The position numbers and the translations under genes are program-made. DNA of 64,000 nt from Thermanaerothrix daxensis (lineage in GTDB: Bacteria; Chloroflexota; Anaerolineae; Anaerolineales; Anaerolineaceae): NCBI RefSeq assembly GCF_001306145.1, contig NZ_LGKO01000004.1, positions 1 through 64,000 on the forward strand, given 5' to 3'. Numbering within the stretch: the stretch's first letter is position 1; each line of letters begins with the position of its first letter. Below, piece by piece: positions 1 to 64,000 of the stretch. The notes below the pieces were generated by a model, which saw nothing but the letters and a program-made list of their open reading frames with translations, had not been told where the DNA came from and did no database searches.

Positions 1-800
1 GTTTTCGTAGTGCGCTTCGGCCGCCTGCGCGTGGGCCTCCTCCCCACTCCGCTCGTAGCGCCTTAGCCACAGATTGCCCAGGGCGTGCTCGGTCATCGCC
101 CAATCCGCAGGGGCCACCTCGCGACGGCGCACTTCCAGGGCGTTTTCGTAGTGCGCTTCGGCCGCCTGCGCGTGGGCCTCCTCCCCACTCCGCTCGTAGC
201 GCCTTAGCCACAGATTGCCCAGGGCGTGCTCGGTCATCGCCCAATCCGCAGGGGCCACCTCGCGACGGTATTCCTGCAGGGCGTTTCGCAAATGCGCTTC
301 GGCCGCCTGCGCGTGGGCCTCCTCCCCACTCCGCTCGTAGCGCCGGGCAAACAGGATGCCCAGGGCGTGCTGCACAGTCGCCCACTGGGACGGGGCCACC
401 TCGCGACGGTATTCCTGCAGGGCGTTTCGCAAATGCGCTTCGGCCGCCTGCGCGTGGGCCTCCTCCCCACTCCGCTCGTAGCGCCGGGCAAACAGGATGC
501 CCAGGGCGTGCTGCACAGTCGCCCACTGGGACGGGGCCACCTCGCGACGGTATTCCTGCAGGGCGTTTCGCAAATGCGCTTCGGCCGCCTGCGCGTGGGC
601 CTCCTCCCCGCTCCGCTCGTAGCGCCTTAGCCACAGATTGCCCAGGGCGTGCTCGGTCATCGCCCAATCCGCAGGGGCCACCTCGCGACGGCGCACTTCC
701 AGGGCGTTTTCGTAGTGCGCTTCGGCCGCCTGCGCGTGGGCCTCCTCCCCACTCCGCTCGTAGCGCCTTAGCCACAGATTGCCCAGGGAATGCTCGCTCA
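1..800 (-). repeat. Tandem 141-bp coding repeats (47-aa TPR-like units)
   Basis: Units begin at 1, 142, 283, 424, 565 and 706 on the plus-strand scale, giving an exact 141-bp period. They are almost identical at nucleotide level; the right-most unit decays near 790. Two subtypes alternate. One encodes HYENALEVRRREVAPADW, the other HLRNALQEYRREVAPSQW. The near-identity of third codon positions indicates recent duplication or gene conversion. The array continues past the left edge. Confidence 0.95.
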
Positions 801-1701
801 TCGCCCATGCTTGCGGATGGAGGCTGCGGGTAAACGTCCGGCCGATTTCTTCGAACAACCTTTGTGCCTGTACGGCCCAGGCATCTTCACCGCTGATCTC
901 ATATAGCCTGAAATATGAATTTGCCAGGTTACCTTTCGCACTGGCGGCAAGCATCGGATCATTCTGCCGCTGGGCGTCTTCGATCAGCGCCTGCCAGCGG
1001 GTCAGCACGTCAGGCCACAGCTGTGGCCGGTTCTCGGCTTGTCCTTGCAGGGCAAGGGCTTCCTGAAAACGGCACTGGAGTTCGTTCTCCGCCGGAGACA
1101 AGTGATCTCCAATGGCGCGTTCCAGTTTCTCGCGCAGGTCGGGGCGGGATTCTAGCAAGCGCTGCAGGTCTTCCGGCGTGCGGATCTCCACCCCGCTGCG
1201 GGCGAGTTCTTCGAGAGCCTGGCGCAGTTCGGGGGGCAGTTGGGCGGCAAGGGCTTCCGCCATCTTACGCTCCACCGCCTCCAGCCCTTCGCTCAGCGCC
1301 ACGGGCAGGAGCGGGCGCGGCACAATAGGTATATTTTCCAGCCAGTCCTCCTGCCAGGCCGCGCCCAGGCTGGCTTGCAGGTGTTCCAGCAGGCCGCGCG
1401 CCTGTTCGCGGTCTTGTTCCGCGGTGGTCTGCCGGGCGGGGGAGAAGAGGAGCCTCACCCCTACCCCCTCTCCCCCCGGGAGAGGGGGATGGCTAAAGTA
1501 GAGAAGGAGGGGAACATCCACCTGTCCCAGCGGGCCGCATCGCGGGCAGGCAATCTCGTGCAGTACCCCGTTTTTGGCCCGTTCCAGCAGGTCGGGGCGC
1601 TCGGCAGCATCCACAATGAGCCAGATTTCGGCGCGGAACGGTTGCTCGCATTTGGGGCAATTCAAGTCAGCGGTTTGTTGAAAAGAGTTGGACGTCCTCA
1701 T
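1..1701 (-). CDS. CpXC-domain protein with tandem TPR repeats (C-terminus outside window)
   Basis: The minus-strand frame is open from an ATG at 1701 to the left edge (567 codons, no stop), so the C-terminus is missing. The first ~60 residues hold two Cys pairs (CPKCEQ near residue 15, CPRCG near residue 53) around a WLIVDAAERPDLL segment, which matches the CpXC zinc-binding domain. A helical, Glu/Leu-rich middle follows. From about residue 300 come 47-residue helical repeats of TPR character (ALGNLWLRRYERSGEEAHAQ). A Pro/Gly-rich stretch near residue 70 looks like an in-frame palindrome insertion. The gene is divergent from the AbiEi remnant and helicase. Its function is unknown; the TPRs suggest a scaffold or sensor, possibly linked to the neighbouring helicase. 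Confidence 0.8.
   Translation of the reverse strand, partial: MRTSNSFQQTADLNCPKCEQPFRAEIWLIVDAAERPDLLERAKNGVLHEIACPRCGPLGQVDVPLLLYFSHPPLPGGEGVGVRLLFSPARQTTAEQDREQARGLLEHLQASLGAAWQEDWLENIPIVPRPLLPVALSEGLEAVERKMAEALAAQLPPELRQALEELARSGVEIRTPEDLQRLLESRPDLREKLERAIGDHLSPAENELQCRFQEALALQGQAENRPQLWPDVLTRWQALIEDAQRQNDPMLAASAKGNLANSYFRLYEISGEDAWAVQAQRLFEEIGRTFTRSLHPQAWAMSEHSLGNLWLRRYERSGEEAHAQAAEAHYENALEVRRREVAPADWAMTEHALGNLWLRRYERSGEEAHAQAAEAHLRNALQEYRREVAPSQWATVQHALGILFARRYERSGEEAHAQAAEAHLRNALQEYRREVAPSQWATVQHALGILFARRYERSGEEAHAQAAEAHLRNALQEYRREVAPADWAMTEHALGNLWLRRYERSGEEAHAQAAEAHYENALEVRRREVAPADWAMTEHALGNLWLRRYERSGEEAHAQAAEAHYEN
1453..1494. repeat. GC-rich palindromic element inside a coding region
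   Basis: The sequence CCCTCTCCCCCCGGGAGAGG lies at the heart of an imperfect palindrome within the CpXC-TPR gene. It is read in frame as a Pro/Gly-rich segment (PPLPGGEGVGVR) between the zinc-binding domain and the helical region. Similar elements, translating as strings such as LSPRERG, occur interspersed in many bacterial genomes; that is from memory. It probably inserted in frame into a tolerant linker. Confidence 0.6.
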
Positions 1702-1845
1702 AGCCCCCGGTCTTAAGGTAGTCTTGCTTTACTATAGCACAAGTTCCCAACGGCAGCAACCGAGGAAAACTCCCCGCCGCCTCCCTGATCTCCCCCTCCT
1801 GAGCGGCGTATGGCTCGGCCCTTGGGATAGCGAAGAGGGATGCCG

Positions 1846-1874
1846 TTGACAATCCCCCAACACTCGATAATAAT
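1846..1874 (+). promoter_or_regulatory. Sigma-70-like promoter for the AbiEi remnant/helicase unit
   Basis: TTGACA at 1846-1851 is a perfect -35. It is followed by a 17-bp spacer and AATAAT at 1869-1874 (five of six matches to TATAAT). The predicted start near 1881 is about 42 nt upstream of the antitoxin-like ATG at 1923. Confidence 0.6.
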
Positions 1875-1922
1875 GTAAGCATAAACTAGAATCTTGTTGT
1901 AGTTCCTGCACACAAAACCTGC

Positions 1923-2267
1923 ATGACCGACCCTCAACATCCCTTTCCAATCGCCGAAAACCAGGTAGGCTATTTTACAACGCTCCAGGCGTATCGGGCC
2001 GGATTTTCCTATGTCCTTTTGGGCTATGATCTAAAAACCGGCCAATTCCTACGCCTGCGCCGCGGCGTCTACCGCCTCCCACTGTTTCCCCGCCACGCCC
2101 CATGCCGACCTGTACATGGTCTGGCTTTCGGCCGGGGAAAAGGACGTGTTCTCGCACGAAAGTGCCCTGCTGCTCTATAGTCCGACCGACCTGTGGCCCA
2201 TGGAAATTCACCTCACCGTGCCGCGCACCGACTCGCTAGCAATGGAAATGACCTGGAGGCAAGGGGT

Positions 2268-2271
<4 letters not shown>
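1923..2271 (+). pseudogene. Frameshifted, C-terminally truncated AbiEi-family antitoxin/regulator
   Basis: The first frame from ATG 1923 reads like the N-terminus of AbiEi antitoxins: GYFTTLQAYRAGFSYVLL, then LRRGVYRL. After about residue 55 the similarity continues in another frame (HADLYMVWLSAGEKDVFSHE, then MEIHLTVPRTDS) to a TGA at 2269-2271. One surplus base in the TTTCCCC run at 2085-2091 would explain the shift, so a real mutation or a homopolymer sequencing error are both possible. The usual C-terminal half is also missing and no AbiEii toxin is nearby. The stop overlaps the ATG of the helicase (ATGA), so the two were one transcription unit. Confidence 0.7.
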
Positions 2272-7358
<5,087 letters not shown>

Positions 7359-7371
7359 GGAGCAGTGCTTT

Positions 7372-7660
7372 TCATAATCTGATAAATGAGGGGAAGCCAA
7401 AATCATTGTGAGCTGCCAAGCAACAGTATGCATCTGGGAGAAAAGGACGCTGGAAGGGACGCAGGGAGTTCAACGCGGCATTGCGGAGAAGGCTCAAGGG
7501 GTGTCCGTATTGGCAGGCCGGTAGGCGATTTTGCCCCATCGTCACATCCCGCGTATAAAACACCCCATTCTCAATGCTCCAGTTCCAAAAGCCAAAATAC
7601 AGCCTGCCACGCCTCTCCATCCTCCACCACTTCCTGGTTCAGCACCTTACGTTGTGCTTT
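7372..7660 (-). pseudogene. Degenerate ISAs1-type transposase C-terminal fragment
   Basis: The minus strand encodes WSIENGVFYTRDVTMGQNR followed by LLRNAALNSLRPF. This is the C-terminal signature of ISAs1-family (H-repeat-associated) transposases, usually HW.IEN.LH...DVTF.ED...NLA.LR. It lacks the catalytic core and the N-terminus. A second minus frame just upstream (AQRKVLNQEVVEDGEAWQ, ending at a TGA) overlaps it and is not recognised. No terminal repeats were found here, so it is a decayed insertion-sequence remnant downstream of the helicase. Confidence 0.6.
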
Positions 7661-7739
7661 CAAAATGCCTAATAGTGTAAGTCTCCTGCATGCGATGGTC
7701 ACACACCAGAGCCGATGACCGCAAGCACGGTAGGTTCTG

Positions 7740-7943
7740 GCGGTTTTATTTTTCGGCGCGGTACAGGGCTAGATAGGGTGCAAGTCCCCACGGGCCAACT
7801 TCTTGCGGTAGCCATTCACTCTGTAGGAACGCGGAACCTCAACCACGGGATGGGGTGCGCCGTGCTTTGGGGTCCCGGTCTGCGATGGGGGGACGGCAGA
7901 CGGAGATCCCGAAGTCCCCATCCAAACCCAAGGAAGCGCACCC
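7740..7943 (+). ncRNA. Candidate structured RNA (possible HEARO/omega-RNA-like relic)
   Basis: This GC-rich stretch has no convincing gene but has long-range complementarity: GGATGGGG (7848-7855) with CCCCATCC (7916-7923), GGTGCGC (7854-7860) with GCGCACC (7936-7942), and GTCTGC (7878-7883) with GCAGAC (7896-7901). The first two pairings cross, giving a pseudoknot-like topology. The block ends directly before a 66-codon open frame at 7944-8144. The layout resembles HEARO/omega RNAs lying upstream of IscB/IsrB genes, but no intact IscB follows. Identity is uncertain. Confidence 0.3.
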
Positions 7944-8370
7944 ATGCTGTCCCCCAAACTGCGAACCGCGTTTGCGCTGTCGCTGCTTCTGATGGGTGTC
8001 ATCCCGATCCTGCCTCCGCTAATGCTGGCCCTGGTGAAGCGTCTGCGCCGTCCGCGGGTGCGGGTGTCGGAAGCGACGGCGCTTGGCCGCAGAGGCACGG
8101 CGCTGCTGCTGGGGCCGCGGCAGGGCAGAAGCGTAGGCCGCTGACTTTCCGCGACATGAGCCACCCGTTCGCGTCTCTCTCCTCGCCACTATGGGGTTGA
8201 TCCGATACATTTCACCCACCCTGTAATTCCTGCTCGGCGTGGTCTTTTACCATTGACCCTTCGAGCCGGCGCGGGTGGTGGACTTTAGCATGGTGTGGGC
8301 AGTACTAGCGCTGTACCTATTGGAAGGCTGGCGGCATCAGTGGCAGTGCAATCGTCTGTCGGCTCTGAAG
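7944..8370 (+). other. Unassigned GC-rich stretch with short open frames only
   Basis: The longest plausible frame is 66 codons (7944-8144, ATG start) with one hydrophobic segment (LSLLLMGVIPILPPLMLALV) followed by an Arg-rich tail. A second frame over the same bases starts NRVCAVAASDG, faintly like an IscB N-terminus. Neither is convincing. The rest, up to the terminator of the heliorhodopsin gene, shows no recognisable gene and is probably mobile-element debris. Confidence 0.4.
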
Positions 8371-8402
8371 AAAAAAGGGGTGGACCTGGCTTCCACCCCT
8401 TT
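8371..8402 (-). terminator. Intrinsic terminator of the heliorhodopsin gene
   Basis: On the minus strand an 11-bp perfect stem (AAAGGGGTGGA pairing with TCCACCCCTTT, loop 7 nt at 8385-8391) runs into a T-run formed by the A tract at 8371-8376. It sits about 20 nt past the TAA of the seventh-helix frame at 8421, which supports that frame as the original gene end. Confidence 0.8.
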
Positions 8403-8420
8403 GACCGAACAAAAAGGGGG

Positions 8421-9201
8421 TTACATGGGTGCGAGCGTGCCTGTCCAGATCAACCACGCCAGCACGGTCTTCGCCAGCAAGCTTAGAACGATATAAACCA
8501 AACAGGTAATCCTTCCACGGCCCCAATTTTTTGTACTGCAAGACCATGTTGACGGCAAAAATATTGAAGAAGGCAAAGAGGGTGGGAACAATGGCATACA
8601 CGAACGTCGGAGGCTTGGCATCGCCCGAATTGACTGCGCCGACAAAATACAGTGTAATCACTACCCACGGAATAAATCCAGCAATCGAACCGTAAATGAA
8701 CGCCGTCCAGTCCACTTTTTGCGTGTACTGATTATGCAGTTCCATCATGATGCCGAATAGATTCATGGTGGCGTTCAGTGCAAAGATCAAAATAATTGCA
8801 CCCAGATCCCAAATCCCCACCAGCATGCCGATCAGCACAATCATCAGGGAAGAACTGAGGGCGTACTCATAAAAGCGAATGGGGTTCATACCTTTCTTCA
8901 GATTTTCTACATATCGCCCATAACCGATGGTCGAGAGGTAGAAGTGCGCCACCGCCGAAATAAGCAGAAAACCCGCTACAGCGATCCCGAACGGCAGTTC
9001 GAAAACCAGTTGGGGGTTGGGACTCAGCGAACGGGTGGTGCGATCGAAGTTTAGGTAGTTGGTGAAGATGGGATAGGTGGTGTCATTGCTGACCAGAATC
9101 ATGAAAATACCCTGAATGAAATGCAGGAATCCCATGATTAGATTAAAGCGGCGCAAACCGCGAAACACGTTTGGAGACGTCTCTACTGTAAGGGTGGTCA
9201 T
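8421..9201 (-). pseudogene. Heliorhodopsin, frameshifted before transmembrane helix 7
   Basis: Translation from ATG 9201 (preceded by AGGATCAA) gives a heliorhodopsin-like membrane protein: LRRFNLIMGFLHFIQGIFM, then the hallmark FYEYALSSSLMIVLIGMLVG, NATMNLFGIMMELHN, and NMVLQYKKLGPWKDYLFG. After LFG this frame runs into nonsense until 8317. Another frame continues YIVLSLLAKTVLAW...GTLAPM to a TAA at 8421, supplying helix 7 with the retinal Schiff-base lysine (LLAK). The family usually has a few residues between LFG and VYI, so a short out-of-frame deletion of about 8 nt near 8496-8505 fits better than a homopolymer error. As sequenced, it cannot form the retinal linkage. The gene is monocistronic with its own terminator. 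A TATAAT lies about 50 nt upstream of the ATG. Confidence 0.85.
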
Positions 9202-9421
9202 TTGATCCTCTCTTGATTAATCATAAAAACTATTTATAGTTATTGACGCTATTATAACCCTCATTTCTGTTTTATCTATTTTTTTAGAAGTTTTGTATAA
9301 TGTTTGCACCCCCCAACACTGAAGCTAGAAAAAACAAGAACAGCCTCACTTGCGTCAGGCTATCTGTAAACAAAATAAAAACGCACTTTTTAAAACTTTA
9401 CGGTCTTTACAGGGTCCACCC

Positions 9422-9706
9422 TCAAATGAGGACAACCCCGTCACAAGAGCTGGTAGCAAACAACCGCCCATCGTAGGAAAAAGCAGAGTCGGAAACGTTC
9501 GGGTCCGCCTTATGTACAAAGATGGCTTTTTGATTCTTTAAATCAACTGCCAGCAGCCTGCCGTTGTCTTGGGTGACAAGAGCCAAATCCTCGCCAGTAT
9601 TTAACGCCACAGAGCTGAAATGACACCAGTCCAAACGCTCCTCGAAATTAGTGATTCTCATCTCATCCAGAGACCAAACCGTTATGCCAATATCTGCCGT
9701 CACCAT
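9422..9706 (-). pseudogene. WD40-repeat protein fragment
   Basis: The 94-codon minus frame encodes two blades of WD40/beta-propeller character: ITVWSLDEM, then SYDGRLFATSSCDGVVLI, where a stop replaces the expected Trp. It is far too short for a propeller, and its 5' end coincides with the start of a recombinase fragment on the other strand. It is read as a truncated relic at a recombination junction. Confidence 0.45.
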
Positions 9707-9809
9707 GGTGGTGGCACGGGCGCACTTGGGGCATTCGCGGCTGGAGACGACGGGGCGCTACCTGTACCCGACCGCTGAGCGCATGCAGGAGGCGGTAGAT
9801 GGGGTTTGA
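9705..9809 (+). pseudogene. Tyrosine-recombinase C-terminal fragment
   Basis: The plus frame encodes ARAHLGHSRLETTGRYLYPT and a short tail to a TGA at 9807-9809. LGHS...TT..Y is the C-terminal signature of phage-type/XerC-like tyrosine recombinases, including the catalytic Tyr. All upstream parts are missing. It does not look like the C-terminus of an integron integrase, so it does not explain the nearby attC sites. Confidence 0.6.
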
Positions 9810-9904
9810 GGAGGGGAAACAGCTTGCGTTACCCGCTGGTGGGCGGGACGAGAGGATGCCACTTTGACGGAATCCACTTCAAACCACGCAAAGGGTCTGA
9901 AAAC

Positions 9905-9943
9905 GCGGCGACTCCCACCAGTCGGGTGCACATTGTGTTAGCC
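9905..9943 (-). other. Possible partial attC site after the isomerase-like gene
   Basis: Reading the minus strand past the stop at 9955, GCGGGCTAAC is followed by a short imperfect hairpin (CCGACT...AGTCGC). GGCTAAC resembles the R'' core site and carries the same GAGCGGGCTAAC motif seen in the two better attC sites. No matching second core site was found within 100 bp, so this may be truncated. Confidence 0.3.
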
Positions 9944-9954
9944 CGCTCAGTCCT

Positions 9955-10767
9955 TCAAGATGATAACCCTATCGAGCGTTCTTTCGATGCGAAATAGGCA
10001 ATTAGCTTGCGAAGGTCGCTCATTTTGACTTCCATTCCATCTTCAACTTCAAGAGAAATCGTTGCCTGTGGAGCGTGCTGCAATAAGGCAGTGTAAAAAG
10101 ACTCAAAATCAATCGTGCCACGCCCAAGAGACCAATGATTGTCGCCAGTTTGATCGTTGTCATGCAGATGGATATGCCAAAGCCGATTGCCCATCCTACG
10201 TACCCATTCCAGCGCATCCAGTTCAGAAAACATATGCTGATGTCCGATGTCCATGCAAAGACCTAACCATGGATTGTCTACTTTATTTACAAGTTGAACC
10301 ATCAAATCAGGTGACTTGTCTGTGTCATTCTCCAGAACAATCACGATGCCAGCATCAGCCCAACGGTGAATCTCCCGCTGCCAGAATTCAGTATTTCCCA
10401 CGAGCCAATCTTCTTGTAGCTTGAATAAGTCGTTTTCGACCCTGTAGCCACTATGCAAGACAACACAACTTGCTTTGAGTTTCACAGCCACATCAAAAGT
10501 CATATCTAATCGGCGGTGAACTGCCTCGCGGAGGAGATGATCAATATGGGCGTATTCCATTCCAATGAAAGGACCATGGATGGCAAGGGTGCCCTGGAAT
10601 TGATTACGAATAGCCCGATGTAATGTGAGCCGCGTTTGCCAATCCTGTTCAGAACGAATACCAATCATGCCGTAGCTGCCGAGCTCGATTCCAGCGCCAA
10701 GTTCAGCGATTTCAGCCAAGAAGGGGAGTTGTTCTGGTTCCCCACGCATACACATCATAAAGTTCAT
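9955..10767 (-). CDS. Sugar phosphate isomerase/epimerase-like TIM-barrel protein
   Basis: Protein of 270 residues of the xylose isomerase-like TIM-barrel (AP endonuclease 2) superfamily. Supporting motifs are GIELGSYGMIG, LAIHGPFIG, VVLHSGY, VIVLEND, GLCMDIGHQHMF and LWHIHLHDNDQ; these supply the Glu/Asp/His metal ligands at the strand ends. ATG 10767 is chosen over an upstream in-frame ATG because CAGGAG precedes it and the upstream codons lie in the attC site. The substrate cannot be told. The gene lies between a complete and a possible partial attC site, so it is probably a gene cassette. Confidence 0.75.
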   Translation of the reverse strand: MNFMMCMRGEPEQLPFLAEIAELGAGIELGSYGMIGIRSEQDWQTRLTLHRAIRNQFQGTLAIHGPFIGMEYAHIDHLLREAVHRRLDMTFDVAVKLKASCVVLHSGYRVENDLFKLQEDWLVGNTEFWQREIHRWADAGIVIVLENDTDKSPDLMVQLVNKVDNPWLGLCMDIGHQHMFSELDALEWVRRMGNRLWHIHLHDNDQTGDNHWSLGRGTIDFESFYTALLQHAPQATISLEVEDGMEVKMSDLRKLIAYFASKERSIGLSS

Positions 10768-10796
10768 CTTGAAGTTCTCCTGATTGCGTTCGAGCG

Positions 10797-10851
10797 GGCT
10801 AACGGCTGGCGCTTCCCCTGCGCCGCAAAGCACAGCGGAGCGGCGTTAGGT
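10797..10851 (-). other. attC-like recombination site 1
   Basis: On the minus strand the site begins with ACCTAAC (10851-10845, a perfect RYYYAAC core) and ends with GTTAGCC (10803-10797). The arms between them are complementary with a bulge (CGCTTCC against GGAGCG), as expected for the folded attC hairpin with an extrahelical base. It starts inside the stop region of the GIY-YIG gene, the normal position for a cassette's attC. Confidence 0.6.
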
Positions 10852-11403
10852 GGAAGCGCGCGTTGGCCCGCTTTGCCTTTTCTTTTTTACTTCTCCAAGA
10901 TATTCTTTGAGGTAGCTGATAGAACATTGGTTCGCAGATATATGCGGATACTGTTTTGCCATCCAATCCAAGAAATCAGTGAAATCAGCAAAATCGCTCA
11001 GTAAATAATACCCATCCCTGCTATATTCGATGCCCTTGTGCTTCATCCACAGTTTAAGTACACGCGCGGGCACTCCAAGGATTTTTTGAAGTTGCAGAAA
11101 TGACTTATATCTCTCATTACTTGGCAAAGAGCTGTTGAGAGGAGGGTTGAACTTGTAGATGTAGTGTGCTTCAAGAGGTGTTAGGTATTCAGCAGGACAT
11201 TCCAATATCGAGAAGCTATCAAACTCCTTGAATACATCTCGATTGTGTTGAGCAATTCTGGCGTAAATATCTGTTGACTGACCGACGTACACAGTAGTTG
11301 TACCCTTGATCAAGAAATACAAGCCTGTTATCTTCGGAAACGCTGGTTGTCTTCTAGCCAGCACTTGTTCTTCGTCTAAATCATAGTCTTCGTAGAAGGC
11401 CAT
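10846..11403 (-). CDS. GIY-YIG nuclease-superfamily protein
   Basis: Protein of 185 residues. An N-terminal GIY-YIG core is visible as GLYFLIKGTTTVYVGQSTDI followed by YARIAQH and, later, E in TPLEAHYIYKFNPPLN. A short C-terminal helical region follows. ATG 11403 is preferred; an in-frame GTG at 11415 is possible. It sits alone between two attC-like sites with its stop inside the first, as an integron gene cassette would. It could be a homing-type or defence nuclease; the target is unknown. Confidence 0.75.
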   Translation of the reverse strand: MAFYEDYDLDEEQVLARRQPAFPKITGLYFLIKGTTTVYVGQSTDIYARIAQHNRDVFKEFDSFSILECPAEYLTPLEAHYIYKFNPPLNSSLPSNERYKSFLQLQKILGVPARVLKLWMKHKGIEYSRDGYYLLSDFADFTDFLDWMAKQYPHISANQCSISYLKEYLGEVKKKRQSGPTRAST

Positions 11404-11431
11404 TTTCTCTCGCACCCTTAGACCTAGAGCG

Positions 11432-11513
11432 GGCTAACGGCACCGAGCTCAGCCGCTGTGACCGAGGCGGCGAAGCTGCCGAGGGAGCAGTCGGCTGGAG
11501 CGATTTGTTAGGC
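11432..11513 (-). other. attC-like recombination site 2
   Basis: On the minus strand GCCTAAC (11513-11507, perfect RYYYAAC) is followed by CGCTCCAGCCGACTG. The far arm CAGCGGCTGAGC is complementary to it except for single-base bulges, and the site ends in GTTAGCC (11438-11432). Length (82 bp), core sites and bulged arms match integron attC sites. It begins 6 nt past the stop of the HerA-like gene. Confidence 0.7.
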
Positions 11514-11518
11514 CGTCC

Positions 11519-13333
11519 TTATTGCCCCAACTTGTTGGTATCCAGGAACTCCTCAACAGTATTGAAAGCGTTGAAGAACAACGGCGTCCCAGCAAACGAG
11601 AGTGGAGAGACTGGACCAATGGTCATAAAAGAATACTCTCTGCTTGCGATGTCAAACGACGAATGTGGGTCACGAAACAGCTGATAGAGGTCAAGGGCTT
11701 TGCTTCGCCCTCCTACCAGTTCGCTCAATGCTTTGAATTCGGCCCCCATCCCCAGACCAAAACCAAAGAAAAAGATGCGTAACTGCTCCAGGATTTCACG
11801 ATGCAGACTGGAGAGAGTCTGACTGATGAACATCCATCCGACACCGTATTTGCGAGTGGTGCGTGCTGCGTCAATCAACATCCCACGCACCGCCCTTTTC
11901 TCTTCATTTTCAGGGTCTTCGCGGGGTGCAAGACGGTGCGCTTCATCCATTAGCACTAGCGTATTGAGGCTGCGATTCTTTATGTAAGCATATTCTGCCG
12001 CTGTACGCACACCTTCCAACAACCGTTTGATAACCAGTGCTTGGATCATATCGTTCCAGAAGAGAGCATTCCCTTGGGACTGCGATCGATCTCCACCAAA
12101 CAGGGGCAGGCTTTCTATACTACTGTGACTGGTCTGAGACATCTGCTCAACCGACAAATCTATCACAATGAGAGGGCGTTGGGCTTGGGCGAGGTCAAAC
12201 AAGCTAGCCAATAATCTTTCCACTCTCTTTGCCCCTGGTCGATCTTCCCGAAACAGTTGTGTAACAGGAAGCCAAACCGTTTGGTATAGATCGTTCTGGT
12301 TGGTATCAGCCATCTGCTGATGTACTCGTTCCCTAGCATCCTTTGAAGCATAGAATCGCACCAGTATACGTTCTTCCTGTAGGTATTTCCAGACCTTATC
12401 GAAGTTCTCTCTTCTGTGCAAATCAGCAAGACGTACGCTGTCCTTTTGCAACTGTTCACTTATAACCTCCGTAGCTTGACGCTGATTGTCCACTGCTTTA
12501 ACGCCAAGTCTTTGAAAGAAGCCAGATTCTAAAAGAATATGTTCAAACAAGTTCCACCGGTCTAGTACCAAATTCCTCACGCCAAGCACCTGGACCGGTT
12601 TCTTAAGCCTGTTTAAAACATCCCTCATCGGCAACTGAAATCCGCCTAGAACTGCTTCACCCCGTATTTCCTTGGCAAATTCACCCTGAGGATCAATGAC
12701 CAGAATCGCCATCTCGGGATAGCGGGCATAAGCCAGCAGGATCATCTTGGCGAGCACAGACTTGCCAGAACCGGTTTTGCCAAAAATGCCCAGATGGTAG
12801 GCCTCTCCAGCACCCCGGGGACCGGTATCAAAATGCTTGAACCAAAGCGGCAGAAGGGGCTTGGAACCGTAGACGTGCCCCAAGTAGAAAAGTTGGTCGC
12901 GGTAGGGCGAGAGCAGCTCGGACAGAACATCATCATTGACAAGATGGATGGGTGTGCCTGTAGCTGGGACAGTTCCCAGGATGCTGGGGCGGTAACCGTT
13001 GGATCCAGAAGAAAAGACAGCGCTAATCGTCATCTCTCCCAAGTGAGTATCCTGGCGCTCGCTGACTGCATCTACCCGCCCGCGCTGACGAATCAGGCTG
13101 CGCATCGTTGGATCCTCGTGCCAGACGTTGCGGAGTTTTACCTCGGTAATCTGCCCCAGCGCGTAATGAGAAAGGCCGTCCTGGTGATAGCGAAACAAGG
13201 CGAGTTCACCGACCAGCTTCTTGTTGACGGCGCTAGCCAAGATGTCCAAGGCCATTTCGCTAGTCGAGGATGGTGACCCTATAACGCCGATCCGCTCCGT
13301 CTTGTCTATAAGTTGGTCAAGACTCTTCTGCAT
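11519..13333 (-). CDS. HerA-type hexameric DNA translocase ATPase
   Basis: Protein of 604 residues. A HerA-like barrel region comes first, followed by Walker A GIFGKTGSGKSVL (about residue 185), Walker B-like MAILVIDPQGEF, then LVLMDEAHRLAPRED and an Arg-finger region (DAARTTRKYGVGWMFISQ). The start is ATG 13333, 4 nt past the NurA stop, with AGGAG 9 nt upstream. HerA pumps DNA and acts with NurA nuclease in end resection in archaea; in bacteria HerA modules often serve in phage defence. It is the last gene of the DUF4338-NurA-HerA operon and is followed by an attC-like site. Confidence 0.88.
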   Translation of the reverse strand: MQKSLDQLIDKTERIGVIGSPSSTSEMALDILASAVNKKLVGELALFRYHQDGLSHYALGQITEVKLRNVWHEDPTMRSLIRQRGRVDAVSERQDTHLGEMTISAVFSSGSNGYRPSILGTVPATGTPIHLVNDDVLSELLSPYRDQLFYLGHVYGSKPLLPLWFKHFDTGPRGAGEAYHLGIFGKTGSGKSVLAKMILLAYARYPEMAILVIDPQGEFAKEIRGEAVLGGFQLPMRDVLNRLKKPVQVLGVRNLVLDRWNLFEHILLESGFFQRLGVKAVDNQRQATEVISEQLQKDSVRLADLHRRENFDKVWKYLQEERILVRFYASKDARERVHQQMADTNQNDLYQTVWLPVTQLFREDRPGAKRVERLLASLFDLAQAQRPLIVIDLSVEQMSQTSHSSIESLPLFGGDRSQSQGNALFWNDMIQALVIKRLLEGVRTAAEYAYIKNRSLNTLVLMDEAHRLAPREDPENEEKRAVRGMLIDAARTTRKYGVGWMFISQTLSSLHREILEQLRIFFFGFGLGMGAEFKALSELVGGRSKALDLYQLFRDPHSSFDIASREYSFMTIGPVSPLSFAGTPLFFNAFNTVEEFLDTNKLGQ

Positions 13334-13337
13334 AGGC

Positions 13338-14485
<1,148 letters not shown>

Positions 14486-14489
<4 letters not shown>

Positions 14490-15622
14490 TTTGCGGCCTT
14501 ATCCTGTTCAATCAGCAATAGACTCTTGATCTCCTCTTTGCGCCACTTTCTCCATCCATCCATACGCTCTGCTCGTGGCAGCAACCAGCGTTCTCGCCAC
14601 CAGGTGACTAGATCGGAGAACGGTAGGTTACGATAGGCTGGTTCAGTGTCACGGCCTTCCATATACGCCTCTAGATTGTCCACGAGACGAAACAGAAACA
14701 CTTCACGCTTTATGCCGTGGCGGAGCAAGTCAGAGGAAAGGCCTAATCGATCTAGCGCGCGCACCATGGTTTGCCATTTCCGGCGCGGGCCAGTACCAAA
14801 ACCGCCCCGTGTTGAAATCCCCTGACTTTCCAAAAAACGGCGGAATAATGGGTAAAGTTCCATCAGGTGGAAGGTGCCATAACCTTCGGTATAACCAAGA
14901 GACTCGGCAATACGTATTCCATTATACCGTAGGCGGTTATATAGGCTGCTCCGTCCAAAAGCACTGGTGGTCGTAAGCGCTACCAGATGAGGCGGCAAGA
15001 TACGCTGTGCCATTTCGGTCGCACGTCCAGAATACTTATGCCAATAAACCTGGCGAATTTCATTAGAGGCTGCTATTAATGCTACCAGTTTCCCGCCCAA
15101 CAGGCGATCATAGGGTGGTACAGCCCCCAACGTTTGAATGTCCATAGTCTGGTTGACCATTTCTGTCTTCCTGCCAGGGGGATAACGAAATAGGCGATCT
15201 CGCGCCGGAAAACTAAGAGGGGGAGACTGTAAGGCCAATAACCCAATGAGTTTATTGTTAGCCCGATCCATAATGAGGAACCGCAAGCGGCGACCATAGC
15301 CCTTGGAGAAGGGAATAGACCAAAGTAGTCGGGCCACACGGAAGAGATTATGTTGTTGTTCTGTAGTAACTTCGACCAATATGGGCTCAATATGCTCAGG
15401 TATGATTTCTTCGCCATTGGCGAAGAAAGGAAGATATTCAGGAAGATGTCGCCGAAGCCAATCCTGACGAGTTATGATTTCTAGTTGAGAAGCTGGCCTG
15501 TGGATCTGCCGCAAGCCCTCCTTGTCAATCAAAGGAGGATGTAACGTGCCATCTTCTGATATCAAAAAGCCGGCTTCCTTAAGCCTGTCAATTACAAGCT
15601 TCTTCAATCCTCCTGCATCCAT
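14486..15622 (-). CDS. DUF4338 (DruA-like) protein, first gene of the HerA-NurA operon
   Basis: Protein of 378 residues. The core FLIMDRANNKLIGLLALQSP, PPLSFPARDR, GGKLVALIAASNEI and QVYWHKYSGRA matches the DUF4338 family, whose best-known member is Druantia DruA. ATG 15622, with AAAGG 9 nt upstream, is preferred; an in-frame GTG at 15676 is possible. The end overlaps the NurA start (ATGA), so the three genes are translationally coupled. A GTTAGGC core-like motif on the minus strand at 15670-15664 may be the other border of a large integron cassette. The biochemical function of DUF4338 is unknown. Confidence 0.75.
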
Positions 15623-15710
15623 TTCTAACGGCCTTTGTCGTATTGTGTTTGAGGAACGACGGGGCCTAACCAACACACCTTCAAGGACGGCCTCGCTATT
15701 ATTAATTATA

Positions 15711-16068
15711 TGGCTTTCTCAAAGTTCCTTGACGAATAAACAAAATTGTCCTCCTCGGTAAAAAAGTGATCCAAACCCGCCAGGCAGTAGAATACGGCAT
15801 CACCAGCCTGACCCGCGAAAAAGCCTCGCCCAAGCGGGTACTGCAAATCAGACGCAAGCATTGGTTGATTGAAACCGGCTTGCATTATCGCCGGGAGGTG
15901 ACCTTTCGGGAAGATGCCACGCGAATGACGAAAGGGACTGCGGCCCGGATACTGGCCACGGTGCATAACGTTGTCCTGGCATTGATCAAGCAGGCCGGAC
16001 ATCTTGACCGGGTTTTTGCCCTCCTTGCCTCAGGTCATTTACGACTTTGAGCGACTTTGAGAAAGCCA
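15711..16068 (+). mobile_element. Internally deleted ISAs1-type element with perfect 15-bp terminal repeats
   Basis: TGGCTTTCTCAAAGT (15711-15725) and its exact reverse complement (16054-16068) bound 358 bp. Inside, 15766-16050 (+) encodes a transposase C-terminus: RKHWLIETGLHYRREVTFRE, then HNVVLALIKQAG. The catalytic core is missing, so the element is non-autonomous. The flanking 8-mers (taattata, tccgtgat) differ, so no target duplication is visible. It ends 22 bp before the aro operon promoter and marks the island border. Confidence 0.8.
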
Positions 16069-16089
16069 TCCGTGATAGAACGCGAACCC

Positions 16090-16118
16090 TTGACATTTTT
16101 TATTAGAGTGAGTATTAT
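16090..16118 (+). promoter_or_regulatory. Consensus promoter of the aromatic amino acid operon
   Basis: TTGACA (16090-16095), a 17-bp spacer and TATTAT (16113-16118) form a near-ideal housekeeping promoter. The predicted start near 16125 gives a leader of about 200 nt before aroH, containing the leader peptide and hairpins described below. Confidence 0.75.
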
Positions 16119-16153
16119 TGCCCCCAATCCAGCCCAAGTAACCCGATTCCCCT

Positions 16154-16231
16154 ATGTCAAGCATTGCCTTTTTCTACTTTTATTTTTATTCGAAACCACC
16201 TCGGAGCAGGTTGCTCCAAGAGGGTGGTTAG
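16154..16231 (+). CDS. Phe/Tyr-rich attenuator leader peptide
   Basis: An ATG at 16154 opens a 25-codon frame ending in TAG at 16229-16231. Codons 6-12 read FFYFYFY (TTT TTC TAC TTT TAT TTT TAT), seven consecutive codons for the two end products of the operon's pathway, as in known phe and his leader peptides. The rest (SKPPRSRLLQEGG) overlaps hairpin arms. No strong ribosome site is visible upstream, which lowers certainty that it is translated. It lies between the operon promoter and aroH. Confidence 0.75.
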   Translation: MSSIAFFYFYFYSKPPRSRLLQEGG

Positions 16232-16301
16232 CCGTATGTGGTAGAAAAAGGCAACCCCCAGATTGGAAAAAACGACGTGGAGCAACCTGCTCCACGTCGT
16301 T
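16164..16301 (+). promoter_or_regulatory. Transcription attenuator with mutually exclusive hairpins upstream of aroH
   Basis: Stem A is 16164-16177 with 16241-16254 (14 bp). Stem B is AACCACC 16194-16200 with 16223-16229, topped by GGAGCA/TGCTCC at 16203-16208/16212-16217. Hairpin C is a perfect 14-bp stem, 16271-16284 with 16288-16301, followed by the U-rich TGCTTTATATT. Segment 16203-16217 is the exact reverse complement of 16279-16293, so B and C can instead pair with each other and destroy hairpin C. A ribosome stalled on the Phe/Tyr codons would leave 16203-16217 free to act as antiterminator; one reaching the stop would cover it and let terminator C form. Confidence 0.75.
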
Positions 16302-16325
16302 GCTTTATATTCGGAGGTTGTCCTT

Positions 16326-16694
16326 ATGTCCCTCATAGCCATCCGCGGTGCCATTACTTGTGACGAAAATTCAACCGCAGCCATTCTCGACGCCACGCGC
16401 CAGCTGATGAGCGCCCTCATTGATAAAAACCATCTCGATCCCAACCACGTCATCTCTATAATCTTTTCCGCTACTCCCGATCTGAATGCTGCCTACCCTG
16501 CCCAGGCAGTGCGCCAAATGGGCTGGTCTCAAGTACCCATGTTATGTCTGCAAGAAATGTATGTCACAGAAAGCCTTCCCCGCTGTTTGAGGGTCCTGAT
16601 CCATTACGAGGCTACTTCCCCGCTTTCCCCCTGCCATGTTTATCTTGGTGATGCCCAATCTCTCCGTCCTGATTGGGCTCACATGAACAAATGA
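16326..16694 (+). CDS. aroH: Chorismate mutase, AroH class
   Basis: Protein of 122 residues, the usual AroH length. It starts [20 protein letters not shown], with the Arg, Cys and Glu typical of Bacillus Aro[19 protein letters not shown] and VLIHYE near the end are also family motifs. It converts chorismate to prephenate in the cytosol. ATG 16326 follows GGAGG (16313-16317). It is the first structural gene behind the attenuator, 31 nt ahead of the DAHP synthase gene. Confidence 0.92.
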
Positions 16695-16725
16695 GATATT
16701 CAAATCTTGCGAAAGGAGGAGCACA

Positions 16726-17739
16726 ATGATTGTCGTTATGAAACCCCAGGCTACTGAGGAACAAATCCAGCAAGTTATCCAGCGCATTGAGGACTACGGC
16801 TTAAGAGTGCACCTCTCCAAAGGCACTGAGGTGACCATCCTGGGAGTTATCGGTGATGATCGTATCATCAATCGCGATCAACTGGTGCACATGGAGGGGG
16901 TAGATAAATTGATCCCGGTGCTCAAGCCCTATAAACTTGCCTCGCGTGAGTTCCATCCCGAAGACACCGTCTTTGAGGTGAAAGGGGTGAAAATCGGCGG
17001 AGAGCAAGTTGTGGTAATCGCCGGGCCGTGCGCAGTCGAAAGCCGCGAGCAAATCCTGGAGGCCGCCCAAAAAGTTAAAGAAGCTGGGGCTCACATGCTG
17101 CGTGGTGGCGCCTATAAACCCCGCACCTCGCCTTACTCTTTCCAGGGATTGGGAGAGGAAGGTCTAAAGTACCTCAAGGAGGCCAGCGAGAAAACCGGGC
17201 TTCCCGTTGTAACAGAGGTCATGGACATTCAAACCCTGCCGCTTGTTTCTGAATATGCGGATGTTTTACAAATTGGAGCACGAAACATGCAAAATTTTCC
17301 CCTGCTTCATGCCGTGGGTGAATCGCAAAAACCCGTGCTTCTAAAACGTGGAATGTCCTCAACCTTGGAGGAATTGCTCATGTCCGCTGAATACATCCTC
17401 ACCCATGGCAATCAACAGGTCATTCTTTGCGAGCGGGGCATTCGCACCTTCGAGAACTATACCCGCAACACCCTGGATATTAACGCGGCACCGGCCCTGA
17501 AGATGCTTTCACACCTACCAGTTTTTATTGACCCAAGTCACGGTACGGGGCGCTGGGAGTTGGTAGAACCGGTCTCTCGGGCCGCAGTGGCGGCCGGTGC
17601 AGATGGCCTCATCATTGAAGTGCATCCGCGTCCCGATCAGGCACTCTCAGATGGCGCCCAATCGCTCACCCCAGAGCGATTTGCAAGCCTGATGAAAACC
17701 CTTGTGCCAGTGGCGCTTGCTGTGGGGCGGTCTCTATGA
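16726..17739 (+). CDS. aroF: 3-deoxy-7-phosphoheptulonate synthase, type I-beta with ferredoxin-like regulatory domain
   Basis: Protein of 337 residues, matching the Thermotoga-type DAHP synthase. The N-terminal ~90 residues form the ferredoxin-like regulatory domain ([17 protein letters not shown]). The catalytic barrel carries [52 protein letters not shown] and [10 protein letters not shown]. It condenses PEP and erythrose 4-phosphate, the entry step. In this class Tyr/Phe feedback acts through the N-terminal domain. AAAGGAGGAG precedes ATG 16726. It overlaps tyrA by 4 nt. Confidence 0.95.
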
Positions 17740-18596
17740 AATCACTGGACGAGGTCAACTTTACCATCATAGGGCTGGGACTGATGGGCGCCTCCCTGGC
17801 CGCTGCCCTTCGACCTCACTGTCGGTCCATCTTTGGGGTTGATCAAGATCGTGAAGCCCTTGAATGGTGCGAAGCCCAACGATGGATAGATCGTGGCTAT
17901 CAGCATCCCGAACAAGCGGTTGCTCAGGCCGATGTAGTGGTATTGGCCACTCCGGTACGCGCGATCCTTGATTTACTAGATATCATTCCCACGCATTTAA
18001 GCCCTGGCACCATCCTCACTGACATTGGGAGTACCAAAGTTGCCATCTGTCAAAAGATGCAAGAACTTCCACCCCATATCCACACAGTAGGCGGTCATCC
18101 CCTGTGCGGCAGGGAAGTGTCTGGTGCCTCGCATGCCGACGCCCAACTATTCAAAGATCGCACTTACGTTCTTGTTCCCACTCCAAACACCTCTGGCAAT
18201 GCACTTGATCTGTTGACACAGATGGTAACGGCCATCGGCGCACGCCCCTTGCTCCTGAACGCTGAAACTCATGATCACCTGGTTGCCATCACCAGCCATC
18301 TCCCCTACCTGTTGGCCTGCGCTCTAACCCAAACAACCGCCCGAGTCCCTGATCCGGATGGCTTGCTTCGGCAGTTGACCGCCAGCGGTTTCCGAGATAC
18401 CTCGCGCCTGGCAGGTTCCGATGTGAAAATGATGCTAGATATTCTGCAAACCAACCGTGAGAATATTCTGAAGGGTCTGGAAATGTATTTGCAAACTCTG
18501 CAGGGGTTGATTAACACCTTAGTGGAGGAACGGGAGGAGGATCTAAAAAACTGGCTGGTAGGCGCACAAGAAACCCGCAGGAGGTTACTGTTATGA
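17736..18596 (+). CDS. tyrA: Prephenate (or arogenate) dehydrogenase
   Basis: Protein of 286 residues. The N-terminal Rossmann fold shows [15 protein letters not shown], and then [31 protein letters not shown] (with the catalytic His) and the helical C-terminal dimerisation region with [11 protein letters not shown]. It oxidises prephenate to 4-hydroxyphenylpyruvate with NAD(P). No C-terminal ACT domain is seen. It overlaps aroF at its start and aroA at its end by 4 nt each, indicating coupled translation. Confidence 0.93.
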
Positions 18597-19906
18597 GTGC
18601 AGTTCGCGTTCTTCCGTGCACAGGCTTGCAGGGCTCTACCACCCTGCCTGGGGATAAATCCATTTCTCATCGGGCTCTGCTGCTCGGCGCGCTGGCAAAC
18701 GGCCCCAGCACGATAAACAATTTTTTACCCGGTGGGGACTGCCTGGCAACAGCGGGAGCCTTGCGTGCGCTCGGTATCTCCATCGAAACGCCATCTGAGC
18801 GCACCGTGATTGTGCACGGCAGGGGACTGAATGGGCTTCAACCATCCCACTCACCCATTAACTGCGTCCGTTCAGGGACAACTATGCGCCTGCTCGCCGG
18901 GCTTTTGGCAGGTCAATCATTTTCAAGTATTCTTACCGGAGAAGAACAGCTACTGCGGCGGCCGATGGAAAGGGTAGCGATACCCTTACGGCAAATGGGC
19001 GCTGAGATCCAAACCACAAACGGGCACGCTCCTCTTCATATCCAGGGACGGAGGCTCCATGGTACTCAACTCACGCTTGAAGTTCCCAGCGCTCAGGTCA
19101 AGAGCGCTATCCTGCTGGCTGCCCTTTATGCCGATTCCCCTACCACAATCCAAGAAACCGCACCAACCCGCGATCATACCGAACGCATGCTGCAGGCTAT
19201 GGGTGCTGTTCTCGAAGTGCACACTTCCAACAAATATCGCAAAATGACCCTTTTCCCACATCGGCATCCCCTTACTCCCCTGGAAATCGAGGTGCCAGGC
19301 GATTTCTCTTCTGCGGCCTTTCCCCTCGTGGCCGCGCTGATCATCCCCGGTTCTCACATTCACCTCAAGAATATCGGCATCAACCCCACTCGTACCGGGC
19401 TTCTGGATGCCCTCATCCAAATGGGAGCCAGTGTCCGCATCCATAACGAGCGGCTGGTCGCTAATGAACCGGCCGCCGACCTGGAAGTACAATCCAGTCA
19501 ACTCAAAGCGATTGAGATTGCCGGAGATCTTGTGGTGCGCATGATTGACGAATTCCCCATTTTCGCCATCGCTGCCACCCAGGCTCAGGGGAAAACAGTC
19601 GTCCGCGACGCCGCCGAACTCCGGGTCAAGGAAACAGACCGAATTGCAACCGTTGTCACCGAGTTACGTAAATTGGGTGCTGTCATCGTGGAGCGGCTGG
19701 ATGGCTTTGAAATCACTGGGCCGGTAAAACTTCAGAGCGCGGCCGTCAGCAGCCATGGCGATCATCGCCTAGCAATGGCACTCTTTGTTGCGGGTCTGAT
19801 AGCCCGTGACCCCATTTTTATTGATGATGTTGCCTGTGCTGCCGATTCATTCCCGGGTTTTTTGGAGACTATGCAATCTTTGGGAGCTGAGTATGCCTCA
19901 AATTGA
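18593..19906 (+). CDS. aroA: 3-phosphoshikimate 1-carboxyvinyltransferase (EPSP synthase)
   Basis: Protein of 437 residues, normal for the family. Motifs include LPGDKSISHRALLLGALA, NCVRSGTTMRLLAGLLAG, RRPMERVAIPLRQMGA, VPSAQVKSAILLAALYA, VPGDFSSAAFPLVAALI, DEFPIFAIAA, ELRVKETDRI and HGDHRLAMAL. It transfers enolpyruvate from PEP to shikimate 3-phosphate. SAQVKSA resembles the class I substrate-binding region, and the Gly of the PEP loop (SGTTMR) is present. It overlaps aroE by 14 nt. Confidence 0.96.
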   Translation: MSAVRVLPCTGLQGSTTLPGDKSISHRALLLGALANGPSTINNFLPGGDCLATAGALRALGISIETPSERTVIVHGRGLNGLQPSHSPINCVRSGTTMRLLAGLLAGQSFSSILTGEEQLLRRPMERVAIPLRQMGAEIQTTNGHAPLHIQGRRLHGTQLTLEVPSAQVKSAILLAALYADSPTTIQETAPTRDHTERMLQAMGAVLEVHTSNKYRKMTLFPHRHPLTPLEIEVPGDFSSAAFPLVAALIIPGSHIHLKNIGINPTRTGLLDALIQMGASVRIHNERLVANEPAADLEVQSSQLKAIEIAGDLVVRMIDEFPIFAIAATQAQGKTVVRDAAELRVKETDRIATVVTELRKLGAVIVERLDGFEITGPVKLQSAAVSSHGDHRLAMALFVAGLIARDPIFIDDVACAADSFPGFLETMQSLGAEYASN

Positions 19907-20783
19907 TAGCCAGACCCAAAAAGTAGGACTGATCGGCTGGCCCTTAGAACATAGTCTTTCGCCTTTGATGCACAATGCCGCCTTTGATCATCTGGGGCTT
20001 AACTGGGTGTATCTTGCTTTGCCCTTTCCGCCTCACCATCTCGAGGATGCTTTGCGCGGTTTGCGCTCATTGGGGTTCAAAGGTTTTAACATTACCGCCC
20101 CCTATAAACAGGCTATCCTGCCTTTCGTGGATGACATGAGTCCATTAGCCCAGATCCTCGGCGCCATCAATACTGTAATAATCCGAGAAACAGCTGACGG
20201 GAGCCGTGTCTTCTACGGCGATAACACCGATGTGGAGGGGTTCCTGTATGCTGTTCAACCCTTGCTTCAAAGAGTTGCTCACGACCATGCACTCATCCTG
20301 GGCGCCGGAGGTGCTGCACGTGCCGTTGCCTACGCTTTGTGTAAAGTCGGCTTCAAGACTCTGACCTTTATGGCACGCAATCTTGCGCGGGCTCATTTGT
20401 TGGAAGAAGAGGCCCAAAAATGGGGGTTTTCCACTTCGTTTAAGTCAGTACCGCCTTCAGCCGCAAGCCTCTGCGCCCTGGCTGAGCAAATCTCACTCCT
20501 GGTCAATGCCACCCCCGTGGGTACCTGGCCGACCATCCACGCCTCACCACTCCCTGATGATTTCGTCATCCCACCTCATTGCTTGGTAGTTGACCTGGTC
20601 TACAACCCGTCTAAAACTCGCCTGCTACTTCAGGCAGAAAAAGCTGGCGCTCTGGCCATCAACGGGCTAGGAATGCTGGTTCAACAAGGGGTTCTATCTT
20701 TCCGCGCCTGGACCGGGCTTGATGCACCCATAGAGGTAATGGTCCAGGCCTGCCTTAATGCCATTCATCATGTGGAGGAATGA
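19893..20783 (+). CDS. aroE: Shikimate dehydrogenase
   Basis: Protein of 296 residues. Near the start, VGLIGWPLEHSLSPLMHNAA is the shikimate-binding signature. NITAPYKQAILPF (with the catalytic Lys), GAINTVI, GDNTDVEGF, LILGAGGAARAVAYAL (nucleotide-binding loop), NATPVGTWP and GLGMLVQQG follow. ATG 19893, inside the aroA end and preceded by GGGAG, is chosen over upstream in-frame ATGs because the family N-terminus begins here. It reduces 3-dehydroshikimate to shikimate. Confidence 0.95.
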   Translation: MPQIDSQTQKVGLIGWPLEHSLSPLMHNAAFDHLGLNWVYLALPFPPHHLEDALRGLRSLGFKGFNITAPYKQAILPFVDDMSPLAQILGAINTVIIRETADGSRVFYGDNTDVEGFLYAVQPLLQRVAHDHALILGAGGAARAVAYALCKVGFKTLTFMARNLARAHLLEEEAQKWGFSTSFKSVPPSAASLCALAEQISLLVNATPVGTWPTIHASPLPDDFVIPPHCLVVDLVYNPSKTRLLLQAEKAGALAINGLGMLVQQGVLSFRAWTGLDAPIEVMVQACLNAIHHVEE

Positions 20784-20786
20784 GAG

Positions 20787-21896
20787 ATGTTGCGCTTTCT
20801 GACCGCCGGTGAGTCGCACGGACCCTGCTTGCTGGCCATCATCGAAGGATTACCCGCCGGTTTGCCCCTCAATGTGGAAGCAATAGATCGTGAATTGTGG
20901 CGCCGCCAACAGGGATATGGACGAAGCCATCGCATGAAAATCGAGCAGGATCGGGTAGAGGTCTTGAGTGGGGTCATAAGGGGGGTAACCACTGGGGCAC
21001 CTGTAGCGCTTCGAATTGAGAATCGCGATTGGGCTAATTGGAAAGAAAAATGGGAGCAGAATCTTTTGGAGCCACTAACCGTGCCACGTCCAGGACACGC
21101 CGACTATGCCGGAATGGTGAAGTACCGTCTTCTGGATGCTCGCCCGATTCTGGAGCGCGCCAGCGCCAGAGAAACTGCAGCACGGGTGGCCATCGGTGCT
21201 ATTGCTAAACAACTGTTGGCACAATTCGGCATAACCATCGGGAGTTATGTTTGCCAGATAGGTTCTGTGGTGGCCAATATCCCGCCCCACTCCTACCCGG
21301 AATTATGGAAAGCCGCAGAGGCTAGCGAAGTGCGCTGCCCCAGCCCAGAAGACAGCGAACGCATGAAAAATGCCATTGATGAAGCACGCCGGGCTCGGGA
21401 TACCTTAGGAGGGATCTTCGAAGTCCAAGCTCTCAACGTACCCATTGGACTCGGCTCGCACGTGCACTGGGATCGGAGGCTTGATGCCCGAATTGCGGCG
21501 GCCATTATGTCCATCCAGGCCATCAAGGGAATCGAGATTGGCCCCGCCTTTGAGAATGCCGGACTGCCGGGCACTCAAGTTCATGACGATCTATACCTCA
21601 GTGAAAATCAAACCGTGATCCGCACGACCAACCGTGCCGGAGGTATTGAAGGTGGTATGAGCAACGGCAATCCCATCGTAGTCAGAGCTGCGATGAAGCC
21701 AATTGCTACGACCGGCACACCTCATCAGTCGGTAGACATAGTCAACCTGCATGCTGCAACTCCGATCTATCAGCGCTCAGATATTTGTGCCGTCCCTGCC
21801 GCCTCGGTGATCGGCGAAGCCATGTTAGCTTGGGTCCTCGCCGAGGCGCTGGTCGAAAAACTGGGAGGCGACAGCCTGGAGGAAATGCGGCGATGA
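20787..21896 (+). CDS. aroC: Chorismate synthase
   Basis: Protein of 369 residues. LTAGESHGPCLLAIIEGLPA is chorismate synthase signature 1. GYGRSHRMKIEQD, PRPGHADYAGMVKY, RASARETAARVAIGAIA and GGIEGGMSNGNPIV follow. It eliminates phosphate from EPSP using reduced flavin. The start lies 3 nt after the aroE stop with GGAGGAATGAG upstream, and the end overlaps aroKB (ATGA). Confidence 0.96.
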   Translation: MLRFLTAGESHGPCLLAIIEGLPAGLPLNVEAIDRELWRRQQGYGRSHRMKIEQDRVEVLSGVIRGVTTGAPVALRIENRDWANWKEKWEQNLLEPLTVPRPGHADYAGMVKYRLLDARPILERASARETAARVAIGAIAKQLLAQFGITIGSYVCQIGSVVANIPPHSYPELWKAAEASEVRCPSPEDSERMKNAIDEARRARDTLGGIFEVQALNVPIGLGSHVHWDRRLDARIAAAIMSIQAIKGIEIGPAFENAGLPGTQVHDDLYLSENQTVIRTTNRAGGIEGGMSNGNPIVVRAAMKPIATTGTPHQSVDIVNLHAATPIYQRSDICAVPAASVIGEAMLAWVLAEALVEKLGGDSLEEMRR

Positions 21897-23494
21897 ATCG
21901 GCGTATTATCCTCACCGGGTTCATGGGAACCGGTAAGACCACGACTGGGAAGATGGTCGCCGAACGACTTGGAATACCATTTGTGGATCTAGACGAAGAA
22001 ATTTCTCGTCGGGCGCAGCGCAGCATCGCTGAGATTTTTGCCCAGGAGGGAGAACCGGCTTTCCGCAGGCTCGAATCCCGACTATTACGCCAGATCCTCG
22101 AATTGAAAAACGAAAATGTCGTCCTGGCAACTGGCGGTGGTACCTTGTTGAGTCCGTCCAACCGCTTACTCTGCGAGCAGGCCGGTGTTGTCGTTTGCCT
22201 GACCTGCAGACCTGAGGTACTAAAAGAACGTCTCCGGGCTGGAGAGATTGCAGAACGTCCACTGCTTAACACCGAGCACCCTGAAGGAGCGCTGCAAACT
22301 TTGTGGGAAGAACGTCAAAAAACTTATGCAGAGATTTTCTGGCAGTTGGACACATCCCGAAAAACCCCTGACCAAGTTGCCGAAAGCATTATCCGGATAG
22401 CCGAGATTCTGACCATGGAAGTTGAGTATCCCGGTGGCCGTTATAAAATCCTGATCGGCGAAGCTCTTTCAGAGTTGATTGGGACGATCCTGCAATCCCA
22501 CCGGGTTTCACCCGGAACCCGGGTGGCTCTAATTTCAAACGAAACCATCGCTTCACTGCACGCACCTGCTCTTATGACCCACCTTCAGGCAGATGGGTAT
22601 CCCGCTACGCTCATTAGCATCCCTGATGGAGAAGCCTACAAGACCCTTGATACTGTGCTTACCCTATATAATCAGTTGTTGGAAGCCAGAGTGGATCGCG
22701 GCAACCTGATCATTGCCTTAGGAGGTGGAGTGATTGGAGATCTTGCCGGGTTCGTCGCTTCTACCTACATGCGAGGATTACCCATCATCCATATCCCGAC
22801 TTCGCTCCTCGCCATGGTGGATGCCAGCATTGGGGGAAAAACCGGTCTGGATCTGCCCCGTGGTAAAAACCTGATCGGAACGTTCAAGCAACCCCTGGCA
22901 ATCCTGGTGGATCCCACTTACTTATCCACGCTCCCTCCGGACGAGCTGCGGTCGGGGATAGCCGAGGTCATCAAACATGGGGTCATCGGAGATTCCTCCC
23001 TTTTTACGCTGCTTGAAGCAGGTCCTACCAATGTGGCGCTCAATAAAGAGGTGCTGGCCCAAGCAATTCTTGTCAAAGCCCGCGTCGTGCAGGCAGACCC
23101 CTATGAACAGGATCTGAGAGCGATTCTTAATCTGGGACACACCATTGGCCACGCTCTAGAGACACTAAGCAACTATACAATCCGCCATGGTGAAGCCGTC
23201 AGCATAGGAATGGCTGCTGAAGCCCTGCTAGCACAACAACTGGGAGTGACCTCACCTGAAGTTGTTAGTCGGATTCATAAAGTCCTAAGAAAGTGGTCTC
23301 TCCCACTTTATCACCCTCTCTTAGAAAATGAGACTTTGCTTGAGATGATCCAACATGACAAAAAGCATAAACGTGGTAAATTGCAATGGCCCCTTCCCAA
23401 CCAGATTGGTAAAGTGATCCTGGTATCAGATATTGACGCCCCCAGTATCATACGAGCCATTGAAACGCTCCGCGAGGTAGCCTATGAGTCGTGA
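21893..23494 (+). CDS. aroKB: Bifunctional shikimate kinase / 3-dehydroquinate synthase fusion
   Basis: Protein of 533 residues. Residues ~1-170 are shikimate kinase: ILTGFMGTGKTTTGKMVA (P-loop), FVDLDEEI, FRRLES, LATGGGTLL and ERPLL. A short linker near residue 175 leads into 3-dehydroquinate synthase: PDGEAYKTLDT, ALGGGVIGDLAGFVASTYMR, IPTSLLAMVDASIGGKTG, GKNLIGTFKQP, ELRSGIAEVIKHG and NLGHTIGHALE. Both active sites look complete. ATG 21893 is chosen over the longer upstream frame because it starts the kinase fold and overlaps aroC by 4 nt. The same fusion is known in Thermotoga (from memory). Confidence 0.95.
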   Translation: MNRRIILTGFMGTGKTTTGKMVAERLGIPFVDLDEEISRRAQRSIAEIFAQEGEPAFRRLESRLLRQILELKNENVVLATGGGTLLSPSNRLLCEQAGVVVCLTCRPEVLKERLRAGEIAERPLLNTEHPEGALQTLWEERQKTYAEIFWQLDTSRKTPDQVAESIIRIAEILTMEVEYPGGRYKILIGEALSELIGTILQSHRVSPGTRVALISNETIASLHAPALMTHLQADGYPATLISIPDGEAYKTLDTVLTLYNQLLEARVDRGNLIIALGGGVIGDLAGFVASTYMRGLPIIHIPTSLLAMVDASIGGKTGLDLPRGKNLIGTFKQPLAILVDPTYLSTLPPDELRSGIAEVIKHGVIGDSSLFTLLEAGPTNVALNKEVLAQAILVKARVVQADPYEQDLRAILNLGHTIGHALETLSNYTIRHGEAVSIGMAAEALLAQQLGVTSPEVVSRIHKVLRKWSLPLYHPLLENETLLEMIQHDKKHKRGKLQWPLPNQIGKVILVSDIDAPSIIRAIETLREVAYES

Positions 23495-23957
23495 ATCCCG
23501 GTTCCATATTTTAGTCATCCACGGTCCTAATCTTGGTCTGTTAGGACAACGTGAGCCTTCTGTGTATGGAAAAAAGTCTCTTGAACAAGTCAATGAAGCT
23601 CTTATTGCCTATGCGAATAATCATGGAGGGCTGCTACACATCTTTCAAAGCAACTCCGAGGGCGACATCATTGATCGGTTAATTGCTGAAATGGATTGGC
23701 TAGATGGGATCCTCATTAACGCAGGTGGTTACACCCATACCAGTGTTGCCATCCGCGATACCCTAGCAGCCATTGGGAAACCCGCCATTGAGGTCCACCT
23801 CTCGAATATATATGCGCGAGAACCCTTCCGACACTCCTCCCTGCTGGCTCCGGTATGTCTGGGGCAGATAAGCGGGCTGGGCTGGCGTTCGTATCTTTAC
23901 GGTCTCATGGCCCTGCTGGACATCCTATCTGAACGTGCAGATTTCACCTCATCCTGA
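23484..23957 (+). CDS. aroQ: Type II 3-dehydroquinate dehydratase
   Basis: Protein of 157 residues. ILVIHGPNLGLLGQREPSVYG holds the catalytic Tyr and Arg region; FQSNSEGDIIDRL, LINAGGYTHTSVAIRD (Asn/His site) and IEVHLSNIYAREPFRHSSLL (catalytic His) follow. It dehydrates 3-dehydroquinate to 3-dehydroshikimate. The start overlaps the end of aroKB by 11 nt. Confidence 0.95.
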   Translation: MSRESRFHILVIHGPNLGLLGQREPSVYGKKSLEQVNEALIAYANNHGGLLHIFQSNSEGDIIDRLIAEMDWLDGILINAGGYTHTSVAIRDTLAAIGKPAIEVHLSNIYAREPFRHSSLLAPVCLGQISGLGWRSYLYGLMALLDILSERADFTSS

Positions 23958-23979
23958 TTAGCTCAACGGAGGTAACCCA

Positions 23980-24279
23980 ATGAAACATTTTCTTGTAGAA
24001 ATCACTTACACTCGCCCATTTGAGGAAATCGCTCCCATTGTGCCGCAACATCGCGCCTTCTTGCAGGAAGGCTACGACCGAGGTTGGTTATTGATGTCGG
24101 GTCCCATGAACCCGCGCATTGGCGGGATTGTCATCGCCCGTGCCGAAAGAGAAGAGCTCCTGCGGAATTACTTCTCACGTGACCCTTACGCACTCCATCA
24201 CATGGCCAGTTATCGGTTCTTGGAGTTTGATCCGGTCAAGTACCAACCCTTCCTGGATGAGTGGATTACAAAGGAATAA
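23980..24279 (+). CDS. YciI-like small protein
   Basis: Protein of 99 residues with the YCII alpha/beta fold pattern: HFLVEITYTRPFEEI, HRAFLQEGYDRGWLLMSGP, and the segment FSRDPYALHHMASYRFLEFDP, resembling the DPF..A....Y.V..F motif. It lies between aroQ and pheA with close spacing and an AACGGAGGTAA ribosome site, so it is part of the aromatic operon. The biochemical role is not known. Confidence 0.8.
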   Translation: MKHFLVEITYTRPFEEIAPIVPQHRAFLQEGYDRGWLLMSGPMNPRIGGIVIARAEREELLRNYFSRDPYALHHMASYRFLEFDPVKYQPFLDEWITKE

Positions 24280-24302
24280 CTTTTTAGAGAGGACAACTTA
24301 AT

Positions 24303-25142
24303 ATGCCTGTAAAGACAATAGCCTTCCAGGGCGAGCATGGGGCTTTCTCAGAAAGCGCCGCTCTGGAGTACTTTGGATCTCACATTCAAACCCTACCCTG
24401 TGACACATTTGAGGCTGTTTTTGAGGCCGTCGAACAGGGCAAAGCAGAGTGGGGTATCATTCCAATTGAAAACTCACTTGCCGGAAGTGTACATCAGAAT
24501 TATGATTTGCTCCTTTCCCATGCCCTGCACATCGCTGGGGAATATTATCTCAGGATACGGCATTGCCTTATTGGTTGGCCAGGCGCAAAAATCGAGAATC
24601 TACAAAAAGTGATCAGCCATCCTCAGGCCTTGGCCCAATGTCGCGAAACCCTCCAACGTATGGGAATTTCACGCACAGAACCCGTATATGACACTGCGGG
24701 AGCAGTCCGCCTTTTACGGGAACACCCTGACCCCACAGTGGCCGCCATTGCTTCCCGGCGTGCCGCTGAGGTTTACCAAATGAGCATTTTGGCTGAAGGG
24801 ATCGAAGATCACGCGGCAAATTTCACACGCTTTTTAATATTGAGCCGCGAAGCAGTAGCCCCACCCCCCAGCCAATCCAAAACCTCGATTGTATTCACTT
24901 TGAACAACCGTCCAGGGGCTCTTTTTCGCGCTCTCAGCGTGTTCGCCTTGCGCGAAATTGATCTAGCAAAGATCGAATCTCGCCCTTTAGTGGGCAAGCC
25001 GGGAGAGTACCTTTTCTACGTGGATTTCTTCGGGTCACTGGCTGATCAAGTAGTACACCGCGCTCTAGAAAACCTAAAAGAGTTTGCACCGATGCTTCGC
25101 ATTCTGGGTTGCTATCCTTTTCACCCCCTGCCATCATCTTAG
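24303..25142 (+). CDS. pheA: Prephenate dehydratase with ACT domain
   Basis: Protein of 279 residues. The catalytic part shows IAFQGEHGAFSESAA, WGIIPIENSLAGSVHQNYDLL, VISHPQALAQCRETL, YDTAGAVRLL, AAIASRRAAEVY and HAANFTRFLIL (the TRF motif). The C-terminal ~85 residues form an ACT domain (TLNNRPGALFRAL, then KIESRPLVGKPGEYLFYVDF) that binds Phe for feedback inhibition. It makes phenylpyruvate and closes the operon; an aminotransferase would finish Phe and Tyr. Confidence 0.95.
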   Translation: MPVKTIAFQGEHGAFSESAALEYFGSHIQTLPCDTFEAVFEAVEQGKAEWGIIPIENSLAGSVHQNYDLLLSHALHIAGEYYLRIRHCLIGWPGAKIENLQKVISHPQALAQCRETLQRMGISRTEPVYDTAGAVRLLREHPDPTVAAIASRRAAEVYQMSILAEGIEDHAANFTRFLILSREAVAPPPSQSKTSIVFTLNNRPGALFRALSVFALREIDLAKIESRPLVGKPGEYLFYVDFFGSLADQVVHRALENLKEFAPMLRILGCYPFHPLPSS

Positions 25143-25274
25143 GGCTTTTGAATCTTATTCCTAATGCGCTCGGGTATTACAATTTAAGCAACCAATTAAG
25201 CAACAAATGACCAATGTATTTTCACTCTTACGCTAAAGATGATTACGTGCTTCTGATAACAGGGATTCCACGCC

Positions 25275-26525
25275 ATGCGTAATTTGGGTTTTGTTTCTAC
25301 TCGTTTTGCAGGCACAGATGGCGTCTCGCTGGAAAGCGAAAAGTGGGCCGTTGTACTTGAGCGATTAGGATATTCCTGTTTCTATTTTGCTGGTGAGTCC
25401 AACCGTCCACCCGAAGTGACCTACCTGATTCCGGAAGCCTCCTTTCATCATCCCGAGATTATTCAGATCAACAGAGTAGCCTTTGGGCAACGCATTCGGC
25501 CACCTTCACTTACAGAAGCAATTTTGCGTCTTAAGCAACATCTGAAGATTCACCTCCAGCGTTTTGTCTCGCAATTTGGGATCGAAGCCCTGGTGGTTGA
25601 AAACGCTCTTACCATACCCCTCAACCTCCCCCTGGGTTTAGCGCTGTGCGAGTTTATCGCCGAAACCGGCATTCCCACACTAGCCCATCACCATGATTTT
25701 TTCTGGGAGCGTACCCGATTCATGGTTAATTGCGTGTGGGATTACTTAAACCAGGCCTTCCCCCCCAATCTTCCCTTTATCCGCCACATTGTCATTAACT
25801 CATCTGCAGCCCACCAGTTGGCCCATCGTACGGGGATTGCTTCAGTGCTGATCCCTAACGTAATGGATTTCGAAAACCCCCTTCCTAGAGCGGATAATGG
25901 CTATGCGAAGTCCCTTAAAGGAGACCTGGGCATCGCAGAAGACGAATATTTCATTCTCCAACCCACTCGCGTTGTACAGCGCAAGGGTATTGAACATGCT
26001 GTTGAGTTAATCCATCGGTTGGGCTTAAAAGCGCGCCTGATCATTTCACATGCAAGCGGTGATGAAGGCCACGAATACGAACAACACATCCGATGGTTAG
26101 CCGACACACTAAGGGTGCCAGTCAATTTTGTGTCGGACATCATCCGAGAACAGCGCGGACAAACTCCCGACGGACACAAGATCTATGCCCTTTGGGATGT
26201 CTATCCACAAGCCGATTTGGTAACCTATCCTTCTACCTTTGAGGGGTTCGGGAACGCCTTTTTGGAAGCCGTTTATTTTCGCCGCCCTATTGTGGTCAAC
26301 AATTACTCCATTTATGCCTTCGATATTAAGCCCAAGGGGTTCCGCACGATTGAGTTCGATGGATTTATCACCGGTGATACCGTTAAAAAGACACAGGAAG
26401 TGCTCACCCAACCCGGTCTGGCAGAGGAAATGGCCGAGCATAATTACCGACTAGGTCTCAAATACTATTCCTTCAGCGTCTTGGAACACCGCTTACGCGA
26501 TATTTTGCTTTCCTGGTCCACCTAA
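25275..26525 (+). CDS. GT4-like glycosyltransferase
   Basis: Protein of 416 residues with a GT-B layout. The N-terminal half includes FAGTDGVSLESEKWAVVLERLG, and the C-terminal half holds FILQPTRVVQRKGIEHAVELI, ADLVTYPSTFEGFGNAFLEA (the usual E-x7-E donor-sugar motif) and RRPIVVNNY. It would transfer a sugar from a nucleotide donor at the cytoplasmic membrane face; the substrate is unknown. It is convergent with the radical SAM gene. Confidence 0.85.
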   Translation: MRNLGFVSTRFAGTDGVSLESEKWAVVLERLGYSCFYFAGESNRPPEVTYLIPEASFHHPEIIQINRVAFGQRIRPPSLTEAILRLKQHLKIHLQRFVSQFGIEALVVENALTIPLNLPLGLALCEFIAETGIPTLAHHHDFFWERTRFMVNCVWDYLNQAFPPNLPFIRHIVINSSAAHQLAHRTGIASVLIPNVMDFENPLPRADNGYAKSLKGDLGIAEDEYFILQPTRVVQRKGIEHAVELIHRLGLKARLIISHASGDEGHEYEQHIRWLADTLRVPVNFVSDIIREQRGQTPDGHKIYALWDVYPQADLVTYPSTFEGFGNAFLEAVYFRRPIVVNNYSIYAFDIKPKGFRTIEFDGFITGDTVKKTQEVLTQPGLAEEMAEHNYRLGLKYYSFSVLEHRLRDILLSWST

Positions 26526-26530
26526 GAAGT

Positions 26531-28021
26531 TCATCCCATACCTTGCTCACTCGCTCGAGCCACCTGACGAAAGTGAAAACCATACACCGCCAGGGTCACC
26601 GCATGCACAAACTTCTTGGGATATTTAAGAAGTGTCCGGATTAACAACGCCCAAAATTCCCGCCGTTCTTCTCCTAAGATTCCTAGTTCCCACACCGCTT
26701 TGAAAAAGGCCGCCAACTCATCTTTCTGAATGGGCACACGGATTCGTGGCGGTTCGTAATGATCTAAAAAGTTCTTTACGCGTTCGTAAAAACCCTGTGG
26801 ACTGTAAATTTCGCGCAGGATGCGTTGATAACCCTCACGTAGTGCTTGCAACCCCATTTTGGGGATAATGTTCGTATTTCCATCGGTATTATCACCGCTC
26901 ATCTCATCCAATAGCCGCCCCTCTGCTGCTAAACGTTCGTACAAAGGAGTACCATATGGGGCTTGCAATAAACCCACCATCGCCGTGACAATTCCACTGC
27001 GTTGAATGAATTCGATTTGGCGCTGAAATATGGTGGGAGGGTCATTGTCAAAGCCAACAATAAATCCCCCCATCACCTGCAAACCGAACCGTTGCAAACG
27101 GCGCACACTCTCCAGCAAATCACGACGCACATTTTGGGTTTTATGAGATTCCAAAAGGCTCTCTTCTTCCGGAGTTTCTATCCCAACAAAGACTGAAACA
27201 AAACCTGCTTCACGCATCATGCTCATGAGCTCTGGATCGTCAGCCAGGTTAATCGAGGCCTCGGTGATGAAAGAACAACCTCTTTTTCCTCGGCGCCAGT
27301 CAATCAAAGCCGGTAAAATCTCGTCTTTGATTTGACGCCGGTTACCGATGAAATTATCATCCACAAAAAAGATATTACGTCGCCAGCCCACCCCATAGTA
27401 CATGGCATCCAATTCTGCAATAATCTGGTCAGCGCTTTTAGTGCGTGGCCGATGACCAAAAAGCGCCGTCACATTACAAAATTCACAATGGTATGGGCAA
27501 CCACGTGAGTATTGGATGCTCAGCGAGTCATAAGCACTCACCTTAGCCAACCCCCAGAGAGGCACGGGGGTGGTTTTCAGATCCGCATATTCTTGGGCCG
27601 GATAAATAGATTGAGGTTGCCCTCGTCCCAGATCATCCAGGAAGCGGGGTAAGGTAACCTCTCCCTCCCCCAGAACCAAGTGATCCACCTCAGGGAATTT
27701 AGCCCACTCAGCCGAGAACAATGGGCCGCCAGCCACCACTCGTTTTCCCGCCGTTTTGCAGCGTTGTATCACTTCACGCGCTGAGGAACGCTGTACCACC
27801 ATGGCCGAAATCATGACCAGGTCTGCCCAGTTGATATCTTCATCGCGAAGCGATTCAACATTCATATCTACCAGACGCTTTGGCCACTCCGGGGGTAACA
27901 TAGCGGCTATGGTCAGCAGACCCAGTGGCGGCGACGAGGCTTTTTTCCCAATAAAGCGCAAAGCGTGCTTAAAACTCCAAAACGTATCCGGAAATTCCGG
28001 ATAAACTAGAAGGGTTCTCAT
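26531..28021 (-). CDS. B12-binding-domain radical SAM protein (DUF4070 type)
   Basis: Protein of 496 residues. The N-terminal ~140 residues resemble a cobalamin-binding domain (LLVYPEFPDTFWSFKHAL, SPPLGLLTIAAMLP, VVAGGPLFS). The radical SAM cluster motif CPYHCEFCNV lies near residue 193, followed by FVDDNFIGNRRQIK, TEASINLADD and VFVGIETPEEESL. The C-terminal part is like DUF4070. ATG 28021 is preferred because AGGGAGAG precedes it. Relatives include hopanoid and other lipid methylases; the substrate here is undetermined. Confidence 0.85.
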   Translation of the reverse strand: MRTLLVYPEFPDTFWSFKHALRFIGKKASSPPLGLLTIAAMLPPEWPKRLVDMNVESLRDEDINWADLVMISAMVVQRSSAREVIQRCKTAGKRVVAGGPLFSAEWAKFPEVDHLVLGEGEVTLPRFLDDLGRGQPQSIYPAQEYADLKTTPVPLWGLAKVSAYDSLSIQYSRGCPYHCEFCNVTALFGHRPRTKSADQIIAELDAMYYGVGWRRNIFFVDDNFIGNRRQIKDEILPALIDWRRGKRGCSFITEASINLADDPELMSMMREAGFVSVFVGIETPEEESLLESHKTQNVRRDLLESVRRLQRFGLQVMGGFIVGFDNDPPTIFQRQIEFIQRSGIVTAMVGLLQAPYGTPLYERLAAEGRLLDEMSGDNTDGNTNIIPKMGLQALREGYQRILREIYSPQGFYERVKNFLDHYEPPRIRVPIQKDELAAFFKAVWELGILGEERREFWALLIRTLLKYPKKFVHAVTLAVYGFHFRQVARASEQGMG

Positions 28022-28173
28022 TAAGCGTTCTCTCCCTGGAAATTGATAGGATTTCTTGTTCTGAAGTGTAAACATTACTTCTTATCATGGGATGTGGCTA
28101 TGGTCATACCCACATACTCAATTCATGCATATGTAGGGACCTAAGGAGCATACGTTTTATAATAAAGGTCACA

Positions 28174-29394
28174 ATGAGTGAATCCCAACGTTCCATTTTT
28201 ACTGCCAGCGGTGTTCATCTGGCCTTCTCGGTGATGGTGCTGGCGGCCTTCTTCACCACCTTAAGCACCATTCAGGACATATCCATTCCCCTCCTGGCCG
28301 CCACTCTGTTCATTGGCGTAATTTATCTGACCATCGGAATTTATGGTTACCAGGCCGTACTGACCCGTTCAGCCCCTCTCTATCGAATCCTGTATTTTCT
28401 GATCCAGATTCCACTAGGTATGAGCCTGGTTTTCCTGGATGGTCAGAGTGGTTTCGATTTTCTCGCTCTTCTTCCCCTGGTGGGACACAGTGTCATCCTG
28501 TTACAAGGTATGGAACGCCAAATTGTCAATGGCCTTCTTCTGGCAGGTTATGCGCTACTCACCATCATAGTAGGTGGTGGCTGGCAGACTGCATGGGCCA
28601 ATACCCCGGTCTTCCTGGCTGGCCAGATTTTCATCCTGGTCTTCACTCAAATGGCGCTGAACGAAGAAAATGCGCGTCGAGAAGTGCAACAACTGCTCAA
28701 AAATCTCGAAGCCGCAAACCAGAAACTACGGGAGCACGCTGTTCAAGCAGAAGAATTGGCCATCACCCGCGAGCGTAATCGTTTAGCCCGAGAGATACAT
28801 GATGGTCTTGGGCATCATCTCACCGCGATTAATATTCAGATTCGCGCTGCTCGCGCAATACTGGATCAAGATCCTCAACAGGCGGTTACTTTGTTGGGAA
28901 AAGCTGAAACGCTTACTCAGCAGGCTTTGCATGACGTTCGCCAATCCGTAGCAGCGCTGCGTGCACCGCTCGCCGAAGGTCCTCTGATTTCACAACTTCA
29001 GCAAATTTTGGAAGCCGGTTCAGCAGCAGGGATTAAAGCCTCATTGAAGGTCCAAGGCAACCCGCAGCCACTTCCTCCTCAGGTGGCCTTGACACTACTT
29101 CGAGCAGTCCAAGAGGGCTTAAATAACACGCTCAAACATGCCCACGCTTCAGAGATCCGTGTGAGCCTGGACTTTGAAGCCCCCTCTGAGGTTGTACTGA
29201 CCATTCAGGACAATGGCATAGGCGGAATGGGATCAACACAGGATGGGTTTGGGCTGCTTGGGATGCGCGAGCGCGTCTCCCAACTCAAGGGTCATCTGGA
29301 AATTCACTCCAGCCCTGGTCAGGGTTTTCAAATACGAATGATCCTACCTAAACAGGTGGAATATGAGCAAAATAAAGATACTGCTGGTGGATGA
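28174..29394 (+). CDS. Membrane sensor histidine kinase (HisKA_3 type)
   Basis: Protein of 406 residues. About six hydrophobic helices cover the first ~180 residues, a coiled-coil stretch (REVQQLLKNLEAANQKL) follows, then the H-box RLAREIHDGLGHHLTAINIQ. The HATPase domain shows a VQEGLNNTLKHAHAS N-box, TIQDNGIGG and GFGLLGMRERV. ATG 28174 starts the membrane part. A TATAAT at 28158-28163 lies only about 10 nt upstream, so the transcript may be almost leaderless. It overlaps the response regulator gene. Confidence 0.9.
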   Translation: MSESQRSIFTASGVHLAFSVMVLAAFFTTLSTIQDISIPLLAATLFIGVIYLTIGIYGYQAVLTRSAPLYRILYFLIQIPLGMSLVFLDGQSGFDFLALLPLVGHSVILLQGMERQIVNGLLLAGYALLTIIVGGGWQTAWANTPVFLAGQIFILVFTQMALNEENARREVQQLLKNLEAANQKLREHAVQAEELAITRERNRLAREIHDGLGHHLTAINIQIRAARAILDQDPQQAVTLLGKAETLTQQALHDVRQSVAALRAPLAEGPLISQLQQILEAGSAAGIKASLKVQGNPQPLPPQVALTLLRAVQEGLNNTLKHAHASEIRVSLDFEAPSEVVLTIQDNGIGGMGSTQDGFGLLGMRERVSQLKGHLEIHSSPGQGFQIRMILPKQVEYEQNKDTAGG

Positions 29395-30016
29395 TCAGGC
29401 CCTTTTCCGTGAGGGCTTGAAAACGCTGTTAAACTCCCGGCCAGAATTTGAGGTAATTGGGGAAGCCAGCAATGGTGAAGAAGCCATACGACTGGCCCAT
29501 CAACTACACCCTCAGGTGATCTTAATGGACTTGCGCATGCCGATTCTTGATGGAGTCCAGGCCACTCAACGCATCCACAACCTGCTACCCGAATGCCACA
29601 TTCTGGTCCTTACAACATTCGATGACGACGAGGATGTCTTCGAGGGATTGCGGGCCGGGGCAATTGGTTACCTTCTCAAGGATGTCTCTTCGGAAAAACT
29701 TTTTGAAGCCATTCGTGCTGCTGCACGTGGGGAGTATTTTCTTCAACCTTCAATAACCGCCAAGGTCGTGGCGGAATTCTCGCGCCTACCCCGCGCCGTT
29801 CCCCGTTCCCCCGAGGCGGAAAAGATTCTCTCGCCACGCGAAATCGAAGTGCTCCGTCTAGTAGCCACTGGTATCTCCAACAAAGAGATCGCAGAACGCC
29901 TGTTCATTTCTGAAGGAACGGTCAAGAACCACCTTTCTAACATCCTCTCTAAATTGAACGTTAAAGATCGCCTTCAAGCCGTTATTCGAGGACGTGAACT
30001 GGGCTTATTACCCTAG
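29363..30016 (+). CDS. NarL/FixJ-family response regulator
   Basis: Protein of 217 residues. The receiver domain shows [14 protein letters not shown], the phosphoacceptor in VILMDLRMP (Asp near 55), LTTFDDD and GYLLKD. The C-terminal LuxR-type helix-turn-helix shows [20 protein letters not shown] and [18 protein letters not shown]. The gene overlaps the kinase by 32 nt, so the two form a cognate pair. Targets cannot be told; the next gene is a membrane protein. Confidence 0.93.
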
Positions 30017-30079
30017 AATGTGCCCACAGGAATATCTTTGTTGAGTTTGCCCTTTGTATACTACTAATCAGTAATAATC

Positions 30080-30937
30080 ATGAGCGAGACCAAGTCCTCT
30101 ATAACTAAGCGCATTCACCCTCCGCCTCCCTGGCATACAGCGATCGGAGCAACGCTCATCATTGCCGGTTTTTTGGTTCTTGCCGATCCCTTTCTCTGGC
30201 CAGGGCATCTCCGCGTGTTTTCATTCCTAGTCGCCGGGTTTCTGATCAGCGGTTGGGGACTGTGGGCACGGCGGTTATCCTTCTGGATCACCGGAGTCCT
30301 TTTGGCAGGCTTTGGAAGCGCCTGTCTGGCTTTGTTTCTGCCTTCCTTTGCTCCTACGTTTGCCCAAAAAATCGGCATCCTTATCACCGGAATGGGTGCC
30401 AGTTGTCTGATTATTGCCATCCTTACGCCGTGGTTTTTCTCACATCCCGCAGAATGGGCACTCATCCCCGCTGTCTTGGGGGCAGCGGGCTCATACGTTC
30501 TCCTCTACACCCCTGCTAGGTTAAAGGATTTTGCATTCCTGATTTTCCTTGCCGCTGGAACAATTTTCACCGTCATTGGTGTTCGAAAGCGTCTCATTGG
30601 GTGGCTGATCCCAGGTGGGCTTCTACTGGGACTTGGCCCGGGTTTCTCTGCACTCCTCGGCCATCTTTCCACCGCCCAGCCCCTTACTGCTATCGGGCTG
30701 TTCCTCCTATGGTTTGCTCTCGGATGGATGTTGATTACCCTGACCGCCCGAATGATCATGCATCGGGTTGTCTGGTGGCCATTGATCCCCGCTGGAGTAA
30801 TCGGGGTTGCCGGCTTAGCCCTTTATATTGCCGGTAACCCGGCCGCTGCCCCCACCGTTCTCAGCAACATGGGCTCCATTGTGATAATCGTTTTTGGGCT
30901 CTATCTCCTGCTAATGCGCTACGGCGTCCGGCGTTAA
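30080..30937 (+). CDS. Polytopic membrane protein of unknown function
   Basis: Protein of 285 residues made almost entirely of hydrophobic helices (about nine) with short loops and a cytoplasmic-looking N-terminus KSSITKRIHPPPPW. No enzymatic motif is recognised. It follows the two-component pair in the same direction after 63 nt and could be its target or accessory protein; that is only inferred from position. Confidence 0.7.
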   Translation: MSETKSSITKRIHPPPPWHTAIGATLIIAGFLVLADPFLWPGHLRVFSFLVAGFLISGWGLWARRLSFWITGVLLAGFGSACLALFLPSFAPTFAQKIGILITGMGASCLIIAILTPWFFSHPAEWALIPAVLGAAGSYVLLYTPARLKDFAFLIFLAAGTIFTVIGVRKRLIGWLIPGGLLLGLGPGFSALLGHLSTAQPLTAIGLFLLWFALGWMLITLTARMIMHRVVWWPLIPAGVIGVAGLALYIAGNPAAAPTVLSNMGSIVIIVFGLYLLLMRYGVRR

Positions 30938-30996
30938 TCTCCTGTCAGTTAAGACAATCTTCCTCCACAACAGTGACATTCGACCCCAAAACAACA

Positions 30997-31025
30997 TTGT
31001 GAAATTTTGAACAATATGCTACAAT
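30997..31025 (+). promoter_or_regulatory. Promoter of the glycerol dehydrogenase-like gene
   Basis: TTGTGA (30997-31002), a 17-bp spacer and TACAAT (31020-31025) give a plausible sigma-70 promoter with a start near 31032, about 50 nt before the ATG. Confidence 0.5.
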
Positions 31026-31030
31026 AGGTT

Positions 31031-31046
31031 TGTGAAAATTATCACT
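31031..31046 (+). promoter_or_regulatory. CRP/FNR-like inverted repeat at the transcription start
   Basis: TGTGA, six bases, then TCACT closely follows the CRP-family pattern TGTGA-N6-TCACA. It sits at the predicted +1, where a bound protein would most simply repress. No regulator gene of that family is in the window. Confidence 0.4.
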
Positions 31047-31081
31047 ATTAAATACTGTAAGTTGAATTGGAGGTATACACT

Positions 31082-32176
31082 ATGATCACCACAACCATTT
31101 TCCCAGGGCGCTATGTACAGGGTTACAACGCCTTGAAGTACTTGGGCGAGGAAGGTGCCCGTTTTGGGACTCGGGCTTTGCTACTGGCAGATCCCTTTGT
31201 CCACACACGAATTCTCCCTGACTTGCTCCCAACTTTGCAGGAAACAATTACCCCTCTTGTCGAGCCTTTCGGGGGTGAATGCTCCGATGAAGAAATTGAA
31301 CGGTTAGTGCAGATTGGGAGAACCGGCGGCGTGGAATTTGTGATCGGAATCGGTGGCGGGAAAACACTGGATACCGCCAAGGCTGTAGCGCACGCTATAA
31401 AACTGCCGGTAATCATCGTTCCCACTATTGCCTCCACCGATGCACCTTGCAGCGCGCTTTCGGTCATCTATACTCCCGATGGTCAGTTTAAGCGCTATCT
31501 TTTCCTCCCTAAAAACCCAGACGTGGTTCTGGTAGACACGCGCATCATCGTACAGGCACCAGCACGCTTTTTGATCAGCGGTATGGGAGACGCTTTAGCA
31601 ACCTGGTTTGAGGCTGAATCCTGCCAGATCAAACAGGCGCCCAATATGACCGGACGGCTCGGCTCAATGACGGCCTACGCACTGGCTCGTCTCTGCTATG
31701 AAACCCTGCTGACCTACGGCGTCGAGGCCGTAACCGCCAATCAGGCTGGCGTAGTCACCCCCGCCTTTGAAAAAGTTGTCGAAGCCAACACGCTGTTGAG
31801 TGGACTGGGGTTCGAATCCGGCGGTCTTGCAGCTGCCCATGCCATCCACAACGGCTTAACCGCTCTGGCACCCACCCACCATTACTATCACGGCGAAAAA
31901 GTCGCCATTGGAACATTGGCATCTCTTTTCCTGACCGGCAAGAGCCCTGCCGTTATCAACGAGGTCTACTCATTCTGCGAAGCCGTAGGTCTTCCCACCA
32001 CTCTCGGCGAAATTGGACTAACTGAGGTTAGTGATGAAGATCTAATGCGTGCCGCCGAAAAAGCCTGCGCACCAGGTGAAACCATTCACAACGAACTGGG
32101 CGAGGTAACTCCCCAAAAGGTCTTCATGGCACTGAAAGCCGCAGACGCAGAAGGCCGGCGTCGCAAAGGGAAGTGA
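31082..32176 (+). CDS. gldA: Glycerol dehydrogenase-like iron/zinc-dependent alcohol dehydrogenase
   Basis: Protein of 364 residues. It shows FPGRYVQGYNALKYLG, IGIGGGKTLDTAKAVAH (NAD loop), PTIASTDAPCSALSVIY, GMGDALATWFEAES (metal Asp), AAHAIHNGLTAL and HHYYHGEKVAIG (metal His residues). This pattern fits glycerol dehydrogenase oxidising glycerol to dihydroxyacetone; glycerol-1-phosphate dehydrogenase is a less likely relative. TTGGAGGT precedes ATG 31082. It appears monocistronic, with a possible CRP-like operator. Confidence 0.88.
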   Translation: MITTTIFPGRYVQGYNALKYLGEEGARFGTRALLLADPFVHTRILPDLLPTLQETITPLVEPFGGECSDEEIERLVQIGRTGGVEFVIGIGGGKTLDTAKAVAHAIKLPVIIVPTIASTDAPCSALSVIYTPDGQFKRYLFLPKNPDVVLVDTRIIVQAPARFLISGMGDALATWFEAESCQIKQAPNMTGRLGSMTAYALARLCYETLLTYGVEAVTANQAGVVTPAFEKVVEANTLLSGLGFESGGLAAAHAIHNGLTALAPTHHYYHGEKVAIGTLASLFLTGKSPAVINEVYSFCEAVGLPTTLGEIGLTEVSDEDLMRAAEKACAPGETIHNELGEVTPQKVFMALKAADAEGRRRKGK

Positions 32177-32750
32177 TTCTGTTCCGATTACGCCTTTTAT
32201 GCCCCATCCGCACTATATTCGGATGGGGCAAACTCATTTCGTAGTAGTTTTGTATTCTGTTCCAACCGATCCGCCCAGCGCAGGGCAAATGGCATCGCCT
32301 CTGTGTCTGTTGAGGTTATCTTCCTGTACCCGAGGATCCTGCCAGGCAAAGTATTCGTCCAGGAGTTGGTGCACAACCTCGGAGAGGCTTTTTCCCTCAC
32401 GAGTGCCCCTTCCACATGCAACGATTCCGAGCGTTACCCCAAGGGAAGGACACACGAACCACCCGCACCTTCCCTCCAACATTTTCGTACGATTGTGCTC
32501 ATAAAATACAATCTCAATATCGCTCACGCATTGCCATGCGTGCCAGATACTGATGGCTTTTAAGATATTTGGCCAGTGTGACAAATTCGGCGAGCGCATC
32601 TGGAAAGCACTGGTTCAGACAGCAAATAAGGCCCCGCCTGCACTTTGGCAATCAAATCACACTACTATAATCTGCCCACTCTAACCGCGGCAAAAAATAG
32701 GCAAACATCATATCACCATACCCAAAAACCGCAGGATTGAATAGAGAAGC
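32177..32750. other. Intergenic region with one hairpin and no convincing gene
   Basis: A 10-bp stem GCCCCATCCG (32201-32210) with CGGATGGGGC (32220-32229) lies 25 nt past gldA and may end its transcript, although the U-tract is poor. A 121-codon frame on the minus strand (32234-32599) has no recognisable motif and competes with an overlapping plus-strand frame of similar length, so neither is called. Confidence 0.4.
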
Positions 32751-32756
32751 GAAACC

Positions 32757-32785
32757 TTGACGATCCTTCTAGAGCATGATAAACT
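32757..32785 (+). promoter_or_regulatory. Promoter of tRNA-Asp
   Basis: TTGACG (32757-32762), a 17-bp spacer and TAAACT (32780-32785). The predicted start is about 5 nt before the tRNA. Confidence 0.6.
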
Positions 32786-32796
32786 ATCGCACGGTT

Positions 32797-32869
32797 GGGG
32801 GCGTGGTGTAGCGGTTAACATGCGGCCCTGTCAAGGCCGAGATCGCGGGTTCGAATCCCGTCGCTCCCG
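32797..32869 (+). tRNA. tRNA-Asp (anticodon GUC)
   Basis: A 73-nt cloverleaf. The acceptor stem GGGGGCG pairs with CGCTCCC (one G-U). The anticodon arm GGCCCTGTCAAGGCC carries GTC. The T arm CGCGGGTTCGAATCCCG is canonical. The discriminator is G, as in tRNA-Asp. CCA is not encoded. Confidence 0.95.
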
Positions 32870-32881
32870 CTGCGAATGATC

Positions 32882-32909
32882 AAAAACCGGGTAGTCAAGC
32901 CCGGTTTTT
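32882..32909 (+). terminator. Intrinsic terminator after tRNA-Asp
   Basis: AAAAACCGGG (32882-32891) pairs with CCCGGTTTTT (32900-32909) around an 8-nt loop. The stem's T5 run, then GATTTTC, provides the U-tract. It sits 12 nt after the tRNA. Confidence 0.85.
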
Positions 32910-33071
32910 GATTTTCTCCTGGAACCGTATTATTACCAACACCCACGAATACAAATCAAAGATAAGTTTCAGGGTCATTTTATCCAAAAAACAATCGCCT
33001 CTCGGTCATCAGACCGGTTTACAGGGTAAAATGAGTAAAATCCTCTAAGTTGTGGATCAGAGGGACATAAC

Positions 33072-33881
33072 ATGATTAAACCCCCCATTAACATAGTATG
33101 GGTGTTCCTGAGCTTCCTGCTTTTGACTGCTTGTTCGCATCTTGGTTTACCCCATCCTTCGCCAGAGGGAGCAATAAGCACCTCTCTTAGGTCCACTCCT
33201 TCATTAACTCTCTCACCCTCACCGACAATTACACTCACCCTAACACCTACCAAAATCCCCACCCATACGCGTACACCAACTACTACCTCCACTCCTACAA
33301 TTACCTCAACACCAACCATCACTTTTACCCCCACCTTTGCTTTCCCTGAGGTCACGGTTAAGGTTCAGGCTCATTGCCGTTACGGTCCAGCACGGGCGTT
33401 TCTTCATGCAGCCGACCTATACCCCGGCGATCATGGAACGGTACGGGGTAGATACCGGTATAGCGCCTGGTTGTATGTGAAATTTGACAAGTTAAATTAT
33501 TTCTGCTGGGTGGCTCCCTCGGTAGTAGAAGTGGTTGGGGATATTACTCGTATCTATTACACCGAACCACGTCTGCCAGGACCGAGTGTGCTGTACGGTC
33601 CCCCAGGAGAAGTGCGGGCTGTCCGCGAAGGAAACCAGGTTACAGTATCATGGAGCCGGGTGGCAATGACAGAAGACGATGATCGAGGCTACATGCTGGA
33701 TGTGTTCATCTGCCAGCAAGGCAATCTGATCTGGTGGCCGGTGGCATTGTCAGATCAATATCAAACAAGTTATACCTTCACCGATGAACCCGGCTGCTCC
33801 CAGCCTTCGGGGGGTGTGCTTTACACAGTTGAAAAGCACGGATATTCCCACCCCACCCCTATTCCCTGGCCTTCTCCATAA
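33072..33881 (+). CDS. Lipoprotein with Thr/Pro-rich linker and SH3-like/fibronectin-like regions
   Basis: Protein of 269 residues. A hydrophobic signal and lipobox-like FLLLTACSH put the lipidated Cys near residue 21. Residues ~40-90 are a Thr/Pro/Ser-rich linker with repeated TPT units, common in Chloroflexota surface proteins. The next part (VKVQAHCRYGPARAFLHA, then WLYVKF) looks like a bacterial SH3 domain, and VREGNQVTVSWSRV like a fibronectin III strand. It is probably exported and membrane-anchored; the function is unknown. Confidence 0.75.
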   Translation: MIKPPINIVWVFLSFLLLTACSHLGLPHPSPEGAISTSLRSTPSLTLSPSPTITLTLTPTKIPTHTRTPTTTSTPTITSTPTITFTPTFAFPEVTVKVQAHCRYGPARAFLHAADLYPGDHGTVRGRYRYSAWLYVKFDKLNYFCWVAPSVVEVVGDITRIYYTEPRLPGPSVLYGPPGEVRAVREGNQVTVSWSRVAMTEDDDRGYMLDVFICQQGNLIWWPVALSDQYQTSYTFTDEPGCSQPSGGVLYTVEKHGYSHPTPIPWPSP

Positions 33882-33890
33882 AAGCACAAT

Positions 33891-34556
33891 CTAACGAGAA
33901 ATGGGCTTGGGACCATAACGCGAGAGATAAGACTCATGCAAAGCCTTGCATTCGGCTTCGTCAAGGGTTTTCACCTGTCCTCCCATTGCACGGGCAAGAA
34001 TTACCAGACGTGCCGAAGTCTCGGCAGCAAGGGTAGCGCCATAAGCCTGCTCCAGGTTAGTTCCCACAGTAACTAATCCATGATTAGCCATGACGCAAGC
34101 CACCCCACTTTCGCCCATTGCTTTCTGGGTCACTTCAGCCACCTCCTCAGAACCAGGCCGGGCATATGGCGCCACCGGGACAGGCCCTGAAAGAGCAGTA
34201 GCCGACTCGATTAATACCATTGGAATTGGTTCATGAACGATTCCAAACACTGATGCGTAAGGGGCATGGGTATGGATCACGGCTTTAACATCCGGGCGCG
34301 TTTGGTAAAACCGCAGGTGTAGGGCAATCTCGCTGGTGGGTTGCCATTTCCCCTCTAGGATCTTTCGATTCAGGTCAATTACTACAATGTCCTCCGGAGT
34401 ACGCAGGTGATAAGGAATGGCGCTTGGGGTAATGGCGATCAGTCCACTTTCCGGGTCCATGGCGCTGATGTTGCCTTGGCCAGTGTGTGCCAGGCCATCA
34501 GCAGCCATACGATTACCGATTATTACAATTTGTTCACGCAAATCTTTCAGGAGCAT
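33891..34556 (-). CDS. Class II aldolase, probable 5-deoxyribulose-phosphate (DrdA-like) aldolase
   Basis: Protein of 221 residues of the class II aldolase/adducin family: GLAHTGQGNISA, TSEIALHLRFYQTRPDV, VIHTHAPYAS (zinc His-x-His), ARPGSEEVA and NHGLVTVG (third zinc His). Such enzymes cleave fuculose phosphate or related ketose phosphates to DHAP and an aldehyde. Its neighbours, an MtnA-like isomerase, an MTI-type phosphorylase and an adenosine-type deaminase, favour cleavage of 5-deoxyribulose 1-phosphate or its methylthio analogue. ATG 34556 has GGGTGG upstream; a GTG at 34565 is possible. Confidence 0.8.
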   Translation of the reverse strand: MLLKDLREQIVIIGNRMAADGLAHTGQGNISAMDPESGLIAITPSAIPYHLRTPEDIVVIDLNRKILEGKWQPTSEIALHLRFYQTRPDVKAVIHTHAPYASVFGIVHEPIPMVLIESATALSGPVPVAPYARPGSEEVAEVTQKAMGESGVACVMANHGLVTVGTNLEQAYGATLAAETSARLVILARAMGGQVKTLDEAECKALHESYLSRYGPKPISR

Positions 34557-34584
34557 AACAACCACCCGTGGATTTGTCTTTTGG

Positions 34585-35655
34585 CTAGTCTAGAGGGCTC
34601 TCGGCAGAAAAACTGCGCGCAAGATCGTAAGGCGAAAACACACCTTTTGAGGTTACCACAGCCCCAACTAAATGGGGTGGTGTGACATCAAAGGCGGGGT
34701 AATAACCCTGAACACCTTCCATGGTTGTGGGGACTCCCATAGCATGCAGGACTTCCTGTGGATCGCGCTCCTCAATTTCAACCGAGGTAATTCGGGCATG
34801 ACTGCGCGATGGGTTACCAAGTACATAATAGGGAACTCCATGATAATGAGCAGCAAGAGCAATCTGGAAGGTACCCACCTTGTTGACAACATGGCCGTCG
34901 AGGGTAATGACATCCGCAGCCGAGATAAAGACCTGAGCCATCTTGCGAGAAAGTATGTACGCAGGCATGTTATCTGTGATCACCGTCACCGGAATATCCA
35001 ATCCCCTTGCCACCGAGGCAGTCAGACGGGCCCCTTGAAGGTAAGGGCGCGTTTCCGGACAAATGAGGGCAACCTCTTTTCCACGCTCACGAGCCACTAA
35101 AAGCGTAAATCCGATCAGGGTTTCGGCAAAACACTGGGTTAGGATTGTCACACGATTAGGCAGAAGATCAACTGCATAAGAAGCAATCTTGCGCGCATTG
35201 CGATAACGCTCATTCAAAATACGATAGGTGTGAATCAGCGTGATCTCTTCAGGGTCTTGCCCTTGTTTTAAGGCGTCTTCGGCCAATTGACGAAGATGTT
35301 CAATCTGTCGGGCCAGATCCTGCGAAGTCGTCGGACGGGCATGCGACAGTTCATAGGCAGCCTGTTTAAGGATAGCAATCGCCTCATCCATGGGTTTACC
35401 GCGGGCTTCACGCGCAGCACTTACCATCCCCAAGGAAGCAACCAGGCGAGGACCACCACTTTGAGTGACCATATCCCGAATTGCCTGAGCCGCCTGGTGA
35501 TAATTTTCGCAGCGCACAAACTCCACTCGACGTGGATACACCCGCCGATCCAAAACATAAATCACGCCATCTTCATACTTGGCTACGTTTTCATATTGTA
35601 GTAAAAAGGGAAGCCCCTTATCTGCTCGTTCATCCAGTACATCTTCAATTCTCAT
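34585..35655 (-). CDS. MtnA/eIF2B-like sugar-1-phosphate isomerase (DrdI-like)
   Basis: Protein of 356 residues. The C-terminal eIF2B/MtnA-type region shows LTQCFAETLIGF (Cys at the position of the catalytic Cys), CPETRPYLQGARLTA, ITDNMPAYIL, and AADVITLDGHVVNKVGTFQI (Asp). These enzymes isomerise methylthioribose, deoxyribose or ribose-bisphosphate aldoses to ketoses. The operon context points to 5-deoxyribose or methylthioribose 1-phosphate. ATG 35655 is chosen because GGAGGT precedes it by a few bases. The gene follows an SDR and precedes the aldolase. Confidence 0.82.
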   Translation of the reverse strand: MRIEDVLDERADKGLPFLLQYENVAKYEDGVIYVLDRRVYPRRVEFVRCENYHQAAQAIRDMVTQSGGPRLVASLGMVSAAREARGKPMDEAIAILKQAAYELSHARPTTSQDLARQIEHLRQLAEDALKQGQDPEEITLIHTYRILNERYRNARKIASYAVDLLPNRVTILTQCFAETLIGFTLLVARERGKEVALICPETRPYLQGARLTASVARGLDIPVTVITDNMPAYILSRKMAQVFISAADVITLDGHVVNKVGTFQIALAAHYHGVPYYVLGNPSRSHARITSVEIEERDPQEVLHAMGVPTTMEGVQGYYPAFDVTPPHLVGAVVTSKGVFSPYDLARSFSAESPLD

Positions 35656-35669
35656 CACTACCTCCATGC

Positions 35670-36449
35670 TCAAAAAATCGGACGACAGGATGCACCACCA
35701 TCAATGATCAGGTTGGTGCCCGTTATCCAGGCTGCTGCGGGTGAAGCCAGGAAGAAGCAGGCCTCGGCAATTTCCTCCGGTTGACCCATTCGTCGTAAAG
35801 GGGCCGTTTCAAGCCATGACCGGACCCCCTGAGGCCAGGCATCTTCAATCCCTGGTCGGGCAATCAAGCCTGGCGACACTGCATTCACACGTATTCCATA
35901 AGGACCTAGCTCATAAGCCGCGGCTCGCGTCAACATTATCACAGCGGCCTTGGCAGAACTATAGTGACTATGCCCCATAGCCGGAGACAACCCCTCAATG
36001 GAAGCAATGTTGAGAATAACCCCACCCTCTCCCTGGGCAATCATTTGACGCGCCACCTTCTGGGTGCTGATGAAAACAGCCTGCAGGTTGACATCTATCA
36101 CTTCCTGCCATTCGCCTACAGATAGGTCCAGGAGGGGAGAAACCGGATAAGTACCGGCGTTATTAATCCATACATCCACCCGGGCATAGGCATCTAATGT
36201 AGCCCGGAGCAATGCCTCAACCCCTTCCTCTTCGCTCAGGTTGGCCTGAACACAAATGGCCTTTCCCCCTGAGTGTCGAATTTCGTCTTGAAGCCTCTGA
36301 GCGGCCTCCGAATGGGTAAAATAGTGAAGGGCAATCGCAGCACCCGCTGACGCAAAGCGTCTAACGATTGCCTGGCCTAACCACCCGCTGGCTCCCGTGA
36401 TGACAACCACTTTTCCGTGCATATCCAACCAGGAAGGAACATTGGACAT
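35670..36449 (-). CDS. Short-chain dehydrogenase/reductase
   Basis: Protein of 259 residues. VVVITGASGWLGQAIVRRFA (TGxxxGxG cofactor loop), WINNAGTY, NIASIEGLS (catalytic Ser), YSSAKAAVIM (YxxxK) and VNAVSPGLI are all present, so it should be active. The substrate is unknown. Its place in the salvage operon suggests it reduces or oxidises an aldehyde or sugar formed there. ATG 36449, preceded by AGAGGT, is preferred over an upstream ATG. Confidence 0.88.
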   Translation of the reverse strand: MSNVPSWLDMHGKVVVITGASGWLGQAIVRRFASAGAAIALHYFTHSEAAQRLQDEIRHSGGKAICVQANLSEEEGVEALLRATLDAYARVDVWINNAGTYPVSPLLDLSVGEWQEVIDVNLQAVFISTQKVARQMIAQGEGGVILNIASIEGLSPAMGHSHYSSAKAAVIMLTRAAAYELGPYGIRVNAVSPGLIARPGIEDAWPQGVRSWLETAPLRRMGQPEEIAEACFFLASPAAAWITGTNLIIDGGASCRPIF

Positions 36450-36484
36450 AGGCAACCTCTTAAGACCAGGGAAAGGAATGTAAA

Positions 36485-37006
36485 ATGCCTTCACGACCTT
36501 CGGTTAATGAAATCATTCGTCTCCTGAACTTAAAGCCCTTACCGGCTGAGGGTGGGTTGTTTGTACAAACCTATATCAGCAATGAGGTGCTTCCACCTGA
36601 GTGTATTCCTGGACGTTATAGAGGAGTTTCCAAACCCTTTGGAACCGCCATTTATTACCTTCTGACCTCCGAGTCCGATTCGTTTTCCGCCCTTCACCGT
36701 TTGCCCACGGATGAGATCTACCATTTTTATTTGGGAGATCCGGTTGAGCTGCTGCTGCTTTACCCGGATGGTTTGAGTCAAAGAGTCGTTCTGGGACAAG
36801 ATATATTGGCAGGCCAATTTGTCCAGTGGGTAGTACCGCGAGGGGTATGGCAGGGTTCGCGCTTGCTGCCGGGAGGCGAATATGCCCTGCTGGGGACAAC
36901 AATGGCGCCAGGATTCACGCCGGAAGATTATGAAGAGGGAAAGCGCGACCACCTCATTGCGCAGTATCCCAACGAAGCGGAAAGGATTGCGCAATTGACC
37001 CGTTAG
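36485..37006 (+). CDS. Cupin-fold DUF985 protein
   Basis: Protein of 173 residues. IIRLLNLKPLPAEGGLFVQTY, TAIYYLLTSESDSFSALHRL, EIYHFYLGDPVELLLLYPDG and VVPRGVWQGSRLLPGG match the DUF985 cupin family. The gene is divergent from the SDR by 35 bp and convergent with the deaminase, inside an otherwise minus-strand locus. No enzymatic function is known to me. Confidence 0.85.
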   Translation: MPSRPSVNEIIRLLNLKPLPAEGGLFVQTYISNEVLPPECIPGRYRGVSKPFGTAIYYLLTSESDSFSALHRLPTDEIYHFYLGDPVELLLLYPDGLSQRVVLGQDILAGQFVQWVVPRGVWQGSRLLPGGEYALLGTTMAPGFTPEDYEEGKRDHLIAQYPNEAERIAQLTR

Positions 37007-37035
37007 GCAGAGGGTTTGAACATTCAGGGATGGTT

Positions 37036-38376
37036 TCATATTAAGCGGGGGTTGTAATCGGGGTAGAAACTGGCGACGTCCATTGCCAGTGACTTAATCT
37101 CTTCCTTGATGCGTTCCTCATCTGCTGTCAGCAAGGAACCCTCATGGAGGACAAGATTGCCGTCAATGATCACGTTCCGCACATCACTGCTTTTGGCTGC
37201 ATAAGCAAGATGTGAGATCACATCATACTGTGGTATTAAGTGCGCGCCCTCAAGGCTAACAGTAATGAGATCGGCTCGTTTTCCAATCTCCAAACTACCA
37301 ATCAGGTTGTCTAGTCCTAAAGCCTTAGCCCCGCCGAGGGTGGCCATATACAGGACTTCCATAGCGGTCACAACCGTGGGGTCTTCGGAAGCCCCCTTAT
37401 GGATCAGTGCTGCGGTGCGCATTTCTCCCCATAGATCCAGGTCGTTATTCGAGGCAGCCCCATCGGTGCCCAAGCCGAGGGTAACGCCCTTTTTCAACAA
37501 AGCAGGGATTGGAGCGATGCCAGATCCTAACTTGAGATTGGATTCAGGACAATGAATAACAGCCACTTCCTGTTGAGCAAGCCGTTCGATTTCATCATCT
37601 TGCAAATGGACGCAGTGGACCAGCACTGTCCCGTGATGGAGCATTCCCAAGGACTCCAGGTAGCCAATTGGAGTCATGCCAGTGCGATGAATCAAATTTT
37701 GTACTTCGGTGCGTGTCTCACTGGCATGGGTGATCAACGGCAAGTGGTATTCCAGCGCTAAGCGATGTGCAATTTGAAGTGACTCCTGGGAAACGGTATA
37801 GGTGGAATGCACCTGAACGCAAGGATGGATTCGTGAGTGATTCCTGTAAGTCTCGATGAATCTGCGTACAGGCTCTTCTTTATCCCGAGAACCTTCATTG
37901 CCTACGGTGTCAATTAGACCAATGCCATTCACCAGACGCAAGCCAGTGATCAATGCGGCTTGCGTGGTGGCCTCAGCTTGCCAGTACATATCAGCAGCAG
38001 TGGTGATTCCCCCGCGAATCATCTCAACAAACGCAAGCGTACTGGCTTTATGGACATTTTCGGCCGTGGCAAAGCGCATCTCCAGTGGCCAAATCCTGGT
38101 GAGCCAGGGTTCCAGGGGAATATCATCGGCAAAACCACGGAAAAGGGTCATGGCCGCGTGGGTATGAGCGTTTACCAACCCTGGCATAAGCACCTGATGG
38201 CTTCCGTCAATAGTCACCCTGGCCTGACTTTGGGCAAACCTTTCTACAGGTCCCAGATCTACAATAATACCGTCCCTTATCCCCACAGCACCGGAAGGGA
38301 TGATTCTGTTTGATGCATCCATGGTGAGAATGGTAGCCGCTTTGATCAAAATGTCGTAAGGCTGATTTGAATCCAT
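37036..38376 (-). CDS. Methylthioadenosine/S-adenosylhomocysteine/5'-deoxyadenosine deaminase
   Basis: Protein of 446 residues of the amidohydrolase MtaD/DadD group. Metal and catalytic motifs are GLVNAHTHAAMTLFRG (HxH), LITHASETRTE, HCVHL, VIHCPESNLKLGSGIAP and LGTDGAASNNDLDLW. It deaminates the adenine of MTA, SAH or 5'-deoxyadenosine to inosine derivatives. ATG 38376 follows GAGGTG. Together with the phosphorylase upstream, it defines a deamination-first salvage route. Confidence 0.88.
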   Translation of the reverse strand: MDSNQPYDILIKAATILTMDASNRIIPSGAVGIRDGIIVDLGPVERFAQSQARVTIDGSHQVLMPGLVNAHTHAAMTLFRGFADDIPLEPWLTRIWPLEMRFATAENVHKASTLAFVEMIRGGITTAADMYWQAEATTQAALITGLRLVNGIGLIDTVGNEGSRDKEEPVRRFIETYRNHSRIHPCVQVHSTYTVSQESLQIAHRLALEYHLPLITHASETRTEVQNLIHRTGMTPIGYLESLGMLHHGTVLVHCVHLQDDEIERLAQQEVAVIHCPESNLKLGSGIAPIPALLKKGVTLGLGTDGAASNNDLDLWGEMRTAALIHKGASEDPTVVTAMEVLYMATLGGAKALGLDNLIGSLEIGKRADLITVSLEGAHLIPQYDVISHLAYAAKSSDVRNVIIDGNLVLHEGSLLTADEERIKEEIKSLAMDVASFYPDYNPRLI

Positions 38377-38400
38377 GAACACCTCGTTTGCTTCCAATAA

Positions 38401-38430
38401 GAGCAGGGAGTGGAAAACCACTCCCTGCTC
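38401..38430 (-). terminator. Intercistronic hairpin between ECF S component and deaminase
   Basis: A perfect 13-bp stem, GAGCAGGGAGTGG (38401-38413) with 38418-38430, encloses a 4-nt loop. On the minus strand it is followed by TTATTGG, a poor U-tract, so it may be a leaky terminator or an RNA-stabilising hairpin. Confidence 0.5.
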
Positions 38431-38445
38431 CAAAAAGAAGGTCTC

Positions 38446-39279
38446 TTATTCGGCTTCTTCAACGAACTGTTCACGGCCCGACATCATCAGACTGCCAACA
38501 ATGATCAGGATGAGGAAGGGCAGAACACCCAACCACACCCCTACCTGACCTTTTTCGCCAGAACCAAATTGGAAGAGCGCTTGGCCATAGAGTCCAGTGG
38601 AGATGCCAACCCCCACAATCAGGCCCCCAAGAGAACCAACAATGGCAAGAATGGCGCCCAGCTGGCGGGCAAAACCAGGCGAAACATCTTCCTTGCTCAT
38701 AATGTCGGTCCAGATCAACCCCCATTGTTTAACCCGGGGATACAGAAGGAGGAGCAAAGGCGGGCCGAGAACCAATTCTGCAATGGCATTATTGAGGGTA
38801 ATGACGACGGAGAGGAAGGCAAAGGGAATCAAGCCGGCCAAGTCCAGGTACCAGGCAATGATGATAGCGCAGGCTGCGGCTGAGGTGATCACAATGATGA
38901 TATAGGCTAGAAGCTTGCGCCAGGAATTGATGGTTTGAGAAACATCGTTAGCCGGTATCAAACCAAGGGCACCCCACATTTTATATGGCAAGAAGCCGAG
39001 GAAAAAGTTACCAAAGAAACCAAAAATGCTTCCCCAGCCCAGGGTGCCTCCGAAGATATCTCCAATTGTATTACCGATGGCAGAACCCCATGCCCCCGCC
39101 GGACCGAACATCAAACCAAAGATCACGGGGAACACATTAGCAGGACGGACCTCCGTAATACCCGGAATGATCGGAATTCCGCCCTTAAAGGGAATGAGCA
39201 CGGCAGCATAGATTGCAGCAGAGAGCGCGGTCAAAATAATCATACGCGTGTTCTTCCACATGGAAAAAACTTCTCTCAT
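38446..39279 (-). CDS. ECF transporter substrate-binding (S) component
   Basis: Protein of 277 residues with about eight hydrophobic segments. The opening (ILTALSAAIYAAVLIPFKG, then IIPGITEVRPANVFPVIFGL) and GSAIGNTIGDIFGG resemble the first helices of ECF S components. ATG 39279 has AGGAGG upstream. The substrate cannot be read from sequence; the salvage enzymes suggest a nucleoside, deoxyribose or related compound. The C-terminal part is longer than in the smallest S components. Confidence 0.8.
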   Translation of the reverse strand: MREVFSMWKNTRMIILTALSAAIYAAVLIPFKGGIPIIPGITEVRPANVFPVIFGLMFGPAGAWGSAIGNTIGDIFGGTLGWGSIFGFFGNFFLGFLPYKMWGALGLIPANDVSQTINSWRKLLAYIIIVITSAAACAIIIAWYLDLAGLIPFAFLSVVITLNNAIAELVLGPPLLLLLYPRVKQWGLIWTDIMSKEDVSPGFARQLGAILAIVGSLGGLIVGVGISTGLYGQALFQFGSGEKGQVGVWLGVLPFLILIIVGSLMMSGREQFVEEAE

Positions 39280-39405
39280 TTTGGGCCTCCTGGCAAATGA
39301 ACATAGATGGAGATTTAGGGAGACAAAAGGTGGGCAAACTTACAGATCGAAAAACCTGTTCTCTCGATAGCCAATCCTCCTTTCTGAGCTGGGGTTGAAG
39401 AGCGC

Positions 39406-40197
39406 TCAGGCGCGTTCTTCCTCAGGGGGATGAAACGTTAATCGTGCAGATTCACAATCACATGAAGATAACCCCGAACTTTTCAGGGTTTGCAAGAACA
39501 ATGTTAAGATGCTTTTTTTCAGAGTTGCCACACCTTCTTCCAGAAATGTAATTTCCTTGCCAGATTCAATACCGGCTGCCCAGTTAATGGAATAAGCCAG
39601 AGCCGCATAATGAAGGCCCAGCTCACGCGCCAGGGGAGCTTCGGGGACACCGGTCATCCCGACCACATCACCGCCTAAGATTGAAAACATACGGATCTCG
39701 GCAGCCGTTTCCAGGCGTGGCCCGTTCGTGCACACATAAGTGCCCCTGGGCGAAATTTTCAATCCCATAGCAGCCCCAATTTCAACTAATCGTTGCCGCA
39801 ATGCTGAGCAATAAGGATATGACATCAACGTGTGAGCAAAACCCTCTTTGCCGCCGTTGAAAAAGGTGCTTTCCCGATTCTGGGTAAAGTCAAGGAATTG
39901 GTCAACTACCACTAAACTCCCGGGGGGAAGATGAGCAGAAATAGAACCCACTGCAAGCGTGGCTAGCACATGGGTCACACCCAGTTGGTGAAGCGCCTTG
40001 ATGTTTGCACGGTAGTTAATCCGGTGAGGAGGGATGCTGTGGGTTGTTCCATGACGTGGAAGAAAGAAAAAGTCTTCCCACTCCTCCTCGCCTTGGAACA
40101 ACAAAACATCGCCATAAGGGGTATGAACCTTCTCTGGACGAAGATGGATCCCCTCCAACGTGTCAAAGCCTGTTCCTCCAATAATGGCCGCGCGCAT
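39406..40197 (-). CDS. MTAP-family phosphorylase, S-methyl-5'-thioinosine type
   Basis: Protein of 263 residues. IIGGTGFDTLEG, LPRHGTTHSIPPHRINYRAN, GSISAHLPPGSLVVVDQFLD, TNGPRLETAAEIRMF and VVGMTGVPEAPLARELGLHY are MTAP-family motifs. NWAAGI replaces the Asp-containing adenine-recognition segment and matches what I recall for methylthioinosine phosphorylases. It would cleave MTI or 5'-deoxyinosine to hypoxanthine and the sugar 1-phosphate, fitting the deaminase in the same operon. Confidence 0.87.
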   Translation of the reverse strand: MRAAIIGGTGFDTLEGIHLRPEKVHTPYGDVLLFQGEEEWEDFFFLPRHGTTHSIPPHRINYRANIKALHQLGVTHVLATLAVGSISAHLPPGSLVVVDQFLDFTQNRESTFFNGGKEGFAHTLMSYPYCSALRQRLVEIGAAMGLKISPRGTYVCTNGPRLETAAEIRMFSILGGDVVGMTGVPEAPLARELGLHYAALAYSINWAAGIESGKEITFLEEGVATLKKSILTLFLQTLKSSGLSSCDCESARLTFHPPEEERA

Positions 40198-40222
40198 TTT
40201 ATCCTCGTCTCCGAAATAAATT

Positions 40223-41005
40223 TTAGAAACGAATTAATCCAGGAATATCGCCAAAGCCCCGGATCTTCAGATAAGTGGTGATGACAAACATCACTAACAT
40301 TAACCCCAACATCCAGTAATCCGCACGCTGCATTTTGATATCCAGGTAAAAAGTACGCTGTTCGCGGGCTCCAAACCCTTTGGCTTCCAGCGCCATTCCA
40401 AAGATATTGGTATTGCGAATGGTCGAAACAAATACGGGAACCAGCAAGGGGAGGTATTTTCTTATGCGCTCCAAGAGATTCCCGCTATCCAGATCTAGAC
40501 CACGGCTACGCTGAGCTTGAGCAATGATAAACACGCTACCTACAATTGTGGGCACCAAACGCAAGGCGGTTGAGATGGCAAATCCCACCCGGTAGGGTAA
40601 CCCGAGGCGGATCATGCCAATTACAAATTCCTCATTGCGAGTCGTGCTCATAAAAATCATACCGGCGGTGATCAAAGTGAGCATGATCAGAACACGCCCC
40701 AGACTGTATGCCAGTGACTCGACGGTAAAGATCCAGAAAAGTCTGGTCTGACCCCCAGCAAATAAATTCCATATGATGAGACCGGAGACAGCCAGTACCA
40801 GCATGATATAGCGAATCCGGCGTAAGTTGATGAGCGAGTCGGCTAGAATTCCCTGTACCACAACCAGAGCCGAAATGGGCAAGATCCATAGTGGGTTTTG
40901 ATAGTAGAGCACAATGACGAAAGTGACGAGAAGAATGATGATCTTGGTGCGGGGATCCAGCCGATGAAAGAAAGTATCGCGATCAAGGTAAATCTCGGAG
41001 TCCAT
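40223..41005 (-). CDS. ECF transporter transmembrane (T) component
   Basis: Protein of 260 residues. It shows FFHRLDPRTKIIILL at the start, several hydrophobic helices and the two coupling motifs IAQAQRSRGLD and ALEAKGFGARE, typical of EcfT. ATG 41005 lies 7 nt past the ATPase stop, with GGGAG upstream. It links the S component and the ATPases. Confidence 0.9.
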   Translation of the reverse strand: MDSEIYLDRDTFFHRLDPRTKIIILLVTFVIVLYYQNPLWILPISALVVVQGILADSLINLRRIRYIMLVLAVSGLIIWNLFAGGQTRLFWIFTVESLAYSLGRVLIMLTLITAGMIFMSTTRNEEFVIGMIRLGLPYRVGFAISTALRLVPTIVGSVFIIAQAQRSRGLDLDSGNLLERIRKYLPLLVPVFVSTIRNTNIFGMALEAKGFGAREQRTFYLDIKMQRADYWMLGLMLVMFVITTYLKIRGFGDIPGLIRF

Positions 41006-41012
41006 GGCAAAT

Positions 41013-42719
41013 TTACTCCCGCGAAGTTGTTTCGGTGCAGGCAATCAATTCGTCAACGGTTAAGAGAGTTTTTCCTAACCGATTGGCGAATGTAACGTGC
41101 ATGGGGGGGCGGAGATAAGCGTCCACCAGTTCCTGGTCATGGGAGAACACTTCACGTGCAGTTCCCTGCAAGTAAATCTGTCCATCTTTCATGACATAGA
41201 CCCGGTGGGCATATTCGGCTACTACCCACATGTGATGGGTCACGAAAATGATCGTACTGCCGTTTTCATTTAGGCGACGTACCAAATTCATCATACTGCG
41301 TTGCTCGTTGTAGTCCAATCCCGTTGTGGGCTCATCCAGAATCAGGATCTCGGGCTTGGCGGCCAGGACTGAAGCCACCGCAACTCGCTGGCGACCGCTC
41401 TTGGTAAGACTAAAAGGATCAGCGTTTTCATAGCCCGCCAGACCTACGGCCTCCAATGCTTCCGTGACAGCCTGCCGGATGGTTTTTTCATCCACCTTGC
41501 GCAAGCGCAGCGTGAAAGCCACCTCATCGTAAACGGTGTTAGAGAAGATTTGGTGGTCAGGGTTTTGAAACACATACCCCACTTTATGTCCGAGTTCAAA
41601 AACCCCTTGTTCGCGGGTGGTGCGTCCGTCTACCCAGATCTGTCCACCCGTGGGCATGAGTAATCCGTTAAAATGCTTAACCAGGGTGGTTTTACCACTA
41701 CCATTCTGCCCCACAATGGCGACCATTTCGCCGCGCCGGATCTCAAGATCAATGCCTTTCAAGGCCTGTGTGCCGTTGGGATATGCAAATTGCAGGTTTT
41801 CGCATCGAATTAGAGGAGCACCGTAGCGCAGTTCACGCGTCCGGTCCTGTTGCTGTAAAGATTGGTAGACGCTATCAGAAAGTTGCCATTGCTCTTCTCT
41901 AAACCGTTGAATTCCGTCGTTAATCGTTAGGGGAGTATCTGAGTTGCCTCCCATCCGATGGAAATATTTAGTTACCCCCAGAGGCATAACACCGTGTTGC
42001 TCAAGCAGGTCCACGTCACGAAGGACTTCATGGGCAGGTGCGTAACGAATCGGCTTGCCTTCATCAAGAAGCAAGATTTTTTGTGCCTCTAAGACTTCCT
42101 CCGTTTCATGTTCGACGACTAGTAGCGTCAGATCATCGCGTTGGCGAAGATGATTGGCAATTTCAAATACCCCCGCTTTACTAATGGGGTCGAGATCCGT
42201 AGTTGGCTCGTCCATGACCAATACTTTCGGATACATTGCGAGAACAGAAGCAATGGCTAATTTCTGCTTCTGACCACCCGAAAGCGTAGCCGGGGAACGT
42301 CGTTTCAGGTTTTCTAAGCCCACAAAGCGAAGGGCCTCGTCTACGCGCCGGGCAATCTCATCCCGGGGTACGTTGAAATTCTCCAGGCCAAAGGCCACCT
42401 CTAATTCTACGTTGGTAGAAAATAATTGGGCCTCAAAATCCTGAAACACCATACCAGCAACTTCAGCCATTTCCGCAACGCGCGAAGTCCGAGTATCCTT
42501 GCCGCATACTCGGACTTCACCAGAGAACTTACCGCGGAAAAAGTGCGGAACCAGGCCATTAATGCAGGCAGCCAGGGTGCTCTTGCCCGCCTCGCTTGCA
42601 CCCATAATGGCCACGAACTCACCTGGCATTACGTCGAGCGAGACATGTTCAATGGCATTACGCTTTTGCCCGCGATAGCGGTAGGTTAGGCCTTTTATGG
42701 AAATAATGGGTTGTTCCAT
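41013..42719 (-). CDS. ECF transporter fused double ATPase (A component)
   Basis: Protein of 568 residues with two ABC domains. Domain 1 has Walker A GASEAGKST, signature LSGGQKQKLA and Walker B VLVMDEPTTDLD. Domain 2 has Walker A GQNGSGKTT, Q-loop VFQNPDHQIF, Walker B ILILDEPTTGLD and H-loop FVTHHM. The domain 2 signature reads LTKSGRQRVA instead of the LSGGQ form. GASEAGKS in domain 1 is also unusual. ATG 42719 with AGAAGG upstream is preferred over an ATG two codons earlier. Confidence 0.92.
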   Translation of the reverse strand: MEQPIISIKGLTYRYRGQKRNAIEHVSLDVMPGEFVAIMGASEAGKSTLAACINGLVPHFFRGKFSGEVRVCGKDTRTSRVAEMAEVAGMVFQDFEAQLFSTNVELEVAFGLENFNVPRDEIARRVDEALRFVGLENLKRRSPATLSGGQKQKLAIASVLAMYPKVLVMDEPTTDLDPISKAGVFEIANHLRQRDDLTLLVVEHETEEVLEAQKILLLDEGKPIRYAPAHEVLRDVDLLEQHGVMPLGVTKYFHRMGGNSDTPLTINDGIQRFREEQWQLSDSVYQSLQQQDRTRELRYGAPLIRCENLQFAYPNGTQALKGIDLEIRRGEMVAIVGQNGSGKTTLVKHFNGLLMPTGGQIWVDGRTTREQGVFELGHKVGYVFQNPDHQIFSNTVYDEVAFTLRLRKVDEKTIRQAVTEALEAVGLAGYENADPFSLTKSGRQRVAVASVLAAKPEILILDEPTTGLDYNEQRSMMNLVRRLNENGSTIIFVTHHMWVVAEYAHRVYVMKDGQIYLQGTAREVFSHDQELVDAYLRPPMHVTFANRLGKTLLTVDELIACTETTSRE

Positions 42720-42753
42720 AGCCATCCTTCTTGTTTCAAAATTTGCGTCTTAG

Positions 42754-43623
42754 TCACTCTTCTTGCGGGTTAGAGGCACGCATAATTGCGTCCCAAATCA
42801 GGTATTCGTTTTGGTTAGCAATCTGCGACATGCGCATGGCTGTCAGAACATATAAACCCTGGATCAGGGCGTGTTGGGCAACCCGCGAGGCCAGGGTTTC
42901 AGGACGCGATTCGTGAGAAACGCTAAGCAGGACAACATCAGCCAGTTTGCTGAGTTCTGAGGATGGATTTCCGGTAATAGCGATAATCTTGCAACCATGA
43001 CGCCGTGCTTCCTTTGAAGTATTGATGGGGGGTTGAGAAGCACCAGTTTGAGATATGACAACCAGCACATCATTTTCGTCCAAAAGGGCGGCTTGCATGA
43101 GTTGAAGGTAAGAATCGGTCTCAACCTTGCAGTTCAGGTTAAGTCGGCTAAGTCGGTTGTGTAACTCATGAGCCATGGGACCGGACGTGCCAACCCCAAC
43201 GATTAAGATTGAGCGGGCATTCCGGAGTAAAGTCACAGCACGCTCAAGGGAATCTTCGGTCAAAAGATCGAGGGTATCCTGCATTGCCTGGATACTACCT
43301 AGGAAAACCTTGCGCATTACCGTCAAGGGAGGATCATCTTTTTGAATGTGATCAAAAATTAGATCGGGAGAATCAAGAAGAGAGCGCATTAAGGCGATTT
43401 TGAGTTCGAGATAGCTCTGAAAACCGAGGGCACGGCAAAAGCGTACAACGGTAGCATCGCTGACGCCACTGTGAGCGGCCAGTTCGGCCAGAGTCATCTG
43501 CATCACCTTCTGATAGTTGACCAGGATGAAGTCAGCAACCTTCCGCTCAGAGGGGGAAAGCGAGGGATAGAAGCCACGAATATGGGAGAGGGCGCTGTGG
43601 GTGAAGGTACTCTCGTCTGTCAT
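42754..43623 (-). CDS. RpiR/MurR-family transcriptional regulator
   Basis: Protein of 289 residues. The N-terminal helix-turn-helix shows LSPSERKVADFILVNY and LAAHSGVSDATVVRFCRALGF. The C-terminal SIS domain (ILIVGVGTSGPMAHELHNRL, then VLVVISQTGASQP) binds a sugar phosphate. It heads the ECF/salvage operon and should respond to a sugar phosphate such as deoxyribose 1-phosphate; this is inferred from position. Confidence 0.92.
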   Translation of the reverse strand: MTDESTFTHSALSHIRGFYPSLSPSERKVADFILVNYQKVMQMTLAELAAHSGVSDATVVRFCRALGFQSYLELKIALMRSLLDSPDLIFDHIQKDDPPLTVMRKVFLGSIQAMQDTLDLLTEDSLERAVTLLRNARSILIVGVGTSGPMAHELHNRLSRLNLNCKVETDSYLQLMQAALLDENDVLVVISQTGASQPPINTSKEARRHGCKIIAITGNPSSELSKLADVVLLSVSHESRPETLASRVAQHALIQGLYVLTAMRMSQIANQNEYLIWDAIMRASNPQEE

Positions 43624-43774
43624 TGATGTGAATTAAAAAATTGCTTATTTGGGCAGAATAATTCAATTGTAAATATGTAAATACACGGCATTGAGATTCT
43701 TCTACCAGTAAGTTTTCTTCCCTCCCCCTGAAGTTAATTTTTATATTTTGGCACTTATGATGAAATGCTACTAC

Positions 43775-43803
43775 ATTCTAGCAAATTTCACAAAGGTAGT
43801 CAA
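43775..43803 (-). promoter_or_regulatory. Promoter of the RpiR-ECF-salvage operon
   Basis: On the minus strand TTGACT (43803-43798), a 17-bp spacer and TAGAAT (43780-43775) give a strong sigma-70 match. The leader to the RpiR ATG is about 145 nt and contains the palindrome GAATAATTC, a possible operator. Confidence 0.65.
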
Positions 43804-44300
43804 TATCCTGCGCATTGAAAAATCTCGTCATTTCCATAGGATAAGAGGTTAAGTCACTTTCCTGATTTTTGTTATCGTCAATCCTCCCTAAATAATGGGC
43901 TCGAATTTACCTCATTATGATTCCCCAGGTAACGATGGTCGAAATAGAAATTGCAAGGGATTATTATGAATTATTATGAAAAGATGCAGGTTATGCTCAT
44001 TACGGGGCCCCTCACTGTATACCCACCCCCACAAGGGCAGAAAAGCCTCTGATGCCAGACACTTCCCAGTTTGCGCTAATAACACAATAAGCGCGGAATG
44101 CACCTATGAGACAACCTTCGATGGTACCATGGAGTGGTGACAACTTGATTAGATGCCCCCGTGCAGAACGGCCAGACCCTCCCAGCCTGGATTCCACCTA
44201 ATTTACGAGCCACCGCATGATAACGTGGAAATCAGCGACAGGGCACCTGTAATCCAAAAGCATGCTTTGGCTTTTTGGAACGTAAATTAACCTCATCACC
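43804..44300. other. AT-rich intergenic region without a recognisable gene
   Basis: Only short frames are seen on both strands. A small direct repeat (ttattatgaattattatgaa) near 43963-43982 is noted. No tRNA, transposase fragment or structured leader was recognised. Confidence 0.5.
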
Positions 44301-44309
44301 ATAAGAAAT

Positions 44310-44341
44310 CCGCCGACAGGTACCTCCTTACCTGTCGGCGG
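44310..44341 (-). terminator. Intrinsic terminator of the SRPBCC gene
   Basis: A perfect 13-bp stem, CCGCCGACAGGTA (44310-44322) with 44329-44341, encloses a 6-nt loop. On the minus strand it is followed by ATTTCTTAT. It begins about 10 nt after the SRPBCC stop. It may also serve readthrough from the other side (GCTTTTTAT). Confidence 0.7.
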
Positions 44342-44350
44342 TATCGCTTT

Positions 44351-44782
44351 TTATCCTTCCATACAGGCTTTTAAGTTAGCCAGTACGGTTATGGCTTCAT
44401 GTTCATTCATCTTATGGATAATCGGCTCAGCCAATTTGCTAGTAACCGAGCCGGGAATGGTGTAATCAACCTTAAGGGTGACTTGGGTAACACCCTCCTT
44501 TTCCTGAAAGATCCAGATGAAGGTGCTTGGGATGCTGCTTTCGTTCTTATCCACGATGCGCTCATTCTTAATGAACTCAATCCACTCTGCCCTGCCGTCG
44601 AAACGGATACCAGCCATCTTGTACGTCCAGTCATAGGAATATCCACCGTTGGGTAGGGGCCGAACGTTTCTTACCTCCTGCAGACTGGGCCAGATACCAG
44701 GCAGGTTTTCGGGCTTAGACATAAAATCGAACACCTTTTCCACAGGTGCATGGATCATGATAGAGTTTTCAATCTTGGTCAT
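44351..44782 (-). CDS. SRPBCC (START/polyketide cyclase-like) protein
   Basis: Protein of 143 residues. IENSIMIHAPVEKVFDFMSK is the first strand and helix of the SRPBCC fold. WTYKMAGIRFDGRAEWIEF and TLKVDYTIPG give the cavity strands. Such proteins bind hydrophobic ligands; none can be named. It is the last of three small genes downstream of the SARP-like regulator. Confidence 0.85.
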   Translation of the reverse strand: MTKIENSIMIHAPVEKVFDFMSKPENLPGIWPSLQEVRNVRPLPNGGYSYDWTYKMAGIRFDGRAEWIEFIKNERIVDKNESSIPSTFIWIFQEKEGVTQVTLKVDYTIPGSVTSKLAEPIIHKMNEHEAITVLANLKACMEG

Positions 44783-44836
44783 GGCTCTTGCTCCTTATTA
44801 TCTCCTGAATGGTTGACTTCTTTAAACCTGTTTACA

Positions 44837-44880
44837 GCAGACAGGCAAACCCGGGGAACCCATCAGGCTTCCCTGTCTGC
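44837..44880 (-). terminator. Weak intercistronic hairpin
   Basis: GCAGACAGG (44837-44845) pairs with CCTGTCTGC (44872-44880) around a 26-nt loop, between the two small genes. The U-tract is weak, so it may reduce rather than stop transcription. Confidence 0.35.
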
Positions 44881-44896
44881 CGTTTGAAACCGAGGA

Positions 44897-45211
44897 CTAT
44901 CCACTGGGCCGGATGGGCGCAGGCGCCACTGGCGATGGATACCAAAGCTCTGCAGTCACATTAAGGGCAAGCGTATGCAGTTCAGACCATACTTTTTGCG
45001 CATCTTCATTCATATACCACGTTGCCCAGGCCGCCATATCGGGAAACTCGTAGGTTGCTACAATCTGGGGGGCACCGAAGGCACCTCGAAACGCTCGAAA
45101 CTCAATGACCCCTGGGATTGCCAGAGTTCGGGGGATCGAGCTATTGAGCCACTGCAAGTAGGCATCAGTCTTATCCGGGTGGATATCCCACTTGACTACA
45201 AAAAGCACCAT
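44897..45211 (-). CDS. Small dimeric alpha/beta-barrel (ABM-like) protein
   Basis: Protein of 104 residues. VLFVVKWDIHPDKTDAYLQW, GVIEFRAFRGAFGAPQIVAT and FPDMAAWATWYMNE match the pattern of small ferredoxin-like monooxygenase/EthD-type proteins. ATG 45211 gives the better spacing from AAAGGAGGTG; an ATG two codons earlier is possible. The function is unknown. Confidence 0.75.
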   Translation of the reverse strand: MVLFVVKWDIHPDKTDAYLQWLNSSIPRTLAIPGVIEFRAFRGAFGAPQIVATYEFPDMAAWATWYMNEDAQKVWSELHTLALNVTAELWYPSPVAPAPIRPSG

Positions 45212-45243
45212 TGTCATTCACCTCCTTTCTGTTCAGATTCCAC

Positions 45244-45465
45244 TCATCCGCTTCCCTGATCCTTTGTCAACGAGGATAGAGGAGCGAGAAAACCCTCGAT
45301 AAAGACAAGCAGTTGATGCACCTCCTGAAATGTCATCCCCTCACCGCTTTGCACATGCTCAATGCGCCCGCGCCAACCCATTTCTCGGCCCGTATCTCCC
45401 CACCCCCTTTCCCACCAAAAACGGATCACAAAGGTGTGTTGCGACTGTTGCGTATGGCGAGGCAT
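45244..45465 (-). CDS. Small conserved-looking protein
   Basis: Protein of 73 residues with TFVIRFWWERGW, then GRIEHVQSGEGMTFQEVHQL and FIEGFL. The pattern of FxxRFW, W.G.I.HVQSGE and FxxLxxLxxFIE is familiar from small uncharacterised proteins near regulators in Chloroflexota (from memory). CTGGAG precedes ATG 45465. It is separated from the SARP gene by a terminator and starts the small-gene cluster. Confidence 0.65.
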   Translation of the reverse strand: MPRHTQQSQHTFVIRFWWERGWGDTGREMGWRGRIEHVQSGEGMTFQEVHQLLVFIEGFLAPLSSLTKDQGSG

Positions 45466-45485
45466 ATGATCTCCAGAGAAAATAA

Positions 45486-45510
45486 AGACTGCTCTTTCAA
45501 AGAGCAGTCT
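45486..45510 (-). terminator. Intrinsic terminator of the SARP-like regulator gene
   Basis: AGACTGCTCTTT (45486-45497) is the exact reverse complement of 45499-45510. On the minus strand the stem is followed by TTATTTTC. It lies 46 nt after the stop. Confidence 0.8.
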
Positions 45511-45555
45511 ATCAAAAGGGTGTCAAAAAACCTCAAATCGTCCGCATTCTTCAAA

Positions 45556-48500
45556 TCATAGATCATGCCTCGCGAATTCAAGGTAATGCTGCCGCCGGCG
45601 CAGGTCGGGGATACGCGCAGCCTTGGCTTCAATGATGCCATCAGACAGCCTGTTCACTTTATCTGCCGCTTCAATACGACAAAGCGCTCGAAGGACATAG
45701 GAGTGAGCACGATAGACCTGTTCAGTACCAATCCAAGCCTCATCGCTCTGGGGCATAAGATCTATAGCACGCTGAGTATGTGCCAAGGCTGTTTCAAGAT
45801 CGCCTTGCGCTAACCGAACCAACCCTCTCTCCAATTCACCCCACATTAGGTAGGTCGGTACAGCAATGTTGTTAGAAATTTCTATTGCCTCTAAAGCGTC
45901 TACCAGGGCTAACGATAGGTTTCCCAGATTACGTTCAGCACGAGCCAGCGCTGCCAACCCGACTGCCAGATTGCCCCGGCACTCGCTTTCACGTGCTAGG
46001 GCTACCGCCTCCGTTAAGAATCTTTGGGCCGTATGATATTGGTGAGTGCTACACGCCACCAACCCCAGCCCAATGAGCGCTTCCACTATTCTCCGACGGT
46101 GCTGGATCGGACGCGCTCGTTCAATAGCCTTTTCCAACCAACACTGCGCTTCAACCGAATCGCCCAGATGGTGCAACGCAAAACCGATGCCAACTTCAGC
46201 GGCCACCAGCAAGTGTTCCGTGCGAAGCCCTTTTTGAATGGTCATCGCCTGATGAAAGGTTTCCTCTGCCACCACATAGTTGCCCCGGCAGAGCTCCCAG
46301 GAACCAGATTGTATCAAGCCGTATCCTTCTGCTGAGTGGGCGCCAATGCGTTGGGCTAATCCCAGATTATAGGTTATATATTGCTCTGCCTCCGCAAATC
46401 GCCCCATCTTCTGAAGGGTGGCAGCCATATCCAGGCCCGCCCACACCATGCCATTGTAATCACCAATCGCTTGATGGGCAGCATAAGATTGTTGCTGATA
46501 AGCAAGCGCACAGGCGTAATTTCCCAGATGGAAATGCACGTAACCCAGAATGTGAATGATATGCCGACGCGTCTCATCATCCATCCCCGGAATCATCCTC
46601 AGAGCAGAATCAAGGGCCTTCAGAGCCAATTTTGGCTTTCCCAAGAAGTAATAAGCAAAGCCAATCTGGGTCAATAGGTAACAATAAGCCGACCTATCCG
46701 GGAGGCAGTCGGCTAAAATCAATCCTTCCTCCGCTACTTCAATAGCCCGCTCATACTGCGCATCCAAGTTTAGATAACGGGCATGCTGGACTTTAAATTG
46801 TAGGCGAAGGTATGCATCACTACTGCTCTGGGCTAGTTTGCCCAGTGCCTCTAGATCGGCATCACGTTCCGTCAGGCGTGCCTGGAGAGAGCGTAATTCG
46901 GCTCGGCTGATCAAAATCTGGCCACGGCGATGCAAATTTTCCGGTTGAGTGCACTCGGGATCCAGTTGCTCTAACAACCCCAACATTTGCCCCAGGTGCT
47001 CCTCCGCCTCCTGCCAGGCAAACACCGAGGTAGTCCTTTGTGCCGCCAAGCCATGGTAATGCAACGCTTTATCTAATTCACCACTGGCATCAAAGTGGTG
47101 CGCCAAAGCACTGGATACTAAGGAGCGGTCCCCATATAAACCCTCCAGGGCTTCAGCAATCAAACGGTGCAGCCGCTGACGTCTTCGATGGTGAAGGCCC
47201 ATGTAAATTGCCTCATGCACCAGGTGGTGTACAAACTCATAGTCATGGCTGGTAGCTCCGCTTCCCTCGCACAGAAATCCCTGACGCAGTAATTCATCTA
47301 TCGCTTCCAGTGCGGTTTCTTCATCCATCCTACTGGCTTGACATATAAGATCGAGATCAAAAGCGCGACCTGCAACCGCCGCATAAGTAATCCACTCCCG
47401 GGCTGATGGAGTTAACTGGTCCAGCCGCGATTGAATGAGATCACGTACAGTATTGGGTATAGGCAGAGAGCCTTCTGGCAAAGGGATTGCTGCAAGAGCA
47501 CGCAATGTCTCAACCGTGAAAAATGCATTACCCTGAGTGTGCTCGTACAAGCGATCGACATATTCGCCTTTAGTAGTGCGCCTAACCAGTTCTGCGACTG
47601 CCTCCAACGGAAGCCTTTCCAGCACAAGGTGCTTTGCCAGACCATCGCGTGCCAATTGAGCTGTCACTTCGGCAAATGTACGAGAGGGAATGACGTTCTC
47701 TGGACGAAATGTGGCAAGATAGAGTACACGCACGTCAAATGTCTGCCGCACTAAATAATGAATTGCGGCCAGGGTCGTATCAGTTGCCCAGTGTAAATCT
47801 TCCAGTAACACCAACAAGGGAGCACGAGATGCAAAATGACGGATAAGCGTCGCAATCGCATGGAATAAAATGGCTTGCTGATCCGGTAGCAAAGAACCGG
47901 TTAAGGGAACAGACCGCGTGGAGGATATCTCGGGTACAAGACGCGCTAATTCATTCCTTGCCCAGGCTGGTAGATCCAGCCATATCTCCTCCCCCTGATG
48001 AATCAGGTTACGCAAGATTTCCGTTAGCAATTGGTGCGGTAAGAGTTGCTCTGACTCGAAGCATCGTCCCTGCACAACCATTCCATCATGCCAACGTACC
48101 GTGGCTGCGAATTCTTCTGTCAGGCGCGTTTTCCCAACCCCGGCTTCACCGCTGATGAAAACCACATGGCCCTGCCCTTGAGTTGCTTGCTCCCAACACG
48201 CCCGAAGCGCATTCATCTCGCGCCCGCGCCCTATGAAAGGTGGCTGCTTAAAAATGTCCCAAGGTGGCGGTGCCTTCAACGAAATAGGCTCAAGGGCTAT
48301 TGGAACAGTGAAATGTGCACCGAGCAGGCTTTCTACTTGCTCAAGTATTTCAGATGAGGGGGGAGCATGGAACTCTTGTTGCGATATTTCACAGCAGAGC
48401 CGCCATTGACGCCGCGCCCCAGCCAGATCGCCCAATGCAACGAGAGAACGTATCGTTGCAAGGTGCATGTCTTGCATCAGTGGATCATGCATGAGGTATT

Positions 48501-49044
48501 TTTGTGCGTAAATCAATACTTCCCTAACATTCCCATGTACTTCATGCCAATCCACCAGGCGCTTTAGCGCGTCTAAATACAGAGCTTCCAGGTAATAACG
48601 CTCTTCAATGCACCAGTCGTCATAAAATCCCTCAAGCAGGTCACCCCGGTACAACTTAACCGCAATAGCCAGATCCTCTGGCTCGCATGGATTCCCCTTC
48701 ACCCGATTCTCAAACTCGGTTACATCCAGCCAGAATGAACTGTTTGGATCAAATCGTACGGCGGTTGAATCAGTAATAAGATACTCTTTACCAAGCGACC
48801 TGCGAATCCGCCACAACGCAGTGGTCAAGGAATGACGTGCGTGGAGATCATCGCGATCACCCCAAAAGAGTGTAGCAAGATCATCCCGCAGATAAGAGCG
48901 ATCACGATGAAGGATCAGGTAAGCCAGCAGCGATAGGGTCTTTTGCGTCGCGAGAGGGGGTAATAGTTGATTGCCCTGATAAATTTCCGGCCGCCCCAAA
49001 AGGTAAATGACCAAATCGGGGCGCGTAACACTCTCCGCCTGCAT
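45556..49044 (-). CDS. SARP-type regulator: winged helix, BTAD, AAA ATPase and TPR repeats
   Basis: Protein of 1,162 residues. An N-terminal OmpR-like DNA-binding region (LVIYLLGRPEIYQG, LSLLAYLILHRDRSYLRDDL, RHSLTTALWRIRRSLG) is followed by a BTAD of ~135 residues (LAIAVKLYRGDLLEGFYDDW). The ATPase has Walker A FISGEAGVGKTRL near residue 298 and Walker B-like LLVLLEDLHWATD. The C-terminal half is helical with many TPR-like pairs. It is a STAND-type transcription activator; the inducer is unknown. Nothing in the sequence fixes its targets; the small genes downstream are candidates. Confidence 0.9.
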   Translation of the reverse strand: MQAESVTRPDLVIYLLGRPEIYQGNQLLPPLATQKTLSLLAYLILHRDRSYLRDDLATLFWGDRDDLHARHSLTTALWRIRRSLGKEYLITDSTAVRFDPNSSFWLDVTEFENRVKGNPCEPEDLAIAVKLYRGDLLEGFYDDWCIEERYYLEALYLDALKRLVDWHEVHGNVREVLIYAQKYLMHDPLMQDMHLATIRSLVALGDLAGARRQWRLCCEISQQEFHAPPSSEILEQVESLLGAHFTVPIALEPISLKAPPPWDIFKQPPFIGRGREMNALRACWEQATQGQGHVVFISGEAGVGKTRLTEEFAATVRWHDGMVVQGRCFESEQLLPHQLLTEILRNLIHQGEEIWLDLPAWARNELARLVPEISSTRSVPLTGSLLPDQQAILFHAIATLIRHFASRAPLLVLLEDLHWATDTTLAAIHYLVRQTFDVRVLYLATFRPENVIPSRTFAEVTAQLARDGLAKHLVLERLPLEAVAELVRRTTKGEYVDRLYEHTQGNAFFTVETLRALAAIPLPEGSLPIPNTVRDLIQSRLDQLTPSAREWITYAAVAGRAFDLDLICQASRMDEETALEAIDELLRQGFLCEGSGATSHDYEFVHHLVHEAIYMGLHHRRRQRLHRLIAEALEGLYGDRSLVSSALAHHFDASGELDKALHYHGLAAQRTTSVFAWQEAEEHLGQMLGLLEQLDPECTQPENLHRRGQILISRAELRSLQARLTERDADLEALGKLAQSSSDAYLRLQFKVQHARYLNLDAQYERAIEVAEEGLILADCLPDRSAYCYLLTQIGFAYYFLGKPKLALKALDSALRMIPGMDDETRRHIIHILGYVHFHLGNYACALAYQQQSYAAHQAIGDYNGMVWAGLDMAATLQKMGRFAEAEQYITYNLGLAQRIGAHSAEGYGLIQSGSWELCRGNYVVAEETFHQAMTIQKGLRTEHLLVAAEVGIGFALHHLGDSVEAQCWLEKAIERARPIQHRRRIVEALIGLGLVACSTHQYHTAQRFLTEAVALARESECRGNLAVGLAALARAERNLGNLSLALVDALEAIEISNNIAVPTYLMWGELERGLVRLAQGDLETALAHTQRAIDLMPQSDEAWIGTEQVYRAHSYVLRALCRIEAADKVNRLSDGIIEAKAARIPDLRRRQHYLEFARHDL

Positions 49045-49258
49045 GCGGCGTTCCTTTCACTACAATTACATTTTACACTTTATTAGCACCCAATGTAAAT
49101 AGGCCAAATTTATATTATCCAGGGCAGATATCCCAGCCTTTTACCACTCTCTTTGATCATAGATACTAAAGAGTTTTTTACAAAACCTATGCCACAGGAC
49201 TACCCCGCTATGCATTTACGCTTACGAGGCGGTTCCTAGACCATACCATATGTGTGTA

Positions 49259-49759
49259 TCACGATATGAAACATGCCACCAGAATGTCTTTCACAATCTC
49301 GTTGACTGGTCGACTTACGTCCACCGTTACAGCACCAATCGGTTCTTCCAAAGTTTCGAACTGGCTTTGGAGCAGCTCGGGTTTCATAAAATGGCCTGAA
49401 CGGCCCAACATCCGTGAGCGGATAAGATCATAACTACCTTTGAGGTAGACAACCTGACCTCCTTCATTGCCGTTCAGCAAGGTTTGTCGGTAACGCTCCT
49501 TAAGCGCAGAGCAGGCCAAAACCAGGGACCTCCCCTCGCCGAGACGAGAAGCGATCAAATCATGCAGAGTTTCTAGCCACGGAAGACGATCCTCATCGTT
49601 CAGGGGAAAGCCTGCTGCCATTTTAGCGACATTTTCAGGGGGATGAAAGTCATCTCCATCATAAAATTCCCATCCCAATGTTTCAGCCAGAATCCTCCCC
49701 ACAGTGGTTTTTCCGCTTCCGGCTACTCCCATCAAGATGATAAACCGAGGCGCTCTCAT
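49259..49759 (-). CDS. gntK: Gluconokinase
   Basis: Protein of 166 residues. IILMGVAGSGKTTVGRILA (P-loop), FYDGDDFHPPENVAKMAAG, PLNDEDRLPWLETL, LACSALKERYR and SGHFMKPELLQSQFETLE are gluconokinase motifs. It phosphorylates gluconate to 6-phosphogluconate. ATG 49759 with GGCGGT upstream is chosen since the fold starts here. It lies 38 nt after the VOC gene, likely one operon. Confidence 0.93.
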   Translation of the reverse strand: MRAPRFIILMGVAGSGKTTVGRILAETLGWEFYDGDDFHPPENVAKMAAGFPLNDEDRLPWLETLHDLIASRLGEGRSLVLACSALKERYRQTLLNGNEGGQVVYLKGSYDLIRSRMLGRSGHFMKPELLQSQFETLEEPIGAVTVDVSRPVNEIVKDILVACFIS

Positions 49760-49797
49760 AAAATGACCGCCATCACCAACCGCCCCAAGCTCGCCTA

Positions 49798-50724
49798 TTA
49801 ATAATTTGCTATACGAAAGAGCAATCCGTTTCCCGATGGATCTCGCAAGAAAAGCCCTTCTTCCCAATACTCAATGCGCTGGTCTTGAGCCTCAAGATTC
49901 TTTTCCAGACGTTCCAACTCCTCAAGGCTCGGAAGATCGAAGGCTATATAATATAATCCAAGCGCATCTGAGGGTGCTGGAGGCACCCCCTCGCCTTGCC
50001 AGGTATTATAGCCTATATGGTGATGATAACCACCCGCAGAGACCATTCCCATCCGAAAGCGGTAAGCCACGCCCATATCATCAAAGCCTAATACCCCATG
50101 ATAAAAACGTCGCGTGCTCTCCAAATCCGCCACGTAAAGATGAAAATGTCCAAGCCTTGTTTCCGGAGGCACGTTCACATCCAGATGATCATCATCTTTT
50201 AGATAAGCAAATAAGGCATCCAGATCAAGGGGTTCTCGGCCATTACTGGGCCGTCCATCAGCCCATTGGGCTATCAAGTTTCCATTTTTCAGAAGGAATA
50301 CCCCATCTTCCTGCGACTCACAGTAAAGCTCAATTGTATTGCCTTCTGGATCGTCCAGATAAGTGGTCTTGGTCATCACATGATCGGTCGGATAATTGGG
50401 CCAGCGAAACGCCAACAACCGAGCAATGGCACGAGCCAGTTCACGGCGACTCGGGAAAAGAATGGCAAAATGATAAAGTCCAGCAACCCCCTGATAACGC
50501 TTTCCCTTCTGGATCTCGCTCAAACGAACCAGATCTCGGCCAGCAACCCCCAAACCAGCACGATTATCTTCCCACCAGTTCAGTGCAAGTCCCAATACAT
50601 TCTGATAAAAGGCAACTTGATGTTGAAGATTAGCCACTTTCAGATGCACATAGGCAGGTGTCGTCTGAGGGTGAATCCGATGAGGAGCAATAGCCACAGG
50701 TTTAGGTACTTCTAATGTATTCAT
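49798..50724 (-). CDS. Two-domain VOC-family protein (extradiol dioxygenase/glyoxalase-like)
   Basis: Protein of 308 residues with two VOC modules. Domain 1 has YVHLKVANLQHQVAFYQNVLG and, at its end, DDPEGNTIELYCE. Domain 2 has LGHFHLYVADLESTRRFYHG, GGYHHHIGYNTW and DPSGNGLLFRI. The layout resembles catechol 2,3-dioxygenase (CatE-like) proteins, with His and Glu metal ligands in domain 2. ATG 50724 follows GGAGG. The substrate is unknown. Confidence 0.85.
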   Translation of the reverse strand: MNTLEVPKPVAIAPHRIHPQTTPAYVHLKVANLQHQVAFYQNVLGLALNWWEDNRAGLGVAGRDLVRLSEIQKGKRYQGVAGLYHFAILFPSRRELARAIARLLAFRWPNYPTDHVMTKTTYLDDPEGNTIELYCESQEDGVFLLKNGNLIAQWADGRPSNGREPLDLDALFAYLKDDDHLDVNVPPETRLGHFHLYVADLESTRRFYHGVLGFDDMGVAYRFRMGMVSAGGYHHHIGYNTWQGEGVPPAPSDALGLYYIAFDLPSLEELERLEKNLEAQDQRIEYWEEGLFLRDPSGNGLLFRIANY

Positions 50725-50995
50725 TGGGCCTCCGTTCCATACCGATAATCCCAACTCGCAAGTCAGATCAACAATTGCCCAAAAATTTCTTTTTAAGCGC
50801 TACCCATTAAACGACACCAATGTTGTCATGTCAATCCACATCGCCACTTTTTTGTTGTTTACTCAACATAGCAAACCAATTCCATCCCAGAGAGATAACG
50901 CAAGGTCAGGGTTTAGTATCAAGAGGATCTTTACACCGGGCCATTGTGCTTTGGGGTTATAATAGTCATGAAAACCGTTTCTAACCGGAGGAAGG

Positions 50996-51334
50996 ATGGT
51001 AGCGCATAGTCGCCCCCCTGGAAAAACCACAGTCGCTCCCGAGGTATTGGTCACAATAGCCCGTTTGACCACCCTGGGTATTCCCGGGGTAAATCGCCTT
51101 GCCACCTATCCGGGCGAGGTTAACCGCTTATTCGATCGCGGTGCTAGCGAGGGCGTCAAGATAAACGTGGAGGATGATAAAGTTTATATTGACATTTACG
51201 TCATCCTCAATCGTGATGTTAATGTACGCGAAGTAGCGCGTAATATTCAGGCTCAGGTGGCACGCGCTATCACAGAGATGGTGGGCATGGAAGTAGGAAG
51301 GGTCAATGTTCACATTGAAGATATTCAATATTAG
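50996..51334 (+). CDS. Asp23/Gls24-family protein
   Basis: Protein of 112 residues. TTVAPEVLVTIARLTTLGIPGV, GVKINVEDDKVYIDIYVIL and GRVNVHIEDIQY match the Asp23 (alkaline shock/envelope stress) family. It sits 19 nt before nusB, an arrangement common in Gram-positive and related bacteria. AACCGGAGGAAGG precedes ATG 50996. Confidence 0.9.
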   Translation: MVAHSRPPGKTTVAPEVLVTIARLTTLGIPGVNRLATYPGEVNRLFDRGASEGVKINVEDDKVYIDIYVILNRDVNVREVARNIQAQVARAITEMVGMEVGRVNVHIEDIQY

Positions 51335-51353
51335 GTACACCTAGTTAAGTCCT

Positions 51354-51821
51354 ATGAAGCAGCGAACCAAAGCTCGCAGCGTCGCGCTTCAAGTTCTTTA
51401 CGAATGCGACCTTACCCAACATACGCCCGGGCAAGCCCTTGAACAGCGCCTGGCTGAAGAACATCTTGAGCCCGAGTTGGCAGAATTCAGCCGCCAGATC
51501 GTTTTCGGCGTCTATCCCATAGTAGACAAACTTGATCGGTATATTGCACAGCATGCGCCTGAATGGCCGTTGGATCAAATCTCGGTCATTGATCGCAATA
51601 TCCTGCGTATTGCTCTGTGGGAATTTGCGGTAGCCGGATGTACACCGGTAAAGGTGGCCATCAATGAGGCCATTGAACTGGCCAAAACCTTTGGTTCTGA
51701 CAGCACCCCCCGCTTTGTTAATGGAGTTCTGGGGAGCCTGGCCAATCGTCTGGATGAAATTCGCCAACAGTTCCAACGGGAAAAAGCCCAGGAAGAAGGG
51801 TTATCCCCTCGAACAACCTGA
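51354..51821 (+). CDS. nusB: Transcription antitermination factor NusB
   Basis: Protein of 155 residues. RTKARSVALQVLYECDL, VFGVYPIVDKLDRYIAQHAP, ISVIDRNILRIALWEF, PVKVAINEAIELAKTFGSD and FVNGVLGSL are the NusB signature. It binds boxA RNA with NusE during rRNA transcription. Confidence 0.96.
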   Translation: MKQRTKARSVALQVLYECDLTQHTPGQALEQRLAEEHLEPELAEFSRQIVFGVYPIVDKLDRYIAQHAPEWPLDQISVIDRNILRIALWEFAVAGCTPVKVAINEAIELAKTFGSDSTPRFVNGVLGSLANRLDEIRQQFQREKAQEEGLSPRTT

Positions 51822-51892
51822 ACACAGATCCTCACTGTGTTACCAGTACCCTGCCTGTCCGTTTTTTGTCTTCATAGGAGGAATTATCCTCA

Positions 51893-54316
51893 ATGACGCT
51901 TCGATCACTCCTCAAGCATCCCCGCTTAACCCTCCACTTTGTGCTCAGCCTGCTGGCCTCAATCAGTCTTTCGGGTTGCCAGGCATTGACAATCTTCCAA
52001 CCCACTCCCGCCCCCTCCACCTCGACACCAGCCAGTGTCCCTCTTGTGCCCCTGACCTTCCAAGTCACTGTTCCTTCCGCTACCTCCAGCGGGGATGTCA
52101 TCCTTGAGGTCGTGGACGAGGTCACAGGCATAGCACTGAACTCTCAGCGATACAAGATGCAACCTGCCGGAGAACAACGGTACACCCTGGAATTGGGGTT
52201 CCCCGTAGGAAGCGTGGTGCGCTATCGTTATCTGCGTCAGGAGATCATACCCCAAGTGGAACGCAATCCCTACGGCCAACCAGTGCGCTATCGTCTGGCA
52301 GTGGCACGCGCCCCTGCGATCATTGAGGATCATGTTGTGGCCTGGCAGGGAAGCGGCCCAGTGATTGAAAGTGGCAGATTAGTAGGCCAGGTATTCGACG
52401 CCACAACGCGTGCGCCAGTGGCTGACGCATTGGTATGTATGGCGGGCATCCAAACTTTCACCACCTCAGATGGCTCGTTTACCCTGGAGAACCTGCCCCC
52501 CGGAAAACATAACCTGGTGATTCTCCCTACAGAAGGGTCATACCACGTTTTTCAACAAGAGGCGGTCATTGCCCCCAATGCCCTGACCCCCGCTCAAATT
52601 GCACTTCAGCCAGCCCGGCTGGTGAACCTCACTTTCGTAGTCCAACCACCTACGGAACATATTCGGGGTTTACCCCTGCGAATCGTTGGTAATCTCCGCA
52701 GCCTGGGAAATACCTTCGCCGATCTAGAGGGTGGTTTGAGCGTTCTGCCTTCTCGTGCCCCTCTTTTGTCTCTGCTGGATGACGGACGCTACACCTTTAC
52801 ACTCAGCCTTCCCGAAGGCACCGACCTGCGCTATAAGTACACACTTGGAGATGGTTTTTGGAATGCGGAACACGCCTTAGACGGTAGTTTCAAGGTTCGC
52901 CAATTAATCGTCCCCGATCATGACACCACCATCAACGATCAGATCGAAACCTGGGCCATGGACGATTCGGAGAGAAATCCGCTTACCCTTTATATTAAGG
53001 CCCCTCCCGAAACCCCAGCAGACGAACGAATATCCATCCAATTTCGCTTATATACATGGACGCCAGCCATCCCTATGTGGCCGCTGGGAAATCAGCAGTG
53101 GTTGTATGTATTTTATAGTCCACAGCACGCCCTGGGCGAGGTGAGTTACCGCGTTTGCCGTAATGAACAATGTGGCCTTGCTGATGACTTGGCTACCGCA
53201 GGCAGTACGGCCTCCGGGCTTCCCCTCATTTCATCAGAAGGCAGTAATACCATCACACACCAGGTCGAAAAATGGAACAATCTAACTCCATGGAGTTTTA
53301 CACCCCCCTCAATTGAAAGCGCCACCCCGCGTTCCTCATTTGTCGCGGCTGTCGAAGTCGCTCCCCACCTCTCCCCCCTCGCCCTTCCCCACCTTCCTGC
53401 CACGTTTATGAGTATCCGGGAATTGAATGCCAACTGGATCATTCTTAGCCCGACCTGGTCTTTGACCTCGACCACCCCACCCCGCCTGGAGTATGTCCCC
53501 ACTAACGGTATTAGCAGTGCCGATCTAAACGCACTTGTCTCCAATGCCCAACAACAGGGCCTAAGTGTTGCCCTTTATCCCCGCACAAACCCATTTGCCC
53601 TTACCCAGGCCCTCAGCGACAATCCGAACAGCATAGAGACTTGGTTCTCCGAGTACCGCCGTTTTATCCTCCACGTGGCGGACAAAGCCGCACAATCCCG
53701 TGCTCAGGCTTTGATCTTAGGCGGTCCAGAAACAGAACCCCTTCTCAGCATCCACGAGGCAGATTGGCGTGATCTAATCACAGCAATCCGCCAGAAATTT
53801 ACTGGACAATTAATTTGGACCATTACCGAACATCAACTTGAAACACCTCCTGCCTGGCTTGATCAGGTGGATGGGGTCTATGTTTTGCTCTCATCGCTCC
53901 CCAACGATGGTTTTCCGGATGAATCACAACTCAACGAAGCCATGGGAAATTACCTGGATGCTTCGCTCTCATCCCTCTCCCAACAACTCGGCAAACCCCT
54001 TTGGGTTGGCATTGACTACCCCAGTGCCCAACCCATTCAGGATGGGTGCGTAGTGCACCAGGAAGGATGCCTGTCTTCCGAGCACCTGATTTGGAACGGG
54101 TCACTTCCCAGTCTATCACCCGACCTTGATCGACAGGCTCGGATCTATCAGGCGATTGCAGTAGCGATAAATGCTCGTCCATGGATCAGTGGCTTTACCA
54201 CCCGAGGTTACCATCCGGCCGTCAATCTGACCGATGCTAGCCCCTCGGTGCGTGGTAAACCTGCCGCCGCCGTGTTAAGCGCCTGGTTTCGCGCCTGGAA
54301 AAATGCTTCTCCCTAG
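51893..54316 (+). CDS. Large lipoprotein with Ig-like modules and a glycosidase-like C-terminal domain
   Basis: Protein of 807 residues. A signal peptide ends in a lipobox (SISLSGCQA, Cys near 29), followed by a Thr/Pro-rich linker. Residues ~50-150 and ~240-350 look like starch-binding/Ig-type beta modules; in between is a carboxypeptidase-regulatory-like repeat (GRLVGQVFDATTRAPVADAL, then TSDGSFTLENLPPGKHNL). From ~495 a TIM-barrel-like region (MSIRELNANWIILSPTW, ALILGGPETEP, GKPLWVGIDYPSA) recalls GH113-type glycosidases, though catalytic residues are not certain. It is probably a surface glycan-acting or binding protein. Confidence 0.75.
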   Translation: MTLRSLLKHPRLTLHFVLSLLASISLSGCQALTIFQPTPAPSTSTPASVPLVPLTFQVTVPSATSSGDVILEVVDEVTGIALNSQRYKMQPAGEQRYTLELGFPVGSVVRYRYLRQEIIPQVERNPYGQPVRYRLAVARAPAIIEDHVVAWQGSGPVIESGRLVGQVFDATTRAPVADALVCMAGIQTFTTSDGSFTLENLPPGKHNLVILPTEGSYHVFQQEAVIAPNALTPAQIALQPARLVNLTFVVQPPTEHIRGLPLRIVGNLRSLGNTFADLEGGLSVLPSRAPLLSLLDDGRYTFTLSLPEGTDLRYKYTLGDGFWNAEHALDGSFKVRQLIVPDHDTTINDQIETWAMDDSERNPLTLYIKAPPETPADERISIQFRLYTWTPAIPMWPLGNQQWLYVFYSPQHALGEVSYRVCRNEQCGLADDLATAGSTASGLPLISSEGSNTITHQVEKWNNLTPWSFTPPSIESATPRSSFVAAVEVAPHLSPLALPHLPATFMSIRELNANWIILSPTWSLTSTTPPRLEYVPTNGISSADLNALVSNAQQQGLSVALYPRTNPFALTQALSDNPNSIETWFSEYRRFILHVADKAAQSRAQALILGGPETEPLLSIHEADWRDLITAIRQKFTGQLIWTITEHQLETPPAWLDQVDGVYVLLSSLPNDGFPDESQLNEAMGNYLDASLSSLSQQLGKPLWVGIDYPSAQPIQDGCVVHQEGCLSSEHLIWNGSLPSLSPDLDRQARIYQAIAVAINARPWISGFTTRGYHPAVNLTDASPSVRGKPAAAVLSAWFRAWKNASP

Positions 54317-54348
54317 AGGTTAGACACATATAAAAAGGAGCCTCCTTG

Positions 54349-55947
54349 GTGAAAAACTTAGTCAACTTATCCATCCGACCCAGTCTGGAAGCGCAGGGGC
54401 TTTACAATCTGGGTGATATCCGGTGGAATCTCTCAACCGCCCAACTGGTGGAAGAGATCATTCGCAATAAGGAGGGTTGGCTCTCCCATCATGGAGCCAT
54501 CGTGGTCCACACGGGCAAACACACCGGTCGCGCCCCACGAGACAAATTTATTGTGGCATATCCAGACCACGACGATATCTGGTGGGGACCCATTAATTCT
54601 CCCATTTCACCAGAGTATTTTGCTCGCCTCCACCAAAAATTTGCCACCTTTTTCCAGCTCCGCCCAATTTACGTGCAGGATGTATGGATTGGTAATCACC
54701 CCGCTTATCGCCTACCCGTGCGAATTATCACCGAGAAAGCCTGGCATAGCCTCTTTGCGCGCAATCTGTTCATCCGCGAAGAACAGACTACTGGCCCGCA
54801 TTCCAATCCGGAGTTCACCCTGATCCATGCGCCGTCTTTCCGCGCCAATCCCGTAGAAGACGGCACGCGCTCCGAAACTGTGATTGCCATAGATTTCGTG
54901 CGTCGTCTGGTCCTGATTGGTGGCACTGCGTATGCTGGGGAGATCAAAAAAGCAATGTTCACGGTTATGAATTACCTGCTTCCTCAGCACCATGTGCTGC
55001 CAATGCACTGTTCCGCCAACGTGGGCCCCCAAGGAGATGTTGCTCTTTTCTTTGGGCTGAGTGGCACTGGTAAAACCACTCTCTCTTCCGACCCAGAGCG
55101 CCCTCTCATCGGTGACGACGAGCATGGCTGGGGAGAGGACGGCATTTTCAATTTTGAGGGGGGCTGTTATGCGAAAACGATACGCCTAAACGCCCAACTT
55201 GAACCCCTAATCTGGTCTGCTGTTCATCGTTTCGGGACCGTGCTGGAGAATGTGATTCTCAATCCCGATTCTCGCCTTGTAGATTTTGAGTCTGATACCA
55301 TCACCGAGAACACCCGTGCGGCCTACCCGCTGGAATTTATCCCACACGCATTGAAGGAGGGACGTGGCGGACATCCTCAACATATCTTCTTTCTGAGCGC
55401 AGATGCTTTTGGTGTCCTTCCACCACTTGCACGCCTGACTCCTGAGCAGGCGCTTTTCTTCTTCCTCACTGGTTATACGGCGAAACTTGCGGGCACAGAG
55501 ACAGGGTTGGGGCGCGAGCCTCAAGCCACCTTCTCAGCGTGCTTTGGCGCTCCTTTTCTTCCGCTCCATCCTACGGTTTATGGTCGGATGCTCAAAGAAA
55601 AGATCCAGCAACATGGAACGCAGGTTTGGTTGATCAACACCGGCTGGACTGGTGGCCCCTACGGCGTAGGGACACGCATTCCGTTGCCCTACACCCGTGC
55701 TATGGTGCACGCAGTACTATCACACGGACTGGACAGTGTCCCTTATCACCAGGACCCAATCTTTGGGTTATGGGTGCCCGAAACGTGCCCAGGTGTACCC
55801 AGAGAGTTGCTCCAACCGCGCCAAACCTGGAGCGATCCTCAAGCCTATGACCAACAGGCTCGTACCCTGGCTGAGCAATTTCGTGCTAATTTCGAGGCAA
55901 TAACCGAAACCTCACTTACCGTTGCCTTGAACCACCGCGAGGGCTAA
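54349..55947 (+). CDS. pckA: ATP-dependent phosphoenolpyruvate carboxykinase
   Basis: Protein of 532 residues. VVHTGKHTGRAPRDKFIV, LFFGLSGTGKTTLSSDPERPL (kinase loop), GDDEHGWGEDGIFNFEGGCYAK, FESDTITENTRAAYPLEFI and INTGWTGGPYGVG(T)RI are pckA signatures. It interconverts oxaloacetate and PEP. GTG 54349 with AAGGAG 8 nt upstream is preferred; TTG 54346 in frame is possible. Confidence 0.95.
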   Translation: MKNLVNLSIRPSLEAQGLYNLGDIRWNLSTAQLVEEIIRNKEGWLSHHGAIVVHTGKHTGRAPRDKFIVAYPDHDDIWWGPINSPISPEYFARLHQKFATFFQLRPIYVQDVWIGNHPAYRLPVRIITEKAWHSLFARNLFIREEQTTGPHSNPEFTLIHAPSFRANPVEDGTRSETVIAIDFVRRLVLIGGTAYAGEIKKAMFTVMNYLLPQHHVLPMHCSANVGPQGDVALFFGLSGTGKTTLSSDPERPLIGDDEHGWGEDGIFNFEGGCYAKTIRLNAQLEPLIWSAVHRFGTVLENVILNPDSRLVDFESDTITENTRAAYPLEFIPHALKEGRGGHPQHIFFLSADAFGVLPPLARLTPEQALFFFLTGYTAKLAGTETGLGREPQATFSACFGAPFLPLHPTVYGRMLKEKIQQHGTQVWLINTGWTGGPYGVGTRIPLPYTRAMVHAVLSHGLDSVPYHQDPIFGLWVPETCPGVPRELLQPRQTWSDPQAYDQQARTLAEQFRANFEAITETSLTVALNHREG

Positions 55948-55975
55948 AGCCTATCAACTACCTTAGAGTTAAAGG

Positions 55976-56737
55976 CTACGCCAGGTACATCAAAACGGCC
56001 GCAGCCACCAGCAAAAATGGCGTGTAAGGCAGCGCGGCGAAGGGTTGATAACGTCGGCGCATCAACAACCATACGAGATACAAGGCGCTTACGAGACCTC
56101 CTAACAGGATTGCAAAGAGCAAACCGATCCCTATTCGCGGCCACCCCAACATCAATCCCAGCACCCCACTTAGAGTCACATCCCCAAAGCCCAACGCCAC
56201 CTCATCTGACTCAAGACCGCGCCTGCGCGCTGCCCAACGCACAAAGATTTCTCCTAGATAGTACAGGGCAAGCATAATCCCAAAGCCCAGCCCGCCTCCC
56301 AAAAGGGTCGCTTGCCAGCCATTAAGCCATATCCCAACAATTGCCCCAAGAAGAGCACCTGCACCGCTCACCTCGTACAACACTACCCGATACTCCCAAT
56401 CCATCACGAGCACCGCACTGAAATATAGCAACAATCCCCATGCCATATAAAGGGGAAGCCGGTCTGGAGGAGGCCATATCCACAAGGCCAGCGTTAGAAG
56501 GGGAAGAACCACCTGGACAACACGCGCTCGTTGAGGGCGCTCCGCCCCACACGTCGTACAGGGACGCAACAATATGTAACGCATCAGGGGGTAAGGATGT
56601 TGGCAACGCAGGCAAAGTGCTGGGCTTAAGCGTCGGGTTTGCGGGAGAACATCGGCAAGGTAGTTAACCACTACGCCCATCCCGTAGCCTAAAAACAACA
56701 CAGCAACCATAGTCAGGCCGAACAGAAGCGAGTTCAT
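55976..56737 (-). CDS. Prepilin peptidase (type IV leader peptidase, A24 family)
   Basis: Protein of 253 residues with about seven membrane segments. The N-terminal zinc-type cluster is CLRCQHPYPLMRYI...CTTCG. The catalytic aspartates are in VLVMDWEYRVV and in ALGFGDVTLSGVLGLMLGW (GxGD motif). It processes type IV pilin-like precursors at the membrane. No pilin gene is in the window. It is followed upstream by an MFS transporter gene in the same direction. Confidence 0.9.
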   Translation of the reverse strand: MNSLLFGLTMVAVLFLGYGMGVVVNYLADVLPQTRRLSPALCLRCQHPYPLMRYILLRPCTTCGAERPQRARVVQVVLPLLTLALWIWPPPDRLPLYMAWGLLLYFSAVLVMDWEYRVVLYEVSGAGALLGAIVGIWLNGWQATLLGGGLGFGIMLALYYLGEIFVRWAARRRGLESDEVALGFGDVTLSGVLGLMLGWPRIGIGLLFAILLGGLVSALYLVWLLMRRRYQPFAALPYTPFLLVAAAVLMYLA

Positions 56738-56754
56738 ACTCCTGAACCTGGGGC

Positions 56755-58065
56755 TTAAAGGGTCACCGGTTGTGAGGTTTGACGAGCGCGCTCCTGCTCC
56801 GCCCGTTCCTTGAGCTCACTGCGCAAGGCGTGAATGTCTTTGGGTAGGAAGTAAATAGCAAACAGGAAGAAAAAGAAGCACAGCAACCACGCCCCGATGC
56901 AAATAATGAGAATTGCCTCCCTCAAAGATCCATTCACCGCAATCAAACCGGCTATCGCCGGTGCCACAGCCGATCCCCCTTGTTCAATCATGTTTTGTAC
57001 TGAATTGGCCGTGCTCCTTACTTCTGGCAGGGTTACATCATAAACCGTGGAAAGAACGTTCGGTGAGGCAAAAGGAATGAAGATTGCCGTCAGGCACAGC
57101 ATCGCTGTGAACAGGGTCTTTTGTTCCAAAGGCACGTTGATCGTGACCCAAAGTAGAAGGGCTCCGGTAATGACTCCAAATGCACTTACGATCAAGCGCC
57201 CGCGTGGAGTCCGCTTGAAAAGGAAATCCCCCAAGACCCCACCAATCGGATAACCGGCTGCCAGAAAGAGCACAGCCGCTACCATGGTGATGAGCACCTC
57301 ATTTTGGGAAAATCCTCTCTCGGTCTCTAAATAGCGGAAGAACCAGAAGGTGATAACTTGCCATGGGAAAACTCCAAAAAACCCCTGGGTAAACAGAAAC
57401 AACAAACTGCGTTTCTTAAACAGCCCAAGTGCCGTTTTCCAATCGAAGCGATAGGTGCTGATTTGCTCCAGCCCCTCAAATTCCGGTTCGGCCCCTCCGC
57501 GCGGCACTTCTTTGACGCCGAGAAAGATCACCACCGAGAGCAGAATACCCAGAGCCCCGGTCAGATAGAAAACTCCCTGCCAATGCAAACGTCCAACCAG
57601 AGTTAGTGCCAGCACAGTCCCGGTGATATAGCCCAGCGGAGCAGTGATTTGCAAAATACCGTACACCTTACCCCGCATCTTGGGGGGGAAGTAATCTGAG
57701 ATCAGGCTGTAAAGCCCAGGATAACTGGCATCATCAATCCCGGTCGAGGCACGAGTGATGACAAAGGTCGGGAATGTCCGGGCCAATGCACTCAACCAGG
57801 TCGTTGCTCCCCAGATAAAAGATGCCAAAGCCAGCAATTTCGAGCGCGCGTATCGGTCATATAAATAACCCCACAAAGGATAGAAAATTCCACCTACCAG
57901 CAAGGCTCCTGAAAACACCACCCCCATTTGAGCCTCATTAATGCCAAAATATTCCATTATAGGTGTGGTCAACGGCCCAATGAGAAGTTTATCCGCCTGA
58001 TGCAAGAGCATAAACGCAAAAAAAACTGCCAAGACAAACCAACGGTAGCGGTTCTTTGTTGTCAT
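56755..58065 (-). CDS. MFS transporter
   Basis: Protein of 436 residues with about twelve hydrophobic segments. The loop 2-3 motif GGIFYPLWGYLYDRYARSKL and later GYPIGGVLGDFLFKRTPRGR are major facilitator signatures. STGIDDASYPGLYSLISDYF resembles anion/organophosphate or hexuronate carriers. The substrate is unknown. ATG 58065 with AGGAG upstream is preferred. Confidence 0.88.
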   Translation of the reverse strand: MTTKNRYRWFVLAVFFAFMLLHQADKLLIGPLTTPIMEYFGINEAQMGVVFSGALLVGGIFYPLWGYLYDRYARSKLLALASFIWGATTWLSALARTFPTFVITRASTGIDDASYPGLYSLISDYFPPKMRGKVYGILQITAPLGYITGTVLALTLVGRLHWQGVFYLTGALGILLSVVIFLGVKEVPRGGAEPEFEGLEQISTYRFDWKTALGLFKKRSLLFLFTQGFFGVFPWQVITFWFFRYLETERGFSQNEVLITMVAAVLFLAAGYPIGGVLGDFLFKRTPRGRLIVSAFGVITGALLLWVTINVPLEQKTLFTAMLCLTAIFIPFASPNVLSTVYDVTLPEVRSTANSVQNMIEQGGSAVAPAIAGLIAVNGSLREAILIICIGAWLLCFFFFLFAIYFLPKDIHALRSELKERAEQERARQTSQPVTL

Positions 58066-58182
58066 TCCTTGGCTCCTGAACATGGAAATTATCAAATCGC
58101 TCGTTATGGGATGTAAAGAGTATAATCTGAAAGCGAGGTCCGGGCAACTTCAGGGCAAGGACTTTTTCTCAGGAGCAAGTTC

Positions 58183-60720
58183 GTGCAAGAAACCGATTTA
58201 CAAACCCTTCTAGCAGATTGGCAAAGCCGCGCTCATCTCTCAGGAGCCTTTCTCTATCGTGTGATCTTGCCCGCACAGCCGGCGCAAACCTTGCCGCTAC
58301 CTGCGGAAATGACCCCACCCCTCCGCCAAGCATTAAGCGCGCTGGGGATCGAACACCTTTACCTGCATCAGGCTATGGCCTGGCGGAATGCCCAGGCCAA
58401 GGTCCATACTATGGTCAACGCGGGGGTAGGCAGCGGGAAATCGCTTTGTTATCATCTCCCCGTTCTGCATGCTTGGCTAGAACACCCCCAAACGACCGCT
58501 TTATATCTCTTTCCCACAAAGGCTCTGGCATACGATCAATATCGGTTCCTTCAATCCCTGATTGACACTTTGCCCGTCTCTACCCAAGAACGCCATGCCC
58601 TGGGGAAACAAATTATCACTTATGACGGCGATACATCCCCATCCCAGCGTAAGAGAACACGACAAAATGGGCGTTTGATCCTGACCAACCCGGACATGCT
58701 TCATTATGGGATTCTACCCTTTCATCCTTACTGGCAAGAGTGCTTTTCGCACCTGGCCTTTGTCATTCTAGACGAGGCACATGTGTACCGAGGTGCCTTC
58801 GGATCCCATGTGGCCAACCTCATCCGTCGCCTGAAGCGCATTGCCACACTCTACGGCTCCCAACCGGTTTTCTTGCTCACCTCAGGCACCATTGGCAATC
58901 CTCAGGAACTAGCACAAACATTGATTGAGGCTCCTGTCGCTCTTATCCAGCAGGACACAGCCCCCAAGCCCAAACGATTTTTGGTTTTTTATAACCCTCC
59001 CCTTGAAGACATATCAACAGGTCTACGTCGCGAGGCCACTGCCGAAGGAATGAGGTTGGCCGATGATCTTTTTCAACAAGGTTGTCAAACGCTGGTATTT
59101 CTCAACTCACGGCGTGGGGTGGAACAGGCCTTACGCTCTTTCAGGGCAAACATGCCTGCCGCCCAGGGCATTGAAGCCTATCGCAGTGGTTACCTGCCTG
59201 AAGATCGGCGCTGGATCGAACAGGGGTTACGTGAGCGGTCTAACCGCTTGGTTATAACCACCAGCGCCCTGGAACTAGGGGTTGATATCGGCAGCGTCGA
59301 GGCTGTTATTCAAATCGGCTATCCCGGCTCGATCGCCGCTCTTCACCAGCGCTTCGGGCGCGCTGGACGCAAAGGACAACCTGCCCTCGGTGTCATGATT
59401 GCCTCAGATAATCCGCTCGATCAGTATCTTGTCTACCACCCCGCTGAGGTATTTGAGCGTCCTCCTGAAAAAGTGGTCCTGAATCCCAATAACCCCGTCA
59501 TCCTTTACCATCACCTCCAATGTGCTGCCTATGAAAAACCCTTCCATGAGGGCGAACCCTTCGGTTCACTTGAGTGGAGCGCCATCACCCCCTACCTTGA
59601 AGCGCTGTCTGAACACGGTCATGTGTTTGCTGCCTCGAATCGCTTTGTTTGGATGCGTAGCACCCAACCCCATCGTGAGATTTCTTTACGAGGCAGCGCT
59701 CACCCCACGGTTCGGTTAATTTCACAGGACTACCAGCAGACCGCTCTCCTGGGTGAAGTGGATTACGAAAGTGCCTATTGGATGGTCCATCCGGGTGCTA
59801 TCTATCTACATCGGGGTGACACTTACCTCGTGGAAGACCTGGACTTCGAGGCCGGACAGGCTTTGCTTGCCCCTACATCAAGTTCCTACTACACCGAACC
59901 GCTTCTTGAAACCGAAATCACCTCTCACCGCGTATGGAAATCCGAGCACTTTGCCTGGGGCACCCATGTGTGTGGGGAGATTCACCTTTCAACCCAGATT
60001 AAAGGTTACCAAAAACGTCAGTGGGAAAACCATACAGTGTTAGAGCAAATTCCCCTCAACCTTCCTGCTCTAACCCTCCAAACCACGGGCTACTGGCTCA
60101 GTCTGAACTCGCACACCGTCAAGCATCTTATTGACCAGGGACTGTGGACAAACGCTCCCAACGACTATGGCCCCAACTGGGAACAGCAACGTCAACGCGC
60201 CCGCGCCCGCGATCATTATACCTGCCAGCAGTGTGGAGCGAGAGAAGAAGGGAAACCCTTTCACGTGCACCACCGCATCCCGTTTCGCCGTTTTTCATCC
60301 CCTGAAGAGGCCAATCGCCTCGAAAACCTGGTCACCCTTTGTCCACGCTGCCACCGTCGTCTGGAAAGAGCAGTTTGGATTCGCAGCGGTCTATCCGCGC
60401 TACGACATCTCCTGCATCACCTTGCACCCTTGTTTATTCTCTGCGATTTCAGCGACCTGGGATCGTTCATCGAGCCCCGCTCCGCACTAAGTCAACGTCA
60501 ACCCACAATTGTGTTTTATGATACCTTCCAGGGTGGCCTGGGATACTCACCTCAATTCTTTGAGAACCTGTTTCCCTGGCTGCAAACTGCTTATGAAGTC
60601 GTGACTCGCTGTCCCTGCCAAAACGGTTGTCCGGCTTGTGTGGGTCCCGCTCCTGAAAAAGGCAGTGGTGGAAAAGCCGAAGCCCGGGCTATTCTGCGGT
60701 TCCTGTTAGAAGCAAACTGA
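58183..60720 (+). CDS. MrfA-like DEAD/DEAH helicase with embedded HNH motif
   Basis: Protein of 845 residues. VNAGVGSGKSLCYHLP (Walker A, ~80), LDEAHVYRGAFG (~196), LLTSGTIGN (~232), TTSALELGVDIGSVEAVIQIG and QRFGRAGRKGQPALG (~389) form the helicase core. The C-terminal MZB-type cysteines are CPCQNGCPACVG (~810). Between them, ~675-728, lies an HNH-type segment: RDHYTCQQCG, FHVHHRIPF, then NLVTLCPRCHRRLE. B. subtilis MrfA (YprA) lacks this insert as far as I recall. GTG 58183 has AGGAGC upstream. The next gene encodes MrfB, so a role in removing DNA adducts is likely. Confidence 0.9.
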   Translation: MQETDLQTLLADWQSRAHLSGAFLYRVILPAQPAQTLPLPAEMTPPLRQALSALGIEHLYLHQAMAWRNAQAKVHTMVNAGVGSGKSLCYHLPVLHAWLEHPQTTALYLFPTKALAYDQYRFLQSLIDTLPVSTQERHALGKQIITYDGDTSPSQRKRTRQNGRLILTNPDMLHYGILPFHPYWQECFSHLAFVILDEAHVYRGAFGSHVANLIRRLKRIATLYGSQPVFLLTSGTIGNPQELAQTLIEAPVALIQQDTAPKPKRFLVFYNPPLEDISTGLRREATAEGMRLADDLFQQGCQTLVFLNSRRGVEQALRSFRANMPAAQGIEAYRSGYLPEDRRWIEQGLRERSNRLVITTSALELGVDIGSVEAVIQIGYPGSIAALHQRFGRAGRKGQPALGVMIASDNPLDQYLVYHPAEVFERPPEKVVLNPNNPVILYHHLQCAAYEKPFHEGEPFGSLEWSAITPYLEALSEHGHVFAASNRFVWMRSTQPHREISLRGSAHPTVRLISQDYQQTALLGEVDYESAYWMVHPGAIYLHRGDTYLVEDLDFEAGQALLAPTSSSYYTEPLLETEITSHRVWKSEHFAWGTHVCGEIHLSTQIKGYQKRQWENHTVLEQIPLNLPALTLQTTGYWLSLNSHTVKHLIDQGLWTNAPNDYGPNWEQQRQRARARDHYTCQQCGAREEGKPFHVHHRIPFRRFSSPEEANRLENLVTLCPRCHRRLERAVWIRSGLSALRHLLHHLAPLFILCDFSDLGSFIEPRSALSQRQPTIVFYDTFQGGLGYSPQFFENLFPWLQTAYEVVTRCPCQNGCPACVGPAPEKGSGGKAEARAILRFLLEAN

Positions 60721-60728
60721 GAAGCGCT

Positions 60729-61973
60729 ATGGATGAGGAACTGATGAAGCGCCTGGAAACCCTTGGAGTACGTCGTGGCCTGCCCGCTGATAAACCCGCA
60801 AGGCCCCCCTCCTCTTCATTTTGGCGTGTTGAAAAAGTTATTCCAGGGGGGCGGTTCTGGCCTGACCACTCGCGTTCGACCTTTATACTCGAACATATTT
60901 ACCCGCCCGACTACCAGCATGGAAAGAAGAGCCTCAGAATATCCCCTCGGGATAGGGTTTATCCTGGCTTCTTTGACGGCAACCCGGAGATCAACCACGA
61001 GCATCTGCTCTTCCTCGATGTAGAAACCTCCAGCCTTAGCCCAGGATCGGGAACCCTGATTTTCTTGGTTGGTTTGGGTTACTGGGGTCTTGAAGGCTAT
61101 CACTCTCACCAGGTTTTTCTTAACGACCCCACAGAGGAACTTTCCTTCCTGGCTTACCTTGATGATTGGATCAACCGTTTTCCTGTCCTGGTGACATTCA
61201 ATGGACGGGCATTTGACCTGCCAGTACTCAACCATCGTTTTCTCATCAATGGAATCCGATCAAAAATTCTGGAAAAGCCTCACGTAGATGTCCTGCATCT
61301 TGCCAGGCGACTCTGGCGTAAACGCTTCCCTTCAAGGCGCTTGGGATTTCTAGAAAACGAAGTTCTTGGTTTCGTCCGAGATCAGAATGAAATCCCCTCT
61401 TGGATGGTGCCTGAAATTTACCAGAATTACCTTGTACTGGGCGAAAGCAATCTCCTGCATGGGGTCTTTTATCACAACGAGATGGATATTGTATCCCTGG
61501 CGGGCCTATTTCTTTACATTGAATCCCTATTTGAGCGGCCTGAGTGGGACCGTCTTTTAGCCGACGAGGCATATTCCCTGATCCGTGAAATGGAACACCA
61601 GGGCCATGAGCTACTTATTTGCTTTCTACAAGAGTTAACAAATAACCCCCGGTATTGGGCAACCAACGATCCTGAAACTGCTCCCCTATGGCTTCTGGTA
61701 GGGCGCATTTACAAACGCCACGGACGTATCTTTGAAGCCTTACAATGTTGGGAAAAAGCCGCCAACCTGAATTCCTTAGAGGCTTGTCTGGAGCTATCGC
61801 GCTACCACGAACATTTGGAACATAATTACAGAGACGCATTGGTCTGGATTGATCGCGCCATTGCCATTCTGGATACCAGCGCATCTCTCAAAGAGAAGCG
61901 ACAATTCAGCGCCTTATCGCGTCGCCGTCTTAAGTTGCTCACCCAACTTGCCCGGAGGTCCCATGCCACGTGA
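60729..61973 (+). CDS. MrfB/YprB-like DEDD exonuclease
   Basis: Protein of 414 residues. The RNase H-like fold shows LLFLDVETSSLSPGSGTLIF (DxE), LVTFNGRAFDLPVLNHRF (second Asp), HVDVLHLARRLWRKRFPS and YHNEMDIVSLAGLFLYIE (last Asp). The C-terminal ~100 residues are TPR-like (IFEALQCWEKAANLNSLEA). It starts 8 nt after the helicase stop. In B. subtilis MrfA and MrfB cooperate in mitomycin C adduct repair. Confidence 0.9.
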   Translation: MDEELMKRLETLGVRRGLPADKPARPPSSSFWRVEKVIPGGRFWPDHSRSTFILEHIYPPDYQHGKKSLRISPRDRVYPGFFDGNPEINHEHLLFLDVETSSLSPGSGTLIFLVGLGYWGLEGYHSHQVFLNDPTEELSFLAYLDDWINRFPVLVTFNGRAFDLPVLNHRFLINGIRSKILEKPHVDVLHLARRLWRKRFPSRRLGFLENEVLGFVRDQNEIPSWMVPEIYQNYLVLGESNLLHGVFYHNEMDIVSLAGLFLYIESLFERPEWDRLLADEAYSLIREMEHQGHELLICFLQELTNNPRYWATNDPETAPLWLLVGRIYKRHGRIFEALQCWEKAANLNSLEACLELSRYHEHLEHNYRDALVWIDRAIAILDTSASLKEKRQFSALSRRRLKLLTQLARRSHAT

Positions 61974-62553
61974 GGACGCAGAGCGCTGGAATGCCCGTTA
62001 CCAATCTTTGATCCATACTTCGGACATGGACCGCCCTCGGGAGTTGTTGGTCTCCTTTGCTCATCTGCTCCCTTCGTCTGGATGGGCACTGGACCTTGCC
62101 ACCGGTCTGGGTGCCAGTGCGGCCTTTTTAGCACGACGGGGCCTGACCGTAGTGGCCATAGATATTTCCTGGACTGCCCTACAATACGCTCGCCAACGTT
62201 GCCCATCCCTCAATCTTATTTTAGCTGACCTGACCGAATCTCCTCTCCCTCCTAAAGAATTCGACGTGCTAACTAACTTTTATTATCTAGAACGCTCGCT
62301 ATTTCCACATTTTTATTCCCGTCTAAAGCCGGGGGGATGGTTATTCATTGAAACCTTAACCGAACGTATGGAAGAACTGCTTCCCGGACAAATTGCACCT
62401 GCCCACCTGCTTAAGGAAGGCGAGCTTTACGAAACTTTCAAACACTGGAAAATTATTTACTATAATGAAGGTATCACCCAAGGCCACTCAGGTCTGAAGG
62501 CTGTGGCAAGTTTGGTTGCTCAGCGCCCGCTTAACCCCTGGAGAACACCATGA
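61963..62553 (+). CDS. Class I SAM-dependent methyltransferase
   Basis: Protein of 196 residues. ALDLATGLGASAAFLARRG is SAM motif I, VVAIDISWTALQYAR motif II and FDVLTNFYYLERSLFPHF, then LKPGGWLFIET the later motifs. It resembles TehB/UbiE-type small methyltransferases; the substrate is unknown. ATG 61963 with GGAGG upstream overlaps mrfB. Confidence 0.87.
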   Translation: MPREDAERWNARYQSLIHTSDMDRPRELLVSFAHLLPSSGWALDLATGLGASAAFLARRGLTVVAIDISWTALQYARQRCPSLNLILADLTESPLPPKEFDVLTNFYYLERSLFPHFYSRLKPGGWLFIETLTERMEELLPGQIAPAHLLKEGELYETFKHWKIIYYNEGITQGHSGLKAVASLVAQRPLNPWRTP

Positions 62554-62888
62554 CCGAATCCCCCCTTTCCCGTTTACGCAAGGAAATTATCCATCAGAAG
62601 ACCGCTCATTTGGATGCGCCATCCCACTGCCCATTGTGTATTCGGGCTTACGAGCAATTTCAATATTACGAGGCCTTTGTGACACAACGTAGCATTGAAG
62701 CCCTTCAAGGCAATCCCCAAGTTGTTGAGTACCCCCATCAGAAAGCGCTCGATAAGACCATTGAGCAACTTGGTGCCTCCCCTGCCCCCGAAGACGCACG
62801 TTTTTACCGTCTTCTGCAGAATGCAAAACAGCGCCTGGACCTCATACTGGCATTGATCCAAGAACTCAACCAGGAGAGTAATCAATGA
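62550..62888 (+). CDS. Small uncharacterised protein
   Basis: Protein of 112 residues, overlapping its neighbours by 4 nt on both sides (ATGA type). It has one Cys pair (HCPLC near residue 27) and is otherwise helical (ALDKTIEQLGA, RLLQNAKQRLDLILALIQEL). No family is recognised. The tight overlaps support that it is expressed. Confidence 0.7.
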   Translation: MTESPLSRLRKEIIHQKTAHLDAPSHCPLCIRAYEQFQYYEAFVTQRSIEALQGNPQVVEYPHQKALDKTIEQLGASPAPEDARFYRLLQNAKQRLDLILALIQELNQESNQ

Positions 62889-63184
62889 GTCCCTCAGAAT
62901 CCACTCCCTATGAAGAGGTTTACCGCGCAAATGGCCGTCTCCACGCCGACATCATTCGCGGTTTCCTGGAGGCTGCGGGTTTTAGTGTGCTGCTCTATCA
63001 GGAGAGCGCAGGCGCCGTATATGGATTAACCGTTGGCCCCTTGGGAGAGGTACGAATCCTAGTGCCCGCCGACCAGGCAGCAGATGCTCGCGATTTGCTG
63101 GCCGCCATGGATCGTGGCCAAATTCCCGCACCGGATGAGGGGGAAGCCTTTGAAGAAGCGCCCCCAGACCAAGACGCTCACTAG
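62885..63184 (+). CDS. DUF2007-like putative signal-transducing protein
   Basis: Protein of 99 residues. YEEVYRANGRLHADIIRGFLEAAGF and GEVRILVPADQAADARDLL follow the DUF2007 pattern (a small ferredoxin-like fold). The C-terminus is acidic. It is the last gene of the mrfA operon, overlapping the previous gene by 4 nt and the opposing aminotransferase stop by 4 nt. Confidence 0.8.
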   Translation: MSPSESTPYEEVYRANGRLHADIIRGFLEAAGFSVLLYQESAGAVYGLTVGPLGEVRILVPADQAADARDLLAAMDRGQIPAPDEGEAFEEAPPDQDAH

Positions 63185-64000
63185 ATAGGTTCAACCATTT
63201 GCTCTACCCGCAGAGCATACAGGCAGGCAATACTCCGAGTAATTACACCCGGGCTTCCATTTCCTATGGTTATTTCATCAATGCGCACCAGCGGTAGGAC
63301 CCCTCGGCTGCTGCTGGTAATAAATGCTTCCTCAAGCCCACTGAGTTCGTCAATTTTTATTGCCCGAAAGAGGAGTGGATATCCTGCCCGTTGCGCGATT
63401 TCAATTACCAACGAGCGCGTCACACCCTGCAGGACCCCATGTCCTGCTGTCAAAATGTGTCCCTCTTGAACGGCAAAAAAATTGCTCGATAGGCCTTCGA
63501 GAATCTCACCCTCTGGGTTAACCATTAAGATCTCGTTGACCCTGGGATGCGCTTTCAGGTCGCGTTCACGCATATCAGCAGTTTGATAAATAAACCGGCT
63601 GGATTTGGCCTGAGGCTGCTCGCGGCTTAACACTCGCGTCACCGCCCATGCACCTTCTTGATAAAGCCATGCTGCCGGAACGGAGAGCGGTTCAACAAAG
63701 ACGTAACATCCTGGCACCTTATCGAGCATGGGGATAAGTAACCGAACGCGGACATCTTCCATCGGGGCTTTATTCGCAATTGCCAACCGAATCGTCGCCC
63801 GCAATTCTGAGCGAGGCAGTATTACATGATATCCGCTCAGACGCAGGGTTTCTTCCAGGCGTTGAAAATGCGCTTCCAGGTGCAACGCGCAATTGCCTTT
63901 GAAGGTGCGAAACGTAGTATAAGCCCCTGCTGGGAGTTCCAGCGTCAAACTATCAAGCGTACCCTCCCGGCTTCCCAGCCCCTGTGGCTTCAACGTGCAA
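63181..64000 (-). CDS. Class IV aminotransferase (IlvE/PabC-like), N-terminus beyond window
   Basis: The minus frame is open to the right edge; an internal TTG at 63993 exists, but family members usually begin slightly further upstream. LPAGAYTTFRTFKG, HLEAHFQRLEETLRLSGY, AKSSRFIYQTADMRERDLK (PLP Lys region), VNEILMVNPEGEILEGLSSNFF (Glu), GVTRSLVIEIAQRAGY and EAFITSSSRGVLPL are class IV motifs. It could be a branched-chain or D-amino acid aminotransferase or aminodeoxychorismate lyase. Confidence 0.85.
   Translation of the reverse strand, partial: CTLKPQGLGSREGTLDSLTLELPAGAYTTFRTFKGNCALHLEAHFQRLEETLRLSGYHVILPRSELRATIRLAIANKAPMEDVRVRLLIPMLDKVPGCYVFVEPLSVPAAWLYQEGAWAVTRVLSREQPQAKSSRFIYQTADMRERDLKAHPRVNEILMVNPEGEILEGLSSNFFAVQEGHILTAGHGVLQGVTRSLVIEIAQRAGYPLLFRAIKIDELSGLEEAFITSSSRGVLPLVRIDEITIGNGSPGVITRSIACLYALRVEQMVEPI

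What the first reader, a model, noticed from the sequence alone, without database searches (positions are those of the whole stretch)
16090..16325. Ribosome-mediated Phe/Tyr attenuator controls the complete aromatic operon
Seen directly: a consensus promoter, a 25-codon frame with seven consecutive Phe/Tyr codons (FFYFYFY), and hairpins in which 16203-16217 is the exact reverse complement of 16279-16293. The first segment is covered when a ribosome reaches the stop at 16231 and exposed when it stalls on the Phe/Tyr codons. In the exposed state it can break the perfect hairpin C (16271-16301), which is followed by a U-rich tract. This is the logic of enterobacterial pheA/his attenuation, here upstream of aroH-aroF-tyrA-aroA-aroE-aroC-aroKB-aroQ-pheA. 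One leader sensing both Phe and Tyr for the whole shikimate pathway in a Chloroflexota-like genome appears unusual. I cannot say whether it has been described.
Basis: partly seen in the sequence, partly recalled or inferred. Interest (0 to 1): 0.8.

Follow-up and report, generated by a model that had tools for sequence, protein, structure and literature searches.

The report
Phe/Tyr leader-peptide attenuator in Chloroflexota
A short gene packed with phenylalanine and tyrosine codons, followed by competing RNA hairpins, very likely lets ribosomes switch the aromatic amino-acid operon on or off in this bacterium and in many relatives, a control known mainly from other phyla and here wired somewhat differently.

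Summary
In detail: promoter, 25-codon frame with FFYFYFY, and an exact 15-nt complementarity between the frame's end and a terminator-like hairpin. It is neither chance nor confined to this genome. Of 48 aroH loci read from the order, 42 carry a Phe/Tyr-rich leader just upstream (at most 3 in shuffles), and 3 more genomes have one before aroF. Outer stem P1, inner hairpin H2, antiterminator and terminator all covary; the antiterminator test repeats in 23 further loci, 21 from outside the order. A covariance model matches 160 of 301 order genomes. Best explanation: ribosome-mediated transcription attenuation sensing Phe and Tyr. Unlike E. coli trpL and pheL, the antiterminator strand lies mainly inside the leader ORF (40 of 42 loci). 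In 24 of 39 loci with a promoter found, the -10 box ends at most 12 nt before the leader ATG, suggesting near-leaderless mRNA (not so in this species). Rfam has no match, and no paper listed in eight open-access searches describes it. No transcript or ribosome data exist, and this species' U-tract is weak.

The parts
16090..16118 (+). sigma-70-type promoter TTGACA-17-TATTAT
   Evidence: a promoter-like site scoring at least 9 of 12 precedes 37 of 42 leaders against a mean of 2.65 and maximum of 4 in shuffles
16154..16231 (+). leader peptide ORF MSSIAFFYFYFYSKPPRSRLLQEGG*
   Evidence: aromatic-rich leaders in 42 of 48 aroH loci
16169..16189 (+). control codons FFYFYFY
   Evidence: all 42 leaders carry both Phe and Tyr, 157 of each in total
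16164..16178 (+). P1 5' strand (overlaps the first Phe/Tyr codons)
   Evidence: fold; own-versus-foreign pairing 0 of 20000 permutations
16240..16254 (+). P1 3' strand, after the leader stop
16194..16229 (+).
   Evidence: fold; covariation
16203..16218 (+). antiterminator strand, inside the leader ORF; pairs with 16278-16293
   Evidence: 16-nt exact complementarity; own-versus-foreign tests
   Evidence: covariation in relatives
16302..16311 (+). U-rich tail GCTTTATATT (weak in this species)
   Evidence: relatives' tails
16314..16318 (+). Shine-Dalgarno of aroH (GGAGG)
   Evidence: sequence; aroH has a Shine-Dalgarno-like word in 40 of 42 loci
16326..16694 (+). aroH chorismate mutase
   Evidence: TIGR01796 134 bits, over cut-off
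16726..17739 (+). aroF-type DAHP synthase
   Evidence: NF006421, TIGR01361, over cut-off
17736..18596 (+). tyrA, prephenate dehydrogenase family
   Evidence: all matching models below their curated cut-offs
18593..19906 (+). aroA
   Evidence: TIGR01356, over cut-off
19893..20783 (+). aroE (start codon inferred)
   Evidence: TIGR00507, over cut-off
20787..21896 (+). aroC
   Evidence: TIGR00033, over cut-off
21893..23494 (+). aroK-aroB fusion (start codon inferred)
   Evidence: TIGR01357 aroB over cut-off; shikimate kinase models below theirs
23484..23957 (+). aroQ type II dehydroquinase
   Evidence: TIGR01088, over cut-off
23980..24279 (+). YCII-domain protein
   Evidence: PF03795, over cut-off
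24303..25142 (+). pheA prephenate dehydratase
   Evidence: NF008865, over cut-off

Best explanation
A ribosome-mediated transcription attenuator that reads the supply of charged tRNA-Phe and tRNA-Tyr and sets expression of the aroH-aroF-tyrA-aroA-aroE-aroC-aroKB-aroQ-(YCII)-pheA operon. Supported by sequence and covariation: a Phe/Tyr-rich leader ORF; stem P1 between the ORF's first part and the bases after its stop; hairpin H2 whose 5' arm directly follows the control codons; an antiterminator duplex between the ORF's last codons and the upper part of the terminator; and the terminator. Inferred: when Phe or Tyr is short, a ribosome stalled on the run blocks P1 and the 5' arm of H2 and frees the ORF's end, which pairs with the nascent 5' arm and loop of the terminator before the 3' arm is complete, so RNA polymerase reads through. 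When both amino acids are plentiful, the ribosome reaches the stop and sits on the antiterminator strand, so the terminator forms. With no ribosome, P1 and H2 hide the strand in about half of the loci.
For: Leaders in 42 of 48 aroH loci of the order, shuffles at most 3; of the other 6, two have one before aroF, which there precedes aroH, and one genome has one before an aroF elsewhere (L195). Model R1 matches 160 of 301 order genomes. Antiterminator: own mean -17.65 against -14.38 (sd 0.48) for permuted partners, 0 of 20000; three control pairings show no own advantage. 23 further loci, 21 outside the order: -17.5 against -14.6, 0 of 20000; 15 representatives 4 of 20000. P1 0 of 20000, H2 0 of 20000. 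H2 plus terminator: 14 of 16 pairs with changes on both sides. Stalled-ribosome folding gives at least 4 antiterminator pairs in 40 of 42 loci when a third of the 3' arm is out, mean 12.3 pairs against 9.7 with swapped terminators and 6.6 with shuffled leader ends. At least 6 T in the 9 bases after the last G or C of the stem in 40 of 42.
Against: No RNA, ribosome-profiling or expression data. At full-length equilibrium the terminator wins in nearly all loci even with the ribosome stalled (4 of 42 keep at least 4 antiterminator pairs from the last codon, 2 of 42 from a middle codon). E. coli trpL does the same, but pheL stalled mid-run keeps its antiterminator. The window's U-tract is weak; it passes the T count at exactly 6 of 9, two of these from the stem. 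Without a ribosome 17-21 of 42 loci predict antiterminator pairing midway. In 7 of 42 loci (L091, L104, L105, L111, L120, L122, L123) the own pairing is weaker than the mean foreign one. One of five covariation measures, the number of pair types, does not exceed shuffles (172 of 500). Three of 48 loci (L093, L098, L108) have no leader found near aroH; their operon starts were not searched. Permutations do not correct for shared ancestry.
Confidence: 0.9

Rival explanations
1. Translational rather than transcriptional control: the hairpins hide the aroH ribosome-binding site, and stalling on the leader opens it.
For: The window's U-tract is weak, and the whole-leader minimum-energy fold pairs 16311-16314 and 16316-16320, which overlap the Shine-Dalgarno, with upstream bases. 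GGCAACCCCC near 16251-16262 is partly complementary to GGAGGUUG (by eye).
Against: Hairpin C ends 12 bases before the Shine-Dalgarno and does not contain it. The stem is followed by a T-rich stretch in 40 of 42 loci, and the distance from hairpin to the aroH start varies from 10 to 102 nt, as expected for termination, not sequestration.
Confidence: 0.05
2. Nascent-peptide arrest sensor (as in TnaC): the peptide itself binds a ligand in the ribosome tunnel.
For: Short peptides with recurring residues (FYG...AVGGA) upstream of a metabolic operon.
Against: Number and order of aromatic residues vary, with equal totals of Phe and Tyr (157 each). The recurring C-terminal residues coincide with the antiterminator strand, and in clades with another terminator apex the C-terminus differs with it, pointing to selection on RNA pairing. 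No direct test of arrest was made.
Confidence: 0.03
3. Chance: a short frame and palindromic repeats without function.
For: Short frames and hairpins are common.
Against: Conservation and covariation across families and several lineages of the phylum.
Confidence: 0.01

Closest known systems
E. coli pheL-pheA and trpL-trpE attenuators (fetched as L319 and L320)
   Same: Control-codon-rich leader ORF, alternative hairpins, terminator between leader and first gene; the same stalled-ribosome calculation gives a transient antiterminator. Pairing that reaches the terminator's loop and 3' arm is shared with pheL stalled on Phe 6-11.
   Different: With a ribosome on the control codons, E. coli's antiterminator partner lies mainly after the leader stop (trpL 5.0 pairs against 0.1-0.6 in the ORF; pheL 9.3 against 4.8, or 7.3-9.3 against 0-1.7 from the last two codons); here mainly inside the ORF (mean 12.3 against 0.9; 40 of 42 loci). 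Here the run mixes Phe and Tyr and the operon holds the shikimate pathway plus the Phe and Tyr branches. Only two E. coli leaders were computed.
Rfam amino-acid leader families (Trp, His, Leu, Thr leaders, named in PMC3766115 passages; Phe leader recalled)
   Same: Same regulatory idea.
   Different: None matches: window at gathering score, leader region at E up to 10, 40 of the 42 leader-bearing loci at gathering score (L127 and L128 not scanned).
T-box leaders of the same order
   Same: Also read tRNA charging to control an amino-acid operon by termination (general knowledge).
   Different: At or above the gathering score before trpE in 10 of 15 loci including this genome, and in none of the 40 aroH leader loci scanned. 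So Trp appears to be read by T-box, Phe/Tyr by the ribosome.
Leaderless trpL of Sinorhizobium meliloti (PMC7298713, passages)
   Same: Leader ORF starts at the transcript's 5' end, as predicted for 24 of 39 loci here.
   Different: Different phylum and amino acid; in the window the -10 box ends 35 nt before the ATG.

Membership tests
ribosome-mediated transcription attenuators of amino-acid operons | short leader ORF rich in codons for the operon's product | tested here: met
   FFYFYFY in the window; 42 of 48 relatives' aroH loci
ribosome-mediated transcription attenuators of amino-acid operons | mutually exclusive terminator and antiterminator structures | tested here: met
   both covary; 7 of 42 loci show no own advantage
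ribosome-mediated transcription attenuators of amino-acid operons | intrinsic terminator between leader and first gene | tested here: met
   14-pair hairpin; T-rich tail in 40 of 42 loci, weak in the window itself
ribosome-mediated transcription attenuators of amino-acid operons | stalled ribosome favours antiterminator, ribosome at stop favours terminator | tested here: inconclusive
   met midway through transcription (40 of 42), not at full equilibrium; the stop-state result follows from masking the strand
ribosome-mediated transcription attenuators of amino-acid operons | readthrough responds to starvation for the cognate amino acids | not testable with these tools
   needs transcripts or reporters
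E. coli trp/phe wiring (as computed from two leaders) | antiterminator strand mainly after the leader stop | tested here: not met
   strand mainly in the ORF in 40 of 42 loci
E. coli trp/phe wiring (as computed from two leaders) | antiterminator reaching the terminator's loop and 3' arm | tested here: met
   36 of 42 loci have at least 2 such pairs; pheL from Phe 6-11 does so too, trpL hardly
Rfam leader families | match to a curated covariance model | tested here: not met
T-box | match to RF00230 at gathering score | tested here: not met
   none in the window or 40 aroH leader loci; present before trpE

The most novel reading that the evidence does not exclude
Chloroflexota have their own, apparently independent class of ribosome-mediated attenuators. 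In it the leader ORF, often near-leaderless and without a Shine-Dalgarno, carries the antiterminator strand in its own last codons, so the finishing ribosome itself hides the strand. It serves Phe/Tyr (aroH, aroF and pheA operons) and, with Thr-rich leaders, aspartokinase operons, in lineages that read Trp by T-box.
Probability: 0.55. Interest if true: 0.7.

Novelty: new variant of a known kind. Interest (0 to 1): 0.6.

Why it matters
It places leader-peptide attenuation of an amino-acid operon in a deep phylum for which none of the papers listed in eight open-access searches describes one. The sensor ORF itself carries the antiterminator, so one stretch of RNA is under selection both as codons and as a pairing strand. 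The mixed Phe/Tyr run gives a single sensor for the shikimate pathway and both branches, beside a T-box for Trp, which makes the split of aromatic sensing between two mechanisms directly testable. Model R1 and the leader motif give annotators a way to find it.

Tried and rejected
Chance frame and repeats: rejected by conservation and covariation. T-box or Rfam leader: no match. A Trp-rich leader before trpE: in 16 trpE-type loci, frames with at least two Trp within 420 nt upstream occur in 7, and none looked like a leader by eye. The first scan for this used a wrong start point in four loci and is replaced; ten of 15 trpE loci have T-boxes. RNAalifold on MAFFT alignments found only the terminator stem, so H2 was set by hand from one row and then counted, which leans towards that structure. 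Equilibrium folding alone does not separate starved from fed.

Withdrawn on checking: I first took pairing with the terminator's apex as a difference from E. coli, which looked only at the last control codon. One search shows that pheL stalled on Phe 6-11 covers loop and 3' arm too. The claim is dropped, and the novel reading's probability (0.6 to 0.55) and the interest (0.62 to 0.6) are lowered for it. The scan used a wrong start point for L267; one search finds a leader there, so 25 of 57, not 24.

Rows dropped: of 48 aroH loci, 6 without a leader directly upstream were left out of the pairing tests (42 used); 6 divergent leaders (L083, L087, L095, L110, L120, L122) were left out of alignment A1 (36 of 42 used); a 49th aroH fragment at a contig edge (G099) was not fetched. 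In one search I chose 24 leaders, leaving out near-duplicates and L294, which had no clear terminator by eye; L262 was not found by the script and dropped, so 23 were tested, some still close to each other. The terminator in each locus was chosen by my own hairpin-plus-T score, and the leader start by eye among the frames.

Full report
What is there. The window holds a promoter (16090-16118), a leader ORF (16154-16231, MSSIAFFYFYFYSKPPRSRLLQEGG*) and a 14-pair hairpin (16271-16301) before aroH at 16326. The seven control codons lie at 16169-16189. Beside the terminator three pairings were located: P1 (16164-16178 with 16240-16254), H2 (16194-16229) and the antiterminator (16203-16218 with 16278-16293, 16 exact pairs; 5000 shuffles reach at most 12). 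The genes downstream are aroH, aroF-type DAHP synthase, tyrA, aroA, aroE, aroC, aroK-aroB fusion, aroQ, a YCII-domain gene and pheA; the tyrA and shikimate-kinase models score below their curated cut-offs. The own genome (97% complete) has one aroH match and one R1 match at E up to 10, this one.

Conservation in the order. Of 101 genomes drawn around the window, 49 have an AroH match; 48 loci were read. A short ATG-started frame with at least 5 aromatic residues in 9 lies within 250 nt upstream in 42 of 48, against a mean of 0.44 and a maximum of 3 in 100 dinucleotide-shuffled sets. Of the other six, L090 and L115 have aroF before aroH and a leader before aroF; the genome of L096 has a leader before an aroF elsewhere (L195); for L093, L098 and L108 none was found near aroH and the operon starts were not searched. 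All 42 leaders contain both Phe and Tyr, 157 of each in total, and 11 contain Trp. aroF follows aroH on the same strand within 900 nt in 39 of 42; two have a gap of 929 and 969 nt and one ends at a contig edge.

Pairing tests. For each locus the end of the leader ORF was paired with the terminator apex of its own and of every other locus. Own mean -17.65 kcal/mol, permuted mean -14.38 (sd 0.48), 0 of 20000 permutations as good. Controls (aromatic codons with apex, post-stop spacer with apex, ORF end with the basal 5' arm) show no own advantage. In 7 of 42 loci (L091, L104, L105, L111, L120, L122, L123) the own pairing is weaker than the mean foreign one. P1: -14.79 against -11.40, 0 of 20000; H2: -11.28 against -9.81, 0 of 20000; the control pairing of the aromatic part with the ORF end gives 865 of 20000. 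On alignment A1 (36 leaders) the H2 and terminator pairs are 89.3% formed against 75.7% shuffled, and 14 of 16 pairs have changes on both sides (0 of 500 shuffles reach either); the number of pair types does not exceed shuffles (172 of 500). None of these tests corrects for shared ancestry.

Beyond the order. Covariance model R1 matches 160 of 301 genomes of the order and 31 of 301 drawn from the phylum: 20 in the order, 2 elsewhere in the class and 9 in other classes, the last 11 at E 7.6e-5 to 8.1e-3. Most matches were not read one by one; of 20 fetched and read by eye, 14 lie before an aromatic gene, 4 before aspartokinase with Thr-rich leaders, and 2 before a tryptophanase-like gene. In 57 aroH upstream regions taken from the phylum search (one, L281, from the order), 25 have a leader of at least 5 aromatics in 9, counting L267 as corrected; many families have none, and most families are represented by one or a few genomes. 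The pairing test on 23 further loci gives -17.5 against -14.6, 0 of 20000, and with 15 representatives 4 of 20000. Of the 23, 5 are labelled same class and 16 same phylum only; 2 (L002, L029) are named Anaerolineae MAGs whose order was not checked. Exact matches read by eye include TTGTCGCT/AGCGACAA (L175), GGTGTAGA/TCTACACC (L291) and CCGGCTGC/GCAGCCGG (L289). Named records with the leader: L040, an Anaerolineales MAG (JAFGMV010000071.1, E 1.3e-14), and, weaker, L002 (E 0.0084) and L029 (E 0.016). These are 3 of the 80 named loci searched; a fourth match, L061, has E 0.97.

How it works. With a ribosome stalled on the last control codon, folding the RNA that is free gives at least 4 antiterminator pairs in 40 of 42 loci once a third of the terminator's 3' arm is out; in the window 13.9 pairs then and 16.1 when two thirds are out. 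The mean is 12.3 pairs against 9.7 with swapped terminators and 6.6 with shuffled leader ends. With the ribosome at the stop the strand is covered, so this state gives none by construction. Without a ribosome 17-21 of 42 loci show some antiterminator midway. When the whole hairpin is out, equilibrium favours the terminator in nearly every locus even when stalled (4 of 42 keep at least 4 antiterminator pairs, 2 of 42 from a middle codon). E. coli trpL, whose control is established (general knowledge), gives the same; pheL does so from its last Phe codon but keeps its antiterminator from a middle one. The decision is therefore inferred to be kinetic. That ribosomes stall there, and that RNA polymerase stops at the hairpin, are inferences.

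How it differs. With a ribosome on the control codons, the antiterminator partner in trpL lies after the leader stop (5.0 pairs against 0.1-0.6 in the ORF) and in pheL mainly so (9.3 against 4.8). In the 42 leaders it lies mainly in the ORF (mean 12.3 against 0.9; 40 of 42 loci). Coverage of the terminator's loop and 3' arm is not a difference: pheL shows it from Phe 6-11. A promoter was found before 39 of 42 leaders; in 24 of the 39 the -10 box ends 6-12 nt before the leader ATG, so these transcripts should begin within a few bases of it. A Shine-Dalgarno-like word precedes 4 of 42 leaders but 40 of 42 aroH genes. In the window and its congener the distance is 35 nt. trpE loci of the same order carry T-boxes in 10 of 15, including this genome, whereas 40 of the 42 leader-bearing aroH loci, all that were scanned, carry none.

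What is known. Rfam has no match. Eight searches of open-access papers list no paper whose title or shown abstract describes a leader-peptide attenuator of an aromatic operon in Chloroflexota; the lists were capped at 12-25 of up to 256 papers, and subscription papers are not held. Passages read: PMC2965389 (to its authors' knowledge in 2010 leader-peptide systems had been shown only in Proteobacteria and Actinobacteria; they add Firmicutes), PMC3766115 (RNA motifs in 24 groups including Chloroflexi; amino-acid leaders there are the Trp, His, Leu and Thr families), PMC9413887 (His leaders in Firmicutes), PMC2494555 (T-boxes in Dehalococcoides, two related to tryptophan), PMC1173090 (putative attenuators before tyrA supraoperons in other phyla; only part of its table seen), PMC2659441 (pheA leader and an aroF prediction in Shewanella), PMC7298713 (leaderless trpL in Sinorhizobium), PMC4833913 (Chloroflexi named as a group with few genomes).

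Verdict. It is a new variant of a known kind: a leader-peptide attenuator whose antiterminator strand is part of the ORF, found in more than half of the Anaerolineae-order genomes sampled (160 of 301) and present in other Chloroflexota lineages.

Noticed in passing
L183-L186 and L232-L238, L241, L242 (L232 and L233 are the same genes as L183 and L184): Thr-rich leader ORFs followed by a terminator-like hairpin upstream of aspartokinase in other genomes of the order; R1 picked up four of them. 14 of 30 aspartokinase loci pass a loose Thr-count filter, some probably by chance; no shuffle control was run.
   Followed up: partly
L191 and L192, just before the first gene: Tyr-rich leader (YAYYYYG) with hairpin and T-tract before a gene whose first 60 residues (of L191) match tryptophanase / tyrosine phenol-lyase models: odd for a degradative enzyme if starvation switches it on.
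   Followed up: no
L203-L217 (trpE loci, including L217 of the window's genome): T-box leaders at or above the gathering score before trpE in 10 of 15 loci.
   Followed up: yes
L061:2747-2894: A Clostridia genome (Bittarella massiliensis) has a Tyr-rich short frame and a terminator-like hairpin before aroF; R1 E-value only 0.97.
   Followed up: no
window 15710-16069: A 360-bp stretch with perfect 16-nt inverted repeats at its ends, holding a transposase DDE-domain remnant (PF01609, just under its cut-off), ends 20 bp before the -35 box.
   Followed up: partly
L190 (leader MNNKIFIVNCKFDFIDGIEQPHTVSGVY): A leader with Phe mixed with Ile, weak in aromatics, before a pheA-like gene (by eye).
   Followed up: no
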